From contig NZ_CP047409.1 in assembly GCF_013487865.1 (NCBI RefSeq), forward strand, positions 868,001 through 932,000: 64,000 nucleotides of DNA, in the 5' to 3' direction. The stretch comes from Lactobacillus johnsonii. GTDB lineage: Bacteria > Bacillota > Bacilli > Lactobacillales > Lactobacillaceae. The translations under genes and the position numbers were made by a program. A model generated the notes under the pieces. That model saw only the letters and a list, made by a program, of their open reading frames with translations. It did not search any database and was not told where the DNA came from. Positions 1-64,000 of the stretch are shown in pieces (position 1 is the first letter of the stretch; every line of letters starts with the position of its first letter).

Positions 1-1
1 T

Positions 2-1642
2 GAAGATGTAATTGAAGTAAAGGGAAAAGTAGTTAAGCGTTCAAGTGTAAACCCAGAAATGAAGACTGGTGAAGTTGAAGTAGATGCTACTGAAATTGAC
101 GTACTAAACAAATCAAAAGTACCACCATTTGAGATCAAAGATGATATTAATGCGGCAGAACAAACTCGTTTGAAGTACCGCTACCTTGATTTACGTCGTC
201 CAACTCTTCAAAGAGCAATTATTTTACGTTCAAAGATTTTGAAGGCAGTTCACGAATACTTCGATGAACAAGGCTTTATTGATATTGAAACTCCAATTTT
301 AGGTAAATCATCTCCTGAAGGTGCTCGTGACTACTTAGTTCCTTCAAGAATTTACCCAGGTAGTTTTTATGCTTTGCCACAATCACCACAATTATTTAAA
401 CAATTATTAATGGGTGCTGGCTTTGATAAATACTATCAATTAGCTCGTTGTTTCCGTGACGAAGACTTACGTGGTGACCGTCAACCGGAATTTACTCAAA
501 TCGATATGGAAACTTCTTTCTTAGATGAACAAGGTGTTCAAGACTATACTGAAGGTCTTTTAAAGAAGATTATGAAAGATGTTATGAACATCGATTTAAA
601 GACTCCAATCAAGCGCATTACCTGGGACGAAGCAATGAACAAGTATGGTTCTGACAAGCCTGATACTCGTTATGAAATGTACCTTCATGATTTAAGCCCA
701 ATCTTCAAAGATAGTGACTTTAAGGTATTCTCTGGTGCAATTGCTGATGGTGGTGTAGTTAAAGGTATTGCTGTTAAGAATGGTGCTAAAGAATATTCAC
801 GTAAGAAGATTGAAGAAAAACAAGACTACATCAAGCGCTACAATGCTAAAGGTTTAGCTTGGGTTAAATATGAAGATGGCGAATTTTCAGGACCTATTGC
901 TCGTTTCTTAACTGATGAAAACAAAGAAGCTTTGAAGAAAGAATTTGATCTTGAAGGCGGCGAATTAATCGTTATTGTTGCTGACAAGTGGAAGGTTGTT
1001 ACCGATTCACTTGATCACCTACGTCGTGAATTTGCTCATGAAACTGGTATTATTCCAGAAGGTGTCTTTGACTTTGTATGGGTAGTTGACTGGCCATTGT
1101 TTGAGTATGATGAAGGTTTAGGTCGCTGGATTGCTGCTCACCACCCATTCACTATGCCAGATGACGAAGGTATTAAGTTGTTAGATACTGATCCTCATAA
1201 AGCTCATGCACGTTCATACGATATTGTTATGAACGGAGATGAAATGGGTGGTGGATCAATCCGTATCCACAAACGCTCAATTCAAGAAAAGATGTTTAAG
1301 GCTTTAGGTTTCACTAAGAAGCGTGCTTATGAACAATTTGGTTACTTAATGGACGCTTTAGATATGGGATTCCCACCACATGCTGGTCTTGCTATTGGTC
1401 TTGATCGATTAGCTATGATGTTAGCAGGTAAGGACAACATTCGTGACGTTACTGCCTTTCCAAAGACTGCTTCTGCTTCTGAGCCAATGATGCATGCTCC
1501 AGCTCCAGTTGCTGATAAACAATTAACAGATATTGGTATTGAAGTTGAAAAGCAATATGAAGACAGCGTTAAGGAAACAGAACAACGCCTTGAAAAAGAA
1601 GCTCAAGAAGATGCTGATAAGAACTCAACTTGGGATGAATAA
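2..1642 (+). CDS. aspS: Aspartyl-tRNA synthetase, C-terminal part (5' end outside window)
   Basis: Class II aminoacyl-tRNA synthetase that charges tRNA-Asp in the cytoplasm. The frame is open from base 2, so the internal ATG at 59 is not the start; the N-terminal OB-fold anticodon-binding domain lies mostly left of the window. The class II motif 2 region ([18 protein letters not shown]) lies near nt 450-505 and motif 3 ([13 protein letters not shown]) near nt 1387-1425. A bacterial-type GAD insertion domain occupies the middle. The acidic C-terminal tail ends at TAA 1640-1642 and is followed by a strong hairpin shared with the convergent aminotransferase gene. Identity is very secure; only the start is missing. 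Confidence 0.97.
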
Positions 1643-1667
1643 TCTTAGTTAAAAATTTGAGTAACAA

Positions 1668-1713
1668 AAAATTGCATTACCTAACTATTAAAGTAAGTAA
1701 TGCAATTTTTTTA
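1668..1713. terminator. Bidirectional rho-independent terminator between aspS and the aminotransferase
   Basis: Ten-base perfect stem (ATTGCATTAC at 1671-1680 with GTAATGCAAT at 1697-1706) flanked by an A run on the left and a T run on the right. It can therefore end the convergent transcripts from both sides. Confidence 0.9.
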
Positions 1714-1718
1714 TTTAT

Positions 1719-2903
1719 TTAAATATTTTCAACAAATTTTGCAATTCGTTTTAAGGCTTCTTGTAATTGTTCGGTCGAAGAAGCGTAAGACATTCTAACA
1801 TATCCTTGACCGCCCTTACCGAAATAGCGACCTGGAGTCACACCAACTTTTGCTTTAGTGGCTAATTCATTAGCGAAGGCTTCGTCGTCGGTACCAAAAG
1901 TATCAGGAATCTTAGCAAAAATATAGAAGGCTCCTTGAGGTGTAGACATTTCAAAGCCTAATTTTTCTAAACCAGTTTTCATAAATTCCAATCTGTCTTC
2001 GTAAATTTTGCGTGCTTCAAGAGGATCTGCTTGTCCATTATTTAGTGCTTCAATTGCAGCAGCCTGAACATTATCGGTTACGGAGGTAACAAGAAAAGCA
2101 TTTACTTTTTGAATAGTTTTCATAATATCTGCAGGAGCTGCAATATATCCTAAACGCCACCCAGTCATTGCGTATGCTTTTGAAAGTCCTGAAATTAGAA
2201 TATTGCGCTCAGGAATATATTGAGATAAAGAATGATGAACATTATTATCGTAAACCAATTCACCATATATTTCGTCCGTAACCGAGAAGAGATGGTACTT
2301 GGTAATAATCTCTGAAAGTGCCTTTAAAGTGGCTGCTGGATAAACACGACCTGTTGGATTAGATGGATCAGTTAAAATGATTGCTTTGGCGCCTTTTCCT
2401 TCATTTTCTAGTACTGTTTCAAGATGTTCAGGAGTCAGGATAAAATCATCTTTTGAAGTATCAATTTGAACTGGGATAGCTCCGGTTAATTTAATTAGTT
2501 GAAAGTAGAGTGCCCATACTGGCGTAGGAACTAAAATCTTATCACCTGGATTTAAAATTGACATGAATACATCATTTAAAGCTCCAGTAGCTCCAACTGT
2601 AACACAAATTTCAGTTTTTGGATCGTATTTAACATCAAGGCTGCGATCGAGATAGTTGCTGATAGCCTCTAATAACTCAGGCTTACCTGCTTGTGGTGCA
2701 TAATGCGAGTCGTTTGCTTTAATATCGGCAATAGCCGCATCTTTAACATGATCTGGTGTATTTAAATCCGGTTCTCCAATCGTTAATTTAATAATTCCTG
2801 GGATTTGAGAAGCTTTTTCATCAAAAGCTCTAATTTTTGAAGGTCCTAAAGAATTTAATCGTGTATTTTTTGTAAGTGATAAATCATTTGCTAATTTTGG
2901 CAT
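1719..2903 (-). CDS. Class I/II PLP-dependent aminotransferase (aromatic/branched type)
   Basis: Fold-type I aminotransferase of 394 residues, the usual length for the AraT/PatA group that transaminates aromatic or branched amino acids with 2-oxoglutarate. Visible motifs are the substrate loop near the N-terminus (TIGEPDLNTP), the PLP-contact SNPTGRVY and the Schiff-base lysine in SGLSKAYAMTGWRLGY (lysine about residue 239). The start ATG has a purine-rich AGAGGGGG site a few bases upstream. It is a single-gene unit, convergent with aspS and divergent from msrB. Exact substrate preference cannot be read from sequence; aromatic amino acids are the likeliest. Confidence 0.88.
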   Translation of the reverse strand: MPKLANDLSLTKNTRLNSLGPSKIRAFDEKASQIPGIIKLTIGEPDLNTPDHVKDAAIADIKANDSHYAPQAGKPELLEAISNYLDRSLDVKYDPKTEICVTVGATGALNDVFMSILNPGDKILVPTPVWALYFQLIKLTGAIPVQIDTSKDDFILTPEHLETVLENEGKGAKAIILTDPSNPTGRVYPAATLKALSEIITKYHLFSVTDEIYGELVYDNNVHHSLSQYIPERNILISGLSKAYAMTGWRLGYIAAPADIMKTIQKVNAFLVTSVTDNVQAAAIEALNNGQADPLEARKIYEDRLEFMKTGLEKLGFEMSTPQGAFYIFAKIPDTFGTDDEAFANELATKAKVGVTPGRYFGKGGQGYVRMSYASSTEQLQEALKRIAKFVENI

Positions 2904-3006
2904 AAAAATCCCCCTCTAATATTATAGATTATTGTATAGAAACAAAAATCATGAGACAACATTTTTATGTTAAAATTTGATATCTTTAATTTTAGAAGGT
3001 GAAAAA

Positions 3007-3435
3007 ATGTTTGATAAAAAAGAAGCTCTTAAAAAATTAAATTATGAACAATATGAAGTTACACAACATGCAGCAACTGAAATGCCTTTTAGTGGAAAAT
3101 ATAACGATTTCAACCAAAAAGGAATTTATGTCGATGTAGTTTCTGGTGAACCACTTTTTTCAAGTCAAGATAAATATGATGCAGGCTGTGGTTGGCCGAG
3201 TTTTACGAAGCCAATAAAAAAATTAAGTTATAAACGGGATCAATCTCATGGAATGGAGCGAACAGAAGTGAAAAGCCCCATTGCTGATTCCCACTTAGGT
3301 CATGTTTTTACTGATGGACCAGTTGATCAGGGAGGCTTACGGTATTGTATTAATTCTGCTTCCTTAAAATTCATTCCATATGATAAGCTAGAAGAGGAAG
3401 GCTATAATCAATATAAAAAAATATTTGAGGAATAG
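3007..3435 (+). CDS. msrB: Peptide-methionine (R)-S-oxide reductase MsrB
   Basis: Reduces the R-epimer of methionine sulfoxide in oxidised proteins using thioredoxin. The 142-residue protein starts at ATG 3007, chosen because AGAAGGTG lies 6-13 nt upstream; an upstream in-frame ATG at 2977 has no such site. GCGWPSF near residue 60 and the catalytic cysteine in [11 protein letters not shown] (about residue 114) are the family signatures. The two CxxC zinc motifs of many MsrB proteins are absent, as in other zinc-free forms. It is followed almost directly by an SGNH hydrolase. MsrA is encoded 1.4 kb downstream, so both epimer-specific repair enzymes are close but not fused. Confidence 0.95.
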
Positions 3436-3439
3436 GATC

Positions 3440-4201
3440 ATGAATTTAATACAAGTTTTTGATAATTTGAAGGTTCCAGAAGAAAATATTCCTGAATTAT
3501 TAGAGTTTGCTGGTCAACATGAAGACTTTTTGACAAAGATAGTTAAAGCCTCTGGTAATCAGGTTGAATACAGTGTAAGTGCGAGTCAGGCTACCAATAG
3601 TAAGCTTCAAGATAAGCAGATTGCCTTTTTAGGAAGTTCTGTTACTTATGGTGCAGGTGCCTTAAGTGAATCATTCGTAGATTATTTAAGGAAAAAAGAT
3701 GGGATTTATCCATTTAAAGAAGCTGTTTCAGGAACAACCTTAGCTGAAAATGGTGATAATTCTTATGTGGCACGCTTAGAGAAACTCCCAATTTTAGAAA
3801 ATATAAGTGCGTTTGTTTTGCAGCTTTCAACTAATGATGCTAAAGCTGATATTCCTTTAGGTAAAATTAGTGAAAGTGACAAATATGATATTACAACTAG
3901 TATTGGAGCAATTGAATTCATTTTAGAGTATGTTAAAAAGACTTGGAATTGTCCCGTTTTGATTTATTCTAATCCATCTTTTGATTCTGAAAAATACGGT
4001 GAATTAGTAGAAGCTACAAAAGAATTACAAAAGAAATGGAAGTTTAAGTTTCTTAATATGTGGGATGATAAGAACTTTAACTATAGTGAAAAAGAGCGTC
4101 AACTATATATGGTTGATGATATTCATCCCACTCGTGCTGGATATAAAATGAGCTGGCTTCCTGAATTTGAAAAAGCGCTTAATGATATTTATGAAAATTA
4201 G
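3440..4201 (+). CDS. SGNH/GDSL-family hydrolase
   Basis: Predicted esterase or acyl hydrolase of 253 residues. Block I is GSSVTYG (nucleophile serine about residue 66) and block V is DDIHPTRAGY, supplying the catalytic Asp-x-x-His. The oxyanion asparagine is in LQLSTNDAKAD. There is no signal peptide or membrane segment, so it is probably cytoplasmic. Start ATG 3440 has GAGGA upstream inside the end of msrB; a start at 3425 in the same frame overlaps msrB and is less likely. The gene is probably co-transcribed with msrB and ends at a strong terminator. The substrate is unknown. Confidence 0.8.
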   Translation: MNLIQVFDNLKVPEENIPELLEFAGQHEDFLTKIVKASGNQVEYSVSASQATNSKLQDKQIAFLGSSVTYGAGALSESFVDYLRKKDGIYPFKEAVSGTTLAENGDNSYVARLEKLPILENISAFVLQLSTNDAKADIPLGKISESDKYDITTSIGAIEFILEYVKKTWNCPVLIYSNPSFDSEKYGELVEATKELQKKWKFKFLNMWDDKNFNYSEKERQLYMVDDIHPTRAGYKMSWLPEFEKALNDIYEN

Positions 4202-4207
4202 TTTTAT

Positions 4208-4257
4208 TTAAAATCCATCTTTTGATTTTATATAATCAAGAGATGGATTTTTTTCTT
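4208..4257 (+). terminator. Rho-independent terminator after msrB and the SGNH hydrolase
   Basis: Stem AAATCCATCT (4211-4220) with AGATGGATTT (4241-4250), an inner TTGATT/AATCAA stem, then a T-rich tail. Confidence 0.88.
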
Positions 4258-4479
4258 TTGCAGATAAAATAAATTTATATTTATTACGTTAAAATAATTA
4301 TGTAAAGTGTTGTTTTGAAAATAGATTTAATATAAACGCCGGCTAATCGATGCACTTAACAGCCTTGTAGGCTATAAAGCTAAATATTATGACTAAGAAA
4401 GAAACTATAAATCTGTTATCATAGCAATATACAATATCACTTAGAGTTGTTTTATATTTGATTAGAAAGATGATATTTA
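4258..4479. other. Intergenic stretch without a recognised gene
   Basis: AT-rich, with a short GC-richer island around 4335-4380 holding a small hairpin (AGCCT-TGT-AGGCT). No ORF or family signature was seen. A TACAAT near 4430 could be a -10 box for the small downstream gene, but no good -35 box pairs with it. It might be a leader or degraded sequence. Confidence 0.4.
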
Positions 4480-4671
4480 ATGATTAAACTAACAGAAGCT
4501 AGAAAAAAAGCTAATAAAAAATGGGATGAAAATAATAAAGCTAGAAAGAATTACATAGTTAAACGATCCACTGCAAAGAACTTTATTCTTAAGTTGGCGA
4601 CTGAAGAAGATTTAAAAGCCATAGAAAGTTATATAGAGGAAAGAAAAGCAAAGTTAAAGGAAAGCAAGTAA
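4480..4671 (+). CDS. Small basic conserved hypothetical protein (63 aa)
   Basis: Sixty-three residues, very rich in Lys/Glu/Asn (N-terminal TEARKKANKKWDENNKARKN) with a helix-forming C-terminal half ending in ERKAKLKESK. From memory, similar short proteins recur in Firmicutes, often near plasmid or phage genes. The segment RSTAKNFILKLATEEDLKAIESYIEERK could form a strand-helix-helix fold of ribbon-helix-helix (Arc/MetJ) type, but this is inference. The upstream AGAAAGATG is a modest ribosome site. It stands alone between the SGNH hydrolase and msrA. No toxin partner is visible and the function is unknown. Confidence 0.6.
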   Translation: MIKLTEARKKANKKWDENNKARKNYIVKRSTAKNFILKLATEEDLKAIESYIEERKAKLKESK

Positions 4672-4682
4672 ATATAAAAAGA

Positions 4683-4724
4683 AAGTTATTTTAGATCTGA
4701 TGTTCTAGAGTGACTTTTTTGCTT
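4683..4724 (+). terminator. Probable weak terminator after the 63-aa gene
   Basis: AAAGTTA and TGACTTT pair with one G-T wobble, around an imperfect TAGATC/GTTCTA inner stem, followed by TTTTTT. Confidence 0.5.
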
Positions 4725-4834
4725 TAAGGGTAATTTCCATTAATAATATATATGAATGAATTAAAAGAAATAGGAACCTAAAAAGTACCACAATTTTGAT
4801 AAATATTGATTTTTTTAGAAAGTTAGTGAAAAGT

Positions 4835-5392
4835 ATGAAAGACGTTAAATCCCTTGATAACAATGAAAAAACGCAGTATGACACAGCTATCTTTGCTGGC
4901 GGTTGTTTCTGGTGCATGGTTGCTCCTTTCGATACATATCCTGGTGTCATAAAGGTCGAATCAGGTTATACCGGTGGAGTCGTGCCTAACCCTACTTACG
5001 AACAAGTTTGTACGGGATTAACTGGGCATACTGAGGCGGTTCGCATTACTTATGATCCAAATAAACTATCTTATGAGGATTTGGTTAATATTTATTGGCA
5101 AGTTACTGATCCAACTGATGCTATGGGACAGTTTCAAGATCGCGGCAGTCAATATCAACCAGTTATTTACTATAATTCACTTGAACAAAAAGAAATTGCT
5201 GAACAATCACGTAAATCTTTAGCAGATTCAAATAAGTTTTCAGATCCAATTGTAACCCGTATTGAACCAGCAAAGCCTTTCTATTTGGCTGAAGATTACC
5301 ATCAAGATTTTTATAAAAAAGATCCAGCTCGGTATGCTTTAGAAGAGGCCGGAGGGAGAGAACAATTTATCAAAAAACATTGGAAAAAATAG
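4835..5392 (+). CDS. msrA: Peptide-methionine (S)-S-oxide reductase MsrA
   Basis: Repairs the S-epimer of methionine sulfoxide. The family motif GCFWC lies at about residues 22-27 of the 185-residue form starting at ATG 4835; its first cysteine is the nucleophile. Conserved YxGG (SGYTGG), GHTEAV and the [18 protein letters not shown] block follow. The start is uncertain: a TTG at 4796 in the same frame would add 13 residues and neither start has a strong Shine-Dalgarno site. ATG 4835 gives the usual short N-terminus before GCFWC. No terminator hairpin is obvious directly after the gene. Confidence 0.93.
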
Positions 5393-5457
5393 ACTTGTTT
5401 TTAACTATAAATATCTTTACACTAGATACGTTATAAACATAGTAAAAGAGGAAAATT

Positions 5458-6336
5458 ATGAGTACATTAGAAAGGCTTTCGCGACGCCATATTTTAATTT
5501 CAAAGTTATCAGCAGCTTTGTTTTATGCTTTAGCCGTTGCTATCGCCTTAAACTTTTTCTGGCAACCTGGTAAAATTTATGCTTCTGGAATTACTGGTTT
5601 TGCCCAAATTTTGCAGTCGGTATCAGAACGATATTTGCCATTTACATTAGCTACATCAGTAATGTATTTTGTACTAAATATCCCATTATTTATTTTAGGA
5701 TGGTTTAAAATTGGCCACCGTTTTACGATTTTTACTTTAATTGCAGTTTTATTGGCATCTATCATGATGAAAATTATTGCTCCAATTAAGATGAGCTATG
5801 ATCCAATTATTTGTGCAATTTTTGGTGGAGTAATTAATGGTGTTGGTACTGGGATAGCTTTAAAATCAGGTATCTCTACCGGTGGCTTAGACGTCTTAGG
5901 AATTATCTTACGAAAGAAAACTGGTAAAAGTTTTGGTCAAATAAATATCTTTTTTAACCTAATTATCGTAATCTGTGCCGGTTTTGTATTTGGATGGACT
6001 CGAGCTCTATATACGGCTTTGAACATCTTTGTCAATGGTAAGGTAATAGATGCTGTCTATAATCAACATCAAAAGATGCAGGTCTTAATCGTAACAGAAC
6101 ATCCTAAACATATTATTGATGGAATTCAGGCTAAAATGCATCGTGGGATTACGATTTTGCATGATGCAGAGGGTGCATATAGTCATACTGAAAAGACAGT
6201 TTTATTAATGGTAATTGATAAATATGATATGTATGACATTTATAATATTGTCTTAAATAATGATCCGTATGCCTTCATGAGTTTAAGCGAAGTTTCGAAG
6301 GTATATGGAAGATTCAAAGAACAGACGCCAGTTTAG
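5458..6336 (+). CDS. YitT-family membrane protein (YitT_membrane plus DUF2179)
   Basis: A 292-residue integral membrane protein. Several hydrophobic helices run from about residue 15 to 195, with glycine-rich GVINGVGTGIALKSGISTGGLDVLG marking the YitT family. A soluble DUF2179 domain (VLIVTEHPKHIIDGIQAKMH to the end) forms the C-terminus. AGAGGAAAATT upstream of the ATG provides the ribosome site. It is a single gene between msrA and the serine dehydratase genes, with its own terminator. The transported substrate, if any, is not known for the family. Confidence 0.87.
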   Translation: MSTLERLSRRHILISKLSAALFYALAVAIALNFFWQPGKIYASGITGFAQILQSVSERYLPFTLATSVMYFVLNIPLFILGWFKIGHRFTIFTLIAVLLASIMMKIIAPIKMSYDPIICAIFGGVINGVGTGIALKSGISTGGLDVLGIILRKKTGKSFGQINIFFNLIIVICAGFVFGWTRALYTALNIFVNGKVIDAVYNQHQKMQVLIVTEHPKHIIDGIQAKMHRGITILHDAEGAYSHTEKTVLLMVIDKYDMYDIYNIVLNNDPYAFMSLSEVSKVYGRFKEQTPV

Positions 6337-6346
6337 ATGTTACTAG

Positions 6347-6394
6347 AAAACGATTATTTCACTTTATATAACAAAGGGAATGATCGTTTTTCTT
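6347..6394 (+). terminator. Terminator after the YitT-family gene
   Basis: AAAACGAT (6347-6354) pairs with ATCGTTTT (6383-6390), extended by TTC/GAA across a small bulge. A T-rich tail follows. Confidence 0.72.
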
Positions 6395-6424
6395 TGAAAA
6401 TATTTTTATATAGGGAAATCTAAC

Positions 6425-7087
6425 ATGGAAAATCGTTTTAAAAGTGTTTTTGATATCATTGGTCCAGTTATGATTGGACCGTCTAGTTCACATACAGCTG
6501 GTGCAGTAGCAATTGGCAGAGAAGGAAACAAACTTTTTGGAGGAGTTCCTAAAAAGGTTACTGTTCATTATTATGGCTCTTTTGCTCAAACTCATCGTGG
6601 ACATGGTACTGATTATGCAATTGCAGCAGGAATTTTGGGCTTTACTACTTCTGACTTACGAGTACCAAAAGCCCCGGAGATTGCCCGTAAGCGCGGCATT
6701 GATATTAGGTTTGTAGAGGAAAAGGGAGAAAGCCCGATTCATCACCCAAATACGGCGATTTTAGATATGACTGACGGTCATAAAAAAGTTCAATTAGCAG
6801 GCTGTTCCATTGGTGGTGGGGCAATCGAAATTCGACGCCTAGTAATCCATGATATTGTGGTTGAGCCAAGCGGTACGTTACCAATTGTTTTATTGATTGA
6901 CCCAGAAAGAAAAATAAAAAATCAAAGATCCTTAACTTCCTTTTTACAACAAAAGGCACCTTTTAATGAAAGCAGAATTTATAAAAGCCCTGAATACTAC
7001 ATCTATGAATATGATATTCAAAACTATTTCAAGCTTTCTTTAATTGGAGAACTCAAGAAAAAATATAAAAACATTGTTTGTTTATGA
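6425..7087 (+). CDS. sdaAB: L-serine dehydratase, iron-sulfur type, beta subunit
   Basis: Beta chain of the two-subunit Fe-S L-serine ammonia-lyase (L-serine to pyruvate plus ammonia). The signature GPSSSHTAGAVAIG lies at about residues 18-31, and the C-terminal half has the ACT-like shape usual for this subunit. Its 220 residues match the family. The alpha subunit begins 12 bp downstream, so the pair is co-translated. Gram-positive serine dehydratases of this type carry no PLP and use a [4Fe-4S] cluster held by the alpha chain. Confidence 0.95.
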   Translation: MENRFKSVFDIIGPVMIGPSSSHTAGAVAIGREGNKLFGGVPKKVTVHYYGSFAQTHRGHGTDYAIAAGILGFTTSDLRVPKAPEIARKRGIDIRFVEEKGESPIHHPNTAILDMTDGHKKVQLAGCSIGGGAIEIRRLVIHDIVVEPSGTLPIVLLIDPERKIKNQRSLTSFLQQKAPFNESRIYKSPEYYIYEYDIQNYFKLSLIGELKKKYKNIVCL

Positions 7088-7099
7088 AATGAGAAACTA

Positions 7100-7981
7100 A
7101 TGTACAATCACGTTAAAGAAATTGTTGCAGACGCTGAAAAACAAGAAAAACCTATTTCAGAATTGATAATTGAACAAGAATGCAAATTATCAGGATTATC
7201 ACGAGAAAAAGTATGGAATAAAATGAAATATAATCTTGAAACCATGCGTGCTGCGGTTAGTGAGGGAAGTACTGGTAAAGGAGTATTTTCTCATACTGGC
7301 TTAACAGGTGGTGAAGCGATTAAAATAAAAAAATATCGTGAAAAAGGTCATACTCTTTCTGGTGATTTCATAATGGAAGCTGTGCAAAATGCAGTAGCAA
7401 CAAATGAAGTAAATGCTGCGATGGGCGTCATTTGTGCAACCCCAACAGCTGGCTCTTCTGGCACACTTCCAGGTATTTTATTTATGCTTGAAAAAAAGCT
7501 CGACTTAAATGAAGAACAAATGATTCGCTTTCTCTTTACTGCAGGAGGAATGGGATTAGTTATTGGAAATAATGCGGAAATTGCTGGGGCAACCGGCGGA
7601 TGCCAAGCAGAAGTCGGTTCAGCATCCGCAATGGGCGCAGCAGCGGCTGTAGAAATAGCTGGTGGTACGCCCGCGCAAAGCTCCCAAGCTTTAGCGATTG
7701 CGATGTCTAATTTATTGGGACTAGTATGTGATCCAATTGCGGGACTAGTAGAAGTACCCTGCGTAAAAAGAAATGCAATTGGAGCTGGAAACGCTCTAAT
7801 TGCAGCTGATATGGCATTAGCTGGATGTACTAGTGTTATCCCGGCTGATGAATGTATTGAAGCAATGAAAAAAGTAGGCCATCAAATGCCAGTAGCATTA
7901 AGAGAAACTGGTATTGGAGGATTAGCAGGCACTCCAACAGGACAGGCTATTAAGGCTAGAATTTTTGGAAAAGATGTTTAA
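7100..7981 (+). CDS. sdaAA: L-serine dehydratase, iron-sulfur type, alpha subunit
   Basis: Catalytic alpha chain of 293 residues. Three cysteines suited to bind the [4Fe-4S] cluster are C168 (GGCQAEVG), C210 (CDPIAG) and C221 (EVPCVKRN). Their spacing (42 and 11 residues) equals that of the cluster ligands I recall for the single-chain Legionella enzyme (C343, C385, C396). Other signatures are TPTAGSSGTLPG and a Gly/Ala-rich core. It follows sdaAB closely and is itself followed, with no real gap, by a DUF59/SufT-like gene that could supply or repair its cluster. Likely role: serine catabolism to pyruvate. Confidence 0.95.
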   Translation: MYNHVKEIVADAEKQEKPISELIIEQECKLSGLSREKVWNKMKYNLETMRAAVSEGSTGKGVFSHTGLTGGEAIKIKKYREKGHTLSGDFIMEAVQNAVATNEVNAAMGVICATPTAGSSGTLPGILFMLEKKLDLNEEQMIRFLFTAGGMGLVIGNNAEIAGATGGCQAEVGSASAMGAAAAVEIAGGTPAQSSQALAIAMSNLLGLVCDPIAGLVEVPCVKRNAIGAGNALIAADMALAGCTSVIPADECIEAMKKVGHQMPVALRETGIGGLAGTPTGQAIKARIFGKDV

Positions 7982-7982
7982 A

Positions 7983-8303
7983 ATGCGCACTAGTGAAGAA
8001 ATTAAACAAAATATTATTAATCAACTAGCAACTGTCATAGACCCGGAGTTAGGGGTAGATATTGTTAATCTAGGACTAGTTTACAAGCTTGACTTAGATG
8101 AAGATGGAATTTGTCTAATTAATATGACTTTAACCACTCCAGCTTGTCCTTTAACAGAAGTATTAATTGAATTAGTTAATGCTGCGGTTATGAAGGTTCC
8201 TGAAGTCAAAAATGTTGATGTTGAGTTCGTTTGGTACCCAGTTTGGAGTCCTGAGAAAATGAGTGATCAGGCTAAAAAACATTTTGGATATGATAAAAGA
8301 TAA
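7983..8303 (+). CDS. DUF59/MIP18-family (SufT-like) iron-sulfur assembly protein
   Basis: One-domain protein of 106 residues with the family core ATVIDPELGVDIVNLGLVYKL and the reactive-cysteine loop TTPACPLTE. Relatives (PaaD, SufT, MIP18/Fam96) act in maturation of Fe-S proteins. GGAAAAG inside the end of sdaAA precedes it. Start ATG 7983 gives the usual spacing; ATG 7974 or TTG 7965 in the same frame would overlap sdaAA. Position directly behind the [4Fe-4S] serine dehydratase suggests dedicated service to that enzyme, which is inference from context. Confidence 0.88.
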   Translation: MRTSEEIKQNIINQLATVIDPELGVDIVNLGLVYKLDLDEDGICLINMTLTTPACPLTEVLIELVNAAVMKVPEVKNVDVEFVWYPVWSPEKMSDQAKKHFGYDKR

Positions 8304-8312
8304 TAGAAGCAA

Positions 8313-8349
8313 AAAAAGATCTTTCAAAATTTAATGAAAGATCTTTTTA
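8313..8349. terminator. Bidirectional terminator after the serine dehydratase operon
   Basis: Thirteen-base perfect stem (8314-8326 with 8335-8347, AAAAGATCTTTCA/TGAAAGATCTTTT). The A run before and T run after serve both the sda operon and the convergent gene. Confidence 0.93.
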
Positions 8350-8368
8350 AAATATTTAATTTTATTTG

Positions 8369-9211
8369 TTACTTAGCGTAGTCATCAATACCGAGGTGTT
8401 CTAAAATTAGTGCTGCTGTTTCTTCAATTGAACGATGAGCAACGTTAATTACATAGCAACCAAGTTTTTTATAAAGTTTATCAGCTGCTTCAAGTTCTGC
8501 ATTGATAGAATCCATATTAGAGTAAGTAGTATCTGGGTTCAAACCATAGGCTATCATTCTTTGTCGCCTGATCTCGTTCAAAACGGACGGATCATTTGTT
8601 AAACCAATGATTTTCTTAGGATTAATCTTATAGATTTCATCGGGAATATGGGTTTGAGGTACAAGTGGTAAATTAGCGACCTTAAGATTTTTGTTAGCTA
8701 AGAATAAAGAAAGTGGAGTCTTAGAAGTTCGAGAAACACCAAGTAAAACAACGTCAGCTTCTAAGAAACCTTTTGGATCTTTTCCGTCATCATACATAAC
8801 AGCAAATTCCATTGCAGAAATTCTATCAAAGTAATTTTGACCCATGTGGTGGACAGCACCAATTTCATGTTTAGGTTCTTCGCCAGTTAAAGCATGAATG
8901 TTATCAATTACGCCAGAAAGTAAGTCGACGTATTTCATATTATGTTCACGTGCAAATTTAATTACAGTCAATTGTTCATCTTCGTGAATCAAGGTAAAGG
9001 CAATTAATACGTTTTCAAATTCTGTGATTTCACTAAAAACTTTTTCTAGCTTTTCTCGATTTGTAATAAAAGGATAGCGGCGGTAGTTAAATTTAATGTT
9101 TGGATATTGCACCGCACCAGCTTGGACCATATTGAAAGCTGTATCACCTACAGAGTCCGAGATAATAATTAAATTAACAATTTTTTGATTTTCTTTTTTT
9201 TCTTCAGTCAT
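8369..9211 (-). CDS. PPDK/PEP-synthase regulatory kinase-pyrophosphorylase (DUF299)
   Basis: Bifunctional serine/threonine kinase and Pi-dependent pyrophosphorylase family that switches pyruvate phosphate dikinase or PEP synthase off and on. The 280-residue protein has the SDSVGDTA motif near the N-terminus and the P-loop-like GVSRTSKTPLS in the second half. ATG 9211 is preferred over the GTG at 9220 because GAGGTG overlaps the GTG but sits 7-8 nt before the ATG. It is a single gene, divergent from rpsU. No PPDK or PEP synthase gene is in this window, so the partner enzyme must be sought elsewhere. Confidence 0.9.
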   Translation of the reverse strand: MTEEKKENQKIVNLIIISDSVGDTAFNMVQAGAVQYPNIKFNYRRYPFITNREKLEKVFSEITEFENVLIAFTLIHEDEQLTVIKFAREHNMKYVDLLSGVIDNIHALTGEEPKHEIGAVHHMGQNYFDRISAMEFAVMYDDGKDPKGFLEADVVLLGVSRTSKTPLSLFLANKNLKVANLPLVPQTHIPDEIYKINPKKIIGLTNDPSVLNEIRRQRMIAYGLNPDTTYSNMDSINAELEAADKLYKKLGCYVINVAHRSIEETAALILEHLGIDDYAK

Positions 9212-9274
9212 ATATTTCACCTCATTAATTATCTAAATTATACCAAAATAAGTAAGAAAAATGTTAATCGACTA

Positions 9275-9303
9275 TTGACCGTTTTTTCTCGTTTAGCTAT
9301 AAT
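9275..9303 (+). promoter_or_regulatory. Strong sigma-A promoter for rpsU
   Basis: -35 TTGACC at 9275-9280 and -10 TATAAT at 9298-9303, separated by 17 bp, about 60 bp before the rpsU start. Confidence 0.88.
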
Positions 9304-9361
9304 TTAACTATATTGTTGTGGCACATATTTGTGTGCCAAGAAATGGAAGGAGGGATCTCAC

Positions 9362-9538
9362 ATGGCTAAGACAATCGTTCACGAAAACGAGTCTATTGAT
9401 GATGCTCTTCGTCGTTTCAAACGTTCCGTTTCTAGAAGTGGTACCTTGCAAGAATACCGCAAGCGTGAATTCTACGAAAAACCAAGCGTTAAGAGAAAGT
9501 TAAAATCCGAAGCTGCTCGTAAGCGTAGACATTATTAA
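9362..9538 (+). CDS. rpsU: 30S ribosomal protein S21
   Basis: Small-subunit ribosomal protein of 58 residues beginning [11 protein letters not shown] and ending in the basic tail [10 protein letters not shown]. An AAGGAGGG site precedes ATG 9362. The longer reading from 9329 would include that Shine-Dalgarno site within the coding region and is rejected. A perfect -35/-10 promoter lies upstream and a strong terminator directly after, so it can be expressed on its own. It heads the run of informational genes that ends in dnaG-rpoD. Confidence 0.98.
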
Positions 9539-9543
9539 TATAG

Positions 9544-9586
9544 AAAAAGCTCCTGGTAGAAAATTCTTCTATCAAGAGCTTTTTTT
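9544..9586 (+). terminator. Terminator after rpsU
   Basis: AAAAGCTC and GAGCTTTT form the outer stem and TGGTAGA/TCTATCA the inner stem, followed by a T run. Confidence 0.9.
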
Positions 9587-9644
9587 ATATAAAAAGTTTA
9601 AAATAGACTGTGTAAGTTTTGATTAAAGAGGAGAATTAAATACA

Positions 9645-10088
9645 ATGTCACTAAATGATACTTTAATGCAAGATATGAAAACAGCTATGAAAGCCAAAGA
9701 TAAGGAAGCCTTAACTACAATTCGCTCGCTTAAGGCGGCAGTAATGAATTATAAAATTAAAGTGGGACATGATCTAACTAGTGATGATGAATTAACAGTT
9801 TTGTCTAGCGCTCTTAAACAACGCAAAGAATCTTTAGAAGAATTTACTAAGGCTGGCAGAGATGATTTAATTAATCAAACAAAGAATGAAATGAAATTAA
9901 TTGAAAAATACATGCCAAAGCAAATGTCTAAGGAAGAACTTGAAGAAACTGTTGAAGAAACAATTAAAGAAGTTGGAGCAAGTTCTAAAAAAGACTTTGG
10001 TAAAGTTATGCAAGCTTTAATGCCAAAAATTAAGGGTAAGGCTGATGGTAAAGCAGCTTCTTCAATTGTTGGTAAAAAGCTTAACTAA
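9645..10088 (+). CDS. YqeY / GatB-Yqey-domain protein
   Basis: Conserved 147-residue protein made of a single GatB/YqeY helical domain, related to the tRNA-binding tail of the amidotransferase subunit GatB. Recognisable features are the N-terminal DMKTAMKAKDKEALTTIR, the central IEKYMPKQMS and the C-terminal GKVMQALMPKIKGKADGK. GAGGAG lies upstream of the ATG. In Firmicutes yqeY commonly sits between rpsU and phoH, as here. The precise function is unsettled; a role in aminoacyl-tRNA handling is presumed from homology. Confidence 0.92.
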   Translation: MSLNDTLMQDMKTAMKAKDKEALTTIRSLKAAVMNYKIKVGHDLTSDDELTVLSSALKQRKESLEEFTKAGRDDLINQTKNEMKLIEKYMPKQMSKEELEETVEETIKEVGASSKKDFGKVMQALMPKIKGKADGKAASSIVGKKLN

Positions 10089-10115
10089 TAGCTTTTATTA
10101 AACGGAGGATTTTAA

Positions 10116-11078
10116 GTGGGACAAACTACTATAGAAGCAACATTTACACCAACTAAACCAGAAACAATCATGAATTTAGTTGGAATTAACGATGCAAATT
10201 TGCGTTTAATTGAAGAATCTTATGATGTGCAGGTAACTGATACTGGTAGTGAAATCGAAATAACCGGAGAAGAAAGCATTGTTAAGAAAATTATGCAAAT
10301 TTTTACTGCTTTGGATAAGGTTGTTACCCGTGGAGTTACTATTACTGCAACTGATGTTGTTAGCGCAATTAAGATGGCAGATAAGGGAACTTTAGAATTT
10401 TTTGGAGAATTATATAATAAAATTCTAATTAGGGATGCTAAAGGTCGTCCAGTTCGCGTTAAGAATATGGGACAAAAACGCTATATTGAAGCTATTCAAA
10501 AATATGATGTCGTTTTTGGAATTGGACCAGCTGGTACAGGAAAGACTTTTCTAGCCGTAGTTATGGCGATTGCGGCCTTTAAAAAAGGAGAAGTGTCCCG
10601 GATTATTTTGACTAGACCAGCGGTAGAAGCAGGCGAATCATTAGGATTTCTTCCAGGTGATTTAAAAGAAAAAGTTGATCCATATTTAAGACCAATCTAT
10701 GATTCTTTATATGCTATTTTAGGTGTAGAGCCAACCAACCGTTTAATGGAACGTGGGGTTATTGAAGTAGCTCCTCTAGCATATATGCGTGGTAGAACTT
10801 TGGATGATGCTTTTGTAATTCTAGACGAAGCACAAAATACAACACAGGCACAAATGAAGATGTTTTTAACAAGATTAGGATTTAATTCTAAAATGGTTGT
10901 CAATGGGGACCAGACCCAAATTGACTTGCCAGGAAAAGCAAAGAGTGGATTATTACAAGCTGAACATATTTTACAGAATATTGAGCAAGTAAAATTTATT
11001 AACTTTACTTTTAATGATGTTGTTCGTCATCCCGTTGTGGCCAAAATTGTTAGAGCATATGAAGAAGAGGGACACTAA
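10116..11078 (+). CDS. phoH: PhoH-family ATPase (PhoH-like protein)
   Basis: Cytoplasmic P-loop ATPase of 320 residues. An N-terminal KH-like region (about 10-90) is followed by the PhoH domain with Walker A GPAGTGKTFLAV (about residue 136) and Walker B FVILDEAQNTT. The start is GTG 10116, behind a good GGAGG site (10104-10108). The stop is 3 bp before ybeY, and the order phoH-ybeY-era is conserved across Firmicutes. The linkage to rRNA-maturation genes suggests a role in RNA metabolism rather than phosphate control. Confidence 0.95.
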   Translation: MGQTTIEATFTPTKPETIMNLVGINDANLRLIEESYDVQVTDTGSEIEITGEESIVKKIMQIFTALDKVVTRGVTITATDVVSAIKMADKGTLEFFGELYNKILIRDAKGRPVRVKNMGQKRYIEAIQKYDVVFGIGPAGTGKTFLAVVMAIAAFKKGEVSRIILTRPAVEAGESLGFLPGDLKEKVDPYLRPIYDSLYAILGVEPTNRLMERGVIEVAPLAYMRGRTLDDAFVILDEAQNTTQAQMKMFLTRLGFNSKMVVNGDQTQIDLPGKAKSGLLQAEHILQNIEQVKFINFTFNDVVRHPVVAKIVRAYEEEGH

Positions 11079-11081
11079 GAG

Positions 11082-11609
11082 TTGAATAATTTAGATATTT
11101 CTTTTAATGATGAAGTTAATTTCTTAAAAGATAGCGATAAAGATTGGATTCCATGGATTAGCAACTTATTATTATCAGCAAAAAAAGAGATTCATAAAGA
11201 GAATGCTCAAGAAATGAGTATTAACTTTGTTTCTTCCAAAAAAATCCATGAAATTAATAAGAAATACCGCGGCAAAGATCGTCCAACTGATGTAATCTCT
11301 TTTGCAATTGAAGATGGATTAGATGAAGACTTTATGAGTGCTTTTAGTGACGATCCTGATTTTGTAGAAGATATTGGGGATTTATTTCTTTGCCCTGAAG
11401 TTATCAAAAGACATAGTGTAGAGTATGAAACTGGATTTAATCGGGAGTTTGGTTATACACTAGTTCATGGATACCTTCACTTAAATGGTTATGATCATAT
11501 CGAAGATGATGAAGCCAAGATTATGTTTGGTATCCAAGGTAAAGTTTTACGTGAATATGGACTTCCGCTTCATCCTGATCAAGAAAATCATGGAAAGCAA
11601 ATTCACTAA
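11082..11609 (+). CDS. ybeY: Endoribonuclease YbeY (16S rRNA maturation)
   Basis: Single-strand-specific metallo-endoribonuclease involved in 16S rRNA 3'-end processing and ribosome quality control. The zinc motif HGYLHLNGYDH (three histidines in HxxxHxxxxxH) lies near residues 130-140 of 175. The conserved N-terminal segment is KKIHEINKKYRGKDRPTDVISF. The start is TTG 11082, with a GAAGAAGAGGG purine stretch at the end of phoH. It is translationally linked to phoH and precedes era. Confidence 0.96.
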   Translation: MNNLDISFNDEVNFLKDSDKDWIPWISNLLLSAKKEIHKENAQEMSINFVSSKKIHEINKKYRGKDRPTDVISFAIEDGLDEDFMSAFSDDPDFVEDIGDLFLCPEVIKRHSVEYETGFNREFGYTLVHGYLHLNGYDHIEDDEAKIMFGIQGKVLREYGLPLHPDQENHGKQIH

Positions 11610-11633
11610 AACTTAAATAAAAAGGATGTAACA

Positions 11634-12545
11634 ATGATGGATGAAAAAAAAGACTTTAAATCAGGTTTTGTAGCTTTAATTGGTAGACCTAATGTTGGTA
11701 AATCAACTCTCTTGAATTATTTAGTGGGGCAAAAAGTGGCAATTATGTCACCACAACCACAAACCACTAGAAATAAAATTTCAGGTATTTATACTGATGA
11801 TCAGGAGCAAATAGTTTTTATTGATACTCCTGGGATTCATAAGCCAAAAAATAAATTAGATGACTTTATGGATAAGTCAAGTTACTCTGCTCTAGACGAA
11901 GTAGATGTGGTTTTATTTATGGTTGAACCTGAACCAGCAGGTAAGGGAGACCAATATATTGCTGAACTTCTTAAGAAAATTAAAAAGCCTGTATTTTTAG
12001 TGATAAATAAGATTGATAAAGTCCACCCAGATGAGTTATTATCTATTATAGATTCATATAAGAATCTAGGCGATTTTGCTGAAATTGTTCCAATTTCTGC
12101 TTCACAAGGAAATAATGTTTCCGAGTTGATTAAAACAATTGCTAAATATTTGCCCGAAGGTCCGCAATTTTATGATGCAGACCAATTGACTGACCGTCCA
12201 GAATATTTTATTGTAGCTGAATTAATTCGCGAGCAGGTTTTGAAGCTCACTCATGAAGAAGTTCCGCATGCTACGGCCGTGGTAGTTGACCGAATGCGGG
12301 ATCATGAAGGTGGCAAGCTTCAAGTTGAGGCTACAATTTATGTTGAGCGTCCCGGTCAAAAGGGCATTATTATCGGCAAGAAAGGTCAAATGTTGAAGCA
12401 GATTGGAATTGCTGCACGTCAGGAAATTGAAGCTTTATTAGGTGAAAAGGTTAATTTACGCCTATGGGTTAAGGTTCAAAAGAATTGGCGTTCTGATCCT
12501 GCCTTTCTTAAATCTATTGGCTACAACGCTAAGGAATTAAGATAG
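11634..12545 (+). CDS. era: GTPase Era
   Basis: Ribosome-assembly GTPase that binds the 3' end of 16S rRNA. G1 GRPNVGKST lies at about residues 17-25, followed by DTPGIHKP (G3) and NKIDK (G4). The C-terminal KH domain has the [11 protein letters not shown] loop near residues 247-257. The length of 303 is standard. AAGGATGT precedes the first of two tandem ATG codons. The stop codon abuts the recO start, so the genes are likely co-translated. Confidence 0.98.
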
Positions 12546-13298
12546 ATGGCACGTGAACTTTGTGAAGTTCAAGGATTAATTTTTAAAAGAAAAAAATATA
12601 AAGAAGCAGATGTTCTAACCAAGATCATGACTAAAGATCATGGTATTTTTACAATTGATGTAAGAGGAGCACTGAGACCAAAGTCCAGATTAGGAGCTGC
12701 AACCCTTAACTTCTCTTATGGAAAGTATATTGTAAATACAAATTGGAAGGGAATCAGTACGCTGCGGACTTTCAAGGATGTAAAGCAGCTGGACCAGTTA
12801 TATTTAGATTTAACTAAGAATGCGTATTCGAGTTATGTTTTAGACTTGCTTGACCATGCTTTTGTTGAGTATAAAGATATTGGAAGTTTTTATGATTTGA
12901 TTATGAAAGCGTTGCTGAAGATAAATTCAGGAGAAGATGCGGCAATTATTACCCAGATGGTACAACTGAAGTTGCTTAATGCATATGGAGTAGCGCCACA
13001 ATTAGATCGTTGTCTAATTTGTGGTAAAGTACAAGGTGTGTTTGACTACTCGATGGAATTAGGTAGAATTATTTGTAGTGATCACTTTAATAGTGTCAGT
13101 CAAAGGATGCATCTAGATCCTAAAGTAGTAGCCTTGATTCGTACTCTAGCTTTAGTTGATATTGATCGTTTAGGGAAAATAAAAATTAATCCACAATTAA
13201 AAAAGTACTCTGGCAAGGTGATCGATCGGATGTACGTTAACTATCTGGATCTTAATTTAAAAACTAAAAAATTTCTTGATGAATTGGCGCTTTTTTAG
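12546..13298 (+). CDS. recO: DNA repair protein RecO
   Basis: RecFOR-pathway mediator (250 residues) that helps load RecA on SSB-coated single-stranded DNA. The N-terminal OB fold opens with a [18 protein letters not shown] stretch. A zinc-type cysteine cluster CLICG...ICSDH lies near residues 157-180. It starts immediately after the era stop. A terminator follows, separating this operon from the glyQS T-box leader. Confidence 0.95.
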
Positions 13299-13321
13299 CT
13301 GTTGACTTTTTATATTCGTTT

Positions 13322-13357
13322 AAAGACTAGTGAGGTTTTCTTACTAGTCTTTTTTTA
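13322..13357 (+). terminator. Terminator after recO
   Basis: AAAGACTAGT (13322-13331) pairs with ACTAGTCTTT (13343-13352), followed by a T run. Confidence 0.9.
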
Positions 13358-13384
13358 TAAAAGATGATAAAATAGATACGTATT

Positions 13385-13575
13385 TTGACAACTATAAAGG
13401 AATAGAAAAGTACCAATACAGCGAGTGCAGAATGGTGGAAGTGCATTTGGGAAAAGGCACCTTTTAGTCAAAGTTGTTAATTAAGGGCAGGAAGAATATT
13501 TTCCTGAATTAGGGTGGAACCGCGAAGTAAATCGTCCCTATGCAATTTTTGCATAGGCTTTTTTTATGCCTATGT
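13385..13575 (+). promoter_or_regulatory. T-box riboswitch leader of glyQS (glycine specifier GGC)
   Basis: The conserved T-box sequence AGGGTGGAACCGCG is at 13511-13524. A stem I region lies upstream, with a GGC at 13456-13458 suited to be the glycine specifier, and an intrinsic terminator lies at 13537-13566. Uncharged tRNA-Gly is expected to pair with the leader and favour antitermination, raising glyQ-glyS expression. The specifier position is inferred, not folded. Confidence 0.92.
13537..13566 (+). terminator. Conditional terminator of the glyQS T-box
   Basis: CCTATGC (13537-13543) pairs with GCATAGG (13551-13557), followed by CTTTTTTT. The 5' arm is directly downstream of the T-box core, as in other T-box leaders. 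Confidence 0.88.
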
Positions 13576-13592
13576 TGTGAGGAGAGAGATAG

Positions 13593-14510
13593 ATGTCAGA
13601 AAAACTGAATATCCAGGATATGATTTTTAAATTGGAACAGTTCTGGGCCTCTAAAGGTTGTATGATTATGCCTTCATATGATGAACAAAAAGGTGCCGGG
13701 ACAATGAGTCCATATACATTTTTACGTGCTGTTGGACCAGAACCTTGGGCAGCTTGTTATGTTGAACCTTCAAGAAGACCTGCCGATGGTCGATATGGTG
13801 ATAACCCTAATCGTTTATACCAACACCACCAATTCCAAGTAGTTATTAAGCCTGCACCAAAGGACATTCAACAATACTATTTAGATAGTTTAAGAGTATT
13901 AGGTATTGAACCTCTTGAACACGATATTCGATTTGTTGAAGATAACTGGGCAAACCCATCTATGGGTTGTGCCGGTGTTGGTTGGGAAGTATGGCTTGAT
14001 GGAATGGAAGTTTCTCAATTTACTTACTTCCAAGTAGTTGGAGAACTTGATGTTAAACCAACTATGAGTGAAATTACTTATGGTGTAGAACGTCTTGCTT
14101 CTTACATTCAAGATGTAAACTCAGTCTTTGATCTTGAATGGGGTGATGGAGTTAAGTATCGTGATATCTTCAAGCAACCAGAATATGAACATTCTAAGTA
14201 TGCTTTTGAAGAAAGTAATCAAGAACAATTACTTAAGTTCTTTGATATTTACGAAGCTACTGCTAAGCGTTTGTTGAGTCAAAATCTAATTCATCCAGCT
14301 TACGATTACATCTTAAAATGTAGTCATACCTTTAACTTGCTTGATGCACGTGGTGCAGTTTCAGTTACTGAAAGAGCTGGGTACTTATCAAGAATTAGAA
14401 ACTTAGCTCATCTTGCTGCTAAGGGATTTGTTGAAGAGCGTGAAAAACGTGGCTTCCCATTATTAAAGCACCAAGAAGAAACTAAGAAAGCGGGGCAAAA
14501 CAATGACTAA
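13593..14510 (+). CDS. glyQ: Glycyl-tRNA synthetase alpha subunit
   Basis: Catalytic chain (305 residues) of the bacterial alpha2beta2 glycyl-tRNA synthetase. It opens with the typical [18 protein letters not shown] and has the class II block [15 protein letters not shown] and [23 protein letters not shown] site lies upstream of ATG 13593. It overlaps glyS by 8 bp, indicating translational coupling for a fixed subunit ratio. Expression is under the upstream T-box. Confidence 0.98.
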
Positions 14511-16575
14511 AGATTATTTATTTGAAATTGGCACTGAAGAAATGCCAGCTCACGTTGTTTCTAAAAGTGTTAAGCAATTAGCTGATCGTACTAAAAAGTA
14601 TTTAAAGGAAAATGGTTTATCCTTTAAAGATATTAAGACTTATTCAACTCCACGTCGTTTAACGATTTTAGTTGAAGATTTAGCTGAAAAACAAGAAGAT
14701 ATTGATGAAGTGAAAAAGGGCCCAGCTAAGAAGATTGCGCAAGATAAAGATGGCAATTGGACAAAAGCTGCTCAAGGGTTTGTCCGTGGTCAAGGAATGA
14801 CTACTGATGACATTTACTTTGAAGAGCTTAAGGGCACTGAATATGCTTATGTTCATGTTCAAAAAGAAGGTAAAAAAGCTTCCGATATCTTAATGGGAAT
14901 GAGTGATATTGTTAAAGCAATGACCTTCCCAACTAAGATGCGCTGGGGTAGCTACGACTTCGAATTTGTTCGTCCAATTCATTGGATGGTTTCTTTACTT
15001 GGTAGTGAAGTAGTGCCAGTTAAGTTACTAGATGTAGTAGCTGGTCGTAAAACTCAAGGTCATCGTTTCTTAGGCGACAGTGTAGTATTAGCTAACGCTG
15101 ATGATTATGAAGAAGCATTAAAGAGCCAATACGTAATTGCTAATGCTGATGAACGTAAGGGTATGATTCTTAACCAAATTCAAGAACTCGTTGCTCAACA
15201 TAACTGGAAAGTTAATATTGACAAGGGTTTACTTGAAGAAGTTACTAATTTGGTTGAATATCCAACCGTATTTGCTGGTTCTTTTGATGAAAAATATTTG
15301 AACATCCCTGATGAAGTATTAATTACTTCAATGAAGGATAATCAAAGATATTTTGAAGTCTATGATGAAAACGGCAAATTAATTAATCACTTCATTTCAG
15401 TTAGAAATGGAAATAGTGAATACTTAGACAATGTCATCGCTGGTAATGAAAAAGTTCTTGTTGCTCGTTTAGATGATGCTCAATTCTTCTATGATGAAGA
15501 TAAGAAGTACCCATTAGCTCACTTCGTTGATAAGCTTAAGAATGTTTCTTTCCATGATAAGATTGGTTCAGTAGCTGAACATATGGCACGTGTTCAAATT
15601 ATTGGTGATTACCTTGGTAAGAAGTTTAATGTTTCAGATACTGAAATGAAAGACTTTGACCGAGTTAGTGATATCTACAAATTTGACCTTGTTACTTCAA
15701 TGGTTGGTGAATTCGCTGAATTACAAGGTGTCATGGGAATGCACTATGCCCGCTTAATTGGTGAAGATGAAAATGTTAGTGTAGCAATTAAAGAAAGTTA
15801 TATGCCAACTAGTGCTGAAGGTGAATTACCAACTACTACTGTAGGTTCTTTACTTTCAATTGCAGATAAACTTGATGCAATCATTTCCTTCTTCGGTGCA
15901 GGTATGATCCCATCCTCATCTAATGATCCATATGCATTAAGAAGAAATGCATACGGAATTGTAAGAATCTTATTAAACGAAGGTTGGTCACTTCCTATTA
16001 AAGATGTTTTACCAGAATTAATTCAATTACTATCAGGTAAGACCGCAGCTAAGCTACCTAAGGATGCCGAAGCTGAAAATGAAATTGCCGACTTTATTCG
16101 TGATCGTGTAAAGCAACAATTACAAGTTGAAAAATATGACTATGATGTAATTGATGCTGTGCTTGCATCTAGTCAACAAGATCCAATTCAAATTTTGGCT
16201 GCTGCTAAGACCTTGCAAATGCATCATGATGATGATGACTTTAAGCCAGTAGTAGAAAGTTTGACTAGAATTACTAATATTTTGAAGAAAGCAAAATATA
16301 GAAATGCTAATAACATTGATGAAAGTCTTTTCCAAGATGTTAGTGAAGGAGAATTATATGCTGGCGTAAATGCATTAGAAGAAAATAATAATTTGAGTAT
16401 TGCCGATCTTTATAAAGGTTTTGTAGAATTACAACCTGTAATTAATAATTACTTTGAAAGTAATATGATTCTGGATAAGGATGAAAAGGTAAAGAATAAT
16501 CGTTTGGCTCAATTATTAAAGGTTAATAATTTAGCTGATCGAATGGGTGACTTAAGTAAATTAGTAATTAAATAA
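14503..16575 (+). CDS. glyS: Glycyl-tRNA synthetase beta subunit
   Basis: Beta chain of 690 residues, full length, with the family start [15 protein letters not shown]. An HD-like central domain and a C-terminal DALR anticodon-binding region complete the chain. It is read from an ATG inside the end of glyQ. Together the two chains attach glycine to tRNA-Gly. dnaG starts 23 bp after its stop, so read-through into the replication/transcription genes is possible. Confidence 0.97.
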
Positions 16576-16598
16576 TAATTGATTGGGATGATCCATTG

Positions 16599-18410
16599 AT
16601 GGCAGGACGTATTCCTGAACAATTTATCGATGAAGTTAGAAACTCGATCGATATTGTGGATGTAATAAGTCAATATGTCTCTTTAGAAAAAAAAGGTAAA
16701 GATTATTTAGGACTTTGCCCTTTCCATCAAGAAAAAACGCCTTCGTTTACTGTTAATGAAGGAAAGCAGTTTTTTAAATGCTTTGGATGTGGTAAAGGTG
16801 GAAACGTATTTAAATTCTTAATGTATCAGGATCATCTGACTTTTCCTGAAAGTGTAAGAAAAGTTGCTGAATTAGCTCATCTTCATATGCCAGATGGCTA
16901 TGGTGAAGCAGTAAAGCCAATTAGCCCGTTAAAGAAGATGTATCGACAGGCAACAGAATTTTACCAGCATATTTTGCTCACAACTAAAGTTGGTGAAAGA
17001 GCACTTGAATATGCTCAAAAACGTGAATTAACTAATGATCTATTAGAGCATTTTAAGGTGGGCTATGCGCCTGATAACGATACAATTTTGTTAACTTATC
17101 TTCGCCAAGAAGGTTATACAGATGCTGAACTGCGAGAAAGTGGTTTATTTGTAGAGTCACAAGATGGACAATTATTTGATCGTTTTCGTGATCGATTAAT
17201 GTTTCCTTTAGGGGATGAATCGGGCTATACAGTAGGATTTTCTGGGCGACGAATTAGTAATGATAAAACTATTGCTAAATATATGAATAGCCCAGAAACC
17301 AAGATTTTTAATAAATCTAAGTTACTATTTCACTTTGCTGAAGCAAAAAAAGCGGCAAGAAGCGAGAAACATCTGGTTCTTTACGAAGGATATATGGATG
17401 TAATTGCTGCTTATAAGGCCGGTATTCAGTCTGGTGTTGCTTCGATGGGAACCAGCTTAACCACGGAACAAGTATATATGCTGAGACGAATCACTCCCAA
17501 TATCTTAATTAACTATGATGGAGATCCGCCTGGCATTCATGCTGCTGAAAGAGCAACGAAGTTATTTGGGCAAGTACAGGGATTCAATTTAGGAATAATT
17601 GTTTTACCCGAAAATCTCGATCCAGATGAGTACGTAAAGAAATATGGAGTAGAGAAATATCAAGCAGAGGTTGCTGGTGCACTTAGCTCAATGGATTTTC
17701 TACTTGAAAGATTGGCTAATCAATATAATTTACATAATGATCGAGAGAAGCTAGGATATATTACGGCTAGTGTACAAATGATTGCTGGCCTGAATGATCC
17801 AGTTGCGGCAGATTTGTATCTTGATAAATTAGCACGTCAAACTGGAGTTACTCGTGAATCATTAAAAGTAACTTTTGTGCGTGAAAGACGTAAATTACAG
17901 CGTGCAAAGAATCATCAGCAAGCTTATCAAGCTCCTAAATCACTTCCAATAGATCAGCCTAGTGAGCCGAAAGAAGAGCAAGCAGGTACTGATCTTGAGA
18001 TTAGGAATCCGGCTCTTGATCGCTTGCTTTACCTATTCATACACAGTGATGAAGCAAGGGATTATTTATTGAGTCAGCAATTTTTGTTTCCAGATGAACG
18101 TTATGCAAAGTTAGCAGAATTTTGGTTAAAATACCATCAGACTCATGAAGGGGCAGAGGTTACTGGCTTCATTGATTTTATTCCTGAAGAACTTCAAGGT
18201 ATAATTATTAATATGGAGATGATTTCAATGCCTCCAGATTATTCTAAGCGCGAATTAGATGATCAATTGCGGGCATTGGAAAAAAGTAAGATTGATCAGC
18301 AATTAAATGATTTGCTTAATCAATTGAAGGATGCTCAAAGAAAACAAGACAATAGTTTAGAGCTTGAAATAGCGCAAAAAGTAATTGCGTTAAGAAGAAA
18401 GAAGTTTTAG
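16599..18410 (+). CDS. dnaG: DNA primase
   Basis: Synthesises RNA primers at the replication fork. The N-terminal zinc-binding domain shows CPFHQEKTPSF followed by CFGCGKGGN (CHC2 ligands, about residues 40-65). The Toprim core includes YEGYMDVIAAYKAG and NYDGDPPG. A DnaB-binding C-terminal helical region ends the 603-residue protein. ATG 16599 follows GGGATG at a workable distance; a TTG one codon earlier is the alternative. rpoD lies 15 bp downstream, preserving the dnaG-rpoD core of the macromolecular-synthesis operon. Confidence 0.97.
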   Translation: MAGRIPEQFIDEVRNSIDIVDVISQYVSLEKKGKDYLGLCPFHQEKTPSFTVNEGKQFFKCFGCGKGGNVFKFLMYQDHLTFPESVRKVAELAHLHMPDGYGEAVKPISPLKKMYRQATEFYQHILLTTKVGERALEYAQKRELTNDLLEHFKVGYAPDNDTILLTYLRQEGYTDAELRESGLFVESQDGQLFDRFRDRLMFPLGDESGYTVGFSGRRISNDKTIAKYMNSPETKIFNKSKLLFHFAEAKKAARSEKHLVLYEGYMDVIAAYKAGIQSGVASMGTSLTTEQVYMLRRITPNILINYDGDPPGIHAAERATKLFGQVQGFNLGIIVLPENLDPDEYVKKYGVEKYQAEVAGALSSMDFLLERLANQYNLHNDREKLGYITASVQMIAGLNDPVAADLYLDKLARQTGVTRESLKVTFVRERRKLQRAKNHQQAYQAPKSLPIDQPSEPKEEQAGTDLEIRNPALDRLLYLFIHSDEARDYLLSQQFLFPDERYAKLAEFWLKYHQTHEGAEVTGFIDFIPEELQGIIINMEMISMPPDYSKRELDDQLRALEKSKIDQQLNDLLNQLKDAQRKQDNSLELEIAQKVIALRRKKF

Positions 18411-18425
18411 AGGGGGCTTTTTTAC

Positions 18426-19544
18426 ATGGCAGAGAGTAAGACTACCAAAGAAACAACAATGACACTTGATAAAAAGGTCAAGGAAGTTGTTAAGGAAGTT
18501 AAAAAAGATAAACAAATTACTGAAAACAAATTTACTGCTCAACTAATTAAGCCATATGATCTTCAAGGAAAAGCGGTAGATCAACTAGTTCAAGAATTTG
18601 AAGACAATGGAATTAGTATTGTTGATGAAAATGGTGAACCTTCAAAATTAGCTTTAAAGAAGCAAAAAGACGTTGAGAAGGCTGAATTGAAAGATATGTC
18701 AGCACCTTCAAGCGTAAGAATGAATGATCCAGTTCGGATGTATTTGAAGGAAATCGGACGTGTTTCACTGTTAAATGCTGATCAAGAAATTGCCTTGGCT
18801 AAGAGAATTGAATCAGGCGATGAAGAAGCTAAGCAAGAATTGGCTGAAGCTAACTTACGTTTGGTAGTTTCTATTGCTAAACGTTATGTTGGTCGTGGTA
18901 TGTCCTTCTTAGACTTAATTCAAGAAGGTAACATGGGTTTGATGAAGGCCGTTGACAAATTTGACTATCGTTTAGGATTTAAGTTTTCAACTTATGCAAC
19001 TTGGTGGATTAGACAAGCAATTACTCGTGCAATTGCTGACCAAGCGAGAACAATTCGTATTCCAGTTCACATGGTTGAAACAATTAATAAGTTGATCAGA
19101 ATTCAAAGACAACTTTTGCAAGATTTGGGAAGAGAACCAACTCCAGAAGAAATTGGTGCCGAAATGGATATGCCAACTGATAAAGTTCGTGAAATCTTGA
19201 AGATTGCACAAGAACCAGTTTCTCTTGAAACACCAATTGGTGAAGAAGATGATTCTCATCTAGGTGACTTTATCGAAGATAAGGATGCAACTAGTCCTGA
19301 ACAACATGCTTCATATGAATTGTTAAAAGAACAACTTGAAGAAGTACTTGATACTTTAACTGATCGTGAAGAGAATGTTTTACGTTTACGTTTTGGTCTT
19401 AATGATGGACGTACTCGTACTCTAGAAGAAGTTGGTAAAGTATTTGGAGTAACTCGTGAACGTATCAGACAGATTGAAGCTAAGGCTTTGCGTAAGTTAC
19501 GTCACCCAAGTCGTTCAAATCAATTAAAAGACTTCTTAGATTAG
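18426..19544 (+). CDS. rpoD: Primary RNA polymerase sigma factor (sigma-70/SigA)
   Basis: Housekeeping sigma factor of 372 residues. A short charged N-terminus is followed by region 1.2 ([16 protein letters not shown]), region 2.3-2.4 ([20 protein letters not shown]), region 3 and the region 4.2 helix-turn-helix ([20 protein letters not shown]). Its length is typical for lactobacilli, without the large region 1.1 insert of enterobacteria. GAGGGGGC lies upstream of the ATG. A strong terminator follows. Confidence 0.98.
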
Positions 19545-19559
19545 GATAAGAGTTAACAG

Positions 19560-19604
19560 TAAAAACCTTGTGGTAATAGCAATATTGCCGCAAGGTTTTT
19601 TACT
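19560..19604 (+). terminator. Terminator after rpoD
   Basis: AAAAACCTTG and CAAGGTTTTT form the stem, with GG-AATA/TATT-CC further in. A T run follows. Confidence 0.9.
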
Positions 19605-19716
19605 ATAACAAAAATGAATACTAGTATATAAGAAAGTAATATACTTATATATCGTAACTGATTTAAAGTAAGTCTATAATATTAGCAGTTACTTATTTTT
19701 GGAAAGAAGGGAAAAT

Positions 19717-20007
19717 ATGAGTTGGGCAATTATTCAGCAAAGTGTGCCACAATTTGTCAAAGGTTTTCAATTAGAATTACCTGCAACAATTAATTTAGCT
19801 ACAAGAATAATTAAAACAACCTCTTTATTGATGATGATCAGTGTGATGGATGTTATCAATGTTGGACAATAAATTGTTGAAGCAAATAATCAAACTAATC
19901 CTAACAGTGTTTTTTGGGTATATGGATTGATTTTCTTCTTATACTTCATTGTTGATTATCCTTTATCACTTTGGGCAAAACGATTGAGTAAGAGAAACGA
20001 GGCGTAA
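19717..20007 (+). pseudogene. Amino-acid ABC transporter permease remnant (internal deletion plus stop)
   Basis: Remnant of a His/Glu/Gln/opine-type ABC permease. The ATG (19717) has a GGAAAGAAGGG site, and the N-terminus reads MSWAIIQQSVPQFVKGFQLE. It then jumps after about 28 codons to text typical of the protein's C-terminal end (TTSLLMMISVMDVINVGQ). A TAA at 19870-19872 replaces an expected glutamine codon, after which the frame continues as IVEANNQTNPNSVFWVYG to a terminal TAA at 20005-20007. About 97 codons remain of a usual 210-220, so most transmembrane segments and probably the EAA coupling loop are lost. Not functional. Confidence 0.85.
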
Positions 20008-20010
20008 GGG

Positions 20011-20749
20011 ATGGCTGAAAAAATGTTAGAAGTTGAAGATTTAAACAAGTTTTATGGAATAAGCAAGTATTACATGATATTTCTTTTTCTCTAAATAAGG
20101 GAGAGGTATTAACATTACTTGGACCTTCTGTATCGGGTAAAAGTACTTACTTCGCTGTTTAAATGGTTTAGAAGAATTTAAGAGCGGTACGATTATTTTT
20201 GAAGGAAAGAAAGTAATTCCAACTGCCAAAAATTGGCAACAACTTCGCCAAAAAATTGGGATGGTTTTTCAGAGTTATGATCTTTTCCCAAATATGACGG
20301 TCTTAGAAAATATCTTGCTTGGTCCAGTTAAGGTTCAAAAGAGACCTAAGGCTGAGGTTGAAAAAGAAGCAAAAGCTCTATTAAAAAGAGTGCATTTAGG
20401 GCAGTATGCAAATTCATATCCACGACAATTATCTGGTGGTCAAAAACAGAGAATTGCAATTGTTCGTGCATTAGCTCTTCATTCTGATTTAATGCTATTT
20501 GATGAAGTTACTGCTTCTCTTGATCCAGAAATGGTTAGAGGAGTACTAAAATTAATCAAGCAGTTATCTGATGAAGATTATATGACCATGATCATCATTA
20601 CTCACGAGATGAGCTTGGCCAAGCAGATTGCAGATCAAGTCTTATTCTTAGAAAATGGAACCATTGTAGAAGACACACCAGGAAAAGAATTCTTTGAGCA
20701 TCCCAAAACAAAGAGAGTAGAAGAATTTTTAGAGAGTATGGAATTTTAA
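20011..20749 (+). pseudogene. Amino-acid ABC transporter ATP-binding protein, frameshifted
   Basis: GlnQ-type ATPase starting MAEKMLEVEDLNKFYG at 20011, with a one-base loss around 20057-20060. A second one-base loss lies near 20145-20152, just after the Walker A region. In the proper frames the text is GPSVSGKST (a valine replaces the usual glycine of GxSGxGKST), then an intact 162-residue tail from 20261 with the signature LSGGQKQRIAI, Walker B LMLFDEV (Val at the usual Asp-Glu-Pro proline) and switch histidine IIITHEMS. Only the tail is translatable and it lacks Walker A. It sits between the permease remnant and a frameshifted binding protein, so the whole system is dead. Confidence 0.88.
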
Positions 20750-20760
20750 GGAGAGTAAAA

Positions 20761-21614
20761 ATGAAGAAACATAAATTTATTAAAAAGTTAATTGCTGCTG
20801 TTGGATCTTAGCTGTTGGAGCTGTGACTTTAACTGCTTGCTCAAATAATTCAAGCAGTAATTCATCAAGCAATAATCCTAGTTCAGTTGCTGCAATTAAG
20901 AAACGTGGCGCTTTGAAAGTTGCCATATTTGACGATTTACCACCATATAGTTGGGTTAATAAAGATGGTAAGCGCGTTGGATACGATGTTCGCTTAGCTC
21001 GTGCATTAGTTAAAGAAATGGGCGTTAAAGTTAAGTTTGTTCAAGTAAACGCTAATAACCGTGTTGATACTTTGAATGCAAACAAAGCTGATATTGTTTT
21101 AGCTAACTTCACTGTTACTTCAGAAAGAAAGCAAGTTGTAGATTTTGCTAAGCCATACATGAAAGTATCAGTTGGTGTTGTTTCACCTAAGTCTAAGCCA
21201 ATTACTAATGTGAACCAGTTGAAGGGTAAGAAAGTTATTATAACTAAGGGTACTACTGCTGAAAATTACTTCACCAGTAAGCCACTAGATGTTGATCTTT
21301 TGAAATTTGATTCTAAGACTCATCAATTTAACGCAATGAAGAATGGTCGTGCCGCAGCCTTAGCTGATGACAACTCTTACTTATATACTTGGGTAAAGAA
21401 CAATCCTAAGTATACTGTTGGTATCAAGCACTTAGGACCAAATTCATACATTGCTCCTGCTGTTAAGAAGGGGAATAAGTCACTTCTTGACTGGACCAAT
21501 AAGCACATTAATAAGCTTAACAAGGATGGCTTCTTTGTTAATGACTACAACCAAGAATTAAAGCCTTACTTTGGTGATGATATTAAGCCATCAGATATCA
21601 TTATTAACAAGTAA
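20761..21614 (+). pseudogene. Amino-acid ABC transporter substrate-binding lipoprotein, signal peptide frameshifted
   Basis: Family 3 extracellular solute-binding protein. GGAGAG precedes ATG 20761 and the signal peptide opens MKKHKFIKKLIAAVG. A one-base deletion near 20806-20810 then sends the frame into a TAG. In the next frame it continues LAVGAVTLTACSNN, a lipobox (LTAC), followed by an intact 250-residue periplasmic-binding domain (FDDLPPYSWVNKDGKRVGYD; VDFAKPYMKVSVGVV). A start inside the remaining open frame would lack the basic n-region, so export as a lipoprotein is unlikely. The rest of the domain is undamaged, suggesting recent loss. Confidence 0.85.
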
Positions 21615-21630
21615 ATATAATTGAATTTTT

Positions 21631-21669
21631 AGCAATAAAGGATTAATTTAGCCTTTATTGCTTTTTTTA
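21631..21669 (+). terminator. Terminator after the broken amino-acid transporter operon
   Basis: AGCAATAAAGG and CCTTTATTGCT form an 11-bp stem followed by TTTTTT. Confidence 0.92.
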
Positions 21670-21736
21670 TGATTAAAAATTTTTTCAAGTAAGTTTGGGA
21701 TTATCTATGCTAAAATTTTTAATAAGAGGTGAGAGT

Positions 21737-22420
21737 GTGTTAGAAGAAAGACTAGCTCAAATTGGTAAAATGGTTGATCCACAAAGTCGCGTAGCAGATA
21801 TTGGAACTGATCACGCATATTTACCAATTGCATTAGTAGAAGAAGGAAAAATAGATTTTGCAATTGCAAGTGACGTTGCAGCTGGCCCATTAGATAATGC
21901 AAAACAAGATATTGAACAAGCAGGCCTAGAAGATAAGATTGAGACAAGATTAGGCTCTGGATTAGAAACTTTAAAGAGCAGTGACCAAATTGATACAGTC
22001 GTAATCGCTGGAATGGGTGGAAAGCTCATGACTAATTTGTTAGAAACTGCTCATCAAGAGGGAAAGATCTATCCTACTTTAATTTTAGAAGCTAATATAG
22101 GTGAGCCTTTAGTCAGAAAATGGCTCGTTGATCATCAGTATGAGATAGTAGAAGAAAAGATTATCGAAGTAGCTGGCCACATTTATGAAATAATCAAGGC
22201 TAAGTTAACTGAGGCTAAACATAATTTATCTGATCAAGAATTAGAATTTGGTCCATTTTTATTAAAAGAAAAAAATCCAGTTTTTATTAAAAAATGGACT
22301 AAGCAACTTAATTACTATGAAAATCTAAAAGCTAATTTAAATAAGGCTAAAAATAAAGATGAGGCTAAAATTAGTCAGATAGATGATTTGATTGAAATGA
22401 TTGAGGAAGTACTAAAATGA
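21737..22420 (+). CDS. trmK: tRNA (adenine(22)-N1)-methyltransferase TrmK
   Basis: SAM-dependent enzyme that methylates A22 in the D-loop of tRNAs (COG2384). The 227-residue reading from GTG 21737 is preferred because AGAGGTGAG lies just upstream; the longer frame from 21695 adds a hydrophobic stretch unlike the family. Motif I is VADIGTDHAYLPIAL at about residues 18-32 and the catalytic-region motif is VVIAGMGGKLM. The last four bases overlap the Nif3-like gene (ATGA), a pairing conserved in Firmicutes. Confidence 0.93.
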   Translation: MLEERLAQIGKMVDPQSRVADIGTDHAYLPIALVEEGKIDFAIASDVAAGPLDNAKQDIEQAGLEDKIETRLGSGLETLKSSDQIDTVVIAGMGGKLMTNLLETAHQEGKIYPTLILEANIGEPLVRKWLVDHQYEIVEEKIIEVAGHIYEIIKAKLTEAKHNLSDQELEFGPFLLKEKNPVFIKKWTKQLNYYENLKANLNKAKNKDEAKISQIDDLIEMIEEVLK

Positions 22421-23214
22421 CAAAAGTAGCAGATATTGTAGCTCGCTTAAAAAAAGACTTTCCTGAAGAAATTGCTTCTGAAGGTGATCCAGTTGGGATG
22501 CAAATCGGATCAATGGATGCAGATGTTACCAAGGTAATGACTACCTTAGACGTTCGGCCACAAGTAGTAGATGAAGCAATTGAAAAGGGTGTTGACCTCA
22601 TAATTAGCCACCATCCAGTGATGTTTAGACCAGCTAAGAATCTTGATTTTGCTGATCCTCAAAATGCAATGTACGGTAAGTTAATCGCTAATGGAATTAC
22701 GGTATATTCAATTCATACCAATTCTGACAAGGCTCAAAACGGCTCAGCAGATTGGCAAGCTGAAGAATTAGGCTTAGAAGAGGTTGAGCCTTTTGCCTTA
22801 GATACTGATGGAATTGCCATTGGTAGAAAGGGTAAACTACCTAAGAAAATGACAGCTAAGGAATTTGCCTATTATGTTAAAGACAAGATGCAAATTCCAA
22901 TGGCAAGACTGATTACTGCTGATAATGATAGGTTAATCTCAACTGTAGCCTTTATTTGCGGAGATGGTGGTAAGTTCTGGCGTCAAGCTCTAATTGATGG
23001 AGTCGATGCATTTATAACTGGAGATGTATACTATCATGTTGGTCACGATATGATCTCTTCCGGATTAACAGTAGTCGATCCAGGACACTACACTGAAAAA
23101 CTTTTTAAATATAAGGTTGGGGACCGACTTGAAAAGTGGAATCAGGATTATAATTGGAATGTACCTGTAGTAATTTCAGAGGTATCAACTAACCCATTTC
23201 AAGATTTATTTTAG
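22417..23214 (+). CDS. Nif3-like dinuclear metal-centre protein (YqfO family)
   Basis: A 265-residue member of the Nif3/GTP cyclohydrolase I type 2 homologue family. Metal-binding motifs include ISHHPVMFRP near residue 65 and a C-terminal GHDMISSGLTVVDPGHYTE. It is short compared with Bacillus YqfO because the central PII-like insert is absent. It is translationally coupled to trmK by a 4-bp overlap. Biochemical function is unresolved despite known structures. Confidence 0.92.
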   Translation: MTKVADIVARLKKDFPEEIASEGDPVGMQIGSMDADVTKVMTTLDVRPQVVDEAIEKGVDLIISHHPVMFRPAKNLDFADPQNAMYGKLIANGITVYSIHTNSDKAQNGSADWQAEELGLEEVEPFALDTDGIAIGRKGKLPKKMTAKEFAYYVKDKMQIPMARLITADNDRLISTVAFICGDGGKFWRQALIDGVDAFITGDVYYHVGHDMISSGLTVVDPGHYTEKLFKYKVGDRLEKWNQDYNWNVPVVISEVSTNPFQDLF

Positions 23215-23225
23215 GAGGATTAAAA

Positions 23226-24473
23226 ATGGCAGAATATCCAAATTTACTACCTAGATTTTTAAAATACGTTAAGGTGAATTCACGCTCTGACGAACATTCA
23301 GATCGTTTCCCATCAACTGAAAGAGAAGAAAACTTTCAAAAAAATGTAATCATGAAAGACTTAGAAGAACTAGGTCTTAAAGATGTTCACTATAATCAAA
23401 AAAGTGGATGTGTAATTGCGACTATTCCTTCAAATATTGATTATGAAGTACCTACTTTTGGTTTGTTAGCTCACTGTGATACAGCAGACTTTAATTCGGT
23501 TGATGTTAAACCGCAAATTACTGAAAACTATGATGGTGAATCTAAGATTCAATTGGGAGATACAGAATTTTATTTAGACCCAGAAGTTTTCCCTCATTTA
23601 AAGAACTATAAGGGCCAAACTATTATTTCTGCTTCTGGTGATACTTTACTTGGTGGAGACGATAAGTGTGGTATTTCTGAATTAATGACTTTTGCAGAAT
23701 ACTTGATGGAGCATCCCGAAGAAAAGCACGGCGAAATTAAGTTGGCATTTACTCCCGATGAAGAAATTGGTACTGGTGCAGAGCACTTTGATGTTGAAGA
23801 ATTTGGTGCAGATTTTGCTTATACTGTTGATGGTGAAGCACCAGGAAAACTCGACTGGGGTACTTTTTCAGCAGCGCAATTTGGCTTAGATATTCAAGGT
23901 GTTAATGTACACCCAGCGGTTGCTAAGGGCCAAATGATTAATGCTATTCAAGTGGGGATTGATTTCCATAATCAATTGCCTGAACATGATCGTCCAGAAC
24001 ATACTGAAGGTCGTGAAGGGTTCTTCCACTTGATGAATTTTGATGGAACAGTTGATTCAGCACATATGGACTACATCATTCGTGACTTTGAACGTGATGG
24101 TCTTGAAAAGAGAAAGAATCTAGTTAAAGACATCGTTAAGAAGATGAATGACGAGTTTGGTACTGAAAGAATTAAGCTGAAAATGTGGGATCAATATTAC
24201 AACATGGCTGATGAATTAGAAAAGCACATGGAGATTGTTGATTTAGCTAGGGATGCTTACAAGGCTGAAGGGCTTACTGTTAATGAAGATCCAGTTCGTG
24301 GGGGAACAGATGGTTCTCAATTAACTTATATGGGTCTACCTTGTCCAAATCTTTTTGCTGGTGAAGAAAATATGCATGGACGCTACGAATACACTGTACT
24401 CGAGAGTATGTGGAAAGCAGTAGACGTCTTGCGTAAGATTAATCAATTAAACGTTGAGAGAAATAAGAAGTAA
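23226..24473 (+). CDS. pepT: Peptidase T (tripeptide aminopeptidase)
   Basis: Dizinc M20B peptidase that removes the N-terminal residue of tripeptides, part of the proteolytic system of lactic acid bacteria. Metal and catalytic motifs are LLAHCDTADF (about residue 80), GGDDKCGI, DEEIGTGAEHF and the C-terminal FAGEENMHGRYEY. Length 415 is standard. AGGAGG precedes the ATG, 11 bp after the Nif3-like gene, so it can share that transcript. The next terminator lies at 24616-24668. Confidence 0.97.
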   Translation: MAEYPNLLPRFLKYVKVNSRSDEHSDRFPSTEREENFQKNVIMKDLEELGLKDVHYNQKSGCVIATIPSNIDYEVPTFGLLAHCDTADFNSVDVKPQITENYDGESKIQLGDTEFYLDPEVFPHLKNYKGQTIISASGDTLLGGDDKCGISELMTFAEYLMEHPEEKHGEIKLAFTPDEEIGTGAEHFDVEEFGADFAYTVDGEAPGKLDWGTFSAAQFGLDIQGVNVHPAVAKGQMINAIQVGIDFHNQLPEHDRPEHTEGREGFFHLMNFDGTVDSAHMDYIIRDFERDGLEKRKNLVKDIVKKMNDEFGTERIKLKMWDQYYNMADELEKHMEIVDLARDAYKAEGLTVNEDPVRGGTDGSQLTYMGLPCPNLFAGEENMHGRYEYTVLESMWKAVDVLRKINQLNVERNKK

Positions 24474-24615
24474 ATAAGTGAAACAATTTTTGAGTGATTT
24501 TGATTAAATTTTCTATTTTATGTGATTTCTTGAATGATTAAAAATACTTATTTATCAATGATCTTAAATTAATTAAAAATTAAAAATAGTTTTACACTGA
24601 TACTATTGATCTGAT

Positions 24616-24668
24616 AAATAGTAGATGAAATGCTTGAAATAATAGCATTTTTATCTACTATTTTTTTA
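24616..24668 (+). terminator. Terminator between pepT and the GntR operon
   Basis: ATAGTAGAT pairs with ATCTACTAT, with GAAATGC/GCATTTT extending the inner stem. A run of Ts follows. Confidence 0.85.
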
Positions 24669-24735
24669 TTAAAAAGTATATTTTCTAAGTCGTGAAACAA
24701 AATTATAGCTTGTATTTGAAAAGGTATCTTGGTAT

Positions 24736-24766
24736 TATAATAGTGTAATAGATAAACCATACACTA
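24736..24766 (+). promoter_or_regulatory. -10 box and overlapping YtrA-type operator palindrome
   Basis: TATAAT at 24736-24741 is followed directly by TAGTGTA (24741-24747), a 12-bp spacer and TACACTA (24760-24766), a perfect inverted repeat across the likely transcription start. The half-sites match the AGTGTA/TACACT operator recalled for Bacillus YtrA regulators. The regulator encoded 18 bp further on is of that type, so autorepression is likely. No convincing -35 box at 17 bp was seen. Confidence 0.8.
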
Positions 24767-24783
24767 GTAAAGAGGTGTAAAGA

Positions 24784-25152
24784 TTGCAATTTCAAGATAA
24801 TATTCCAATTTATGTTCAAATTGAAAAGTATCTTTATCGACAAATCGCTTTAGGGAAAATTAAGCCAGGGGAAAAAGTTCCATCAGTTCGCCAATTAGCT
24901 GTTGAGCTAACGGTAAATGTCAATACGGTTCAACGTGCTTTGAATCAAATGAATACCGAGGGAATTTTAGAGGTTAGGCGCGGACTTGGTTCGTTTGTAA
25001 CAACCGATACAGAGTTAATTTTACAAAAGCGTAGAGAGCTAATTAAGGATACAATGAGTGAATTTTTAGAAAGTACTGTACAATTAGGTCTAACTCCAGA
25101 AAAGACGCTGGAAGAGCTTAAAAAGTTTATTGAGGAGAAGAAGGGAGATTAA
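24784..25152 (+). CDS. GntR-family transcriptional regulator, YtrA type
   Basis: Short GntR protein of 122 residues. The N-terminal winged helix-turn-helix (IPIYVQIEKYLYRQIALGKI to EGILEVRRGLGSFV, about residues 8-76) is followed only by a short helical dimerisation tail of about 45 residues, typical of the YtrA subfamily. Start TTG 24784 is supported by GAGGTG at 24771-24776. It is the first gene of an operon with an ABC ATPase and two permeases, the standard YtrA arrangement. In Bacillus such systems respond to cell-wall stress; the inducer here is unknown. Confidence 0.92.
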   Translation: MQFQDNIPIYVQIEKYLYRQIALGKIKPGEKVPSVRQLAVELTVNVNTVQRALNQMNTEGILEVRRGLGSFVTTDTELILQKRRELIKDTMSEFLESTVQLGLTPEKTLEELKKFIEEKKGD

Positions 25153-25153
25153 A

Positions 25154-25861
25154 ATGAATAAACTACTTGAAGTAAAAGAATTAACATATCGAAAAAATTT
25201 AAAAACTATTCTTGATAATGTGAACTTAGATGTTGATTCAGGTAAGATTATTGCCTTGCTGGGTGAAAATGGTGCTGGTAAGACAACTTTAATGAGAGTA
25301 ATTGTGGGTATTGCTAAGCATTATCAGGGTGACGTACTGCTTAATGGGGATGGTAGTGAAGTTTACCGTAAAGCTAATATTGCCATGACTGATAATTTAA
25401 AGGGATTGAGTGATTCCACTAAAATTGGGGAAGTAGAAGAATTCTATCAAAAATTATTTTCAGATTTTGACAGCAGTAAATTCGAACAATTACGTTCCTT
25501 CATGAAACTTAACAATGAGATGAAGTTAGGGCACTTATCACGAGGAATGCGTGAAAAACTTGAAATTGCTGTTACTTTAAGTAGAGAATCTAAGTTGTAT
25601 TTACTGGATGAACCATTTTCTGGTATTGATCCAATGGCTCGAAGGAGAATCATCAATTCAATCTTACTTTGGAAGAATCCAGACAGTACAATTATTATTT
25701 CTGACCATTTTGTAAATGAAATTACAACAATTTTAGATGAAGTAGTAATTGTAAAAGATAAAAAAATTGCTAGTCATCTTTCAGCAGATGATATAAGAGC
25801 ACACGGAAAAAGTATTGAAGAGTATTATGAAAGCTTATACGCAGATGAAGGAGCTGAATAA
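25154..25861 (+). CDS. ABC transporter ATP-binding protein (YtrB-like)
   Basis: ATPase of 235 residues with Walker A GENGAGKTT (about residues 38-46), a divergent signature LSRGMREKLEIA (LSRGM in place of LSGGQ) and Walker B LYLLDEPFSGID. SDHFVNEI supplies the switch histidine. ATG 25154 follows GGGAGAT near the end of the regulator gene. The divergent signature is typical of the regulator-linked CcmA/EcsA-like group. It presumably powers the two permeases downstream. Confidence 0.9.
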   Translation: MNKLLEVKELTYRKNLKTILDNVNLDVDSGKIIALLGENGAGKTTLMRVIVGIAKHYQGDVLLNGDGSEVYRKANIAMTDNLKGLSDSTKIGEVEEFYQKLFSDFDSSKFEQLRSFMKLNNEMKLGHLSRGMREKLEIAVTLSRESKLYLLDEPFSGIDPMARRRIINSILLWKNPDSTIIISDHFVNEITTILDEVVIVKDKKIASHLSADDIRAHGKSIEEYYESLYADEGAE

Positions 25862-25863
25862 GG

Positions 25864-26679
25864 ATGACTACTTTTAAAGCACTATTTAATCAAATGGGTA
25901 AAAAGAAGCGTCGGAGTGTTTATTTATTAGCTCTGTTGCAATTAGTAGCTGCATCTATTTTTGCACTCTGGGGACTTTTTTCTAATGGTGGATTTTCAAA
26001 TTCAGATAAACCGGTTGCTTGGTTTGTCATGGTATGTACTTTTGCTCCATTAGCTGATATGGCCTATGTAGTTCTCTCTGCTTGGCAAAACGAAAAAGAG
26101 TATAGCTCTCAGACTTGGCGTTTAGTTCCAATTCCCTCAAGTAAATTTTACTTAGCAAATATTTCTTCTGCTATTGTTAATGGGCTTTATTTGGTATTAA
26201 TTCAAATTGGAATGGGAATTGTTACGTTTTTACCAGCCTTCTTAAGTAAAGATGTTAGAACTAATATTTGGAAAATTAACCGGGCCCTTGCTAAAGAAAC
26301 TCATGCGGGCGACTTTTGGCAAAAATTTTCTGATTCATTTCCAATTGGAGAAATGCTAAGTGCATTTTTAGCCTTTTTATTATTTGCAATTTTGGTTTAT
26401 AGCATTGTGACTTTGCTCAATCTATCAAGTAGAACCATTACTGACTTTCTTCCAGATAAACATAGTAAGTTAATTCGTTTTGTCATTATGATTATTTTGA
26501 TCTTTATCTTTATTGTTTTGACAAATAATCTAGGAAGTTTATTAAATCAAGTTCGTTGGGGTGACACTACTAATAGTCTGATTGGATTTATAAGAAGTAA
26601 TATTGTAATGGGACTTATTGATATTATTTTAGGTTCAATTAATGTTTGGCTTTTGAAGAACTTCCACGAAGGGAAGTAA
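25864..26679 (+). CDS. ABC transporter permease subunit, first paralogue
   Basis: Integral membrane protein of 271 residues with about six hydrophobic segments (near 19-38, 52-72, 105-127, 160-185, 200-222 and 245-263). The loop NEKEYSSQTWRLVPIPSSKFY is shared with the next gene, which reads KNEEVYSSQTWRLAPIKESS at the same place, so the two permeases are paralogues. It starts 2 bp after the ATPase stop, with an AAGGATG context. Substrate unknown. Confidence 0.82.
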   Translation: MTTFKALFNQMGKKKRRSVYLLALLQLVAASIFALWGLFSNGGFSNSDKPVAWFVMVCTFAPLADMAYVVLSAWQNEKEYSSQTWRLVPIPSSKFYLANISSAIVNGLYLVLIQIGMGIVTFLPAFLSKDVRTNIWKINRALAKETHAGDFWQKFSDSFPIGEMLSAFLAFLLFAILVYSIVTLLNLSSRTITDFLPDKHSKLIRFVIMIILIFIFIVLTNNLGSLLNQVRWGDTTNSLIGFIRSNIVMGLIDIILGSINVWLLKNFHEGK

Positions 26680-26685
26680 GAGTAT

Positions 26686-27523
26686 ATGGCAACTTTTTCA
26701 TCAATATTTAAAGAATTGACTAAAAGTAAAGTACGCCTGGTGCGCCGATTAGCAATTTTACAAGTAGTTGTTGGAATTATTTTAGGTTTTTGGGCACTCT
26801 TTAATTCAGCTTTTGCGGGTGAGAGTAAGGCTTATTTCTTAGTAGCTTTTCTGATGATCACGCCATTGTTTGATATAGCCTACTTAGCTCTTTCAAGTCG
26901 AAAAAATGAGGAAGTATACTCTTCTCAAACTTGGCGACTAGCTCCAATTAAAGAAAGTTCTTTACTATTTGCAAATCTTTTATCAGCTATTGTTAATGGT
27001 ATTTATTTAGTAGTTTTGCAAATAGGTATGATTCTCGCTTCAGGAATACCTGTAATGGGAACAAATGAATTTTGGAAGATTACTTTTAAAAACTTTGGTT
27101 CAATCGGTGAAGGAAAGCTATGGCAAGAGATGCACGTAATAGATTTGTTATCTAGCATTGCTTTGATAGTTCTAATTGGTATATTCATTTATCTTGCTGT
27201 GAGTCTAATTAACTTTACAGGAAAAATAGTTAGTGATTTTCTTCCTGAAAGAATAAGTAAGTTAGTTTATTTCTTAGTCGTGGTTTTATTAGGTTGTATT
27301 GGATTAATATTTTTGATTAATACTTACGATTTTATTTTGACCTCACTAACTGGCTTTTTACAAAATGGAATTTTTTCTAACTACTTTAAGTAAGGATGCC
27401 ATTGATGTAAGATCAGACCTAACGAGTAATTACTTAACTTTATCTATAGTTCTAGGTGTAGATATAATTTTAGTTTTAGTGAATATTATTCTATTGAATA
27501 AGTATCATGAAGCGCGGATATAA
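26686..27523 (+). pseudogene. ABC transporter permease, second paralogue, C-terminal frameshift in a T6 run
   Basis: The open frame from 26686 ends at 27391-27393 after 235 residues. A different frame continues without interruption from the same point as LTTLSKDAIDVRSDLTSNYL, then a final membrane segment (LGVDIILVLVNIILLNKYHE) to TAA 27521-27523. This matches the end of the first paralogue (LGSINVWLLKNFHE). The frames join if the six Ts at 27371-27376 were five. The present product lacks the last transmembrane helix. It may be inactive, partly active, or restored by slippage on the T run. Confidence 0.78.
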
Positions 27524-27525
27524 GA

Positions 27526-27543
27526 AAAAGGAATAAGATTTTG
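27526..27543 (+). terminator. Left arm of an IS-split terminator hairpin
   Basis: AAAAGGAATAAG-A-TTTTG at 27526-27543 is complementary, apart from one A/C mismatch, to CAAAA-C-CTTATTCCTTTT at 29019-29036. The insertion sequence lies exactly between the arms. Removing it, with one TTT copy, restores an 18-base arm hairpin with an 8-base loop. Confidence 0.8.
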
Positions 27544-27577
27544 ATTTTGATATGAACCCAAAAATTAGGACATATTA

Positions 27578-28497
27578 TTAAACTGTTTGATTTAAAACCA
27601 TATTTCGATATTGAATCGGAGTATGGTTTTTTATTGAGCTCTTAATTCTAAAATTATTATAGTAATAAATATACTCTTTGATTGCATCTTCTAGTTCATC
27701 TAAATTCTTAAAATTTTTTTCAAAGCCATACCACATTTCTCGCTTTAAGATACCAAAAAATCCTTCCATTAATCCATCATCTAATGAATTACCTTTTCTA
27801 GACATTGATTGCTCAATACCATGATCTGTAAGCTATTTTTGAAAGGTAGAATGTTGATATTGCCATCCTTGATCAGTGTGAAAAATAAGACCATTTAGAG
27901 AAGGATGAGCTTTATAAGCTAGGTCAAGCATGGTCATTACTTGTTCTAAAACTGGACGGCGACTTAATGTATAAGAAATTATCTCATGGGTACACCCATC
28001 CATAATTGGTGATAAATATAATTTTTCGCCGTTTAAATGAAACTCAGTTATATCTGAATACCACTTTCTATCTGGTAAAATGGCTAAAAAATTGCGACAG
28101 ATCAAATTAGGTTTGATTTCACCTACAGTTCCTCGATAACTTGAATATCTTTTTCTACGTCTAATGGCAATACCAAATAAATGCATCTTTTTCATCAGAC
28201 GCTTTACTTTCTTATGATTGATTTTAATTCCTTCAATGTGCAATTGAGCTGTAATTCTTCTATAGCCGTAGCGATGTTTATGTTCCTCAAATATTTCTTT
28301 GATACGTTTCATGATCTGATGATTTTTTGAATCTTTATCATTTTGTTTTAGAACATAGTAATAATTACTTTTAGATAAGTGAGGTAAATCAGGATTAGAA
28401 TTGATTACATTTAATATGAAACTGACGGTTACATGAAGTTCTTGCCTTAGTTCAGTAACCACCTGAGCTATTTCTGGTGCTTTTGGTTTTTTCTTTT
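27578..28497 (-). pseudogene. IS3-family transposase OrfB (DDE), interrupted by a stop codon
   Basis: Reads from about the frameshift site (KKKPKAPEIAQVVTELRQE) through the HTH_21 region (HRYGYRRITAQLHIEGI) and the rve integrase core. Catalytic residues are the Asp in YSDITEF, the Asp in FHTDQGWQYQ and the Glu in GLMEGFFG. A TAG after STFQK (27833-27835) interrupts the chain between the second Asp and the Glu. The remaining 75 residues continue in the same frame from 27805 to 27578, so no full-length transposase can be made. Confidence 0.85.
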
Positions 28498-28966
28498 GGA
28501 AACTAAGGCGCTCAATTTTTTTACAAATTCGTTTTCGACAGTAAGTTTGAGATTCTCTTGTTTTAAGTCTTTTACTTGTTTTTGTAGTTCTTTGATTTGT
28601 TGGTCTTTGCTTTTCATGATGTGGTCTGCCTTTCTTATGATTAATGACATTATACCCATCCTCTTTATATTTGCGAAGCCAATTATAGATCATACCTGAG
28701 CTTGGCAATCCTAAGTCTAATGAAACTTAATTCGCTGGTTCATCGTTAATCAATATTCTTTTAATGGCAGTTTTCTTAAATTCTACTGAATAAGAAGAAT
28801 ATGATTTATTCAAAATTTCTAAGCCGTGAAGGTCTATTAGACGGATTAAATAATATAAATTGTCAGGTCTTACTCCATATTCTCTACCTAGTTGAGATAG
28901 TGACTTATGATAATGCTTCCAATTATTGTAGATGTCAATTTTGTCTTGCTTAGATAATTTAGACAT
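28468..28966 (-). pseudogene. IS3-family OrfA, interrupted by a stop and a frameshift
   Basis: The N-terminal helix-turn-helix part (MSKLSKQDKIDIYNNWKHYH) is open from 28966 to a TAA at 28727, where CAA probably stood. The frame goes on through LPSSGMIYNWLRKYKEDGYN to GRPHH, where a one-base shift is needed to reach the leucine-zipper part (QIKELQKQVKDLKQENLKL). That part ends at 28468 in a third segment. The IS protein is therefore split in three. Confidence 0.82.
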
Positions 28967-29018
28967 AATAAAAACCTCGAAATTCTTGTCCGAATTTCGG
29001 GGTTCATATCATTTTTAC

Positions 29019-29036
29019 CAAAACCTTATTCCTTTT
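29019..29036 (-). terminator. Right arm of the IS-split terminator hairpin
   Basis: CAAAA-C-CTTATTCCTTTT at 29019-29036 pairs with 27526-27543 when the insertion is removed. In the ancestral arrangement the hairpin would have served both the permease operon (plus) and the 29058-29255 gene (minus). Confidence 0.75.
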
Positions 29037-29057
29037 GTCTATTATTGAATAATTAAA

Positions 29058-29255
29058 TTAAGAGTTAGCGTGAATATAATCTAAGACTTGTTCAGCTTCT
29101 TCTACAGTATATTTAGCTTCTCCAGTTTTCATTGCATGAAGTTTTTCAACGGAAAGATGACTTGAAAAAGCAAGAGCAGTGTCATTGACATTATTCTTAA
29201 CTTCAAATTCAATAATTGCATCGGATAATTCTTCAGGACTCATTCTCTTGTTCAC
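29058..29255 (-). CDS. Small conserved hypothetical protein (65 aa)
   Basis: Acidic 65-residue protein (PEELSDAIIEFEVKNNVNDT at the N-terminus; TVEEAEQVLDYIHANS at the end). The alternating helices and the LSVEKLHAMKTGE segment resemble a short helical domain seen in lactobacillar hypothetical proteins; no enzymatic motif is present. The start is either GTG 29255 or the internal ATG at 29243, and neither has a clear ribosome site. It lies 18 bp downstream of the signal-peptidase gene on the same strand and is probably co-transcribed with it. Function unknown. Confidence 0.65.
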   Translation of the reverse strand: MNKRMSPEELSDAIIEFEVKNNVNDTALAFSSHLSVEKLHAMKTGEAKYTVEEAEQVLDYIHANS

Positions 29256-29273
29256 ACTTTCTAAAATATATTA

Positions 29274-29843
29274 TTAGTACCAATTTATTTGATTAAATGG
29301 GAAATACCGTAATTTTACTTCACCAATAATATCTTGTCTCTTGATAAAGCCAATCATTCGTGAATCTTTAGAGATATTCCGGTGATCACCCATTACAAAG
29401 TAACAATTCTTAGGAACGCGTTTTACATGATAAAGTTGTTCTAGACTAAAATTGTTAGTGTAAAGCTGACCTTTGGAAAGCTTTTTCTTGTACTCAGTCA
29501 AATATGGTTCTTTAATTGGCTTCCCATTAATATACATTACATCATTTTTTGATTTAATGCTGTCTCCAGGCACTCCAATAATCCTTTTAATATATAAGGC
29601 ACCTGGTTCATCTGGTGCTTTTAATATTACAATATCACCCCGAGAAAGTTTAGAATGCCGTACTGCAATAACTCGGTCATTATTTTCAAAAGTTGGCTGC
29701 ATCGATGGTCCACTGATAGTTTCATTAGCAAGTAAAAATCGAAATACAACTAAATATAATCCAATAATTATGATTGCTAAAATAAATACTTGGAGGAGCC
29801 AGTGACCAAAAGATTCAGCTGATTCGGTTTTATGTTTTACCAT
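29274..29843 (-). CDS. lepB: Signal peptidase I
   Basis: Membrane-bound serine/lysine endopeptidase that removes Sec signal peptides. The 189-residue form starts at ATG 29843, eight bases after AAGGAG; in-frame ATGs upstream lack a site. One N-terminal transmembrane helix (about residues 14-36) precedes the catalytic domain. The nucleophile is S47 in SGPSMQPT and the general-base lysine is K86 in YIKRIIGVPGD. Box E is GDHRNISKDSR. It is a single-TM Gram-positive-type enzyme. Confidence 0.95.
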   Translation of the reverse strand: MVKHKTESAESFGHWLLQVFILAIIIIGLYLVVFRFLLANETISGPSMQPTFENNDRVIAVRHSKLSRGDIVILKAPDEPGALYIKRIIGVPGDSIKSKNDVMYINGKPIKEPYLTEYKKKLSKGQLYTNNFSLEQLYHVKRVPKNCYFVMGDHRNISKDSRMIGFIKRQDIIGEVKLRYFPFNQINWY

Positions 29844-29932
29844 ATTTTTGCTCCTTAATTTTTGCATCACTTTTATTATACCTGTTTTTATTTCTTTTGA
29901 ATGGTAAAATCATTGCATAAGGAAGATAGAAA

Positions 29933-30661
29933 ATGAAGAAATACCAAAAGAAACTCAACAAATTAGACGAAGAACTTAATTATTTACCCCTTCATGAGCA
30001 AGTTGTTGACATTAATAATATAATTACTAACCTAAAAAAAGGCAAAATTTTACAAAAATCACCCAATTCACTTGGCTTTTTACCTGATAGCTTAGATATA
30101 ATGATAGAGAATACGGCAAGCAGCGATAAGGCGCAAGAAACAAATAATTTACTGAATAATTTTCGTAGCTTTCTCTCAAGAGAATACGGAATCTGGTCTT
30201 TGCCAAATTTGGAAACTGCTAAGTTAATCAAACAAGAATACAATGTTAAATCAAGTTTAGAAATTATGGCGGGAAATGCATACTGGTCAAAAGCTTTAAG
30301 TGAGGTCGGCATAAAAGCGATAGCTAGTGATTCTTTTGCTTGGGCGAAAAGTTCAACAACAGGTGAATCTCCGATTTTTGAAACAGAAAATTTGGATGCC
30401 CTAAGTGCGATTAAGAAGCATCCCGAAGTTGACCTAATTATTTGCTCTTGGGCGCCCAATTTTGGGGAAGATGACATAAATATCCTCAATCTTTATCGTC
30501 AGCTTGATTATCAGCCAGTTTTATTATTTATTGGTGAAAAATTTGGAGCAACAAATTCTACTACTTTTTGGCAAGAGGCAAAAACTACGACTAATAAAAA
30601 GGTTAATCGTAGTTTTCGAAGTTTTGATTTCATTGATGAAAAGGTGTATGAGATAAAATAA
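29933..30661 (+). CDS. Putative SAM-dependent methyltransferase-like protein
   Basis: A 242-residue soluble protein. The central region has a Rossmann-like motif, SLEIMAGNAYWSKALSEVGI (about residues 110-129), then AIASDSFAW and DLIICSWAPN, placed like motifs I, II and IV of class I methyltransferases. The catalytic motif is not the usual NPPY, so a target cannot be proposed. The N-terminal 85 residues are helical and charged. GGAAGAT precedes the ATG. It overlaps the next gene by one base, and that gene overlaps the RsmF-like gene, so the three form one operon. Confidence 0.65.
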   Translation: MKKYQKKLNKLDEELNYLPLHEQVVDINNIITNLKKGKILQKSPNSLGFLPDSLDIMIENTASSDKAQETNNLLNNFRSFLSREYGIWSLPNLETAKLIKQEYNVKSSLEIMAGNAYWSKALSEVGIKAIASDSFAWAKSSTTGESPIFETENLDALSAIKKHPEVDLIICSWAPNFGEDDINILNLYRQLDYQPVLLFIGEKFGATNSTTFWQEAKTTTNKKVNRSFRSFDFIDEKVYEIK

Positions 30662-31638
30662 TGAAAATAAAACGACTTATTCTTTTAATAATTTCTTTTT
30701 TAGCTTTCTTAGGACTTGGCTTAATTTTGTCACGGCAGCAGTCTCAGAGAGCTGATCAAGTTTTAAGTAATAATGGTTTATCAAGCACATATTATGTTTT
30801 TAATCCCAAGAAAAAGCATAATATTAAACAGTTCCTAACCTATGTTAATAAAAATTTCTCTCACGATAAGGTGCAGATTCACTTTAAATCGGACTATATT
30901 CCAGACCGCGTTTTAATTTGGGCTAACTATAATTTGAAAAGTCAACCGCTTGCTAAGGGAAGTTCTAGGTACTTTAGTAAAAATGACTTTGATGGAACAA
31001 TTCCTTTTGCAGTTATTTCATCTGATACTAAACATAGAGTTGTAACCTTACAAAATAATCATTATTTAAAAGAAAATAATGATTATGTCACAATTATTGG
31101 TGAGTTAAAGAAAAACAATGAAAGTCAAAACGGCCAGGCTGTTTATTATCTTTCAACTGGAATTAACCAACCAACTGCAAAAGAATCAATTACCAACTAT
31201 AAGATAGTAGTAGATGGGTTGAATAAAAACGAGGCGAATACTTTACAACATTATCTCCGAGGAAGTATGCAGATTAAGGACTTTAGTAAAACCTACAATA
31301 AGCAGCACGGGATCAGTCCAACTAAGAAATTAATCGGCGCAATTTTCTGTGTTGTAATTGCACTGATAGTTGCAGCAATTGCAGCGGTCCTAGCTGAAAA
31401 TCCGGTAAACTTAAAATATGTTTCTAGTAAAATCTGGGCGCACTTATTGGCTGATTCTGGTTTACGTTTCTTTTTAGCCAATGGAATAATTGTTATTTTG
31501 ACTAGTTTGGGTTTACAAACGTGGAGTTTTTACTCTAATCACAGTCAGTTATATGTCCTATTTTTAATCGTTTTTGCAATGCAGATTATTACTTATGTAT
31601 TAATGCTGCTTTTAATAAAAATTAAGAAGGAAAAATAA
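30661..31638 (+). CDS. Membrane protein of unknown function (one N-terminal and three C-terminal TM segments)
   Basis: Not recognised as a named family. The 325-residue chain has a transmembrane anchor at about residues 4-24 and a roughly 195-residue extracytoplasmic domain (LSRQQSQRADQVLSNNGLSS onward). Three hydrophobic segments follow at about 222-244, 268-292 and 296-320. This layout is like one MacB/FtsX permease unit, but no ATPase gene is adjacent and no sequence motif proves it. It overlaps its neighbours by one base on each side (TAATG), so it is translationally coupled to the methyltransferase-like gene and to the rRNA methyltransferase. Confidence 0.6.
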   Translation: MKIKRLILLIISFLAFLGLGLILSRQQSQRADQVLSNNGLSSTYYVFNPKKKHNIKQFLTYVNKNFSHDKVQIHFKSDYIPDRVLIWANYNLKSQPLAKGSSRYFSKNDFDGTIPFAVISSDTKHRVVTLQNNHYLKENNDYVTIIGELKKNNESQNGQAVYYLSTGINQPTAKESITNYKIVVDGLNKNEANTLQHYLRGSMQIKDFSKTYNKQHGISPTKKLIGAIFCVVIALIVAAIAAVLAENPVNLKYVSSKIWAHLLADSGLRFFLANGIIVILTSLGLQTWSFYSNHSQLYVLFLIVFAMQIITYVLMLLLIKIKKEK

Positions 31639-33029
31639 TGTCATTGCCAATTGAATTTGTTGAGAAATATAAGAACTTATTGGGAGAAGAAGAAAGTAGT
31701 AAATTTTTTACTGCAATTGATAGTCCAAGTAAAAAGGGATTTCGCTTAAACCCACTAAAGAATAATTATCAAGATGTTCAATATAGTCTTAAAGAACCAA
31801 TTGAATTTACTAAAGATGGATATTATGGAGAAATTTCAGGACGTGATAGTGAGTGGACAGGCGGCTATGTCTACTCTCAAGATCCATCCGCAATGTATCC
31901 AGCAGTTTCCCTTAATGTAAAACCTGGCGACAAGGTACTTGATTTGTGTGCTGCTCCAGGGGGAAAATCCACTGCATTAGCGAGTTCACTAGATAATAGT
32001 GGCCTCTTAGTAGCAAATGAAATTTCGAAAAGTAGGGCAAAGGATTTAAGAGAAAATCTCGAAAGATGGGGAGCTACAAATGTTGTAGTCACTAACGAAA
32101 GTCCAGATCGCTTATCGAAAAAATTACCCCACTTTTTTGATAAGATTTTAGTTGATGCACCGTGTTCTGGAGAAGGTATGTTTAGAAAAGATCCTGCTGC
32201 GACACAATATTGGTCTCCTGACTATGTATTAACATGCCAAGCTAGACAAAAAGAAATTCTGAGTGAAGCAATGAAGATGTTAAAGCCGGGCGGACAGATC
32301 GTCTATTCTACTTGTACATATTCTCCAGAAGAAGATGAAGAAATAGTAGCGTGGCTAGTTGAGAATTATCCGTTAGAAATCAAACCTCTTAAGCTCTATT
32401 CCGGAATGTCGGCTGGTAGACCAGAATGGTCAAAATCTAATTTGCCAGAATTAAAAGAAACGGTTAGACTTTGGTTTCAAAATGGGGTGGGAGAAGGCCA
32501 GTTTGTTGCTCATCTGAAAAATATTGAAGAGAATCAAGAGATTTCAACTAAGGCTAAAAAGAGAAAGAACAAACGCCAGAAAAAGAGCACAATTACGCGT
32601 TTAAATAAAGATGAGATTAGTGTGGTTGCAAAAGTATTAGATAATTTTGCTCTACCATCTAGTTTAGAAAATTGGCAAAATGAGGTTTTGCAAAGTAATG
32701 GTCACGTCTTTGTCCCAGCTCTTGCCCCCGACCTGCTAACTGAACTACATGTTCTAAATAATGGTGTTGAATTAGGGTTACTTAAGAAAAAGCGTTTTGA
32801 ACCAAGCCATCAACTAGCTGAGGTATTGGGACAAAAAGGACAAAAACAACTTATTAATTTTGAAGATAAGGCAGAGTATGAGCGATATATACATGGAGAG
32901 ACGATTAAGGTAGATAGCAATTTGCGCGGCTTTGTTTTGGTTGCTTATCAAGACCATATCTTCAGTTTCGGAAAAATTGGAAATGATCAAGTTTTAAAGA
33001 ACTTCTATCCAAAAGGTTTAAGAAAATAA
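31638..33029 (+). CDS. RsmF/RsmB-type rRNA cytosine-C5 methyltransferase
   Basis: NOL1/NOP2/Sun-family enzyme of 463 residues. The SAM motif VLDLCAAPGGKSTALA is at about residues 97-112 and the motif IV cysteine is in VDAPCSGEGMFRKD. The catalytic cysteine is in QIVYSTCTYSPEEDE. A C-terminal extension after about residue 300, including a basic linker (KAKKRKNKRQKKS) and a PUA-like tail, fits the RsmF/YebU-like group in Firmicutes. The target is probably 16S rRNA, by homology. It is the last gene of the operon and is followed by a hairpin terminator. Confidence 0.9.
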   Translation: MSLPIEFVEKYKNLLGEEESSKFFTAIDSPSKKGFRLNPLKNNYQDVQYSLKEPIEFTKDGYYGEISGRDSEWTGGYVYSQDPSAMYPAVSLNVKPGDKVLDLCAAPGGKSTALASSLDNSGLLVANEISKSRAKDLRENLERWGATNVVVTNESPDRLSKKLPHFFDKILVDAPCSGEGMFRKDPAATQYWSPDYVLTCQARQKEILSEAMKMLKPGGQIVYSTCTYSPEEDEEIVAWLVENYPLEIKPLKLYSGMSAGRPEWSKSNLPELKETVRLWFQNGVGEGQFVAHLKNIEENQEISTKAKKRKNKRQKKSTITRLNKDEISVVAKVLDNFALPSSLENWQNEVLQSNGHVFVPALAPDLLTELHVLNNGVELGLLKKKRFEPSHQLAEVLGQKGQKQLINFEDKAEYERYIHGETIKVDSNLRGFVLVAYQDHIFSFGKIGNDQVLKNFYPKGLRK

Positions 33030-33057
33030 AAAACTGGCTGAGAAGCCAGTTTTTTTA
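33028..33057 (+). terminator. Terminator after the rRNA methyltransferase gene
   Basis: AAACTGGCT and AGCCAGTTT form the stem around GAGA, followed by a T run. The A run on the left lets it serve the convergent gene too. Confidence 0.9.
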
Positions 33058-33059
33058 GA

Positions 33060-33386
33060 TTAATCAATAAATTTAACGGCGGTTCCGTAAGCAACGACAG
33101 ATTGCATATCGCCAGCAATTGAGCCTGAATCAAAACGCATCATAACTACGGCATCAGCACCCATTTTGGAAGCATTTTGTCGAAGACGATCAATTGATTG
33201 ATCTCTTGAGTCAGTTAACATTGATGTATAAGCCTTAATTTCACCACCGACAATACTTTTTAAGCCAGCACCAAAATCTCGAATTGCATTTTTTGATTGA
33301 GTTGTAACACCAAAAACTTCACCGATAATTTCATATTTTCTGCCTGGAATATTTTCAGTGGTTGTTACTAAAATTTGTTCTGCCAT
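33060..33386 (-). CDS. YbjQ/UPF0145-family protein
   Basis: A 108-residue member of the heavy-metal-binding-like YbjQ family. It has a typical [19 protein letters not shown] opening, a central [13 protein letters not shown] and [16 protein letters not shown] near the end. It forms pentameric beta structures in homologues; the biological role is not established. AGGAGG precedes the ATG. Single gene convergent with the rRNA methyltransferase. Confidence 0.92.
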
Positions 33387-33516
33387 TTTTTTGTCCTCCT
33401 AAAAATATTTTCTTAATTATACTGAATCAAAAACATGAAGACAATTATTTTTGTATAATTAAGAAAAGACGAAACACAAGGAATGTGTGCAATAGATTAA
33501 GGTGGTGAAATGATAA

Positions 33517-34557
33517 GTGGTCTTATCGTTTTCAATTGTGTTAGTTTTATTTTTACTAGCATTAGGAACATTTCTCTGGGTTTTAACCCACGAGAGGCGA
33601 AGTTTATGGTCAGGAATGACTTTAGTATGGACAATAATTACTTTTGGCTTATTTACGGCAGTTAGTTTATTAATTGCTGCTGAAGTTTTTCCTGTTACCC
33701 ATCAAGTTATTTTGCTTATTTTTGTGCTAATATTAATGGCAATAATGTTTTCCGTTGTGGCCTTTATTGCGACTTTGATCATTATGTTTATTTACGATGG
33801 GATTAAGATTTTAATTCGCGAAGGTAATCGCTGGACTAATTTCTTATCGTTAGCAATGGGTATCGGAATTATTGCTTACTTATTTCTCTTTCCATTAGTC
33901 GGAAAATTAACCCATAATAATTTTGGAACTTACATATATTTGTTTATTAACCTCGTAATAATTTATCTAATTTTTATTATGATGATGTATACTTTAACTT
34001 CTTGGATTAATCTAGTGAATATTAAGACTAAGAAGTTGGACTACGTGGTTGTACTTGGAGCAGGTTTAATGGGAAAAAAGGTAACACCACTTCTTGCTGC
34101 AAGAATCAATCGCGGAATAGAGGTATATCGTCGTAATCCTGGCTCAAAAATCATTATGTCAGGTGGACAAGGACCAGGTGAAGAAATTCCTGAAGCAGCG
34201 GCAATGGCAAAATATGCCGAAGAAAAAGGTATTTCGAAGCAAGATATTATTGTTGAAGATAAGTCAAAGACAACCAGAGAAAATTTGATTTTTTCACATA
34301 GATTGATGAAGCCAGATTCTCGTTTTGCCATTGTAACTAATTCTTACCATGTATATCGTGCCCTAGTTTTAGCAAAAAGATTAGGTCTACAGTGTATTGG
34401 CTATGGTGCAAAAACAAAGTGGTACTTTACCTTAAATGCCTTTGTACGTGAATTTATTGCCTACTTAACGATTACTTGGCGCTTGCAATTAAGCGTTGTG
34501 GGATGCATTGGATTAGGAGCTGTAGGATTAGCAATATTGAGGCAAATTATAAGATGA
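33517..34557 (+). CDS. YdcF-family (DUF218) membrane protein
   Basis: A 346-residue protein. Four to five N-terminal transmembrane segments (about residues 3-165) are followed by a cytoplasmic or surface DUF218 domain: VVVLGAGLMGKKVTPLL, KIIMSGGQGPGEEIPEA, KTTRENLIFS and VTNSYHVYRA. The SanA/YdcF group is linked to envelope functions in other bacteria. The start is GTG 33517 with GGTGGTG 10-16 bases upstream. Another hydrophobic segment lies at the extreme C-terminus. It overlaps the phosphatase gene by 4 bp, suggesting coupling. Confidence 0.87.
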   Translation: MVLSFSIVLVLFLLALGTFLWVLTHERRSLWSGMTLVWTIITFGLFTAVSLLIAAEVFPVTHQVILLIFVLILMAIMFSVVAFIATLIIMFIYDGIKILIREGNRWTNFLSLAMGIGIIAYLFLFPLVGKLTHNNFGTYIYLFINLVIIYLIFIMMMYTLTSWINLVNIKTKKLDYVVVLGAGLMGKKVTPLLAARINRGIEVYRRNPGSKIIMSGGQGPGEEIPEAAAMAKYAEEKGISKQDIIVEDKSKTTRENLIFSHRLMKPDSRFAIVTNSYHVYRALVLAKRLGLQCIGYGAKTKWYFTLNAFVREFIAYLTITWRLQLSVVGCIGLGAVGLAILRQIIR

Positions 34558-35366
34558 AAAATATAAAAATAATCGCAATTGATGTTGATGGTACATTATT
34601 AAATTCTAAAAAAGAACTGACTCCAAAAGTAAGAAATGCAATTTTAAAAGCAAAAAGTGCAGGGATAAAAATTGTTATTGCTACAGGTCGACCATTGAGC
34701 GGAGTAGAAAAGATTCTGACTGAGTTAGGTTTAAATGATCAAGAAGATCAATACGTCGTTTGTTTTGGAGGCGGAGTAGTAGAAGCAACTGCGGGAAATG
34801 TCTTATTTGAGAAAAAATTAACCTATGACAATTATCTAGATTTAGAGACAATTTCCTTAAAATTAGGTTTACACTTCCATGTATCAGCACCAGATAGAAT
34901 TTATACCGCAGATCGAGATATTGGCGACTATACTTTATATGAGGCGAACTTAGTTAATTTAGGTATTTCGTATCGTACACCAGCTGAAATGAAGGATATT
35001 CCAATTATTAAGTGCATGTATGTAGATGAGAAAGATTTGTTAGATCAAAAAATTGCTGATCATAAGCCTTTTGCCCATCTAGATGATAAAATTACTTTTA
35101 CTAAAACAGCACCATTTTATTATGAAGCAAATCCTAAATGTGTTTCTAAAGGAAATGCTTTAAAATTTCTTTGTCACAAATTGAATTTAAGTAGTGAGAA
35201 TTTGATGGCTATTGGAGACGAAGAAAATGATCTAAGCATGATTAAATTCGCAGGTGTTGGTATAGCAATGGGTAATGCAGTGCCTGCTGTGAAAGAAGCA
35301 GCTCAAAGAGTAACAAGTGATTGTGATCATGATGGTGTAGCCGAGGCAATTGAAAAAATTTTATAA
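34554..35366 (+). CDS. Cof-type HAD-superfamily phosphatase
   Basis: HAD hydrolase of 270 residues, subfamily IIB. Motif I is AIDVDGTLLNS at about residues 7-17, motif II includes IVIATGRPL, and motif IV is MAIGDEENDLSMI. The cap domain sits between motifs II and III. Start ATG 34554 overlaps the stop of the YdcF-type gene; a longer in-frame reading from 34476 lies inside that gene and is rejected. The substrate is probably a small sugar phosphate or flavin-type phosphate; it cannot be specified. Confidence 0.92.
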   Translation: MKNIKIIAIDVDGTLLNSKKELTPKVRNAILKAKSAGIKIVIATGRPLSGVEKILTELGLNDQEDQYVVCFGGGVVEATAGNVLFEKKLTYDNYLDLETISLKLGLHFHVSAPDRIYTADRDIGDYTLYEANLVNLGISYRTPAEMKDIPIIKCMYVDEKDLLDQKIADHKPFAHLDDKITFTKTAPFYYEANPKCVSKGNALKFLCHKLNLSSENLMAIGDEENDLSMIKFAGVGIAMGNAVPAVKEAAQRVTSDCDHDGVAEAIEKIL

Positions 35367-35372
35367 GCAAAT

Positions 35373-35411
35373 AATAAGGCTTTTGGATTAAGTTCCAAAA
35401 GCCTTATTTAA
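35373..35411. terminator. Bidirectional terminator between the HAD and DUF2974 genes
   Basis: AATAAGGCTTTTGG and CCAAAAGCCTTATT form a 14-base stem with an AT-rich flank on each side. Confidence 0.92.
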
Positions 35412-35415
35412 TTTG

Positions 35416-37011
35416 TTAACGATGTTTAGGCGGAATTTTTGATTTTCTTTGTTTAAATAACTCCATTATTAGCTGGAAGAGGCCATAAATGATCAGTAAA
35501 ATTCCTAAAATAATGACTGCTTGGCGACTGAAGTAATTAGGATTTACAATTACGATAACGCCAGCTGCGAAAGCAATTAAACTTTCAACCACATCAATGA
35601 TATTTTTGAAAATTCCATTTTTCTTATTTTTAACGATTACATTACGTAATCTGACATATGCAAAACCGATCAAGAAGATCCCTAGAACATAGTGAGCTAA
35701 GAAAGCCAATAAACGGTTATTAGAAATAATTGCAACAGCTAAGCCAAAAACAATGAGATAAGTAATAATAAAGAATTGCTTTGACTTGGGCAATAAATGG
35801 GAGTTAGCAGCTGTAACAATATGATAACCACTCCATCCAATACAAAAGACGCCAACTATTCCTCCAAATGCTCGATAGGCATAATCAGGAATCATCAGGT
35901 TTACAATACCAAGAATAATTAATACCCATCCAATAATTGAATTGGGATTTATAAATAATTTCTCTAGATGAGTTGCTTTCATACTGCGCCAGATGGTTTC
36001 CCATAAACTTCCGAGAACAAATCGCGTTCTTCTAGATGAATTAGTAAGAGAGAAAAGAATAGCGCCAAAACCACCAAAACCATTTTTATTAAGTTCTGTA
36101 ATTTTGGTTGCTCCACTAGCTGCAAAAGCATTAAATAGATCATTTGTTAGGGCTTCACGTTCTTGAAGATTTGCTTCACCAATCCATTGATTTATGATTT
36201 GATTATATATTTTAGAAGTTGGATTGCGATGAGCTCTAGTAATAAAGTGAGAACCCGATACTTCCCAGCTCATTGGATCATGTTGAGCTAGTTTTGGCCG
36301 ATCACTAACTAAAATTGTTGGGGTAATGTTTTCTGGTTCAAAAAGCCGGCCAATGATACTAAATTCAGGCACATAACGTTTTAGTTTATCAGTTACCCCA
36401 TCAACTTGAGTACTAAGCCCCGGACTATCAAAAGTGTAAATAGTCTTGATCTGATTTTTTAAGTCATCAGGTAGGTTAACTGCTGCATATTCAGCAAGAT
36501 TACCGCCTTTGGAGTGACCAGCTAAACTGTAGACTTGCTTGGTAGTCTTTAAAATATTTGTCAGATACTTTAGGGCATATTTTTGTGCACCGGTTGTTCT
36601 AAAACTAATTTCAAAATCTTCTTTCCAGCCAACTAAGCTGTCATCTGTTCCTCGAAAGGAAATAAAATTAGTATCATTATCAAGACTAATTTTGATTGCA
36701 GAAAATTGTATCCGATCAGTAAGAACATCCACAAAGTAAGATAATTTTGCATCCCCAAAACGAACAGAATTCGCCATTAATTTTAGTAGATCTTGATACT
36801 TATAATGGTCGAGATGTTGATTTGAAGAATTAAAATATTTCTCAGCGGCTTCTTTTATTGAAATTTCTTTATTAGAATCAGGGACAATTCCATCAAGATG
36901 AATATAAGAAAACGTGGCAATTACTAATGCATCAACTTCGTCAAATGGTCGTACAGAAAGGGAAATATCGCCACGCCATTTTATGTAAGACAAAATATTA
37001 TTTGTATCCAT
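35416..37011 (-). CDS. DUF2974-type alpha/beta hydrolase fused to a membrane domain
   Basis: A 531-residue two-part protein. The N-terminal roughly 300 residues form a lipase-like (Mbeg1/DUF2974) domain with the nucleophile elbow GHSKGGNLAEYAA (serine about residue 165) and an ISFRGTDDS strand. The C-terminal 170 residues hold about six hydrophobic helices resembling the DUF308/HdeD pattern (WVLIILGIVNLMI; VIILGILLIIYGLFQLI). A short basic tail follows. It would place a lipase-like domain at the inner face of the membrane. Single gene, own ribosome site (GGATG), natural substrate unknown. Confidence 0.8.
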   Translation of the reverse strand: MDTNNILSYIKWRGDISLSVRPFDEVDALVIATFSYIHLDGIVPDSNKEISIKEAAEKYFNSSNQHLDHYKYQDLLKLMANSVRFGDAKLSYFVDVLTDRIQFSAIKISLDNDTNFISFRGTDDSLVGWKEDFEISFRTTGAQKYALKYLTNILKTTKQVYSLAGHSKGGNLAEYAAVNLPDDLKNQIKTIYTFDSPGLSTQVDGVTDKLKRYVPEFSIIGRLFEPENITPTILVSDRPKLAQHDPMSWEVSGSHFITRAHRNPTSKIYNQIINQWIGEANLQEREALTNDLFNAFAASGATKITELNKNGFGGFGAILFSLTNSSRRTRFVLGSLWETIWRSMKATHLEKLFINPNSIIGWVLIILGIVNLMIPDYAYRAFGGIVGVFCIGWSGYHIVTAANSHLLPKSKQFFIITYLIVFGLAVAIISNNRLLAFLAHYVLGIFLIGFAYVRLRNVIVKNKKNGIFKNIIDVVESLIAFAAGVIVIVNPNYFSRQAVIILGILLIIYGLFQLIMELFKQRKSKIPPKHR

Positions 37012-37225
37012 ATTTCATCCATCCTTTCTGCCAATTGTAATTTCATTATATAGATAAATGTTGTATTTTTTATTAACGAATTGCTAATAAAAAAGAAAAT
37101 CACTTACTCTCCTTAAGTCTACCACATGGTAAATAAGGCGATTAAGTAACTTGCAGTATTGATAAATATTTGTAGCCAGTTTGAAATTAAAGAAAATTTT
37201 ATTAATAAAATAGCTGGAAATAAAT

Positions 37226-37260
37226 AAAGAGACTGAAAATAAAAAATCAGTCTCTTTTTA
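37226..37260. terminator. Hairpin terminator downstream of pyrFE
   Basis: AAAGAGACTGA and TCAGTCTCTTT form an 11-bp stem. The T run is stronger on the plus strand, but it lies about 50 bp after the pyrE stop and can serve the minus-strand pyrFE transcript through its TTTATTTA tail. Confidence 0.7.
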
Positions 37261-37281
37261 AATTAACTCTTTTTAAATTAA
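37252..37281. repeat. Tandem 15-bp duplication
   Basis: CTCTTTTTAAATTAA occurs twice without a gap, at 37252-37266 and 37267-37281. The first copy overlaps the tail of the hairpin terminator, suggesting a small replication-slippage duplication. Confidence 0.8.
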
Positions 37282-37307
37282 CTATATGATGATAATCTTA
37301 TTTAGAT

Positions 37308-37946
37308 TTAACTGTTAAATTTTTTACCCCAAGCCCATGGATCTTCATGCCAGGTTTTTAAAATATCATATTGGTCACTGGTAATATGACCGGATTCATT
37401 TTCTTTTTTAAGTAATTCAGGATAAGAAAGAAGGGGAGTATATTTTACATTTGCCTCTTTAAAGTTTTCTTTTGCATCTGGCAAATAATAAGTGAAGATT
37501 GAAGCAACCCCAGCTACTTTTCCGCCATCTTTTTCAGTAGCTTTAACTGAGTTTAAAACTGATCCACCAGTGGTAATTAGATCGTCAATTAAGACAATTT
37601 GATCATTTTCTGAAAAACGACCTTCAATTTGACGGCCTTTACCGTGATCTTTAGGTTTTGGACGAACATAAATCATTGGTAAATGTAATTTTTCGGCAAC
37701 TAAAGCAGCATGAGGAATACCAGCAGTTGCAACTCCGCCAATAATAGTTGCTTGAGGAAATTCTGCCGCAATTAGGTTGGATAGATCACTAGCAATCATA
37801 TCACGCAGGTCTGGGTAAGAAACAGTTAACCGAAGATCGGTATAGATTGGTGAAAGCATTCCACTTGCATAAGTGAAAGGTTTGTCAGGAGAAATAGTAA
37901 TAATTTTTTCTTTGATTAATTGACTAATAATTTGATCTTTATGCAT
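37308..37946 (-). CDS. pyrE: Orotate phosphoribosyltransferase
   Basis: Converts orotate and PRPP to orotidine 5'-phosphate, step 5 of UMP synthesis. The 212-residue protein starts at ATG 37946, because AAGGAG (inside the end of pyrF) lies 10 nt upstream; the longer in-frame reading to 37976 lacks a site. The PRPP-binding motif is VLIDDLITTGGSVLNS, and the substrate loop RPKPKDHGKGRQIEG is present. It is co-transcribed behind pyrF under the PyrR-type leader. Confidence 0.97.
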   Translation of the reverse strand: MHKDQIISQLIKEKIITISPDKPFTYASGMLSPIYTDLRLTVSYPDLRDMIASDLSNLIAAEFPQATIIGGVATAGIPHAALVAEKLHLPMIYVRPKPKDHGKGRQIEGRFSENDQIVLIDDLITTGGSVLNSVKATEKDGGKVAGVASIFTYYLPDAKENFKEANVKYTPLLSYPELLKKENESGHITSDQYDILKTWHEDPWAWGKKFNS

Positions 37947-37947
37947 G

Positions 37948-38655
37948 TTAGTTGAACTCCTTTTTAATTGCTTCATATGCGGCTTCCGGATCAGTAGCTA
38001 AAGTAATTGGCCGACCAACAACAATCGCTGTTGAACCCCATTCTTTTGCTTGAAGTGGAGTAGCTACGCGTGATTGATCATCTTTAGCATTACCAGCTGG
38101 TCTAATTCCAGGAGTTACGTACAAAAAGTCTTCTCCAACTTTTTGACGTAAATTTTTAACTTCGAGTGGAGAACAAATTACACCGTCTGCACCTGCTTTT
38201 TTAGCTGTTGTAGCTAAGCTTAATACTTGATTATTCATCGATAAATTGCAATTTTGCTCATAATGTAGAATTTCGTCTGAAATAGAAGTTAATTCAGTTA
38301 CAGCTAGTAATTTAGGAACATTTTTATCAATCGGAGTTCCCGCAATTAACCCATCTTTTGCTGCCTTAATCATTTGACTGCCACCAAGTGCGTGAACCGT
38401 GGTGTAGGTAATACCCAAACGAGCTAATGCCTTTGCACCGTTATAGACTGTATTAGGAATATCGTTCATTTTTAAGTCTAAAAAGATTTGATAACCCTGT
38501 TCTGATAATTGTTTTACGATTTTAGGGCCTTCGTTAAAGAAGAGTTCCATCCCGATCTTAATAAAAACATTTTCAGGTTTACCTAGTTTCGGTAATAGTT
38601 CATTTAATTTCTTTTCATTGTCTAAATCTAAGGCAACGATAACAGGTCTACTCAT
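37948..38655 (-). CDS. pyrF: Orotidine 5'-phosphate decarboxylase
   Basis: Last step of UMP synthesis. The 235-residue TIM-barrel protein has the catalytic Asp-x-Lys-x-x-Asp signature (LDLKMNDIPNTV, about residues 60-71), the VIVALDLDN start and VTPGIRPAGNAKDDQ near the C-terminus. GGAGGAAAA precedes the ATG. It is first gene of the pyrF-pyrE unit and preceded by an attenuator on the minus strand. Confidence 0.97.
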   Translation of the reverse strand: MSRPVIVALDLDNEKKLNELLPKLGKPENVFIKIGMELFFNEGPKIVKQLSEQGYQIFLDLKMNDIPNTVYNGAKALARLGITYTTVHALGGSQMIKAAKDGLIAGTPIDKNVPKLLAVTELTSISDEILHYEQNCNLSMNNQVLSLATTAKKAGADGVICSPLEVKNLRQKVGEDFLYVTPGIRPAGNAKDDQSRVATPLQAKEWGSTAIVVGRPITLATDPEAAYEAIKKEFN

Positions 38656-38667
38656 TTTTCCTCCATA

Positions 38668-38775
38668 AAAAAAGTCTATACCGAGCGCAGAGAGACACTA
38701 GGTATAGACTTTCCCAGATAATTTAAGCCAATAATTCTAACTTGCGGTCTCTCTGTACCGTTTAAAGTTTAATCA
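38668..38775 (-). promoter_or_regulatory. PyrR-type attenuator leader of pyrF-pyrE
   Basis: On the minus strand the leader first forms CGGT-ACAGAGAG-ACCG (38745-38760), a PyrR-type binding hairpin. A strong intrinsic terminator follows (AAGTCTATACC with GGTATAGACTT, 38668-38712, then a T run) just before the pyrF ribosome site. The terminator loop contains GTCTCTCTG, which is complementary to the CAGAGAGAC of the first hairpin. UMP-bound PyrR is expected to favour termination. Confidence 0.85.
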
Positions 38776-38781
38776 AAATGA

Positions 38782-38810
38782 AGTTTAGCATCTTCGAGAA
38801 AGAATTACAA
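38782..38810 (-). promoter_or_regulatory. Promoter of pyrF-pyrE
   Basis: Minus strand: -35 TTGTAA (38805-38810), 17-bp spacer, extended -10 TGC-TAAACT (38782-38787). It lies back to back with the pyrD promoter, the -35 boxes being 15 bp apart. Confidence 0.7.
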
Positions 38811-38825
38811 ATAAAATTTTTGACT

Positions 38826-38853
38826 TTGAAAAAAATAAAAAAGCGTGTACAAT
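38826..38853 (+). promoter_or_regulatory. Promoter of pyrD
   Basis: -35 TTGAAA at 38826-38831 and -10 TACAAT at 38848-38853 with a 16-bp spacer. Predicted start near 38860 gives a leader of only about 45 nt before the pyrD ATG. Confidence 0.65.
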
Positions 38854-38871
38854 CAATTCTTGAAAAATAAT

Positions 38872-38900
38872 TGAATGACAGAGAGCATTCATTTTGGAGG
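38872..38900 (+). promoter_or_regulatory. PyrR-type hairpin abutting the pyrD ribosome site
   Basis: TGAATG-ACAGAGAG-CATTCA (38872-38891) has the same 8-base loop as the pyrF leader hairpin. It lies 4 bp before GGAGG (38896-38900), and no terminator sits between it and the gene. Protein binding here could block translation initiation. Confidence 0.75.
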
Positions 38901-38905
38901 AAAAT

Positions 38906-39829
38906 ATGATTAATACACACGTAAAATTACCAGGATTAGATTTAAAAAATCCAATTATGCCAGCAAGTGGTACCTTTGGTTTTGGGGATGTACCGGCAGC
39001 CAAGAAATTTGATTTAAATGATTTGGGAGCAATGGTAATAAAGACGACTACTCCTCATAGTACAACAGGTAATCCGCAACCCCAAATAGATGTTTTAAAT
39101 ACGGGAGTTTTGAATTCAGTTGGATTAACTAATCCTGGCGTTGATGCGGTGATCAAAAATAAATTAACTCCGTTGCGTAATGAATATCCTGACTTGCCAA
39201 TTATGGCTAGCGTTGGTGGAGAAGATGAAGCAGGATATCTTGAAGTAGCTAAGAAGCTATCTGATTCTGGACTAGTAAATGCCTTAGAGATTAATGTTTC
39301 TTGTCCGAATGTGAATCAGGGCGGAATGAGCTTTGGCATTCATCCTGATGTAGTGGAAGAATTGACTAAAAAAATTAAGTCAGTCGTAAAAATTCCAATT
39401 TATGTAAAATTAACCCCTAATGTCACTGATATTACGCAGATTGCGAAAGCAGCTGAAAATGGTGGCGCAGATGGATTATCCTTAATCAATACTCTTTTGG
39501 GAATGGAGATTGATGTTGAAACTAGAAAGCCTGTTTTAGGTCACAATATTGGTGGTCTTTCGGGAGAAGCCGTAAAACCAATTGCTATTAGAATGGTTCA
39601 CCAAGTTCGAGAAAGTACAACTTTACCGATTATTGGGATGGGTGGAATCAGTTCTGCTAAAGATGTAATTGAATTTATCTTAGCTGGTGCTAATGCAGTT
39701 GCTGTTGGAACGGCTCATTTTAAGGATAGTCTTGCTTCAAAGCATATTGCTGATGACTTACCAAAGGAATTAGAAAAGCTAGAAATTACAGATATTAATC
39801 AATTGGTGAATAAAGTCAATTTTAATTAA
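38906..39829 (+). CDS. pyrD: Dihydroorotate dehydrogenase, class 1B catalytic subunit type
   Basis: Oxidises dihydroorotate to orotate. ATG 38906 is used because GGAGG ends 6 bases upstream; TTG 38894 would overlap that site. The 307-residue sequence follows the 1B pattern: [17 protein letters not shown], then [15 protein letters not shown], the catalytic-base cysteine in [11 protein letters not shown], and [14 protein letters not shown] for FMN phosphate. Class 1B enzymes normally work with the Fe-S/FAD subunit PyrK to pass electrons to NAD, but no pyrK is in the window. It is a single-gene unit between the two other pyr operons. Confidence 0.94.
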
Positions 39830-39834
39830 ATGAC

Positions 39835-39863
39835 TTGACAAAAATCATGAAGTACAGTAATTT
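39835..39863 (+). promoter_or_regulatory. Promoter of the pyrR1-pyrBC-carAB operon
   Basis: -35 TTGACA at 39835-39840, 17-bp spacer, -10 TAATTT at 39858-39863, immediately after pyrD. Confidence 0.75.
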
Positions 39864-39889
39864 TAAAACAATAAATGTCCTTTAAAATT

Positions 39890-39973
39890 AGTCCCGTGAG
39901 GCTAGCAAGGCAGGCTTAAATAAGTATGACTTTACTATAAGCTCCTAGTCTCAAGAACTAGGAGCTTTTTTAT
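39890..39973 (+). promoter_or_regulatory. PyrR attenuator before pyrR1
   Basis: AGTCCCGTGAGGCT at 39890-39903 fits the Bacillus PyrR-binding consensus (ARUCCNGNGAGGYU, from memory) at every position. A terminator follows: AGCTCCTAGT (39940-39949) with ACTAGGAGCT (39957-39966) and a T run. This is the standard PyrR attenuation layout. Confidence 0.9.
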
Positions 39974-39995
39974 GGGCAAAATCAGGAGGAAAAAT

Positions 39996-40538
39996 ATGGC
40001 AAAGAAAATTTGGGATGCACTCGCAATGAAGCGCGCATTAACTCGAATTACTTATGAAATTATTGAGCAAAATAAGGGTACTGATAATCTTGTTTTAATT
40101 GGAATCAAGACAAGAGGAGTTTACTTAGCTAAGAGAATTCATGACCGAATTCAAAAATTGGAAAATGTTGATGTGCCAATCGATGAGTTAGATATTACGC
40201 TTTATCGTGATGATCGTCATGATGCTTCATTAAAACAAGATCCAATAGTCAACTTTAACCAAATTGATGTTGATATTACCGATAAGAAAGTAATTTTGAT
40301 TGACGATGTAATTTATACTGGTCGAACAATTAGAGCAGCAATGGATGCTTTGATGGATGATGGACGCCCTAGTTCAATTAAAGTTGCAGTTTTGGTAGAT
40401 CGTGGTCACCGCGAATTACCAATTAGAGCTGACTTTGTTGGTAAGAACATCCCAACTGCAGCTAACGAACAAGTTGCTGTTAACATGGTAGAAAAAGATG
40501 GTAAGGATTCAGTTGAACTGAAATCTCTATCAAAATAA
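39996..40538 (+). CDS. pyrR: PyrR bifunctional regulator/uracil phosphoribosyltransferase, copy 1
   Basis: RNA-binding attenuator protein and weak UPRTase of 180 residues. The start ATG 39996 follows AGGAGG; the frame is also open from 39972, inside the terminator. The PRPP motif is [19 protein letters not shown]. The conserved [17 protein letters not shown] is present. The N-terminal helix reads ALTRITYE, keeping the Thr-Arg pair of Bacillus PyrR (ALTRIAHE) implicated in RNA contact. It heads the large pyr operon. A second attenuator separates it from pyrB. Confidence 0.95.
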
Positions 40539-40575
40539 TTGAGAAATATTAATTTAATAGTCAACCATTTAATTG

Positions 40576-40668
40576 ACTCCAGAGAGGGCCAGAAGGGTTG
40601 CTATATTTTTCGTATACAAGAATATGAAAAATAGGCCTGGAGTAATTAAATGCTTCAGGCCTTTTTGC
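40576..40668 (+). promoter_or_regulatory. PyrR attenuator between pyrR1 and pyrB
   Basis: ACTCCAGAGAGGGC at 40576-40589 is close to the PyrR-binding consensus, with a lower stem CAACC/GGTTG around it. The terminator is AGGCCTGGAG (40633-40642) with CTTCAGGCCT (40653-40662) and TTTTT. ACTCC of the binding element can pair with GGAGT in the terminator's 5' arm, giving an antiterminator. Confidence 0.88.
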
Positions 40669-40685
40669 TTTAGAAAGAATAAAAA

Positions 40686-41642
40686 ATGGAAAATTTAAAT
40701 CTTGTTAGTTTACCACATTTTGTTAGTGTAGAAAATCTGAGTGTTGAAGAAGTTGAAGCTTTAATTAATCGAGCAGAATATTTTAAAAATGGCGGAGCGA
40801 CGCCTAATCTAACAGAGCCCATCTGTATTACTAATATGTTTTTTGAAGATTCAAGTAGAACGCATACTAGTTTTGAAATGGCTGAAAGGAAATTAGGTTT
40901 AACCGTAATCCCATTTGATCCTGCTCATTCTTCAGTTAATAAGGGAGAAACATTATATGATACATCCCTGATTATGGAAGCTGTGGGAGTGAATATTGAA
41001 GTAATTCGTCACTCACAAAATGAATACTATCAAAATTTAATCCGCCCTCAAAATCATCAACATTTAGATATTGGAATAATTAATGCCGGAGATGGCAGTG
41101 GACAACATCCAAGTCAATGTTTGTTAGACATGATGACAATTCATGAACATTTTAAGCAATTTAAAGGTCTAAAAGTAGCTATTGTTGGCGATATTACTAA
41201 TTCACGAGTTGCTAAAAGTAATATGGAATTACTCCACCAGTTAGGAGCTGAAGTTTACTTTTCAGGACCTGAATATTGGTACTCGAAGGAATTTGATAAG
41301 TATGGAAAATATGAAGAACTAGATAAGCTAATTCCCGAGATGGATGTGATGATGCTCTTAAGAGTTCAACATGAAAGACACAGTGATGATCCTAATGAAA
41401 AGAATTTTGATGCAAAAGCATATCATGAAAAATACGGAATTAATAAGGGGCGCTATCAAGCATTAAAGCCGAATGCAATTATTATGCACCCAGGCCCAAT
41501 TAACCACGATGTTGAATTAAGTGCAGATTTGGTGGAAAGCGACAAGTGTATGTTTACTCGTCAAATGCAAAATGGTGTGTTTATGAGAATGGCAATGATT
41601 GAAGCAGTCTTACGAGGAAGAAAATTAGGAGGACTCAAGTAA
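40686..41642 (+). CDS. pyrB: Aspartate carbamoyltransferase catalytic subunit
   Basis: Joins carbamoyl phosphate and aspartate, the committed step of pyrimidine synthesis. The 318-residue chain has the carbamoyl-phosphate motif [29 protein letters not shown], and [12 protein letters not shown] near the C-terminus. No regulatory pyrI is present, as is usual in Firmicutes. The ribosome site is modest (AGAAAG). The stop overlaps the pyrC start by one base. Confidence 0.97.
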
Positions 41643-42919
41643 TGACTACTGTAATTAAAAATGGAACTGTGTATCAAAACGGCCACCTAATCAAAGCTGA
41701 TGTTTTAATCGATAGTCAAAAAATTAAGGCTATTGGAACTGACCTAGAAGGGGAAGAAACAATTGATGCTAGCGGGATGATAGTTAGCCCTGGTTTAGTG
41801 GATGTTCATGTTCATTATCGTGATCCCGGTCAAACTTATAAAGAAGACATCAAAACTGGTAGCCAAGCGGCAGCACGTGGGGGTTTTACAACCGTTGGTG
41901 CCATGCCTAATGTCACTCCGGTTCCTAATACAGCTGAATTAATGGAGAAAATGGTTAGAGAAAATCAAAAAAAGGGAGTAGTCCATATTCTCCAGTATGG
42001 CCCTATTACTAATGATGAAACAACTGATATTATTCCTGACTATGCGGAACTTAAGAAAGCAGGCGCATTTGCATTAAGTAATGACGGACATGGAGTTCAA
42101 AGTGCGCAGACAATGTATCTAGCCATGCAAAAGGCTAAAGAAAACAACTTAATTATTGCAGCCCATGCCCAAGATGATTCACTTTTTAATAAAGGAATTG
42201 TTAATGAAGGAGTAGCAGCTGAAAAATTAGACTTACCACCAGTTACAGAACTTGCTGAGACTACGCAAATTGCTCGTGATCTCCTTTTAGCACAAAAAAC
42301 AGGAGTCCATTACCATATTTGTCATGTTTCTACAAAAACCGGTGTAGAATTAGTTCGTTTAGCAAAAGCACGAGGAATTAAGGTAACGTGTGAGGTTGCA
42401 CCGCACCATATTTTATTGACAGATAGCGATATTCCAGAAGACGATCCTTACTTTAAAATGAATCCACCACTAAGAAGTAAAGAAGATCAAGCAGCTCTTT
42501 TAGTTGGGATGCTAGATGGAACAATTGATTTAATTGCTACTGATCATGCTCCCCATGCTAAAGCGGAAAAACAAGGTAGTATGCGAGAAGCCGCTTTTGG
42601 AATTACAGGAAGTGAGACAGCATTTAGCACTCTTTATACTAAATTTGTAAAGGAAGAGAAAGTTTTCACGCTTGAACAATTACTATCTCTTCTTACTGAT
42701 AAGCCGGCTACAGTATTTGGGATAAAAAGCGCAGGTCTTCTTGCACCTGGTGAGAATGCAGATATTGCGATTTTTGATATTGAGCATCAAAAAGAAATTA
42801 AAGAAGAAGATTTTAAGTCTAAAGGAGTAAATACACCATTTACTGGTCATAAGGTATATGGCGAGACAATGATGACATTTGTTGATGGTAAAGTTGTATA
42901 TCAAAGGGGAACAAAATGA
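41642..42919 (+). CDS. pyrC: Dihydroorotase
   Basis: Class I zinc amidohydrolase of 425 residues that cyclises carbamoyl aspartate. Metal ligands are visible in DVHVHYRDPGQ (about residues 58-68), IAAHAQD, YHICHVSTKTG and the catalytic ATDHAPH. The sequence starts TTVIKNGTVYQNG. It overlaps pyrB by one base and carA by four, indicating strong translational coupling. Confidence 0.97.
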   Translation: MTTVIKNGTVYQNGHLIKADVLIDSQKIKAIGTDLEGEETIDASGMIVSPGLVDVHVHYRDPGQTYKEDIKTGSQAAARGGFTTVGAMPNVTPVPNTAELMEKMVRENQKKGVVHILQYGPITNDETTDIIPDYAELKKAGAFALSNDGHGVQSAQTMYLAMQKAKENNLIIAAHAQDDSLFNKGIVNEGVAAEKLDLPPVTELAETTQIARDLLLAQKTGVHYHICHVSTKTGVELVRLAKARGIKVTCEVAPHHILLTDSDIPEDDPYFKMNPPLRSKEDQAALLVGMLDGTIDLIATDHAPHAKAEKQGSMREAAFGITGSETAFSTLYTKFVKEEKVFTLEQLLSLLTDKPATVFGIKSAGLLAPGENADIAIFDIEHQKEIKEEDFKSKGVNTPFTGHKVYGETMMTFVDGKVVYQRGTK

Positions 42920-44004
42920 AACGCTATTTAATTTTAGAAGATGGTAGCATTTATGAAGGCGAAGGCTTTGGAGCTGATTGTGAAAGTAGCGGTGAGGTTG
43001 TTTTTACAACAGGGATGACGGGCTATCAAGAAGCAATTACTGACCAAAGCTATGCTGATCAGATTTTGGTTTTTACTAATCCGTTAATTGGAAACTATGG
43101 AATTACTTTGGCAGATTATGAATCACTTGAACCTCAAATTAAGGGTGTGATTTGTCATCAAGTAGCGCGTTACCCAGACAATTGGCGTATGCAAACAACC
43201 TTGCCAAAGTTTTTAAAACAATTAAATATACCTGGCTTGCAGGAAATTGATACTCGTGAATTAGTTAAGAAATTAAGAATTCACGGTACTCTAAAAGGAA
43301 GAATTACTGATTCAAAAGAAAATGCAGCAAGTATTGCTCAAGAATTAAAGCAAAGAAACATTACCCAAGGTGTAATCAGCCGTGTTTCAACGAAAAATTC
43401 TTATCCAGTTCCTGGCTCGAAAAGAAATATAGTTGTTATTGACTTTGGTATTAAGCACAGTATTTTACGAGAATTAGCGGAGAGAGACTGTAACTGTATT
43501 GTCTTACCTTATACTGCAACAGCCGAAGAAATTTTAAATCTTAATCCAGACGGAGTGCTTTTATCAAATGGGCCTGGAAATCCAGAAGAAATGCTTATGG
43601 TTGCAAAAATGGTCCAAGAAGTTGAAAAACATGTTCCGCTATTTGGAATTTGTATGGGACACCAAGTCTTTGCTCTAGCAAATGGGGCTAGTACTTACAA
43701 AATGAAGTTTGGACATCGCGGCTTTAATCATCCTGTAAGAGAAATTGCCACTGGCAATATTGGTTTTACTTCACAAAATCACGGTTATGCGGTAGATCCG
43801 AAATCTATTGATAAAGAAAATTTGATGATTACTCATGTTGAAGTAAATGATGGCACAGTTGAAGGATTACGTCATAAAAAATATCCTGCCTTTTCAGTCC
43901 AATTTCACCCTGATGCAACTCCAGGCCCTCATGATGAAGACTCATTGTTTGATGATTTTATGTCAATGATTGACCAAAGAAAGGAAGAAGAGCGTCATGC
44001 CTAA
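42916..44004 (+). CDS. carA: Carbamoyl phosphate synthase small (glutaminase) subunit
   Basis: Hydrolyses glutamine and channels ammonia to CarB. The class I amidotransferase domain has its nucleophile cysteine in [11 protein letters not shown] (about residue 247) and the [14 protein letters not shown] histidine/glutamate region. Length 362 is standard. As part of the pyr operon with PyrR leaders, this copy is the pyrimidine-linked enzyme. It overlaps carB by 8 bp. Confidence 0.97.
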
Positions 44005-47000
44005 GAGAACAGATATTCATAAGATTATGGTAATTGGTTCTGGTCCAATTATTATTGGCCAAGCTGCAGAATTTGATTATTCAGGAACTCAGGCTTGCTT
44101 AGCTCTTCGCGAAGAGGGCTATGAGGTAGTATTAGTTAATTCAAACCCAGCTACAATCATGACTGACACTACCATTGCAGACAAAGTTTATATTGAACCC
44201 CTAACTGTGGAATCAATCTCAAGAATCATTAGACAAGAGTATCCTAATGCAATTTTACCAACGCTTGGTGGGCAAGTTGGATTAAATATGGCTCTTTCAT
44301 TAGCTAAAACAGGAATTTTAGATGAGTTAAATATTGAATTATTAGGAACAAGACTTTCTTCGATTGAACAAGCAGAAGATAGAGAGAAATTTAAAGAGTT
44401 ATGTAAAGAATTGGGTGAGCCCGTTCCACCATCAACAACTGTTAATACAGTTGAAGAAGCTTTAGAGTTTGGCGATAGAATTGGCTATCCAATTATCGTT
44501 CGTCCAGCCTTTACTATGGGCGGAACTGGTGGTGGTATTTGTAATAATCATGAAGAGTTAGCAAAAATTGCCAAGAACGGATTAGAACTGTCACCTGTTA
44601 CTGAATGTTTAATTGAGAAATCGATTGCGGGCTATAAAGAAATTGAATTTGAAGTAATGCGTGATCATGATGATAATGCAATGATTGTGTGTTGCATGGA
44701 GAATTTTGATCCAGTTGGAATTCACACTGGGGATTCGATTGTTTTTTCACCTAGTCAGACCTTGAGTGATAAAGAATACCAAATGCTTCGTGATTGCTCT
44801 TTACGTTTAATTAGGGCTCTTAAAATTGAGGGAGGTTGTAATGTTCAGCTAGCCTTAGATCCTAATAGCTTTGATTATGATGTCATTGAGGTGAATCCTC
44901 GAGTTTCACGATCCAGTGCATTGGCTTCAAAAGCAACCGGTTATCCTATTGCAAAAATGGCTGCAAAAATTGCAATTGGTATGACATTAGATGAGATTAA
45001 AAATCCGGTAACTGGAACAACGTATGCTGAATTTGAACCAGCTTTAGATTATGTCGTCTGCAAAATTCCTCGCTGGCCATTTGATAAGTTTTCTAAGGCC
45101 GACCGCACTTTAAGTACCCAAATGAAGGCTACTGGTGAAGTAATGGCAATTGGCCGAACAGCTGAAGAGGCAATGCAAAAAGCGGTAAGGTCTCTTGAAA
45201 TTGACGAAAAAGATCTCTATTCTAAAGCAGCTCATCATGCAAGTGATGAAGAGATAGAACAAAAGCTAGTTAAAGCACAAGATGATCGACTCTTTTATTT
45301 GGCAGAAGCCTTTCGCAGAGGTTATAGTCTTGAAGATGTTCATGAATTAACCAAGATCAACTTTTATTTCTTAGATATTGTTAGTCACATGGTAGAGATG
45401 GAGAAAAATATCCAAGAAAATAAAGATAATCTTGAAACTTTACGTTTAGCTAAGAAATATGGTTTTAGTGATGCAACCATTGCTACTTTATGGAATGAAA
45501 GTATTGATCAGATTAGAGACTTGCGGAAAAATAATGGGATCATTCCAGTCTACAAGATGGTTGATACTTGCGCAGCAGAGTTTGAATCAAAGACGCCATA
45601 CTTTTACTCAACTTATGATGGTGAAAATGAATCACATAAGTCTGGTAAAAAATCAGTAATTGTTATTGGTTCTGGTCCAATTAGAATTGGACAGGGTGTC
45701 GAGTTTGATTATGCAACTGTTCACTGTGTAAAAGCACTTCAAAAGATGGGCTATGAAGCAATCGTTATTAATTCGAACCCAGAAACTGTTTCAACGGACT
45801 TTTCAATTTCTGATAAATTATATTTTGAACCATTAACCTTAGAAGATGTATTGAATGTTTGTGATTTGGAAAAGCCCGAAGGTGTAATTGTCCAGTTTGG
45901 AGGACAAACTTCAATTAATTTAGCTGCTGGATTACAAGATCATGGGATTAAAATCTTGGGAACCAGTGTTAAAGATCTTAACCGTGCAGAAGATCGTGAA
46001 CTATTCGATCAGATAATTAAGAAACTTAAATTAAATCAACCAAAGGGCTTAACTGCAACAACACATGAAGGAGTTATTAAAGCAGCTGAAGAGTTAGGGT
46101 ATCCGGTTTTAGTTCGTCCAAGTTATGTGCTGGGTGGAAAGGCAATGGAAATTGTATATAACAAGGGCGAGCTTGAAGAATACTTGCATGATCACGTAGA
46201 CATTGCAGCTGATCATCCAATTTTAGTAGATGACTATTTAGACGGTCGTGAGTGTGATGTCGATGCAATTTGTGATGGACAGGATGTTTTACTACCCGGA
46301 ATTATGGAACACATTGAACATGCTGGTGTTCACTCTGGAGATTCAATGGCGGTTTACCCACCACAGAACTTTACGGATGAAGTTAAAGATAAGATTATGG
46401 ATGTTACGCGTAAGCTTGCTCTTACTTTGAATTGTGTGGGAATTATGAACATTCAATTTATTGTGAGAAATGGTGAAGTTTATGTAATTGAAGTAAATCC
46501 TCGTGCAAGTAGAACAGTTCCATTTTTAAGTAAGATAACTGGAATTGAAATGGCACAAGTTGCCACCCGGGTAATTATGGGCGAAAGCCTAGCGCAGCAG
46601 GGCTACAGTGATGGTCTAGCACCTGAACCAGAAATAATTAGTGTTAAGGCTCCCGTTTTTAGTTTTAGCAAGTTAGCTGATGTAGACTCATATCTTGGGC
46701 CAGAAATGAAATCAACAGGTGAAGTAATGGGAAGCGACCATACTTTTGCGAAAGCTCTTTATAAGGCTTTTGCTGGAGCTAAAATGCAGTTACCTGAAAA
46801 TGGAAATGTTTTGTTAACAATTGAAGACAAGGATAAAGAAAAGATTCTTCCAATTGCAAAGAGATTTACAAGAATTGGTTATCGGATTTTTGCTACTAAG
46901 GGTACAGCGGACTTTTTAAAGAATAATGGGTTACATGTTGATCTTGTAACTAAAGTTCATGAAAACGAAAATGCAGATGACAATATCTTAAATGAATTAA

Positions 47001-47185
47001 GAGAGGGAAGAATTGACTTAGTGATTAATACGATGGGGCATGATATTGAGAAGAATTCTGACGGCTTTATTATCAGACAAATGGCTATTCAACAGAATGT
47101 TCCATTATTGACAGCACTGGACACAGCTGACGCACTTTTAACATCTCTTGAAAATAGATCATTTGCAACAGACGCTTTAAAATAG
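43997..47185 (+). CDS. carB: Carbamoyl phosphate synthase large subunit
   Basis: Makes carbamoyl phosphate from bicarbonate, ammonia and two ATP. The 1062-residue chain has the expected internal duplication: [20 protein letters not shown] at the start and [20 protein letters not shown] near residue 555 open the two ATP-grasp halves. An MGS-like regulatory domain ends the protein. ATG 43997 is preferred, with AAGGAAGAAG upstream inside carA. pyrR2 starts 29 bp after the stop and looks part of the same transcript. Confidence 0.98.
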
Positions 47186-47202
47186 TAATGCTCCCTGATT
47201 GA

Positions 47203-47751
<549 letters not shown>

Positions 47752-47753
47752 AA

Positions 47754-47797
47754 AAAAACTGTATCATTCTGAAAAATCAGATGATACAGTTTTTTTT
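47754..47797. terminator. Terminator of the pyr operon
   Basis: AAAACTGTATCAT and ATGATACAGTTTT form a 13-bp stem, with TCTGA/TCAGA above it. T and A runs flank it, so it also serves the convergent hydrolase. Confidence 0.93.
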
Positions 47798-47803
47798 GCT
47801 CTA

Positions 47804-48352
47804 TTATTCTATTACTTTTGCGCCTAAGGCATTTTTAAAATGATCTAAGGCCCATTCTTGACCATGTTCAGTAAAGGTAGTAACACCTTTACTTGGAATA
47901 GTTAAATCATAGTTTAAATTATAGGCAGTCATAGCCGTATGAAGAACACAAATGTCTGTACATACTCCCGTTAACCATAGGTCGTTAATTTTACGTTCGC
48001 GTAAGTAGTTATCAAGATTAGTATTTTGGAAAGAAGAATAGCGATTTTTGTTAAATTTATATACTCGGTCACTAGACTTGTGAGCTTCATACCAATCTTT
48101 TAACTTACCGTATAACTCTTGTCCTGGTGTACCAACAATATTATGTGGTGGGAAGAGCTTATATTCCGGACTAAATGTATCACCGGTATGTCCATCAGTT
48201 GGAAAAATTACATAGTCTCCATTATCATAAAATTTATTTGCTAATTCGATTAAATAATCTTCTAAGGCTTGAGCTGGCTTTCCACAGGTAAGAGAACCAT
48301 TGTCTGCAATGAAATCATTAGTGTAGTCAATAATTAATAGTGCTTTTTTCAT
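47804..48352 (-). CDS. Cysteine hydrolase, isochorismatase/nicotinamidase family
   Basis: A 182-residue cysteine hydrolase. The catalytic aspartate is in LLIIDYTNDF, the lysine in the central KFNKNRYSSF region, and the nucleophile cysteine in LTGVCTDICVLHTA. FPTDGHTGD carries the usual metal-site histidine pattern. The sequence is close to PncA-type nicotinamidases, which deamidate nicotinamide for NAD salvage, but isochorismatase-like members look similar. Single gene, downstream of ppc on the same strand by 22 bp, so it may share that transcript. Confidence 0.85.
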   Translation of the reverse strand: MKKALLIIDYTNDFIADNGSLTCGKPAQALEDYLIELANKFYDNGDYVIFPTDGHTGDTFSPEYKLFPPHNIVGTPGQELYGKLKDWYEAHKSSDRVYKFNKNRYSSFQNTNLDNYLRERKINDLWLTGVCTDICVLHTAMTAYNLNYDLTIPSKGVTTFTEHGQEWALDHFKNALGAKVIE

Positions 48353-48374
48353 ATTTTGTCCTTAAAAATTAAAA

Positions 48375-51113
48375 CTATCCCGAATTACGTAAGCCAGAGG
48401 TTACCCCATTAATGGTAATCGGTAAAATACTTTCATAAACGCCGGCAATCTCATCGACGCGGTCTCGTTTAATCATTTCAATTTGAATGTAGTTAAGAAT
48501 ATTGAAGTATGGCATCCGGTAATTTAAGCTCATCTTTAAACTTGGGTTATCTGCAAGTAATTCTTTGTTACCTTCAATTTGAAGGATTACTTCTTTAGTA
48601 AGTTTCCATTCTTGATAGATAGTATCAAAGACTTTTTTAGTATCTTCATCTTCACATAGGTCCGCATATTGTTTGGCAATATCCATGTTAGATTTGGAAA
48701 GAACCATATCAACATTGGAGAGAAGGGAGTGGAAGAAAGGCCAACCTTGATACATCTTTTGTAAGGTGTGGAGGTTATTAGGATTGGCATCAATGAAGTG
48801 CTTGAAGGCAGAACCAACACCATACCAACCAGGGAACATAATTCGACTTTGTGACCATGAAAATACCCAAGGAATAGCTCTTAAGCCTGAAAAATCAGTA
48901 ATCTTCTTTCTTGCCGCTGGACGAGAACCAATATTTAAGTTGGAAATTTGCTTAATTGGTGTAGCTTGCAAGAAGTAGTCAAGAAAAGCTGGTGTTTCAA
49001 AAACAAGCTTACGGTAAACTTTATTACTGTCTAAAACAATTTCATCCATTGAGGAACGGAATCCGCCAATATCATCTTCACTTACAATTTGTTTAGAAAC
49101 AATACGATCGATAGTAGCTGAGGCCAGCATTTCCAAATTGTAGTAAGCAGTATCTTGATTACCATACTTGTTTTGAATGATCTCACCTTGTTCAGTCATT
49201 CGAATACGGTCATTAATTGAGCCAAAAGGTTGAGCAGTAATAGCTTCATAAGAAGGACCACCACCACGTCCAACAGTTCCACCACGGCCGTGCATGAAGG
49301 TAATGTTAACACCCAATTTCTTGCCCATTGCAGTTAAGTCTTTCTGAGCTTTATAGAGATTCCAGCAAGAAGCTAAGTAACCACCATCTTTATTTGAGTC
49401 AGAGTAACCTAGCATAATTTCTTGGTAATTATTTTGAGAAGAAAGCCACTTTTTAACAATGTCGAGATTTAGAAATTCTTTCATAATTTCACGAGAGTTT
49501 TCCAAATCTTCAACTGTTTCAAATAATGGCACAACTTGAATGCGAGCACCTTGATTATTTAAAAGATCGTATTCTTTAAGCATGATTGCTTGTTCAAGAA
49601 GATCAGAGACACTTTCAGTATGAGAAATAATGTGTTGTTTAATTACATCTTCACCAATACAATCCTTGAGTTGACGAGCAGTCTTGTAGATCTTTAATTC
49701 CTTTTGGAGCAATTCAGATTTTGGCTTATTGTTAGCGTGAAGATTACGTGGATCATTGTTTAACTCATTAAGTAAAACTTTAACCTTATCTTTTTCTGGT
49801 AAGTCACTATAATCATCACAAATTCCGGCACTCTTTAGCAATTCAGCAACACAAGCTTCGTTTACACTAGAATCTTGACGCATATCAATTGTTGCCAAAT
49901 GGAAACCAAAGATATCAATTGCTTCTAATAGCTCAGTAAAGAAACTTCTAACTACAGCTTGGTCATGATCTTCTTCAAGCGATTCTTTAATTGTAATTAA
50001 ATCAGCTTTAAAATCTTGTGGATTCTTGTAAACAGGAATTTTGTCTAAGTTTTCCAAATCGCGTTTTTTAACAAAACTATTTTTATCAGCTGTGCCTAAA
50101 AGAGTATATTCAGTATGAAGTAAACGGCTCTCAATATAATAGAAAGCACGACGATATGGTTCATTAGTTCTAAACGGTGAATCATCATTTGAGAGCGCTG
50201 ATAATTTTTCAACAGCGGATGAAGGCTTCATATAAGAAGTAGACATTGAAATCGTGCGGTAGAGCTTGTTTAGCTGTTTAATATAATATTCAAAAATTAC
50301 CTGGCTTTGTAAAGTGGCACTCAACTTTAATGTTTCGGCAGTAACGTATGGATTCCCATCACGATCGCCTCCGATCCACATTCCCATGGTAATTGGGGTG
50401 GCACCAGCTAGATTTAAATTATGTTTTTTAGCTAATTCTTGATAGCGAGCTGTAAATTTAGTAATAGCCGGAATCAAAGCCTTAGGATAGTATGCTAAAA
50501 CGTTTGTAATTTCATTAGAAACCTGTAGTTTATGGCTACGAATAATATCGGTTTGCATTAAAATCTCAATGTAAGCGCGGAGTTTTTCAGTCCATTCAGC
50601 TTGGTTAATAGTTCCGTTTTTAACTTCACGGTAACTACGTAATAGACCATGGATTTGATCGGTTAATTCAAGGACAGTTTTTCTTTGAACTTGAGTAGGG
50701 TGAGCAGTTAAAACTGGAACTACATTAACATGCTTAAGAATTTCACTGGCATTTTCTTTTTGAGAAACTAAGTCAATCGTATCTTCAAGTTTACCAAGAT
50801 AGTCTTGATCCGTATTATTGAGTAAGTTAACTTCACTAGCTAACTCTACATCTTCAGAAATATTAACTAATAAAGGTAAAGTTGCAAAATAACGTGCAAC
50901 GACAATCATTTCTTGATTAGTAAGGCTAGCAATTTGCTTTTCAAGAGCATCGTAGTCTTTTTGGGCAGAGATCTTAATTAAATCTTGAATTTTATTAAAA
51001 ATCACATCCCCACTTAATTGACGTGTACTTTCGTTAAGTAAGTTGGTCAAAATTTTAACTTCTTCAGCTACCATTGCATGATCGCTGCTATTTTCTAACT
51101 TCTTGATGGACAT
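48375..51113 (-). CDS. ppc: Phosphoenolpyruvate carboxylase
   Basis: Adds bicarbonate to PEP to give oxaloacetate, an anaplerotic route for aspartate, which feeds the nearby pyrimidine genes. The full-length 912-residue protein shows the catalytic [39 protein letters not shown] and [14 protein letters not shown]. The C-terminus ends in the family's GLRNSG. A good AAGGAGG lies 10 bases before ATG 51113. Identity is unambiguous. Confidence 0.98.
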
Positions 51114-51180
51114 TAAAAAAGTTTCCTCCTTTTTGTGAAAGATTTAACATAAGAATAACACATATTTTTATGTTTGAATA

Positions 51181-52294
51181 TTAGTTTGAAAGATAATTTT
51201 TTTGAGCGTTTTTCATCATTGTTAGGAGCTTTTTAGCAGAAAATTGAACTGTAAGAGATTTAGCATAATTTTGGTAATTTGCACTCATCATTTTTAAATC
51301 TTTAGGATGATTAATCCAATAATCAATTCTTTGAGCTAAAATTTCGCTGCTACCAGCTGGAAAAAGATTGTTAGGACTTAAAGCATATGAACTGGTAGAA
51401 GAGAGAGGACTTTGGGCAATTATGGGTACATAACCAGTCGCAAAAGCTTCCATGCAAGCCATCCCTTCAACTTCCACGTTAGCACAATGAACAACAATAT
51501 TGGATTGATCCATGATCTGTTTTAAGTCATTTCTAGAATAAAAGCCAAGCTGAGCATTAATCTTTAGTCTTTGGCAAAGGGAGATATATTCATTCTTTAA
51601 GGGTCCTTTGCCAGCTAAAATTAATTTGATTCTATCTTTGTATTTACTACGTCCGATAGCTTTAATTAAGGTCTTTTGATCTTTTTCATTTAAAAAACGA
51701 CCGATTGAAAGGATTGTAAAGGGATCAGTCGTTGTTGTTCGTTGATTACTCTGTAAATAATAGTCACTAATGCCATTAGAAATAACTATTAACTTGGATT
51801 TGAAGTTATATTTTTTTAAACGTTGTTCGACCTTAGTAGTGGGACATTGTAAATAGCTACAGTAATTAAAAGTAGTATCACGAAATAATCTCATAAAAGC
51901 AGAATTGATGCTACCATGGTCTAAAATCGGTACTGAAGCAGTCAGATTTTCAGGATAAAGATGAAAAGTACCTGTAATTGGCTTTCTCATCTGTTTGGGC
52001 GCTCCAGCAAACAGGAAAAGGATCTTTCAAGTGGACTAAATCTGCCCATCTAATAGCCTCTTTAATTATTTCTTTTTTAGGTTTAGCAAAATGAAATCCT
52101 TCTTTGGCAATAATATTTTTAAAAACTGGGATGGTCATTATTGGAAGAGGATAATCTGGTTCTCCGCCTGCAATGGAAGAAAGGATACGAACATCTTGAT
52201 CCATTTTTTTAAATTCGCGAACAAAGCGCTGCGTTGAGATTGACATGCCATTGCTTTTATTGAAATAATCATCGATAACAATTAAAATTTTCAT
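51181..52294 (-). pseudogene. GT4-family glycosyltransferase, frameshifted
   Basis: A GT-B glycosyltransferase in two frames. The N-terminal 100 or so residues (MKILIVIDDYFNKSNGMSIS to the DPFPVCW region) are open from 52294. The C-terminal 269 residues (KPITGTFHLYPENLTASVPI through the nucleotide-sugar part EVEGMACMEAFATGYVP) are open from about 51990 to 51181. The frames cross between about 51990 and 52015 and need a one-base change to join. Together they would give about 371 residues, the normal size. The family includes diacylglycerol glucosyltransferases; the acceptor here is unknown. Divergent from the AlkD-type gene. Confidence 0.82.
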
Positions 52295-52349
52295 GATTAT
52301 TCTCCCTCTAGTAATTACTACATGTATTTTAACAAGTAAGGAAACTGAA

Positions 52350-53018
52350 GTGAAAGAAATAGATAAGTATCAAGAATTAAAACAAAATTTAATTGAAAAC
52401 AGTAATCCAGATTTAGCAAAACAAATGGAAAAGTATTTACGAAATAAATTTAAATTTTATGGTTTAAAGTCACCCGAAAGACGTAAGAGTTACCATGATC
52501 TAATCAAAGCAGAGAAGAAAAATAAAAAAATTGATTGGAAGTTTCTTGATCAAGCTTGGTCTGATTCGCATCGAGAAGCCCAATATTTTGTTTGTGACTA
52601 TTTAATTTCACTAGAAAAGTATTTAACTTTTGAAGATATTGACCATATTTTTTATTATGTAAAGTCAAAGCGATGGTGGGATACAATTGATAGTTTGATA
52701 AAACCAATTGGTAAAATTGGCTTAAGAGATGAAAGAGTGAATGAGCTAATGCTTGCCTGGTCAAAAGATAATGATTTTTGGGTAAGAAGGGTAGCAATAG
52801 AGCACCAACTTTTACGTAAAGATAAGATGAATATTGAATTATTAGAAAAAATTCTAGAAAATAACCTAAATAGTTCGGAATTTTTTATTAATAAGGCAAT
52901 TGGTTGGGCATTACGTGATTATTCTAAAACTAATCCTGAGTGGGTAAGAAAATTTATTAAAGACCATAGTTCTAAAATGGCACCTCTTTCGATTAAAGAG
53001 GGTGGCAAATATTTGTAG
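52350..53018 (+). CDS. DNA alkylation repair protein (AlkD-like)
   Basis: HEAT-repeat protein of 222 residues with the DNA-alkylation-repair (AlkD) fold. The helical repeats include KFYGLKSPERRKSYHD, RWWDTIDSLIKPIG and FWVRRVAIEHQLL, and the C-terminus carries INKAIGWALRDYSKTNPEWV. These patterns match the family that flips out alkylated purines. GTG 52350 follows AAGGA; the same frame extends to 52293 but overlaps the divergent gene's start and lacks a site. Substrate range within the family varies. Confidence 0.9.
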   Translation: MKEIDKYQELKQNLIENSNPDLAKQMEKYLRNKFKFYGLKSPERRKSYHDLIKAEKKNKKIDWKFLDQAWSDSHREAQYFVCDYLISLEKYLTFEDIDHIFYYVKSKRWWDTIDSLIKPIGKIGLRDERVNELMLAWSKDNDFWVRRVAIEHQLLRKDKMNIELLEKILENNLNSSEFFINKAIGWALRDYSKTNPEWVRKFIKDHSSKMAPLSIKEGGKYL

Positions 53019-53033
53019 TAGTTTTTCGGCATT

Positions 53034-53071
53034 AAAAGCACCTTTTTTTCATTGAAGAAGGAGCTTTTTAT
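53034..53071 (+). terminator. Terminator after the AlkD-like gene
   Basis: AAAAGC-CCTTTTTT and GAAGGAGCTTTT pair with one bulge, then TTATTA. Confidence 0.7.
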
Positions 53072-53135
53072 TAATATAAATAGTCAATTTTTCATAAAAT
53101 ATACTTAGAAGAGATTAAACATAGGGGATGAAAAA

Positions 53136-53837
53136 ATGGCTTTTATTGAATTGAAGAATTGCTCGAAAAAATATGGTTCAGGTAGTACAGTCGTCTGGGC
53201 AAATAAGAATATTAGTTTTGATATTAAGCAAGGTGAGCTAGTAATTATTTTAGGTTCTTCAGGAGCAGGGAAATCAACATTATTAAATATCTTAGGCGGC
53301 ATGGAAAACGTTACTGAAGGTGAAGTTATTATTAATGGTAATAACATTGCTAAATATTCGGCTAAGGAATTAACTAAGTATCGTAGAAATGAAATTGGAT
53401 TTGTCTTTCAATTTTATAACTTAATTCCTAACTTAACAGCGAAAGAAAATGTTGAACTTGCAAATGAATTGGTTACTAATCCAATTGATGCCGAAGTTGC
53501 TTTGAAAGAAGTGGGACTTGAAAAGCGGATTAACAATTTTCCGTCACAGTTATCTGGTGGTGAGCAGCAAAGAGTAGCAATAGCCCGTGCCATTGCTAAA
53601 AATCCATCGCTATTACTTTGCGATGAACCAACGGGGGCTTTAGACTATCAGACCGGTAAAAAAGTACTGAAGATTTTACAAGATCGAAGTTTAAAGAAAA
53701 ATTCTACTGTGGTTATTGTTACTCATAATGCAGCTTTAGCCCCAATTGCTGATAAAATAATTAGAATTCAAGATGGAAAAGTAAAGCAAATTGAAAATAA
53801 TTCTTCTCCGCAAGATATTGCCCAAATTGAATGGTAG
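53136..53837 (+). CDS. ABC exporter ATP-binding protein, MacB/LolD/FtsE type
   Basis: ATPase of 233 residues with Walker [10 protein letters not shown] (about residues 42-50), Q-loop [17 protein letters not shown], signature [15 protein letters not shown], Walker [13 protein letters not shown] and switch VIVTHN. The sequence pattern ([21 protein letters not shown]) is that of ATPases partnered with large FtsX-type permeases. The GGGGATG context precedes the start. The permease gene follows directly. Confidence 0.95.
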
Positions 53838-53846
53838 GTGAGTGAG

Positions 53847-56417
53847 ATGAACAGAAGAATTTTATGGAAGGATGCTCTCAGCTCGCTTAATCATTCATGG
53901 GGCCGCTTCATCGGAATTCTACTGCTAATGGCAGTTAGTGCTTTTGCTTTTATTGGACTAAAAATGGCTGGTCCAGATATGAGAAATACTGCTCAGACTT
54001 ATTATCAAGATGTAAATTTAGCAGATTTAACAGTTAGCTCAAATTATGGACTGGACAAAAACGATACACAAACTATTAAGAAACAGGCAAAAAAAGCTAC
54101 TCTTGATTTTGGATATTTACAGGATACAACTATCAATAATTCAAAGACTAGTCTGCGTGTTTTATCAGAGAGTAAAAATATTTCTACTAGTCAATTAATT
54201 AGTGGGAACCTTCCGAAGAAAGATAATCAAATTGCCATTAGCTATTTGCTTAGAGATAAATATCATATCGGGGAATGGATTACTTTAAATGAACATTCTA
54301 ATCTAAAAAATAGTAGGTTTAAGATTGTTGGCTTTATACGGCCAAGTGAATATACCGATAAAAGTAATCTTGGGCAGACTAATGTTGGAACTGGTCAACT
54401 TTCCGGAGTTGCTATAGTTAAGAAAAGTGCTTTTAAGGCTCAAAGTTATAGTATTGCCCGAATTCGATTCAATAAAACTAAAGAGCTAGATCCGTATTCT
54501 AGTACTTATCAAAAATTTATCGATAATAAAAAAGAAAGACTTACTAATTCTTTGGCGCAGAATAGTAAGTTGAAAAAAACAGAAGTTGATAATAATTTTA
54601 AGGACGCCCAGAAACAAATTAGGCAGGCTAAAGAGCAGATTCAGTTAGCTGAAAATAACGGCTTAGATATGAGCCGTGAAAAAGCAAGGCTAGAAAAGCA
54701 GCAAAAGAAACTGAATGAACAGGAGCAAGAAATTAAGCAGTTAGGCAGCATTTCATATTATGTTAATGATCGTAAAAATGATTCAGGATACGATACTTAT
54801 CAGTCTAATTCAGAAAAAATTGAATTAATCACTAATATATTTCCAGTCTTTCTATTTGCAGTAGCAGCTTTAGTGAGTTTTTCAACGATGACTCGTTTTA
54901 TTGATGAAGAACGACAAAATATTGGTGTCTTAAGAGCCTTGGGTTACAGTAAATTAGATACAAGTCTAAAATTTGTTATCTACAGCTTAACTGCTGCTTT
55001 AACAGGTGTATTCATTGGAGCAATAGGTGGGTACTGGATTCTGCCACGAATAATTTTTAATGCCTATACAGCAAACCTGACATTAACGAATTTTCAGAGC
55101 GGTTTTTCATGGAAATACTTATTCTTAACCTTCTTAATTTCTATTCTCTGTACTACGGGGGCTGCGGTAATTCAATTGTTTATTGTTTTGTGGGCCAAGA
55201 CAAGTGAATTATTGTTACCTAAGCTGCCGAAAAATGGTTCGCAGATTTTACTAGAAAAAATTAAACCTTTTTGGCAACATTTAAGTTTTAATTATAAAGT
55301 TACTTTGAGAAATATTTTTCGCTATAAAGTAAAAATGATTATGACTATTCTAGGTATTGCGGGATGCACTGGCTTATTAATGATGGGATTTGGGATTCGT
55401 GATTCACTAGCGGGTATTGGACAAAAACAATATAGTGAGATTATTAAGTATGATCTAATTGCGATTGATAAAAATTCTCTGTCTAGCGAACAAAGCACTA
55501 AATTAAATCAAAAGCTTTCCTCTAGTCAGGTAAATAAATATTTGCCGGTATATTTTGAAAATGTCTCGAAAAAAATTGCCGGTACTAATCAGGATCTTTC
55601 GATAATTGTTCCAGAAAAAAGTAGTCAGATTAGCAAATATATTAGTTTGAGAAATAGATCCTCTGGTCAAAAAATCAACTTAAATAGTCGGGGAATAGTT
55701 ATTTCAGAAAAATTGGCTAAGTTACTGAATTTAAGTATTGGGGATGAGTTAAGTTTAGTAACTACTAATGGCAAAAAAGTAAAATTACCTATTAGTAATA
55801 TCTGTGAAATGTATATGGGACACTATGTCCTAATGAATTCGAATGTTTATCAAAAGTACTTTAATAAAAAAGTAAATTCAAATGCCCAATTAATTGAGTT
55901 AAATAATAAAAAACAAACTAATTCCTTTGCGAATTCTTTGATGAAAACTGGAGCAGTTAGTGCAATTAATTTAAATACTAATAATCAACAAATTATCGAT
56001 AGTTTGATCCAAAGTATGAATAAAGTAATATTTCTATTGATTGGGCTAGCTGCACTATTAGCAGTGGTGGTGATTTTTACTTTAACGACAACCAATTTAG
56101 AAGAGCGAATGAGAGAAATTGCAACCTTAAAAGTATTAGGTTTTTACAATAATGAGGCCAGCTTATATATTTATCGAGAGACGATTATTTTATCAATTTT
56201 TGGTATTTTAATTGGATTTTTAATTGGTAATTGGCTACACGGCTTTATTATTGACAATTTAGCTCCCCTAAATGCAATGTTTAGACCTGGAATTTTGTTT
56301 AGTAATTATTTATTGTCAGCTTTAATTCCCTTAGTCATTACAGGTATTATGGCAATTTTCGTAAATCGTAAGATTAAAGAAGTTAATATGCTAGAAGCAT
56401 TGAAATCAGTAGATTAA
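53847..56417 (+). CDS. ABC exporter permease with two FtsX domains and a coiled coil
   Basis: Large permease of 856 residues starting at ATG 53847 (TAGGTGAG upstream; GTG 53838 is the alternative). An N-terminal TM helix (about 18-38) is followed by an extracellular domain with a long coiled coil at about 230-300 (DAQKQIRQAKEQIQLAENNG, EKARLEKQQKKLNEQEQEI). Then comes the first FtsX unit (three TMs, about 325-465), a second extracellular domain and the second FtsX unit (about 725-850). This plan is typical of Gram-positive exporters that handle peptides or lipids or resist antimicrobial peptides. No two-component system is adjacent, so its signal is unknown. Confidence 0.9.
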   Translation: MNRRILWKDALSSLNHSWGRFIGILLLMAVSAFAFIGLKMAGPDMRNTAQTYYQDVNLADLTVSSNYGLDKNDTQTIKKQAKKATLDFGYLQDTTINNSKTSLRVLSESKNISTSQLISGNLPKKDNQIAISYLLRDKYHIGEWITLNEHSNLKNSRFKIVGFIRPSEYTDKSNLGQTNVGTGQLSGVAIVKKSAFKAQSYSIARIRFNKTKELDPYSSTYQKFIDNKKERLTNSLAQNSKLKKTEVDNNFKDAQKQIRQAKEQIQLAENNGLDMSREKARLEKQQKKLNEQEQEIKQLGSISYYVNDRKNDSGYDTYQSNSEKIELITNIFPVFLFAVAALVSFSTMTRFIDEERQNIGVLRALGYSKLDTSLKFVIYSLTAALTGVFIGAIGGYWILPRIIFNAYTANLTLTNFQSGFSWKYLFLTFLISILCTTGAAVIQLFIVLWAKTSELLLPKLPKNGSQILLEKIKPFWQHLSFNYKVTLRNIFRYKVKMIMTILGIAGCTGLLMMGFGIRDSLAGIGQKQYSEIIKYDLIAIDKNSLSSEQSTKLNQKLSSSQVNKYLPVYFENVSKKIAGTNQDLSIIVPEKSSQISKYISLRNRSSGQKINLNSRGIVISEKLAKLLNLSIGDELSLVTTNGKKVKLPISNICEMYMGHYVLMNSNVYQKYFNKKVNSNAQLIELNNKKQTNSFANSLMKTGAVSAINLNTNNQQIIDSLIQSMNKVIFLLIGLAALLAVVVIFTLTTTNLEERMREIATLKVLGFYNNEASLYIYRETIILSIFGILIGFLIGNWLHGFIIDNLAPLNAMFRPGILFSNYLLSALIPLVITGIMAIFVNRKIKEVNMLEALKSVD

Positions 56418-56421
56418 AAAA

Positions 56422-56453
56422 TAAACCGTACGGAGAGATACGTACGGTTTTAT
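56422..56453 (+). terminator. Terminator after the FtsX-type exporter
   Basis: AAACCGTACG and CGTACGGTTT form a 10-bp perfect stem around GAGAGATA, followed by TATTT. Confidence 0.85.
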
Positions 56454-56528
56454 TTAGGACGATATTTTAAATTTAATTTAATCATGATATCATTTAATTA
56501 ATATTACGATTAAATGGAAGGTAATTAA

Positions 56529-58472
56529 ATGAGAAAATACTTTAGCGTTCGCGGTGGTGCAGGTGATTTAACTAAGCCTGATATTAATACTAGACCACAA
56601 GATAATCTTTACTTGGCAGTTAACTCAGAATGGCTTTCAAAAGCAAAAATTCCAGCTGACAGAACTTCAACCGGAATTAACTTGATTTTAGATATGCGAA
56701 TCGAAGATCAATTGATGAAGGATTTTGCCAAATTTGCTGACGGGAAAAAGGAGATTCCTACTATACCAAATTTTGCAAAAGCAATTAATCTTTATAAATT
56801 AGCAATTGATTTTGATAAAAGAAATAAAGAACAGGCAGAGCCAATCAAAGCTGATTTAGAAAAATTAACATCATTAAATAGCTTTGAAGAATTTAATAAA
56901 CAAGCTGCTGACTTGTTTGCAAAAGGATATGACTTACCATTCAATATTTTTGTAATGGAAGATATGAAGGATACTGATCATAATGCCTTATATGCAGAAG
57001 GACCAGGTACATTTTTGCCAGATACTACTGCATATCAAAGTGATGATGCTGAAAAATTGCTTTCTACTTTGGAAAAGCAAACAGTTAAGTTACTTGTAAT
57101 GGCTGGAGTAGAGGAAGAACAAGCAAAGACTTGGGCAAGTAAGGGTATTGAATTTGATAAAAAACTTGCCAAAGTTTTAAAGTCGACTGAAGAATGGGCT
57201 GACTATGCAGCTGTCTATAATCCAGTTAAATTGGCAGATTTTGAAGCTAAATTTGAAAATTTCGACATCAATGCTTTCTTAAAACAGCTTTTACCTGAAT
57301 TACCTGATCAAGTAATTGAAGCAGAGCCACGTTATTTTGATCATATCAATGAATTTTTAAATAATAGTGAATTTGACGAAATCAAGAGCTGGATGATTGT
57401 TAAGTTTATTAATGGGGGAGCTAATTACTTATCTCAAGACTTTAGAGAAGCAGCTTTTCCATTTAGACAAGCTGTTTATGGGGTGCCTGAAATGCCAGCA
57501 CAAGATAAGCATGCATATCGTTTAGCAAATGCGGCTTTTGATGAAGTTGTTGGGATTTATTACGGTAAAGCTTATTTTGGCGATGATGCTAAAAATGATG
57601 TAATTAGCATGATTAAGAATATGCTAAAAGTATACGAACAAAGAATTCAAGATAATGACTGGCTTTCCGAATCAACTAAGAAACAAGCTATTGTTAAATT
57701 GCAAGCCTTAAAACTCAAAATTGGTTATCCAGAAAAGAATCAGGCCGTTTTTGACCGACTAGTAGTTGATCTAAATAAGAGTCTATATGAGAATCAAGCT
57801 CTTATTAATCAAGAAAAGATTAAAGACAACTTGCAAAAGCTAAATCAAGTTCCTGATCGAAGCGTTTGGGCAATGCCCGGTAATCTAAACAATGCTTGCT
57901 ATGACCCACAAAAGAATGATTTAACTTTCCCAGCTGGAATTTTGCAAGCGCCATTTTATGATGCAAAACAATCTCGTGCAGCTAACTATGGTGGAATTGG
58001 AGCAACTATTGGTCACGAAGTTTCTCATGCTTTTGATAATAATGGGGCCCAATTTGATGAAAAGGGTAATATGAAGAACTGGTGGACTAAAGAAGACTTT
58101 GCTGAGTTTAATAAACGTACTAAGGCCGTTGCCGATATTTTCGATGGCTTACAGTATGGACCAGCTAAGTTAAATGGTAAGCAAGTTGTTTCTGAAAACA
58201 TTGCCGATTTAAGTGGTCTTTCTTGTGCAATTGCTGCTAATAAAGCAGAAGGCGGGGAGATGAGAGATCTCTTTGAAACTTATGCGAAGAGCTGGATGCA
58301 AAAACAACGTCCAGAATCAATTACAGCAGAAGTTCAATCAGACGTACATGCACCGCAACCAACAAGAGTTAATATTCCTGTTCAAAATCAAGATGAGTTT
58401 TACAAAGCTTATAATGTAACTCCAGAAGATGGAATGTGGCTAGATCCTGAAGATAGAATTACTATTTGGTAA
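56529..58472 (+). CDS. pepO: Endopeptidase PepO (M13 metallopeptidase)
   Basis: Intracellular neprilysin-type zinc endopeptidase of lactic acid bacteria, 647 residues, cutting oligopeptides. The zinc motif HEVSH is at residues 496-500 and the third zinc ligand is E556 in ENIADLSGL. The substrate-binding NAFYDP-type region is replaced by NNACYDPQKNDLTFPAGILQ. There is no signal peptide. A GGAAGGTAATT site lies before the ATG. A hairpin terminator follows immediately. It would feed oligopeptide products to peptidases such as PepT. Confidence 0.95.
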   Translation: MRKYFSVRGGAGDLTKPDINTRPQDNLYLAVNSEWLSKAKIPADRTSTGINLILDMRIEDQLMKDFAKFADGKKEIPTIPNFAKAINLYKLAIDFDKRNKEQAEPIKADLEKLTSLNSFEEFNKQAADLFAKGYDLPFNIFVMEDMKDTDHNALYAEGPGTFLPDTTAYQSDDAEKLLSTLEKQTVKLLVMAGVEEEQAKTWASKGIEFDKKLAKVLKSTEEWADYAAVYNPVKLADFEAKFENFDINAFLKQLLPELPDQVIEAEPRYFDHINEFLNNSEFDEIKSWMIVKFINGGANYLSQDFREAAFPFRQAVYGVPEMPAQDKHAYRLANAAFDEVVGIYYGKAYFGDDAKNDVISMIKNMLKVYEQRIQDNDWLSESTKKQAIVKLQALKLKIGYPEKNQAVFDRLVVDLNKSLYENQALINQEKIKDNLQKLNQVPDRSVWAMPGNLNNACYDPQKNDLTFPAGILQAPFYDAKQSRAANYGGIGATIGHEVSHAFDNNGAQFDEKGNMKNWWTKEDFAEFNKRTKAVADIFDGLQYGPAKLNGKQVVSENIADLSGLSCAIAANKAEGGEMRDLFETYAKSWMQKQRPESITAEVQSDVHAPQPTRVNIPVQNQDEFYKAYNVTPEDGMWLDPEDRITIW

Positions 58473-58475
58473 TAC

Positions 58476-58515
58476 AAAACAGAGAGGTTATAAATTATAA
58501 TCTCTCTGTTTTTCT
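58476..58515 (+). terminator. Terminator after pepO
   Basis: AACAGAGAGGTTATA and TATAATCTCTCTGTT form a nearly perfect 15-bp stem with an AAT loop. A T run follows. Confidence 0.9.
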
Positions 58516-58533
58516 ATGCCATAAATTTTATAC

Positions 58534-58559
58534 TATAATACTCAATGTAAGCGCTAATA
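58534..58559 (+). promoter_or_regulatory. -10 box and cre-like site before the nitroreductase gene
   Basis: TATAAT at 58534-58539 is followed by TGTAAGCGCTAATA at 58546-58559. This agrees with the CcpA cre consensus WTGNAANCGNWNNCW except for one position near the end. Overlap with the likely transcription start would favour repression. Confidence 0.6.
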
Positions 58560-58579
58560 AACATAGGAGGATAAACTAT

Positions 58580-59224
58580 ATGGCACAATTTAAAAACAAT
58601 GATTTTGGAGATGTATTACTTAATCGTCATTCGGTGCGGCATTTTGATAAAGGCGTGAAAATTTCGCGGGCTGAATTGAGAGAAATAGTTAAAGAAGCAA
58701 CTACTGCGCCTTCTGCATGTAATTTACAAGCATGGCAATTTGTAGTAGTGGATACTGATGAAGGTAAGAAGAAATTACATGAATTTTACATGCCATTTAA
58801 TAATCCACAAATTGACACCTCAAGTGCAGTTATTCAGATTTTTGGTAACACTTTAGCCTTTAAGAAGTACCGTGCATTATGGGATCAAATGTATGCAGAA
58901 AAGAGAATCTCAAAAGAAGAACTAGATAAAGTTTATAATACATTTTTACCATTATATGAGCATGCCGATAAAACAATGCTTACGGCTGATGCAATGGTTG
59001 ATTCTTCACTTGCTGCAATGCAGTTGATGCTAATTGCTAGAGCACATGGATATGAAACAAATGCAATGGCTGGTTATGATGCAAAGAAAGCTGCAAGTGT
59101 AATGGGACTTGATCCAGAGCAGTATGTTCCAGTAATGGGGATTGCTATTGGAAAACCAGATAAAAATGTAGAAGAACTGAAGTCAGTTAGATATCCAGTT
59201 GACGAAGTTTTGAAATTCGAATAA
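58580..59224 (+). CDS. Nitroreductase-family protein
   Basis: FMN-dependent oxidoreductase of 214 residues. The FMN-phosphate motif NRHSVRHFDKG lies at about residues 15-25, ATTAPSACNLQAWQFVVV follows, and a C-terminal VMGIAIGKPDKN is typical. ATG 58580 follows AGGAGGAT, while a much longer in-frame reading from 58466 runs through the pepO terminator and is rejected. Substrate not predictable; the group reduces nitro compounds, quinones or flavins. The cre-like site suggests control by carbon source. Confidence 0.92.
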   Translation: MAQFKNNDFGDVLLNRHSVRHFDKGVKISRAELREIVKEATTAPSACNLQAWQFVVVDTDEGKKKLHEFYMPFNNPQIDTSSAVIQIFGNTLAFKKYRALWDQMYAEKRISKEELDKVYNTFLPLYEHADKTMLTADAMVDSSLAAMQLMLIARAHGYETNAMAGYDAKKAASVMGLDPEQYVPVMGIAIGKPDKNVEELKSVRYPVDEVLKFE

Positions 59225-59242
59225 AGATAATACTTCGATTTT

Positions 59243-59271
59243 AAAGGTGGAAATTTATTTCTGCCTTTTTC
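59243..59271 (+). terminator. Terminator after the nitroreductase gene
   Basis: AAAGGTGGAA and TTCTGCCTTT pair with two G-T wobbles around TTTAT. A T run follows. Confidence 0.65.
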
Positions 59272-59297
59272 TATAATCCTTTGAAAAATAGAAGGGC

Positions 59298-59696
59298 ATG
59301 ACAGTGAAGAGTAAAGAGCAAGTAATAAAAAGATATTTTAACTCGTGGATTGTTCCAAACTTTAAAGATTTTGAGGATACTTTTAGTAAAAATGCTAGCT
59401 ATAGTGAATGTTATGGTCCAATTTATAGGAATAAAGCTGAAATTATAGCTTGGTATAAAGATTGGAATAAGAATGGACAAGTGTTGGAATGGCCAATTAA
59501 GAATATTTGGATTGATAATGAGATAGCTTTTGTTGAATGGTATTTTAAATGTAATTATAAGAGTAGAATTAGTGAGTTTGATGGTGTATCAATTATTAAA
59601 TTTGATGAAGCAAATAAGATAATTTCTGTGAAAGAGTTTCAATCAGATTCTAGGCATGTTTATCCGTATGAAAATAAGACTTCCGCCTTTGTCTAG
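59298..59696 (+). CDS. SnoaL-like/NTF2-fold protein
   Basis: A 132-residue protein with the alpha+beta cone pattern of the SnoaL-like group. An N-terminal helix (QVIKRYFNSWIVPNFKDFED) is followed by YGPIYRNKAEIIAWYKDW and strands rich in Trp/Phe (IAFVEWYFKCNYK; ISVKEFQSD). No catalytic motif can be assigned. The start may be ATG 59298 or GTG 59304; AGAAGGG lies just before. It ends in a hairpin shared with the convergent gene. Confidence 0.7.
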   Translation: MTVKSKEQVIKRYFNSWIVPNFKDFEDTFSKNASYSECYGPIYRNKAEIIAWYKDWNKNGQVLEWPIKNIWIDNEIAFVEWYFKCNYKSRISEFDGVSIIKFDEANKIISVKEFQSDSRHVYPYENKTSAFV

Positions 59697-59711
59697 GGCA
59701 GAAGTCTTATT
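59679..59711. terminator. Bidirectional terminator between the SnoaL-like gene and the isomerase remnant
   Basis: AAGACTTCCGCC and GGGCAGAAGTCTT pair with one mismatch. The left arm lies in the last codons of the plus-strand gene. Confidence 0.8.
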
Positions 59712-60350
59712 TATTACGTTCAACTTTGATTTTTCTAAGTGTATCAATTAATTCGTGATCTGTTCCATTTTTTACAATAAAATCAAAAACAGGATCATAA
59801 TTAAGAACTGGAATAAGGAGTTCAGGATTTAAATCAGGAAGAAAAGAAAGCATAGCTTTTTTAGTTAGCTGGTTAGGGTCTTTTACTTCTTTAGTATTTT
59901 TTATTTTATGTTTTGCTTCCCCAGTAGGATATCCTTTACCCCAAGGTTTAGTAAAAAGGGTCTTCATAGTTTCTGAAAAATTAATTTCACCGCTCCAGCC
60001 CCAGTTTAGGCCTAGAGGAAAAGAAACAACATTACCGTCATTAATATGACTAAATAGATAGGCGTCTTGTGGGGTAGGGATGTAGCCGCATTGAATATTT
60101 GAAAATGTATTACATGCAAGCATCATTCCTTGTCCTGAACTACAACCAGTAACAACAAAATCAAGCGCTCTACTATTAATCAATAAAGCAATTGCTAGTG
60201 AAATTTGTACATAAGATAAAGTAGTAGTCCTGTCTTGATAAATTCCAAAATTGATTAATTCATCGTCAGGTGAGATGGCTTGTTTGATGTAATGCTCCAA
60301 TATCTTGTTTTTTCTTTTTGTGAGGTTCCTTGAATAAGTCCGATTTTCAT
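59707..60350 (-). pseudogene. RpiB/LacA/LacB-family sugar-phosphate isomerase, frameshifted
   Basis: The N-terminus MKIGLIQGTSQKEK starts at 60350. The frame then breaks at a run of six A residues (T6 at 60308-60313 on the plus strand). Adding one A joins it to the 60300-59707 frame, giving KILEHYIKQAISPDDELINF and a conserved VVTGCSSGQGMMLACNTF segment. The whole would be about 213 residues with the extended C-terminus (about 70 residues) seen in some RpiB/LacAB relatives. The fragment after the break lacks the first strand, which normally carries substrate-binding residues, so it is probably inactive unless slippage restores it. Confidence 0.8.
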
Positions 60351-60453
60351 TTTTTTACGCTTATAGTTAAAACATAATGTATTATTCTTTAAGTGTATTA
60401 TACAGTGAAAAATAATAGAATGAACATAGAGAATAAAAATAGAGGACTTAATA

Positions 60454-61584
60454 ATGACAAAATATGTAGTAGCTCCTGATTCATTTAAGGAAAGCATGAC
60501 AGCTAAAGAGGTCTGTGATGCGATGGAAAAGGGAATAAAAATTGTTGATAAAGACGCCGAAGTAATCAAAGTACCTATGGCAGATGGTGGAGAAGGAACA
60601 GTTGATTCTTTAGTAGATGCGACACAGGGTCAAAGAGTTATAGTTGAAGTTACAGGTCCGCTTGGAAATAAGATAAGTGCATATTATGGAATTCTAGGTA
60701 ATGGGACAACTGCTGTAATTGAAATGGCTAAGGCGAGTGGCTTAGAAATAGTAGAAAAGAAGAAGCGTAATCCAATGATAACCACTACTTTTGGTACTGG
60801 TGAATTGATTAGGGATGCCTTAGATCACAACGTTAAAGAAATTATTATTGGATTAGGCGGCAGCAGCACTAATGATGGCGGTAGCGGCATGGCTCAAACT
60901 TTAGGAGCAAAACTACTTGATCAAAACAATCATCAAATTCCTTTTGGTGGCGGAAATTTAGATAAACTAGACAAAATTGATATTTCTAACTTAGATTCAA
61001 GATTGCAAGATGTAAAAATAATTTTAGCAAGTGATGTTACTAATCCATTAATTGGTAAAGAGGGTGCATCAAGAGTTTTTGGACTGCAAAAAGGTGCCAC
61101 ACCAGAAATGGTTGAAAAACTTGAAAATAATTTACAGCACTACGCTAAAATTGTTAAGCGTGATTTGAATAAAGATGTTGCCTCAGTGTCAGGCGCTGGA
61201 GCGGCAGGTGGTTTAGGAGCTGGTTTAATGGCTTTCACTACTTGTGAAATGAGGCGAGGAGTAGATCTTGCAATTGAAGTAACCAAACTAGAAGAAAAAA
61301 TTAGTGATGCTGACTATGTCTTTACCGGAGAAGGTGGCACAGATTTTCAAACCAAATTTGGAAAAACACCATATGGAGTTGCTAAATTAGGTAAAAAGTA
61401 TCATAAGCCAGTTATCTCATTAGCAGGCTATCTAGGGGAAGGAATTGATAGTTTATATAGTGAAGGCTTCACTGCAATTTTTGGAATTATTCCCGGAGCG
61501 TGTGATCTTTCAACTGCTTTGAAAAATGGACCAAGTAATGTGGCTAGAACTACAGAAAATATAGTTCGTTTACTTAATTTTTAA
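60454..61584 (+). CDS. Glycerate kinase (GarK/GlxK type)
   Basis: Phosphorylates glycerate. Class II bacterial glycerate kinase of 376 residues with APDSFKESMTAKEVCDAM at the start, VPMADGGEGTVDSL (about residues 42-55) and GLGGSSTNDGGSGMAQTLGA in the middle. The C-terminal GAGAAGGLGAGLMAF and FTGEGGTDFQTKFGK are characteristic. GAGGAC lies upstream of the ATG. It is divergent from the isomerase remnant. The product enters glycolysis as 2- or 3-phosphoglycerate depending on subtype. Confidence 0.95.
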   Translation: MTKYVVAPDSFKESMTAKEVCDAMEKGIKIVDKDAEVIKVPMADGGEGTVDSLVDATQGQRVIVEVTGPLGNKISAYYGILGNGTTAVIEMAKASGLEIVEKKKRNPMITTTFGTGELIRDALDHNVKEIIIGLGGSSTNDGGSGMAQTLGAKLLDQNNHQIPFGGGNLDKLDKIDISNLDSRLQDVKIILASDVTNPLIGKEGASRVFGLQKGATPEMVEKLENNLQHYAKIVKRDLNKDVASVSGAGAAGGLGAGLMAFTTCEMRRGVDLAIEVTKLEEKISDADYVFTGEGGTDFQTKFGKTPYGVAKLGKKYHKPVISLAGYLGEGIDSLYSEGFTAIFGIIPGACDLSTALKNGPSNVARTTENIVRLLNF

Positions 61585-61617
61585 AGGTTGTAGACCCGAT
61601 ATTGCTGATGAATTAGC

Positions 61618-61623
61618 TATAAT
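61618..61623 (+). promoter_or_regulatory. -10 box before the small antitoxin-like gene
   Basis: TATAAT at 61618-61623, 24 bp before the start codon at 61647; no good -35 box was seen at the expected distance. Confidence 0.45.
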
Positions 61624-61646
61624 ATGCATACTAAGGAGGAAAATTC

Positions 61647-61796
61647 ATGACATTGGTATTAACTCAAAGTGATTTTAGAGCAAATCTAACGAAATACTTA
61701 GACCAAGTTAATGATGATGAAATAGTTTATATTGTTAGATCTAATAGCCGTTCAGTAGCAGTTCTTTCACAAAAAATGGACAGCAATTTAGAATAG
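61647..61796 (+). CDS. Short Phd/YefM-type antitoxin-like protein (49 aa)
   Basis: A 49-residue ORF with an excellent AAGGAGG site. The sequence (TLVLTQSDFRANLTKYLDQV, then IVYIVRSNSRSVAVLSQ) matches the DNA-binding half of Phd/YefM antitoxins: the helix after 'SDFR' and the strand 'V.I.R.....VAVLS'. The usual 30-residue C-terminal toxin-binding tail is missing, and the gene is followed at once by a terminator rather than a RelE/Doc toxin gene. It may be an orphan regulator or a truncated relic; the family call is by pattern recognition. Confidence 0.72.
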   Translation: MTLVLTQSDFRANLTKYLDQVNDDEIVYIVRSNSRSVAVLSQKMDSNLE

Positions 61797-61798
61797 AG

Positions 61799-61836
61799 CA
61801 AAAAAACTTCTACTTTTTAATGGTAGAAGTTTTTTA
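61799..61836. terminator. Terminator after the antitoxin-like gene
   Basis: AAAAAACTTCTAC and GTAGAAGTTTTTT form a 13-bp stem around TTTTTAATG. It is bidirectional in appearance and also lies downstream of the SPFH gene. Confidence 0.9.
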
Positions 61837-61845
61837 GTGTTCGTA

Positions 61846-62712
61846 TTAATTTTCACTTTGATCCCAAATCTTTTTAGCAGCTGGGATTTTACCTAAATCA
61901 GTGATTTCATCTTTATCTAATACAACTAAATTGTTAGGTCCTTGTGCTAGTTGGTTAAAACTATCTAGGCTTTGATTTCTGAAATAACCATCGCCGGCTT
62001 TATCAAGAGCTTGTTGTAATTTATCAATTCGATAAGCATCTGCATCTGCTTGAGTTTTTACAGCTTCGGCATTTGCTTTAGCAGTGGCAACCAATGCATC
62101 ATTCTTAGCTTTAGTAGTTAATTCAATATTTCTAGCTTCACCTTCCGCACGAGCAATAGCGGCAGTTTTTTCACGGTCAGCAGTTAACTGCTTATCCATG
62201 GCCTTTTGAATTTCTGGGCTAGGAAGCAATTCATCCACATTAACACGAACTACTTGAATTCCATAAATATCAGTTAAATCGCCAATTGCTTTTGATAGTT
62301 GGGCATTGATTTCACTAGTTGAACCCAATGCTTCATTCAATTCCATTCGTCCGATAATATCACGTAAATGACCACGAATTAATTGCACCATCGATTCAAC
62401 GGAGTCAGTATTGTTGTAAAAATACTTGTATGCATCAGTGACAAGATAGTTTAAGGTTAGGCTGGTTGTGATTTCAGCATTATCCTTAGTGATAATACGA
62501 TATTTAGAAATTTCTAAAGGCTGCAAAGCTAAGCTTACCTTTCTCAAGCTTTGAAAAATTGGCCAAATAAAAACTAAACCCGCTTTAACCGTCCTAGAGT
62601 ATTTACCTAACGTTTCGACTAAACCGACATAATTTTGCGGTACGATTCGCAAACCACATAAAAAATAGATAATAATTAGTAAAAAAATTACTCCTATAAA
62701 AACATACGTCAT
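61846..62712 (-). CDS. SPFH-domain (stomatin/prohibitin-like) membrane protein
   Basis: A 288-residue protein starting at ATG 62712, because GGAGG overlaps the upstream in-frame ATG at 62727. A single N-terminal membrane helix (about residues 2-20) is followed by the SPFH domain (GLRIVPQNYVGLVETLGKYS; ELLPSPEIQKAMDKQLTADRE). An Ala/Glu-rich coiled-coil region (ARAEGEARNIELTTKAKNDA) comes next. The order matches QmcA/stomatin-like proteins, which scaffold membrane microdomains and proteases. No NfeD partner gene is adjacent. Confidence 0.93.
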   Translation of the reverse strand: MTYVFIGVIFLLIIIYFLCGLRIVPQNYVGLVETLGKYSRTVKAGLVFIWPIFQSLRKVSLALQPLEISKYRIITKDNAEITTSLTLNYLVTDAYKYFYNNTDSVESMVQLIRGHLRDIIGRMELNEALGSTSEINAQLSKAIGDLTDIYGIQVVRVNVDELLPSPEIQKAMDKQLTADREKTAAIARAEGEARNIELTTKAKNDALVATAKANAEAVKTQADADAYRIDKLQQALDKAGDGYFRNQSLDSFNQLAQGPNNLVVLDKDEITDLGKIPAAKKIWDQSEN

Positions 62713-63016
62713 CCCTATAGCCTCCATTAATTGAATTTAATGATATTATCTAATACTTTAAGTAAAAATGAAAGATTATTTAATCATTTTTGTTGTATCG
62801 ATAGTAACTTTTAAGCAATAACTTTATGTAAATATAAAAAATACTACTATAGTTTTTTTCAGTAAAAATGCACGTACTTGGCGATCTATGCCGCTTAACT
62901 TGTATAATTTTGCATCTTAGTTTATCTTTTTGACCACTTAATAAAAATAGCTTGTAAATTAAAATCTGCGCAGTAATATTAAAATATAAATAAAAAATTA
63001 AAGGGAGAGGTTAAGG
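62713..63016. other. Intergenic region between the SPFH gene and the ABC exporter
   Basis: Divergent promoter region of about 300 bp, very AT-rich. A possible plus-strand promoter lies at 62952-62979 and GGGAGAGG before the exporter start. A GC-richer patch around 62870-62905 has no recognised feature. No gene seen. Confidence 0.6.
62952..62979 (+). promoter_or_regulatory. Possible promoter of the ABC exporter
   Basis: -35 TTGTAA (62952-62957), 16-bp spacer, -10 TAATAT (62974-62979), about 40 bp before the exporter's start codon. Confidence 0.5.
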
Positions 63017-64000
63017 ATGAAGCTAAGCGGAATATTTAGAATAAATAAAAGTCGCTTTATTCTAATTTTTTTAATGATAATATTTGCTGCTGTAATAGAT
63101 ACCCTTTCTCAATATTTGATGACACCGGCATTTAATAATTTAAAGAATTTGAATTTTTTAGGCTTTGTAATCTTTATTGCTTTATCAAGGCTCTGTGATA
63201 TTTGCCGGTTATTATTGGGTTCGGGTTCGGACTACTTGTACAGTAAACAGAGTCAAGGTTACTTACATCAAATAAGAAAAAAGATTAGCTTATATTTGTT
63301 TAAGAAGCAAATTGATGATACAGCATCAGTTCAAAATAATTTAGCTGCTAACTTGGATCAATTAACTAGAAACTATTTAAAGCCAATTAAAGCTGCCTTC
63401 TTATATGGGTTAATGGTTATTTTTTCAATAGTAGTGTTATTTTCTTACAATTGGAGCTTAGTTTTATTAACGCTTATCCTAACTTTAGTTTCACTTTTGT
63501 TGCCAAAGGCATTTGAAAATATGAGTTCAAATGCCACGATTGAAGTCATTAAAAGAAATGAAAAACTTTTAAAAGCGATTTCAAACTGGATTAATGGCTT
63601 AGATGAATTAAGAAGATATAGTAGTTTTAGAATTTATTCTGACTCCATGAATCAAGCAGCTGATGCTTATAAAAAGGCGGCTATTCACCAAGGTGCAACT
63701 ATTGCTATTGCCGACTTAGCTACCTCTATTGTTAATATAGGTGGACAGATAATCTTGATGATTCTGGCTGCATATTTATACTTTAATGGGCAAATAGTCT
63801 TTGGTGCCGTTATTACAACAATTCAATTTTGTTCAACAGTTATGAATGGGACTGCGCAATGGAACTTAATTAAATCATCAAAGAAGTTAAATGAAGAGAT
63901 AACCTCCTTAGAAGGCGCGAGCACACCTTTACAAAATGAGCATCAAGATGAAAACGTAGCTAAATTACAGATAAAGGGGCTACAGCATCAATTTAAGAAT
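63017..64000 (+). CDS. ABC exporter, membrane-domain part (continues beyond the window)
   Basis: The open frame from ATG 63017 runs to the window edge without a stop (328 codons). Five to six transmembrane segments (about residues 13-32, 45-65, 128-146, 150-168, 235-255 and 260-280) and intracellular helices such as KISLYLFKKQIDDTASVQNN give the ABC_membrane domain of fused exporters. The last residues (VAKLQIKGLQHQFKN) begin the ATP-binding domain, whose Walker A must lie to the right. GGGAGAGG lies upstream. A peptide or drug exporter is likely; the substrate is unknown. Confidence 0.88.
   Translation, partial: MKLSGIFRINKSRFILIFLMIIFAAVIDTLSQYLMTPAFNNLKNLNFLGFVIFIALSRLCDICRLLLGSGSDYLYSKQSQGYLHQIRKKISLYLFKKQIDDTASVQNNLAANLDQLTRNYLKPIKAAFLYGLMVIFSIVVLFSYNWSLVLLTLILTLVSLLLPKAFENMSSNATIEVIKRNEKLLKAISNWINGLDELRRYSSFRIYSDSMNQAADAYKKAAIHQGATIAIADLATSIVNIGGQIILMILAAYLYFNGQIVFGAVITTIQFCSTVMNGTAQWNLIKSSKKLNEEITSLEGASTPLQNEHQDENVAKLQIKGLQHQFKN

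Follow-up and report, generated by a model that had tools for sequence, protein, structure and literature searches.

SufT of S. aureus resembles the protein described here in its Pfam domain, in consisting of DUF59 alone and in a conserved cysteine, and it is an auxiliary factor in Fe-S maturation (PMC4982691). According to the available text of that report, loss of SufT lowers the activity of Fe-S enzymes, the protein has an accessory role for a number of Fe-S proteins but none in repair, and stress is laid on its single strictly conserved cysteine. It acts together with SUF and overlaps Nfu on several enzymes, whereas the gene studied here lies in the putative operon of a client and its type persists without SUF. 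In M. tuberculosis, the contacts of SufT with SufS, SufU and clients depend on its cysteine, and the available portion of the report judges binding of iron or of a cluster unlikely (PMC9045647); a 2021 review, in the excerpt at hand, describes the binding of clusters by SufT as elusive (PMC8593673). Human CIA2A and CIA2B, which also are DUF59 proteins, mature different subsets of Fe-S proteins (according to a title cited in PMC8593673), but they belong to a eukaryotic cytosolic pathway and have no operon linkage. The role of DUF59 has long been open, partly because the hosts studied also have SUF, Nfu and many clients.

An arrangement apparently identical to ours has been described before. Among 1669 genomes, sufT was present in the absence of sufB, iscU and nifU in five, all of them lactobacilli, with sufT in an apparent operon with the anaerobic RNR activase or with serine dehydratase (Mashruwala et al. 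2016, PMC4982691). As these operons were reported there, the core of the present finding is already known. The DUF59-DUF1858 architecture is also listed in that work. By contrast with those five lactobacilli, the genome studied here has SUF. The published account of them is brief, and neither a client-wise tree nor a co-occurrence test nor a functional test in lactobacilli was found in its available text. The present analysis adds counts of co-inheritance, a DUF59 tree that largely follows the clients, remnants of SUF, a small Fe-S inventory and a linkage of DUF59 to ilvD.

The window, that is, the whole stretch of 64,000 nucleotides of Lactobacillus johnsonii that was analysed, contains at 6425-8303 a tight three-gene unit, ordered 5′ to 3′ as sdaAB (beta), sdaAA (alpha) and a DUF59 gene (Table 1). 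The alpha and beta matches in adjacent genes, with PF03313 and PF03315 both over cut-off, correspond to a two-chain Fe-S L-serine dehydratase. With TIGR00718, sdaAA reaches 382.6 bits (cut-off 243.2), and with TIGR00719, sdaAB reaches 151.3 bits, just under the curated cut-off of 161.2. The original prediction that sdaAA and the DUF59 gene are separated by no usable gap is borne out, as the sdaAA stop occupies 7979-7981 and, after a single base, the DUF59 ATG follows at 7983. A longer DUF59 frame opens at TTG 7965, but this start is less likely because 16 of 16 aligned relatives have "MR" at the residue coded by 7983. The purine run inside the end of sdaAA is likely the ribosome-binding site of the DUF59 gene. 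The terminator scan gave two sites where shuffles gave 1.6 on average, so that the inverted repeat behind the unit is weak by itself, and the promoter scan, with 7 sites for a mean of 6.5, carries no information. The convergent gene on the 3′ side is presumably the PEP synthase regulatory gene. Two genes upstream of sdaAB lies msrA (4796-5392), and an msrB-like frame was seen by eye at 2977-3435. The neighbour names yitU, yitV, yitT, msrB, mntH, suf and PEP synthase regulator are for the most part our presumed assignments; Pfam matches support IlvD, SBF, hydrolase, HAD, MoaA, PMSR, Clp-type and radical-SAM representatives, as well as YitT and the nrd unit.

Table 1. Features of the sda-DUF59 unit in the window, with related loci of other genomes in the last line.
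Feature	Position	Strand	Remarks
sdaAB	6425..7087	+	L-serine dehydratase beta chain, 220 aa; SDH_beta PF03315 56.2 bits, cut-off 26
sdaAA	7100..7981	+	L-serine dehydratase alpha chain, 293 aa; SDH_alpha PF03313 265.2 bits
DUF59 (SufT-type) gene	7983..8303	+	106 aa, stop included in coordinates; PF01883 66.0 bits
Putative ribosome-binding site of DUF59 gene	7967..7973	+	Purine run GGAAAAG, by eye, 9 bases before ATG 7983
A/T-rich inverted repeat, terminator-like	8313..8348	.	Between DUF59 and convergent gene; 14-pair stem reported on minus strand
Codon of SdaAA Cys168, predicted [4Fe-4S] ligand	7601..7603	+	Cys in 4rqo alignment; Cys in 18/18 relatives
Codon of SdaAA Cys210, predicted [4Fe-4S] ligand	7727..7729	+	Cys in 4rqo alignment; Cys in 18/18 relatives
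Codon of SdaAA Cys221, predicted [4Fe-4S] ligand	7760..7762	+	Cys in 4rqo alignment; Cys in 18/18 relatives
Codon of DUF59 Cys44, second Cys of sda-linked copies	8112..8114	+	
Codon of DUF59 Cys55, Cys of Cys-Pro motif (Cys55-Pro56)	8145..8147	+	
ilvD-linked DUF59 loci			L202, L203, L205, L206, L209, L211, L212, L214, L219, L224, L226

The match of the third protein to PF01883 (DUF59 / FeS_assembly_P) covers all 73 positions and is well over the Pfam gathering cut-off of 23.5 bits; with NCBIfam TIGR02945 (SUF_assoc, the SufT equivalog) it obtains 104.7 bits, under the curated cut-off of 143.4. Its relatives in the PDB (1uwd, 3lno, 5ird and 2cu6) are solved DUF59-type chains. The gene, at C1:876 kb, is not co-located with sufBC, as the suf operon lies at about C1:1.072-1.076 Mb and has a DUF59 gene of its own; such co-location is, however, no strict criterion for SufT, because about half of the sufT genes are not found with sufBC (PMC4982691, available text). 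Cys55 is a cysteine in every row compared (27/27 sda, 10/10 suf, 29/29 nrd, 13/13 ilvD and 36/36 yitV). Cys44 is present in all 27 distinct sda-linked sequences and elsewhere in 8/10 suf, 21/36 yitV, 9/29 nrd and 3/13 ilvD rows, a distribution that is only suggestive of a special role.

In the dehydratase, Cys168, Cys210 and Cys221 had been expected to keep the 42/11 spacing of known cluster ligands. They do so, and each aligns with a cysteine of a solved L-serine dehydratase, PDB 4rqo, whose three cluster cysteines match those of the window SdaAA one to one; the relatives counted in Table 1 are the other Lactobacillus SdaAA sequences compared. The 4rqo enzyme, which we take to come from Legionella pneumophila, is a single chain of 476 residues, whereas the window enzyme has two chains. 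In the Legionella L-serine dehydratase, a C-terminal cysteine caps the cluster, and for this reason the tail of the beta chain might cap it in trans here. SdaAB ends in Cys-Leu (7079-7084); of 18 relatives, 14 share its Cys219, three have I or Y instead and one has a gap.

Linkage was surveyed in 61 Lactobacillus genomes, which are related to each other and 12 of which fall outside 90% completeness and 5% contamination. Of these genomes, 19 carry sdaAA (at 21 loci), 38 carry DUF59 and 22 have SUFBD. DUF59 lies directly downstream at 19 of the 21 sdaAA loci (18 genomes) and the other two are cut by contig ends, so that the expected linkage holds within the genus at 19/19 assessable loci. The recurrence of the same order at 19/21 loci indicates that the adjacency is more than chance. 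G191 was considered as a counter-example and rejected, as each of its two sdaAA copies is cut off by the edge of a contig (on C36, of 24,378 bases, sdaAA runs to 24,376, and the second copy, on C6, starts at base 3). The MAG G024, which is 57% complete, may be mixed, as its sda copy (L165) is nearly identical to the G215 copy. The reciprocal expectation, that genomes without sda also lack this gene, agrees with 41 of the 42 sda-negative Lactobacillus genomes, which have no sda-clade DUF59 (their other DUF59s were placed by the tree and three by position beside suf); physical linkage alone would suffice for such co-loss. The exception is the MAG G002, with an sda-clade DUF59 next to msrA on a 3.7 kb contig. 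In another genome (G189, locus L164), the sda-DUF59 unit lies about 1.8 kb from a complete, divergently oriented suf operon, with mntH-like frames between sufB and sufT, the only such proximity of sda and suf among the sda-bearing Lactobacillus genomes surveyed.

Across Lactobacillaceae, by contrast, the predicted linkage failed. In a sample of 151 genomes drawn evenly from the family, sdaAA was found in 41 (40 over the curated cut-off), all of which also have SUFBD and DUF59 matches; SUFBD occurs in 74 and DUF59 in 62 of the 110 genomes without sdaAA. The two genes are adjacent in only 5 of the 41 (G000, G077, G062, G045 and G117, where sdaAA is split into two frames), and a sixth genome, G150, has DUF59 2.2 kb from sda. 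A family-wide linkage is consequently rejected. In the remaining 35, DUF59 is absent near sda and present elsewhere in the genome, and thus a linked copy is not required for SdaA. The co-inheritance expected of a client-dedicated factor is found within Lactobacillus, but not as linkage throughout the family. In a separate protein scan, 15 of the best 80 of 313 DUF59 relatives are sda-linked, all in Lactobacillus or Limosilactobacillus records (several of these genomes also belong to the genus survey), and the other 65 of these best 80 have no sda gene in their flanks, which span at most 6 kb and less near the end of a contig. Frequent linkage of DUF59 to unrelated genes had been named as evidence against the proposal. 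Such linkage exists for DUF59 at large, since, of the 113 DUF59 rows that have neither sda nor nrd nor suf beside them, 57 have a YitV-type hydrolase and/or a YitU-type phosphatase in their vicinity (38 of the 113 lie near none of the eight reference genes tested), but not for the sda clade, where 24 of 26 rows are sda-linked.

This clade emerged from a tree of 165 DUF59 domains (105 columns; 38 of 161 inner branches open), which is largely client-wise. The main sda clade, with support of 97/96, contains two further rows linked to msrA; they form a sub-branch and lie directly behind msrA (L207, from G085, which has sda elsewhere, and L162, from G002, without sda). Separate from it is an nrd-linked group of 32 rows, 29 of them nrd-linked, and a third group holds 8 Lactobacillus suf-linked copies. 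The main sda clade groups with unlinked copies from Ligilactobacillus and Liquorilactobacillus, and from this position we infer that its ancestor was probably a general DUF59 whose gene came to lie behind that of its client. Three sda-linked copies fall outside the main clade: L170 (G206), L095 (G045) and L088 (G150). One single clade was not rejected by the AU test for L170 (p 0.196) or L095 (p 0.27). L170 looks mosaic, its N half being nearest the sda type (71%) and its C half nearest other types (68% vs 58%). L160, from G004, which is without sdaAA, groups with L095 outside the main clade.

Taking SdaA and NrdD as clients, and SUFBD together with NifU_N/SufU as an intact SUF (18/61 genomes), at least one client is present in 36 of the 61 Lactobacillus genomes. 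DUF59 accompanies the client in all but one of the 36 (35/36), against 3 of the 25 client-free genomes (Fisher 2e-12, with related genomes treated as independent). The exceptions are the MAG G219 (85% complete), with a client and without DUF59, and G002, G197 and G202, with DUF59 and without a client. Intact SUF, on the other hand, occurs in 17 of the 36 and in 1 of the 25, and DUF59 therefore tracks clients across the genus more closely than intact SUF does. In 19 genomes a client and DUF59 are present without intact SUF, and none of these 19 has a NifU_N match. In four of the genomes that keep sda-DUF59 there is no SUFBD match (G007, G014, G215 and G221), and in two (G205 and G209) the unit is intact and only SUF fragments are left. 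All six retain the three SdaA cysteines and both DUF59 cysteines. Between G007 and G215, dN/dS is 0.017 for DUF59 and 0.036 for SdaAA, which indicates purifying selection; other SUF-less pairs are dS-saturated or too similar. The decayed SUF operons of G209 (L161) and G205 (L163) have a fragmentary sufB and, in G209, a fragmentary sufC; G209 has kept a full-length sufT frame, whereas that of G205 is short, and in both genomes the intact sda-DUF59 lies elsewhere. The SUF fragments of L163 adjoin ppsr-, msrA- and yitT-like genes, and neighbours of these three kinds also flank the sda unit of the window.

The original premise that lactobacilli have few Fe-S proteins is supported for the families searched, in which the repertoire looks thin. 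Radical-SAM matches, found in 36/61 Lactobacillus genomes, consist of NrdG (mostly below the curated cut-off) and weak partial hits, with two strong extras only in G194; the EndIII cluster loop was found in 0/61, while 12 of 14 control genomes were positive. Lactobacillus is a stripped-down natural case, in which two Fe-S clients were recognised, each with its own DUF59.

In the genome of the window there are three DUF59 genes, one each beside suf (L084), nrdDG (L085) and sda, and each adjoins cluster machinery or an Fe-S client. The first is the last gene of the sufCDSUB operon. The second, at L085:2413-7177 (about C1:163-168 kb), is a DUF59-DUF1858 fusion that follows nrdD and the activase gene nrdG and precedes a DUF438-hemerythrin-PAS gene; this locus may be a client-specific maturation unit or an NO/O2-response unit for NrdG. 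The long, DUF1858-fused type is found in 33/61 Lactobacillus genomes, with nrdG directly upstream in 30 (29 fetched, and G077 by coordinates), and in G014, G206 and G221 it is kept apart from nrdDG.

The reading we favour, and hold to be rather probable, is that the window DUF59 serves SdaA as a dedicated maturation factor of the SufT type. Gene order, the linkage conserved through the genus, joint inheritance with the client, the retained cysteines, purifying selection and the survival of the unit in genomes without SUF are observed and speak for it. A single transcription unit would encode both chains of the [4Fe-4S] L-serine dehydratase together with a SufT-type factor of its own, and the DUF59 protein would be made together with SdaAA. 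It would dock on apo-SdaAA through the conserved Cys55 of its Cys-Pro motif and help the cluster into the Cys168/210/221 site. Where SUF is present, as in this genome, it would work downstream of it; in lactobacilli that have lost SUF it would still serve SdaA, the origin of the cluster being left unspecified.

That the protein is instead a general SufT which merely sits in the sda operon, is expressed when Fe-S demand rises and serves all Fe-S proteins without any choice of client seems to us rather unlikely. The breadth of S. aureus SufT (PMC4982691, available text) is consistent with such a role. So are the position of the sda clade beside unlinked copies and the two clade members found by msrA and not by sda (G085 and G002), as well as G062, where the sda-linked DUF59 is the only one found despite the presence of SUF and may therefore serve everything. 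Against it, the copies beside nrdG and beside suf are retained as DUF59 genes of their own in Lactobacillus, and 0/17 genomes with NrdD and without sdaAA have a main-sda-clade DUF59, two suf-adjacent copies in these 17 (both in G216) being placed by coordinates only.

Improbable, in our opinion, is a factor that protects or repairs oxidised clusters and does not deliver them. Proteins of the di-iron hemerythrin type are tied to cluster repair, and the nrd-linked, DUF1858-fused copy is followed by such a gene; msrA, moreover, lies near the unit in the window and next to DUF59 in G085 and G002. However, msrA was not found near the sda operon in the other Lactobacillus species examined, msrA and yitT occurring within 6 kb only at johnsonii-like sda loci. 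The repair role that the original prediction had admitted beside delivery is further weakened by S. aureus, where, in the available text, SufT left the rates of aconitase damage and reactivation unchanged (PMC4982691). Least of all do we believe in neutral hitch-hiking, by which the adjacency would be an inherited accident without any functional bond. The main clade could trace to a single joining event, and 7 sda loci share one upstream neighbour family, so that part of the sample reflects simple shared descent. Yet the surroundings of the triple differ from one species group to another and the triple itself is preserved: across the genus its flanks fall into several sets, johnsonii-like loci having yitT and the PEP synthase regulator in common and other loci having flanks unique in the sample. 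The strong purifying selection and the sda-linked copies outside the main clade (G045 and G206, even if a single origin was not rejected for them) also argue against an accident.

With the client-dedicated factor retained as the preferred reading, a bolder extension concerns the lineages that have lost SUF and show no scaffold of the SufU/IscU type. There, the client-linked DUF59, with Cys44 and Cys55, might be the last dedicated assembly factor and might build or insert the [4Fe-4S] cluster from free iron and sulfide with no scaffold complex, one protein for one client; we regard this as quite doubtful. A lineage without known scaffold is here one in which the searches, made for SUFBD_core and NifU_N, gave no intact SUFBD_core and no NifU_N. 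Under this definition, the 19 of 36 client-bearing Lactobacillus genomes without an intact SUF operon offer a chance to see DUF59 work without a known scaffold.

Finally, DUF59 was also observed beside ilvD in other Lactobacillaceae, and no title among the matches listed in the literature search concerned this neighbourhood. IlvD is an Fe-S dihydroxyacid dehydratase and would represent a further client type. A bile-acid-symporter-like gene is often near. Thirteen DUF59 rows lie by ilvD, 12 of which come from 42 hand-picked frames (loci in Table 1).
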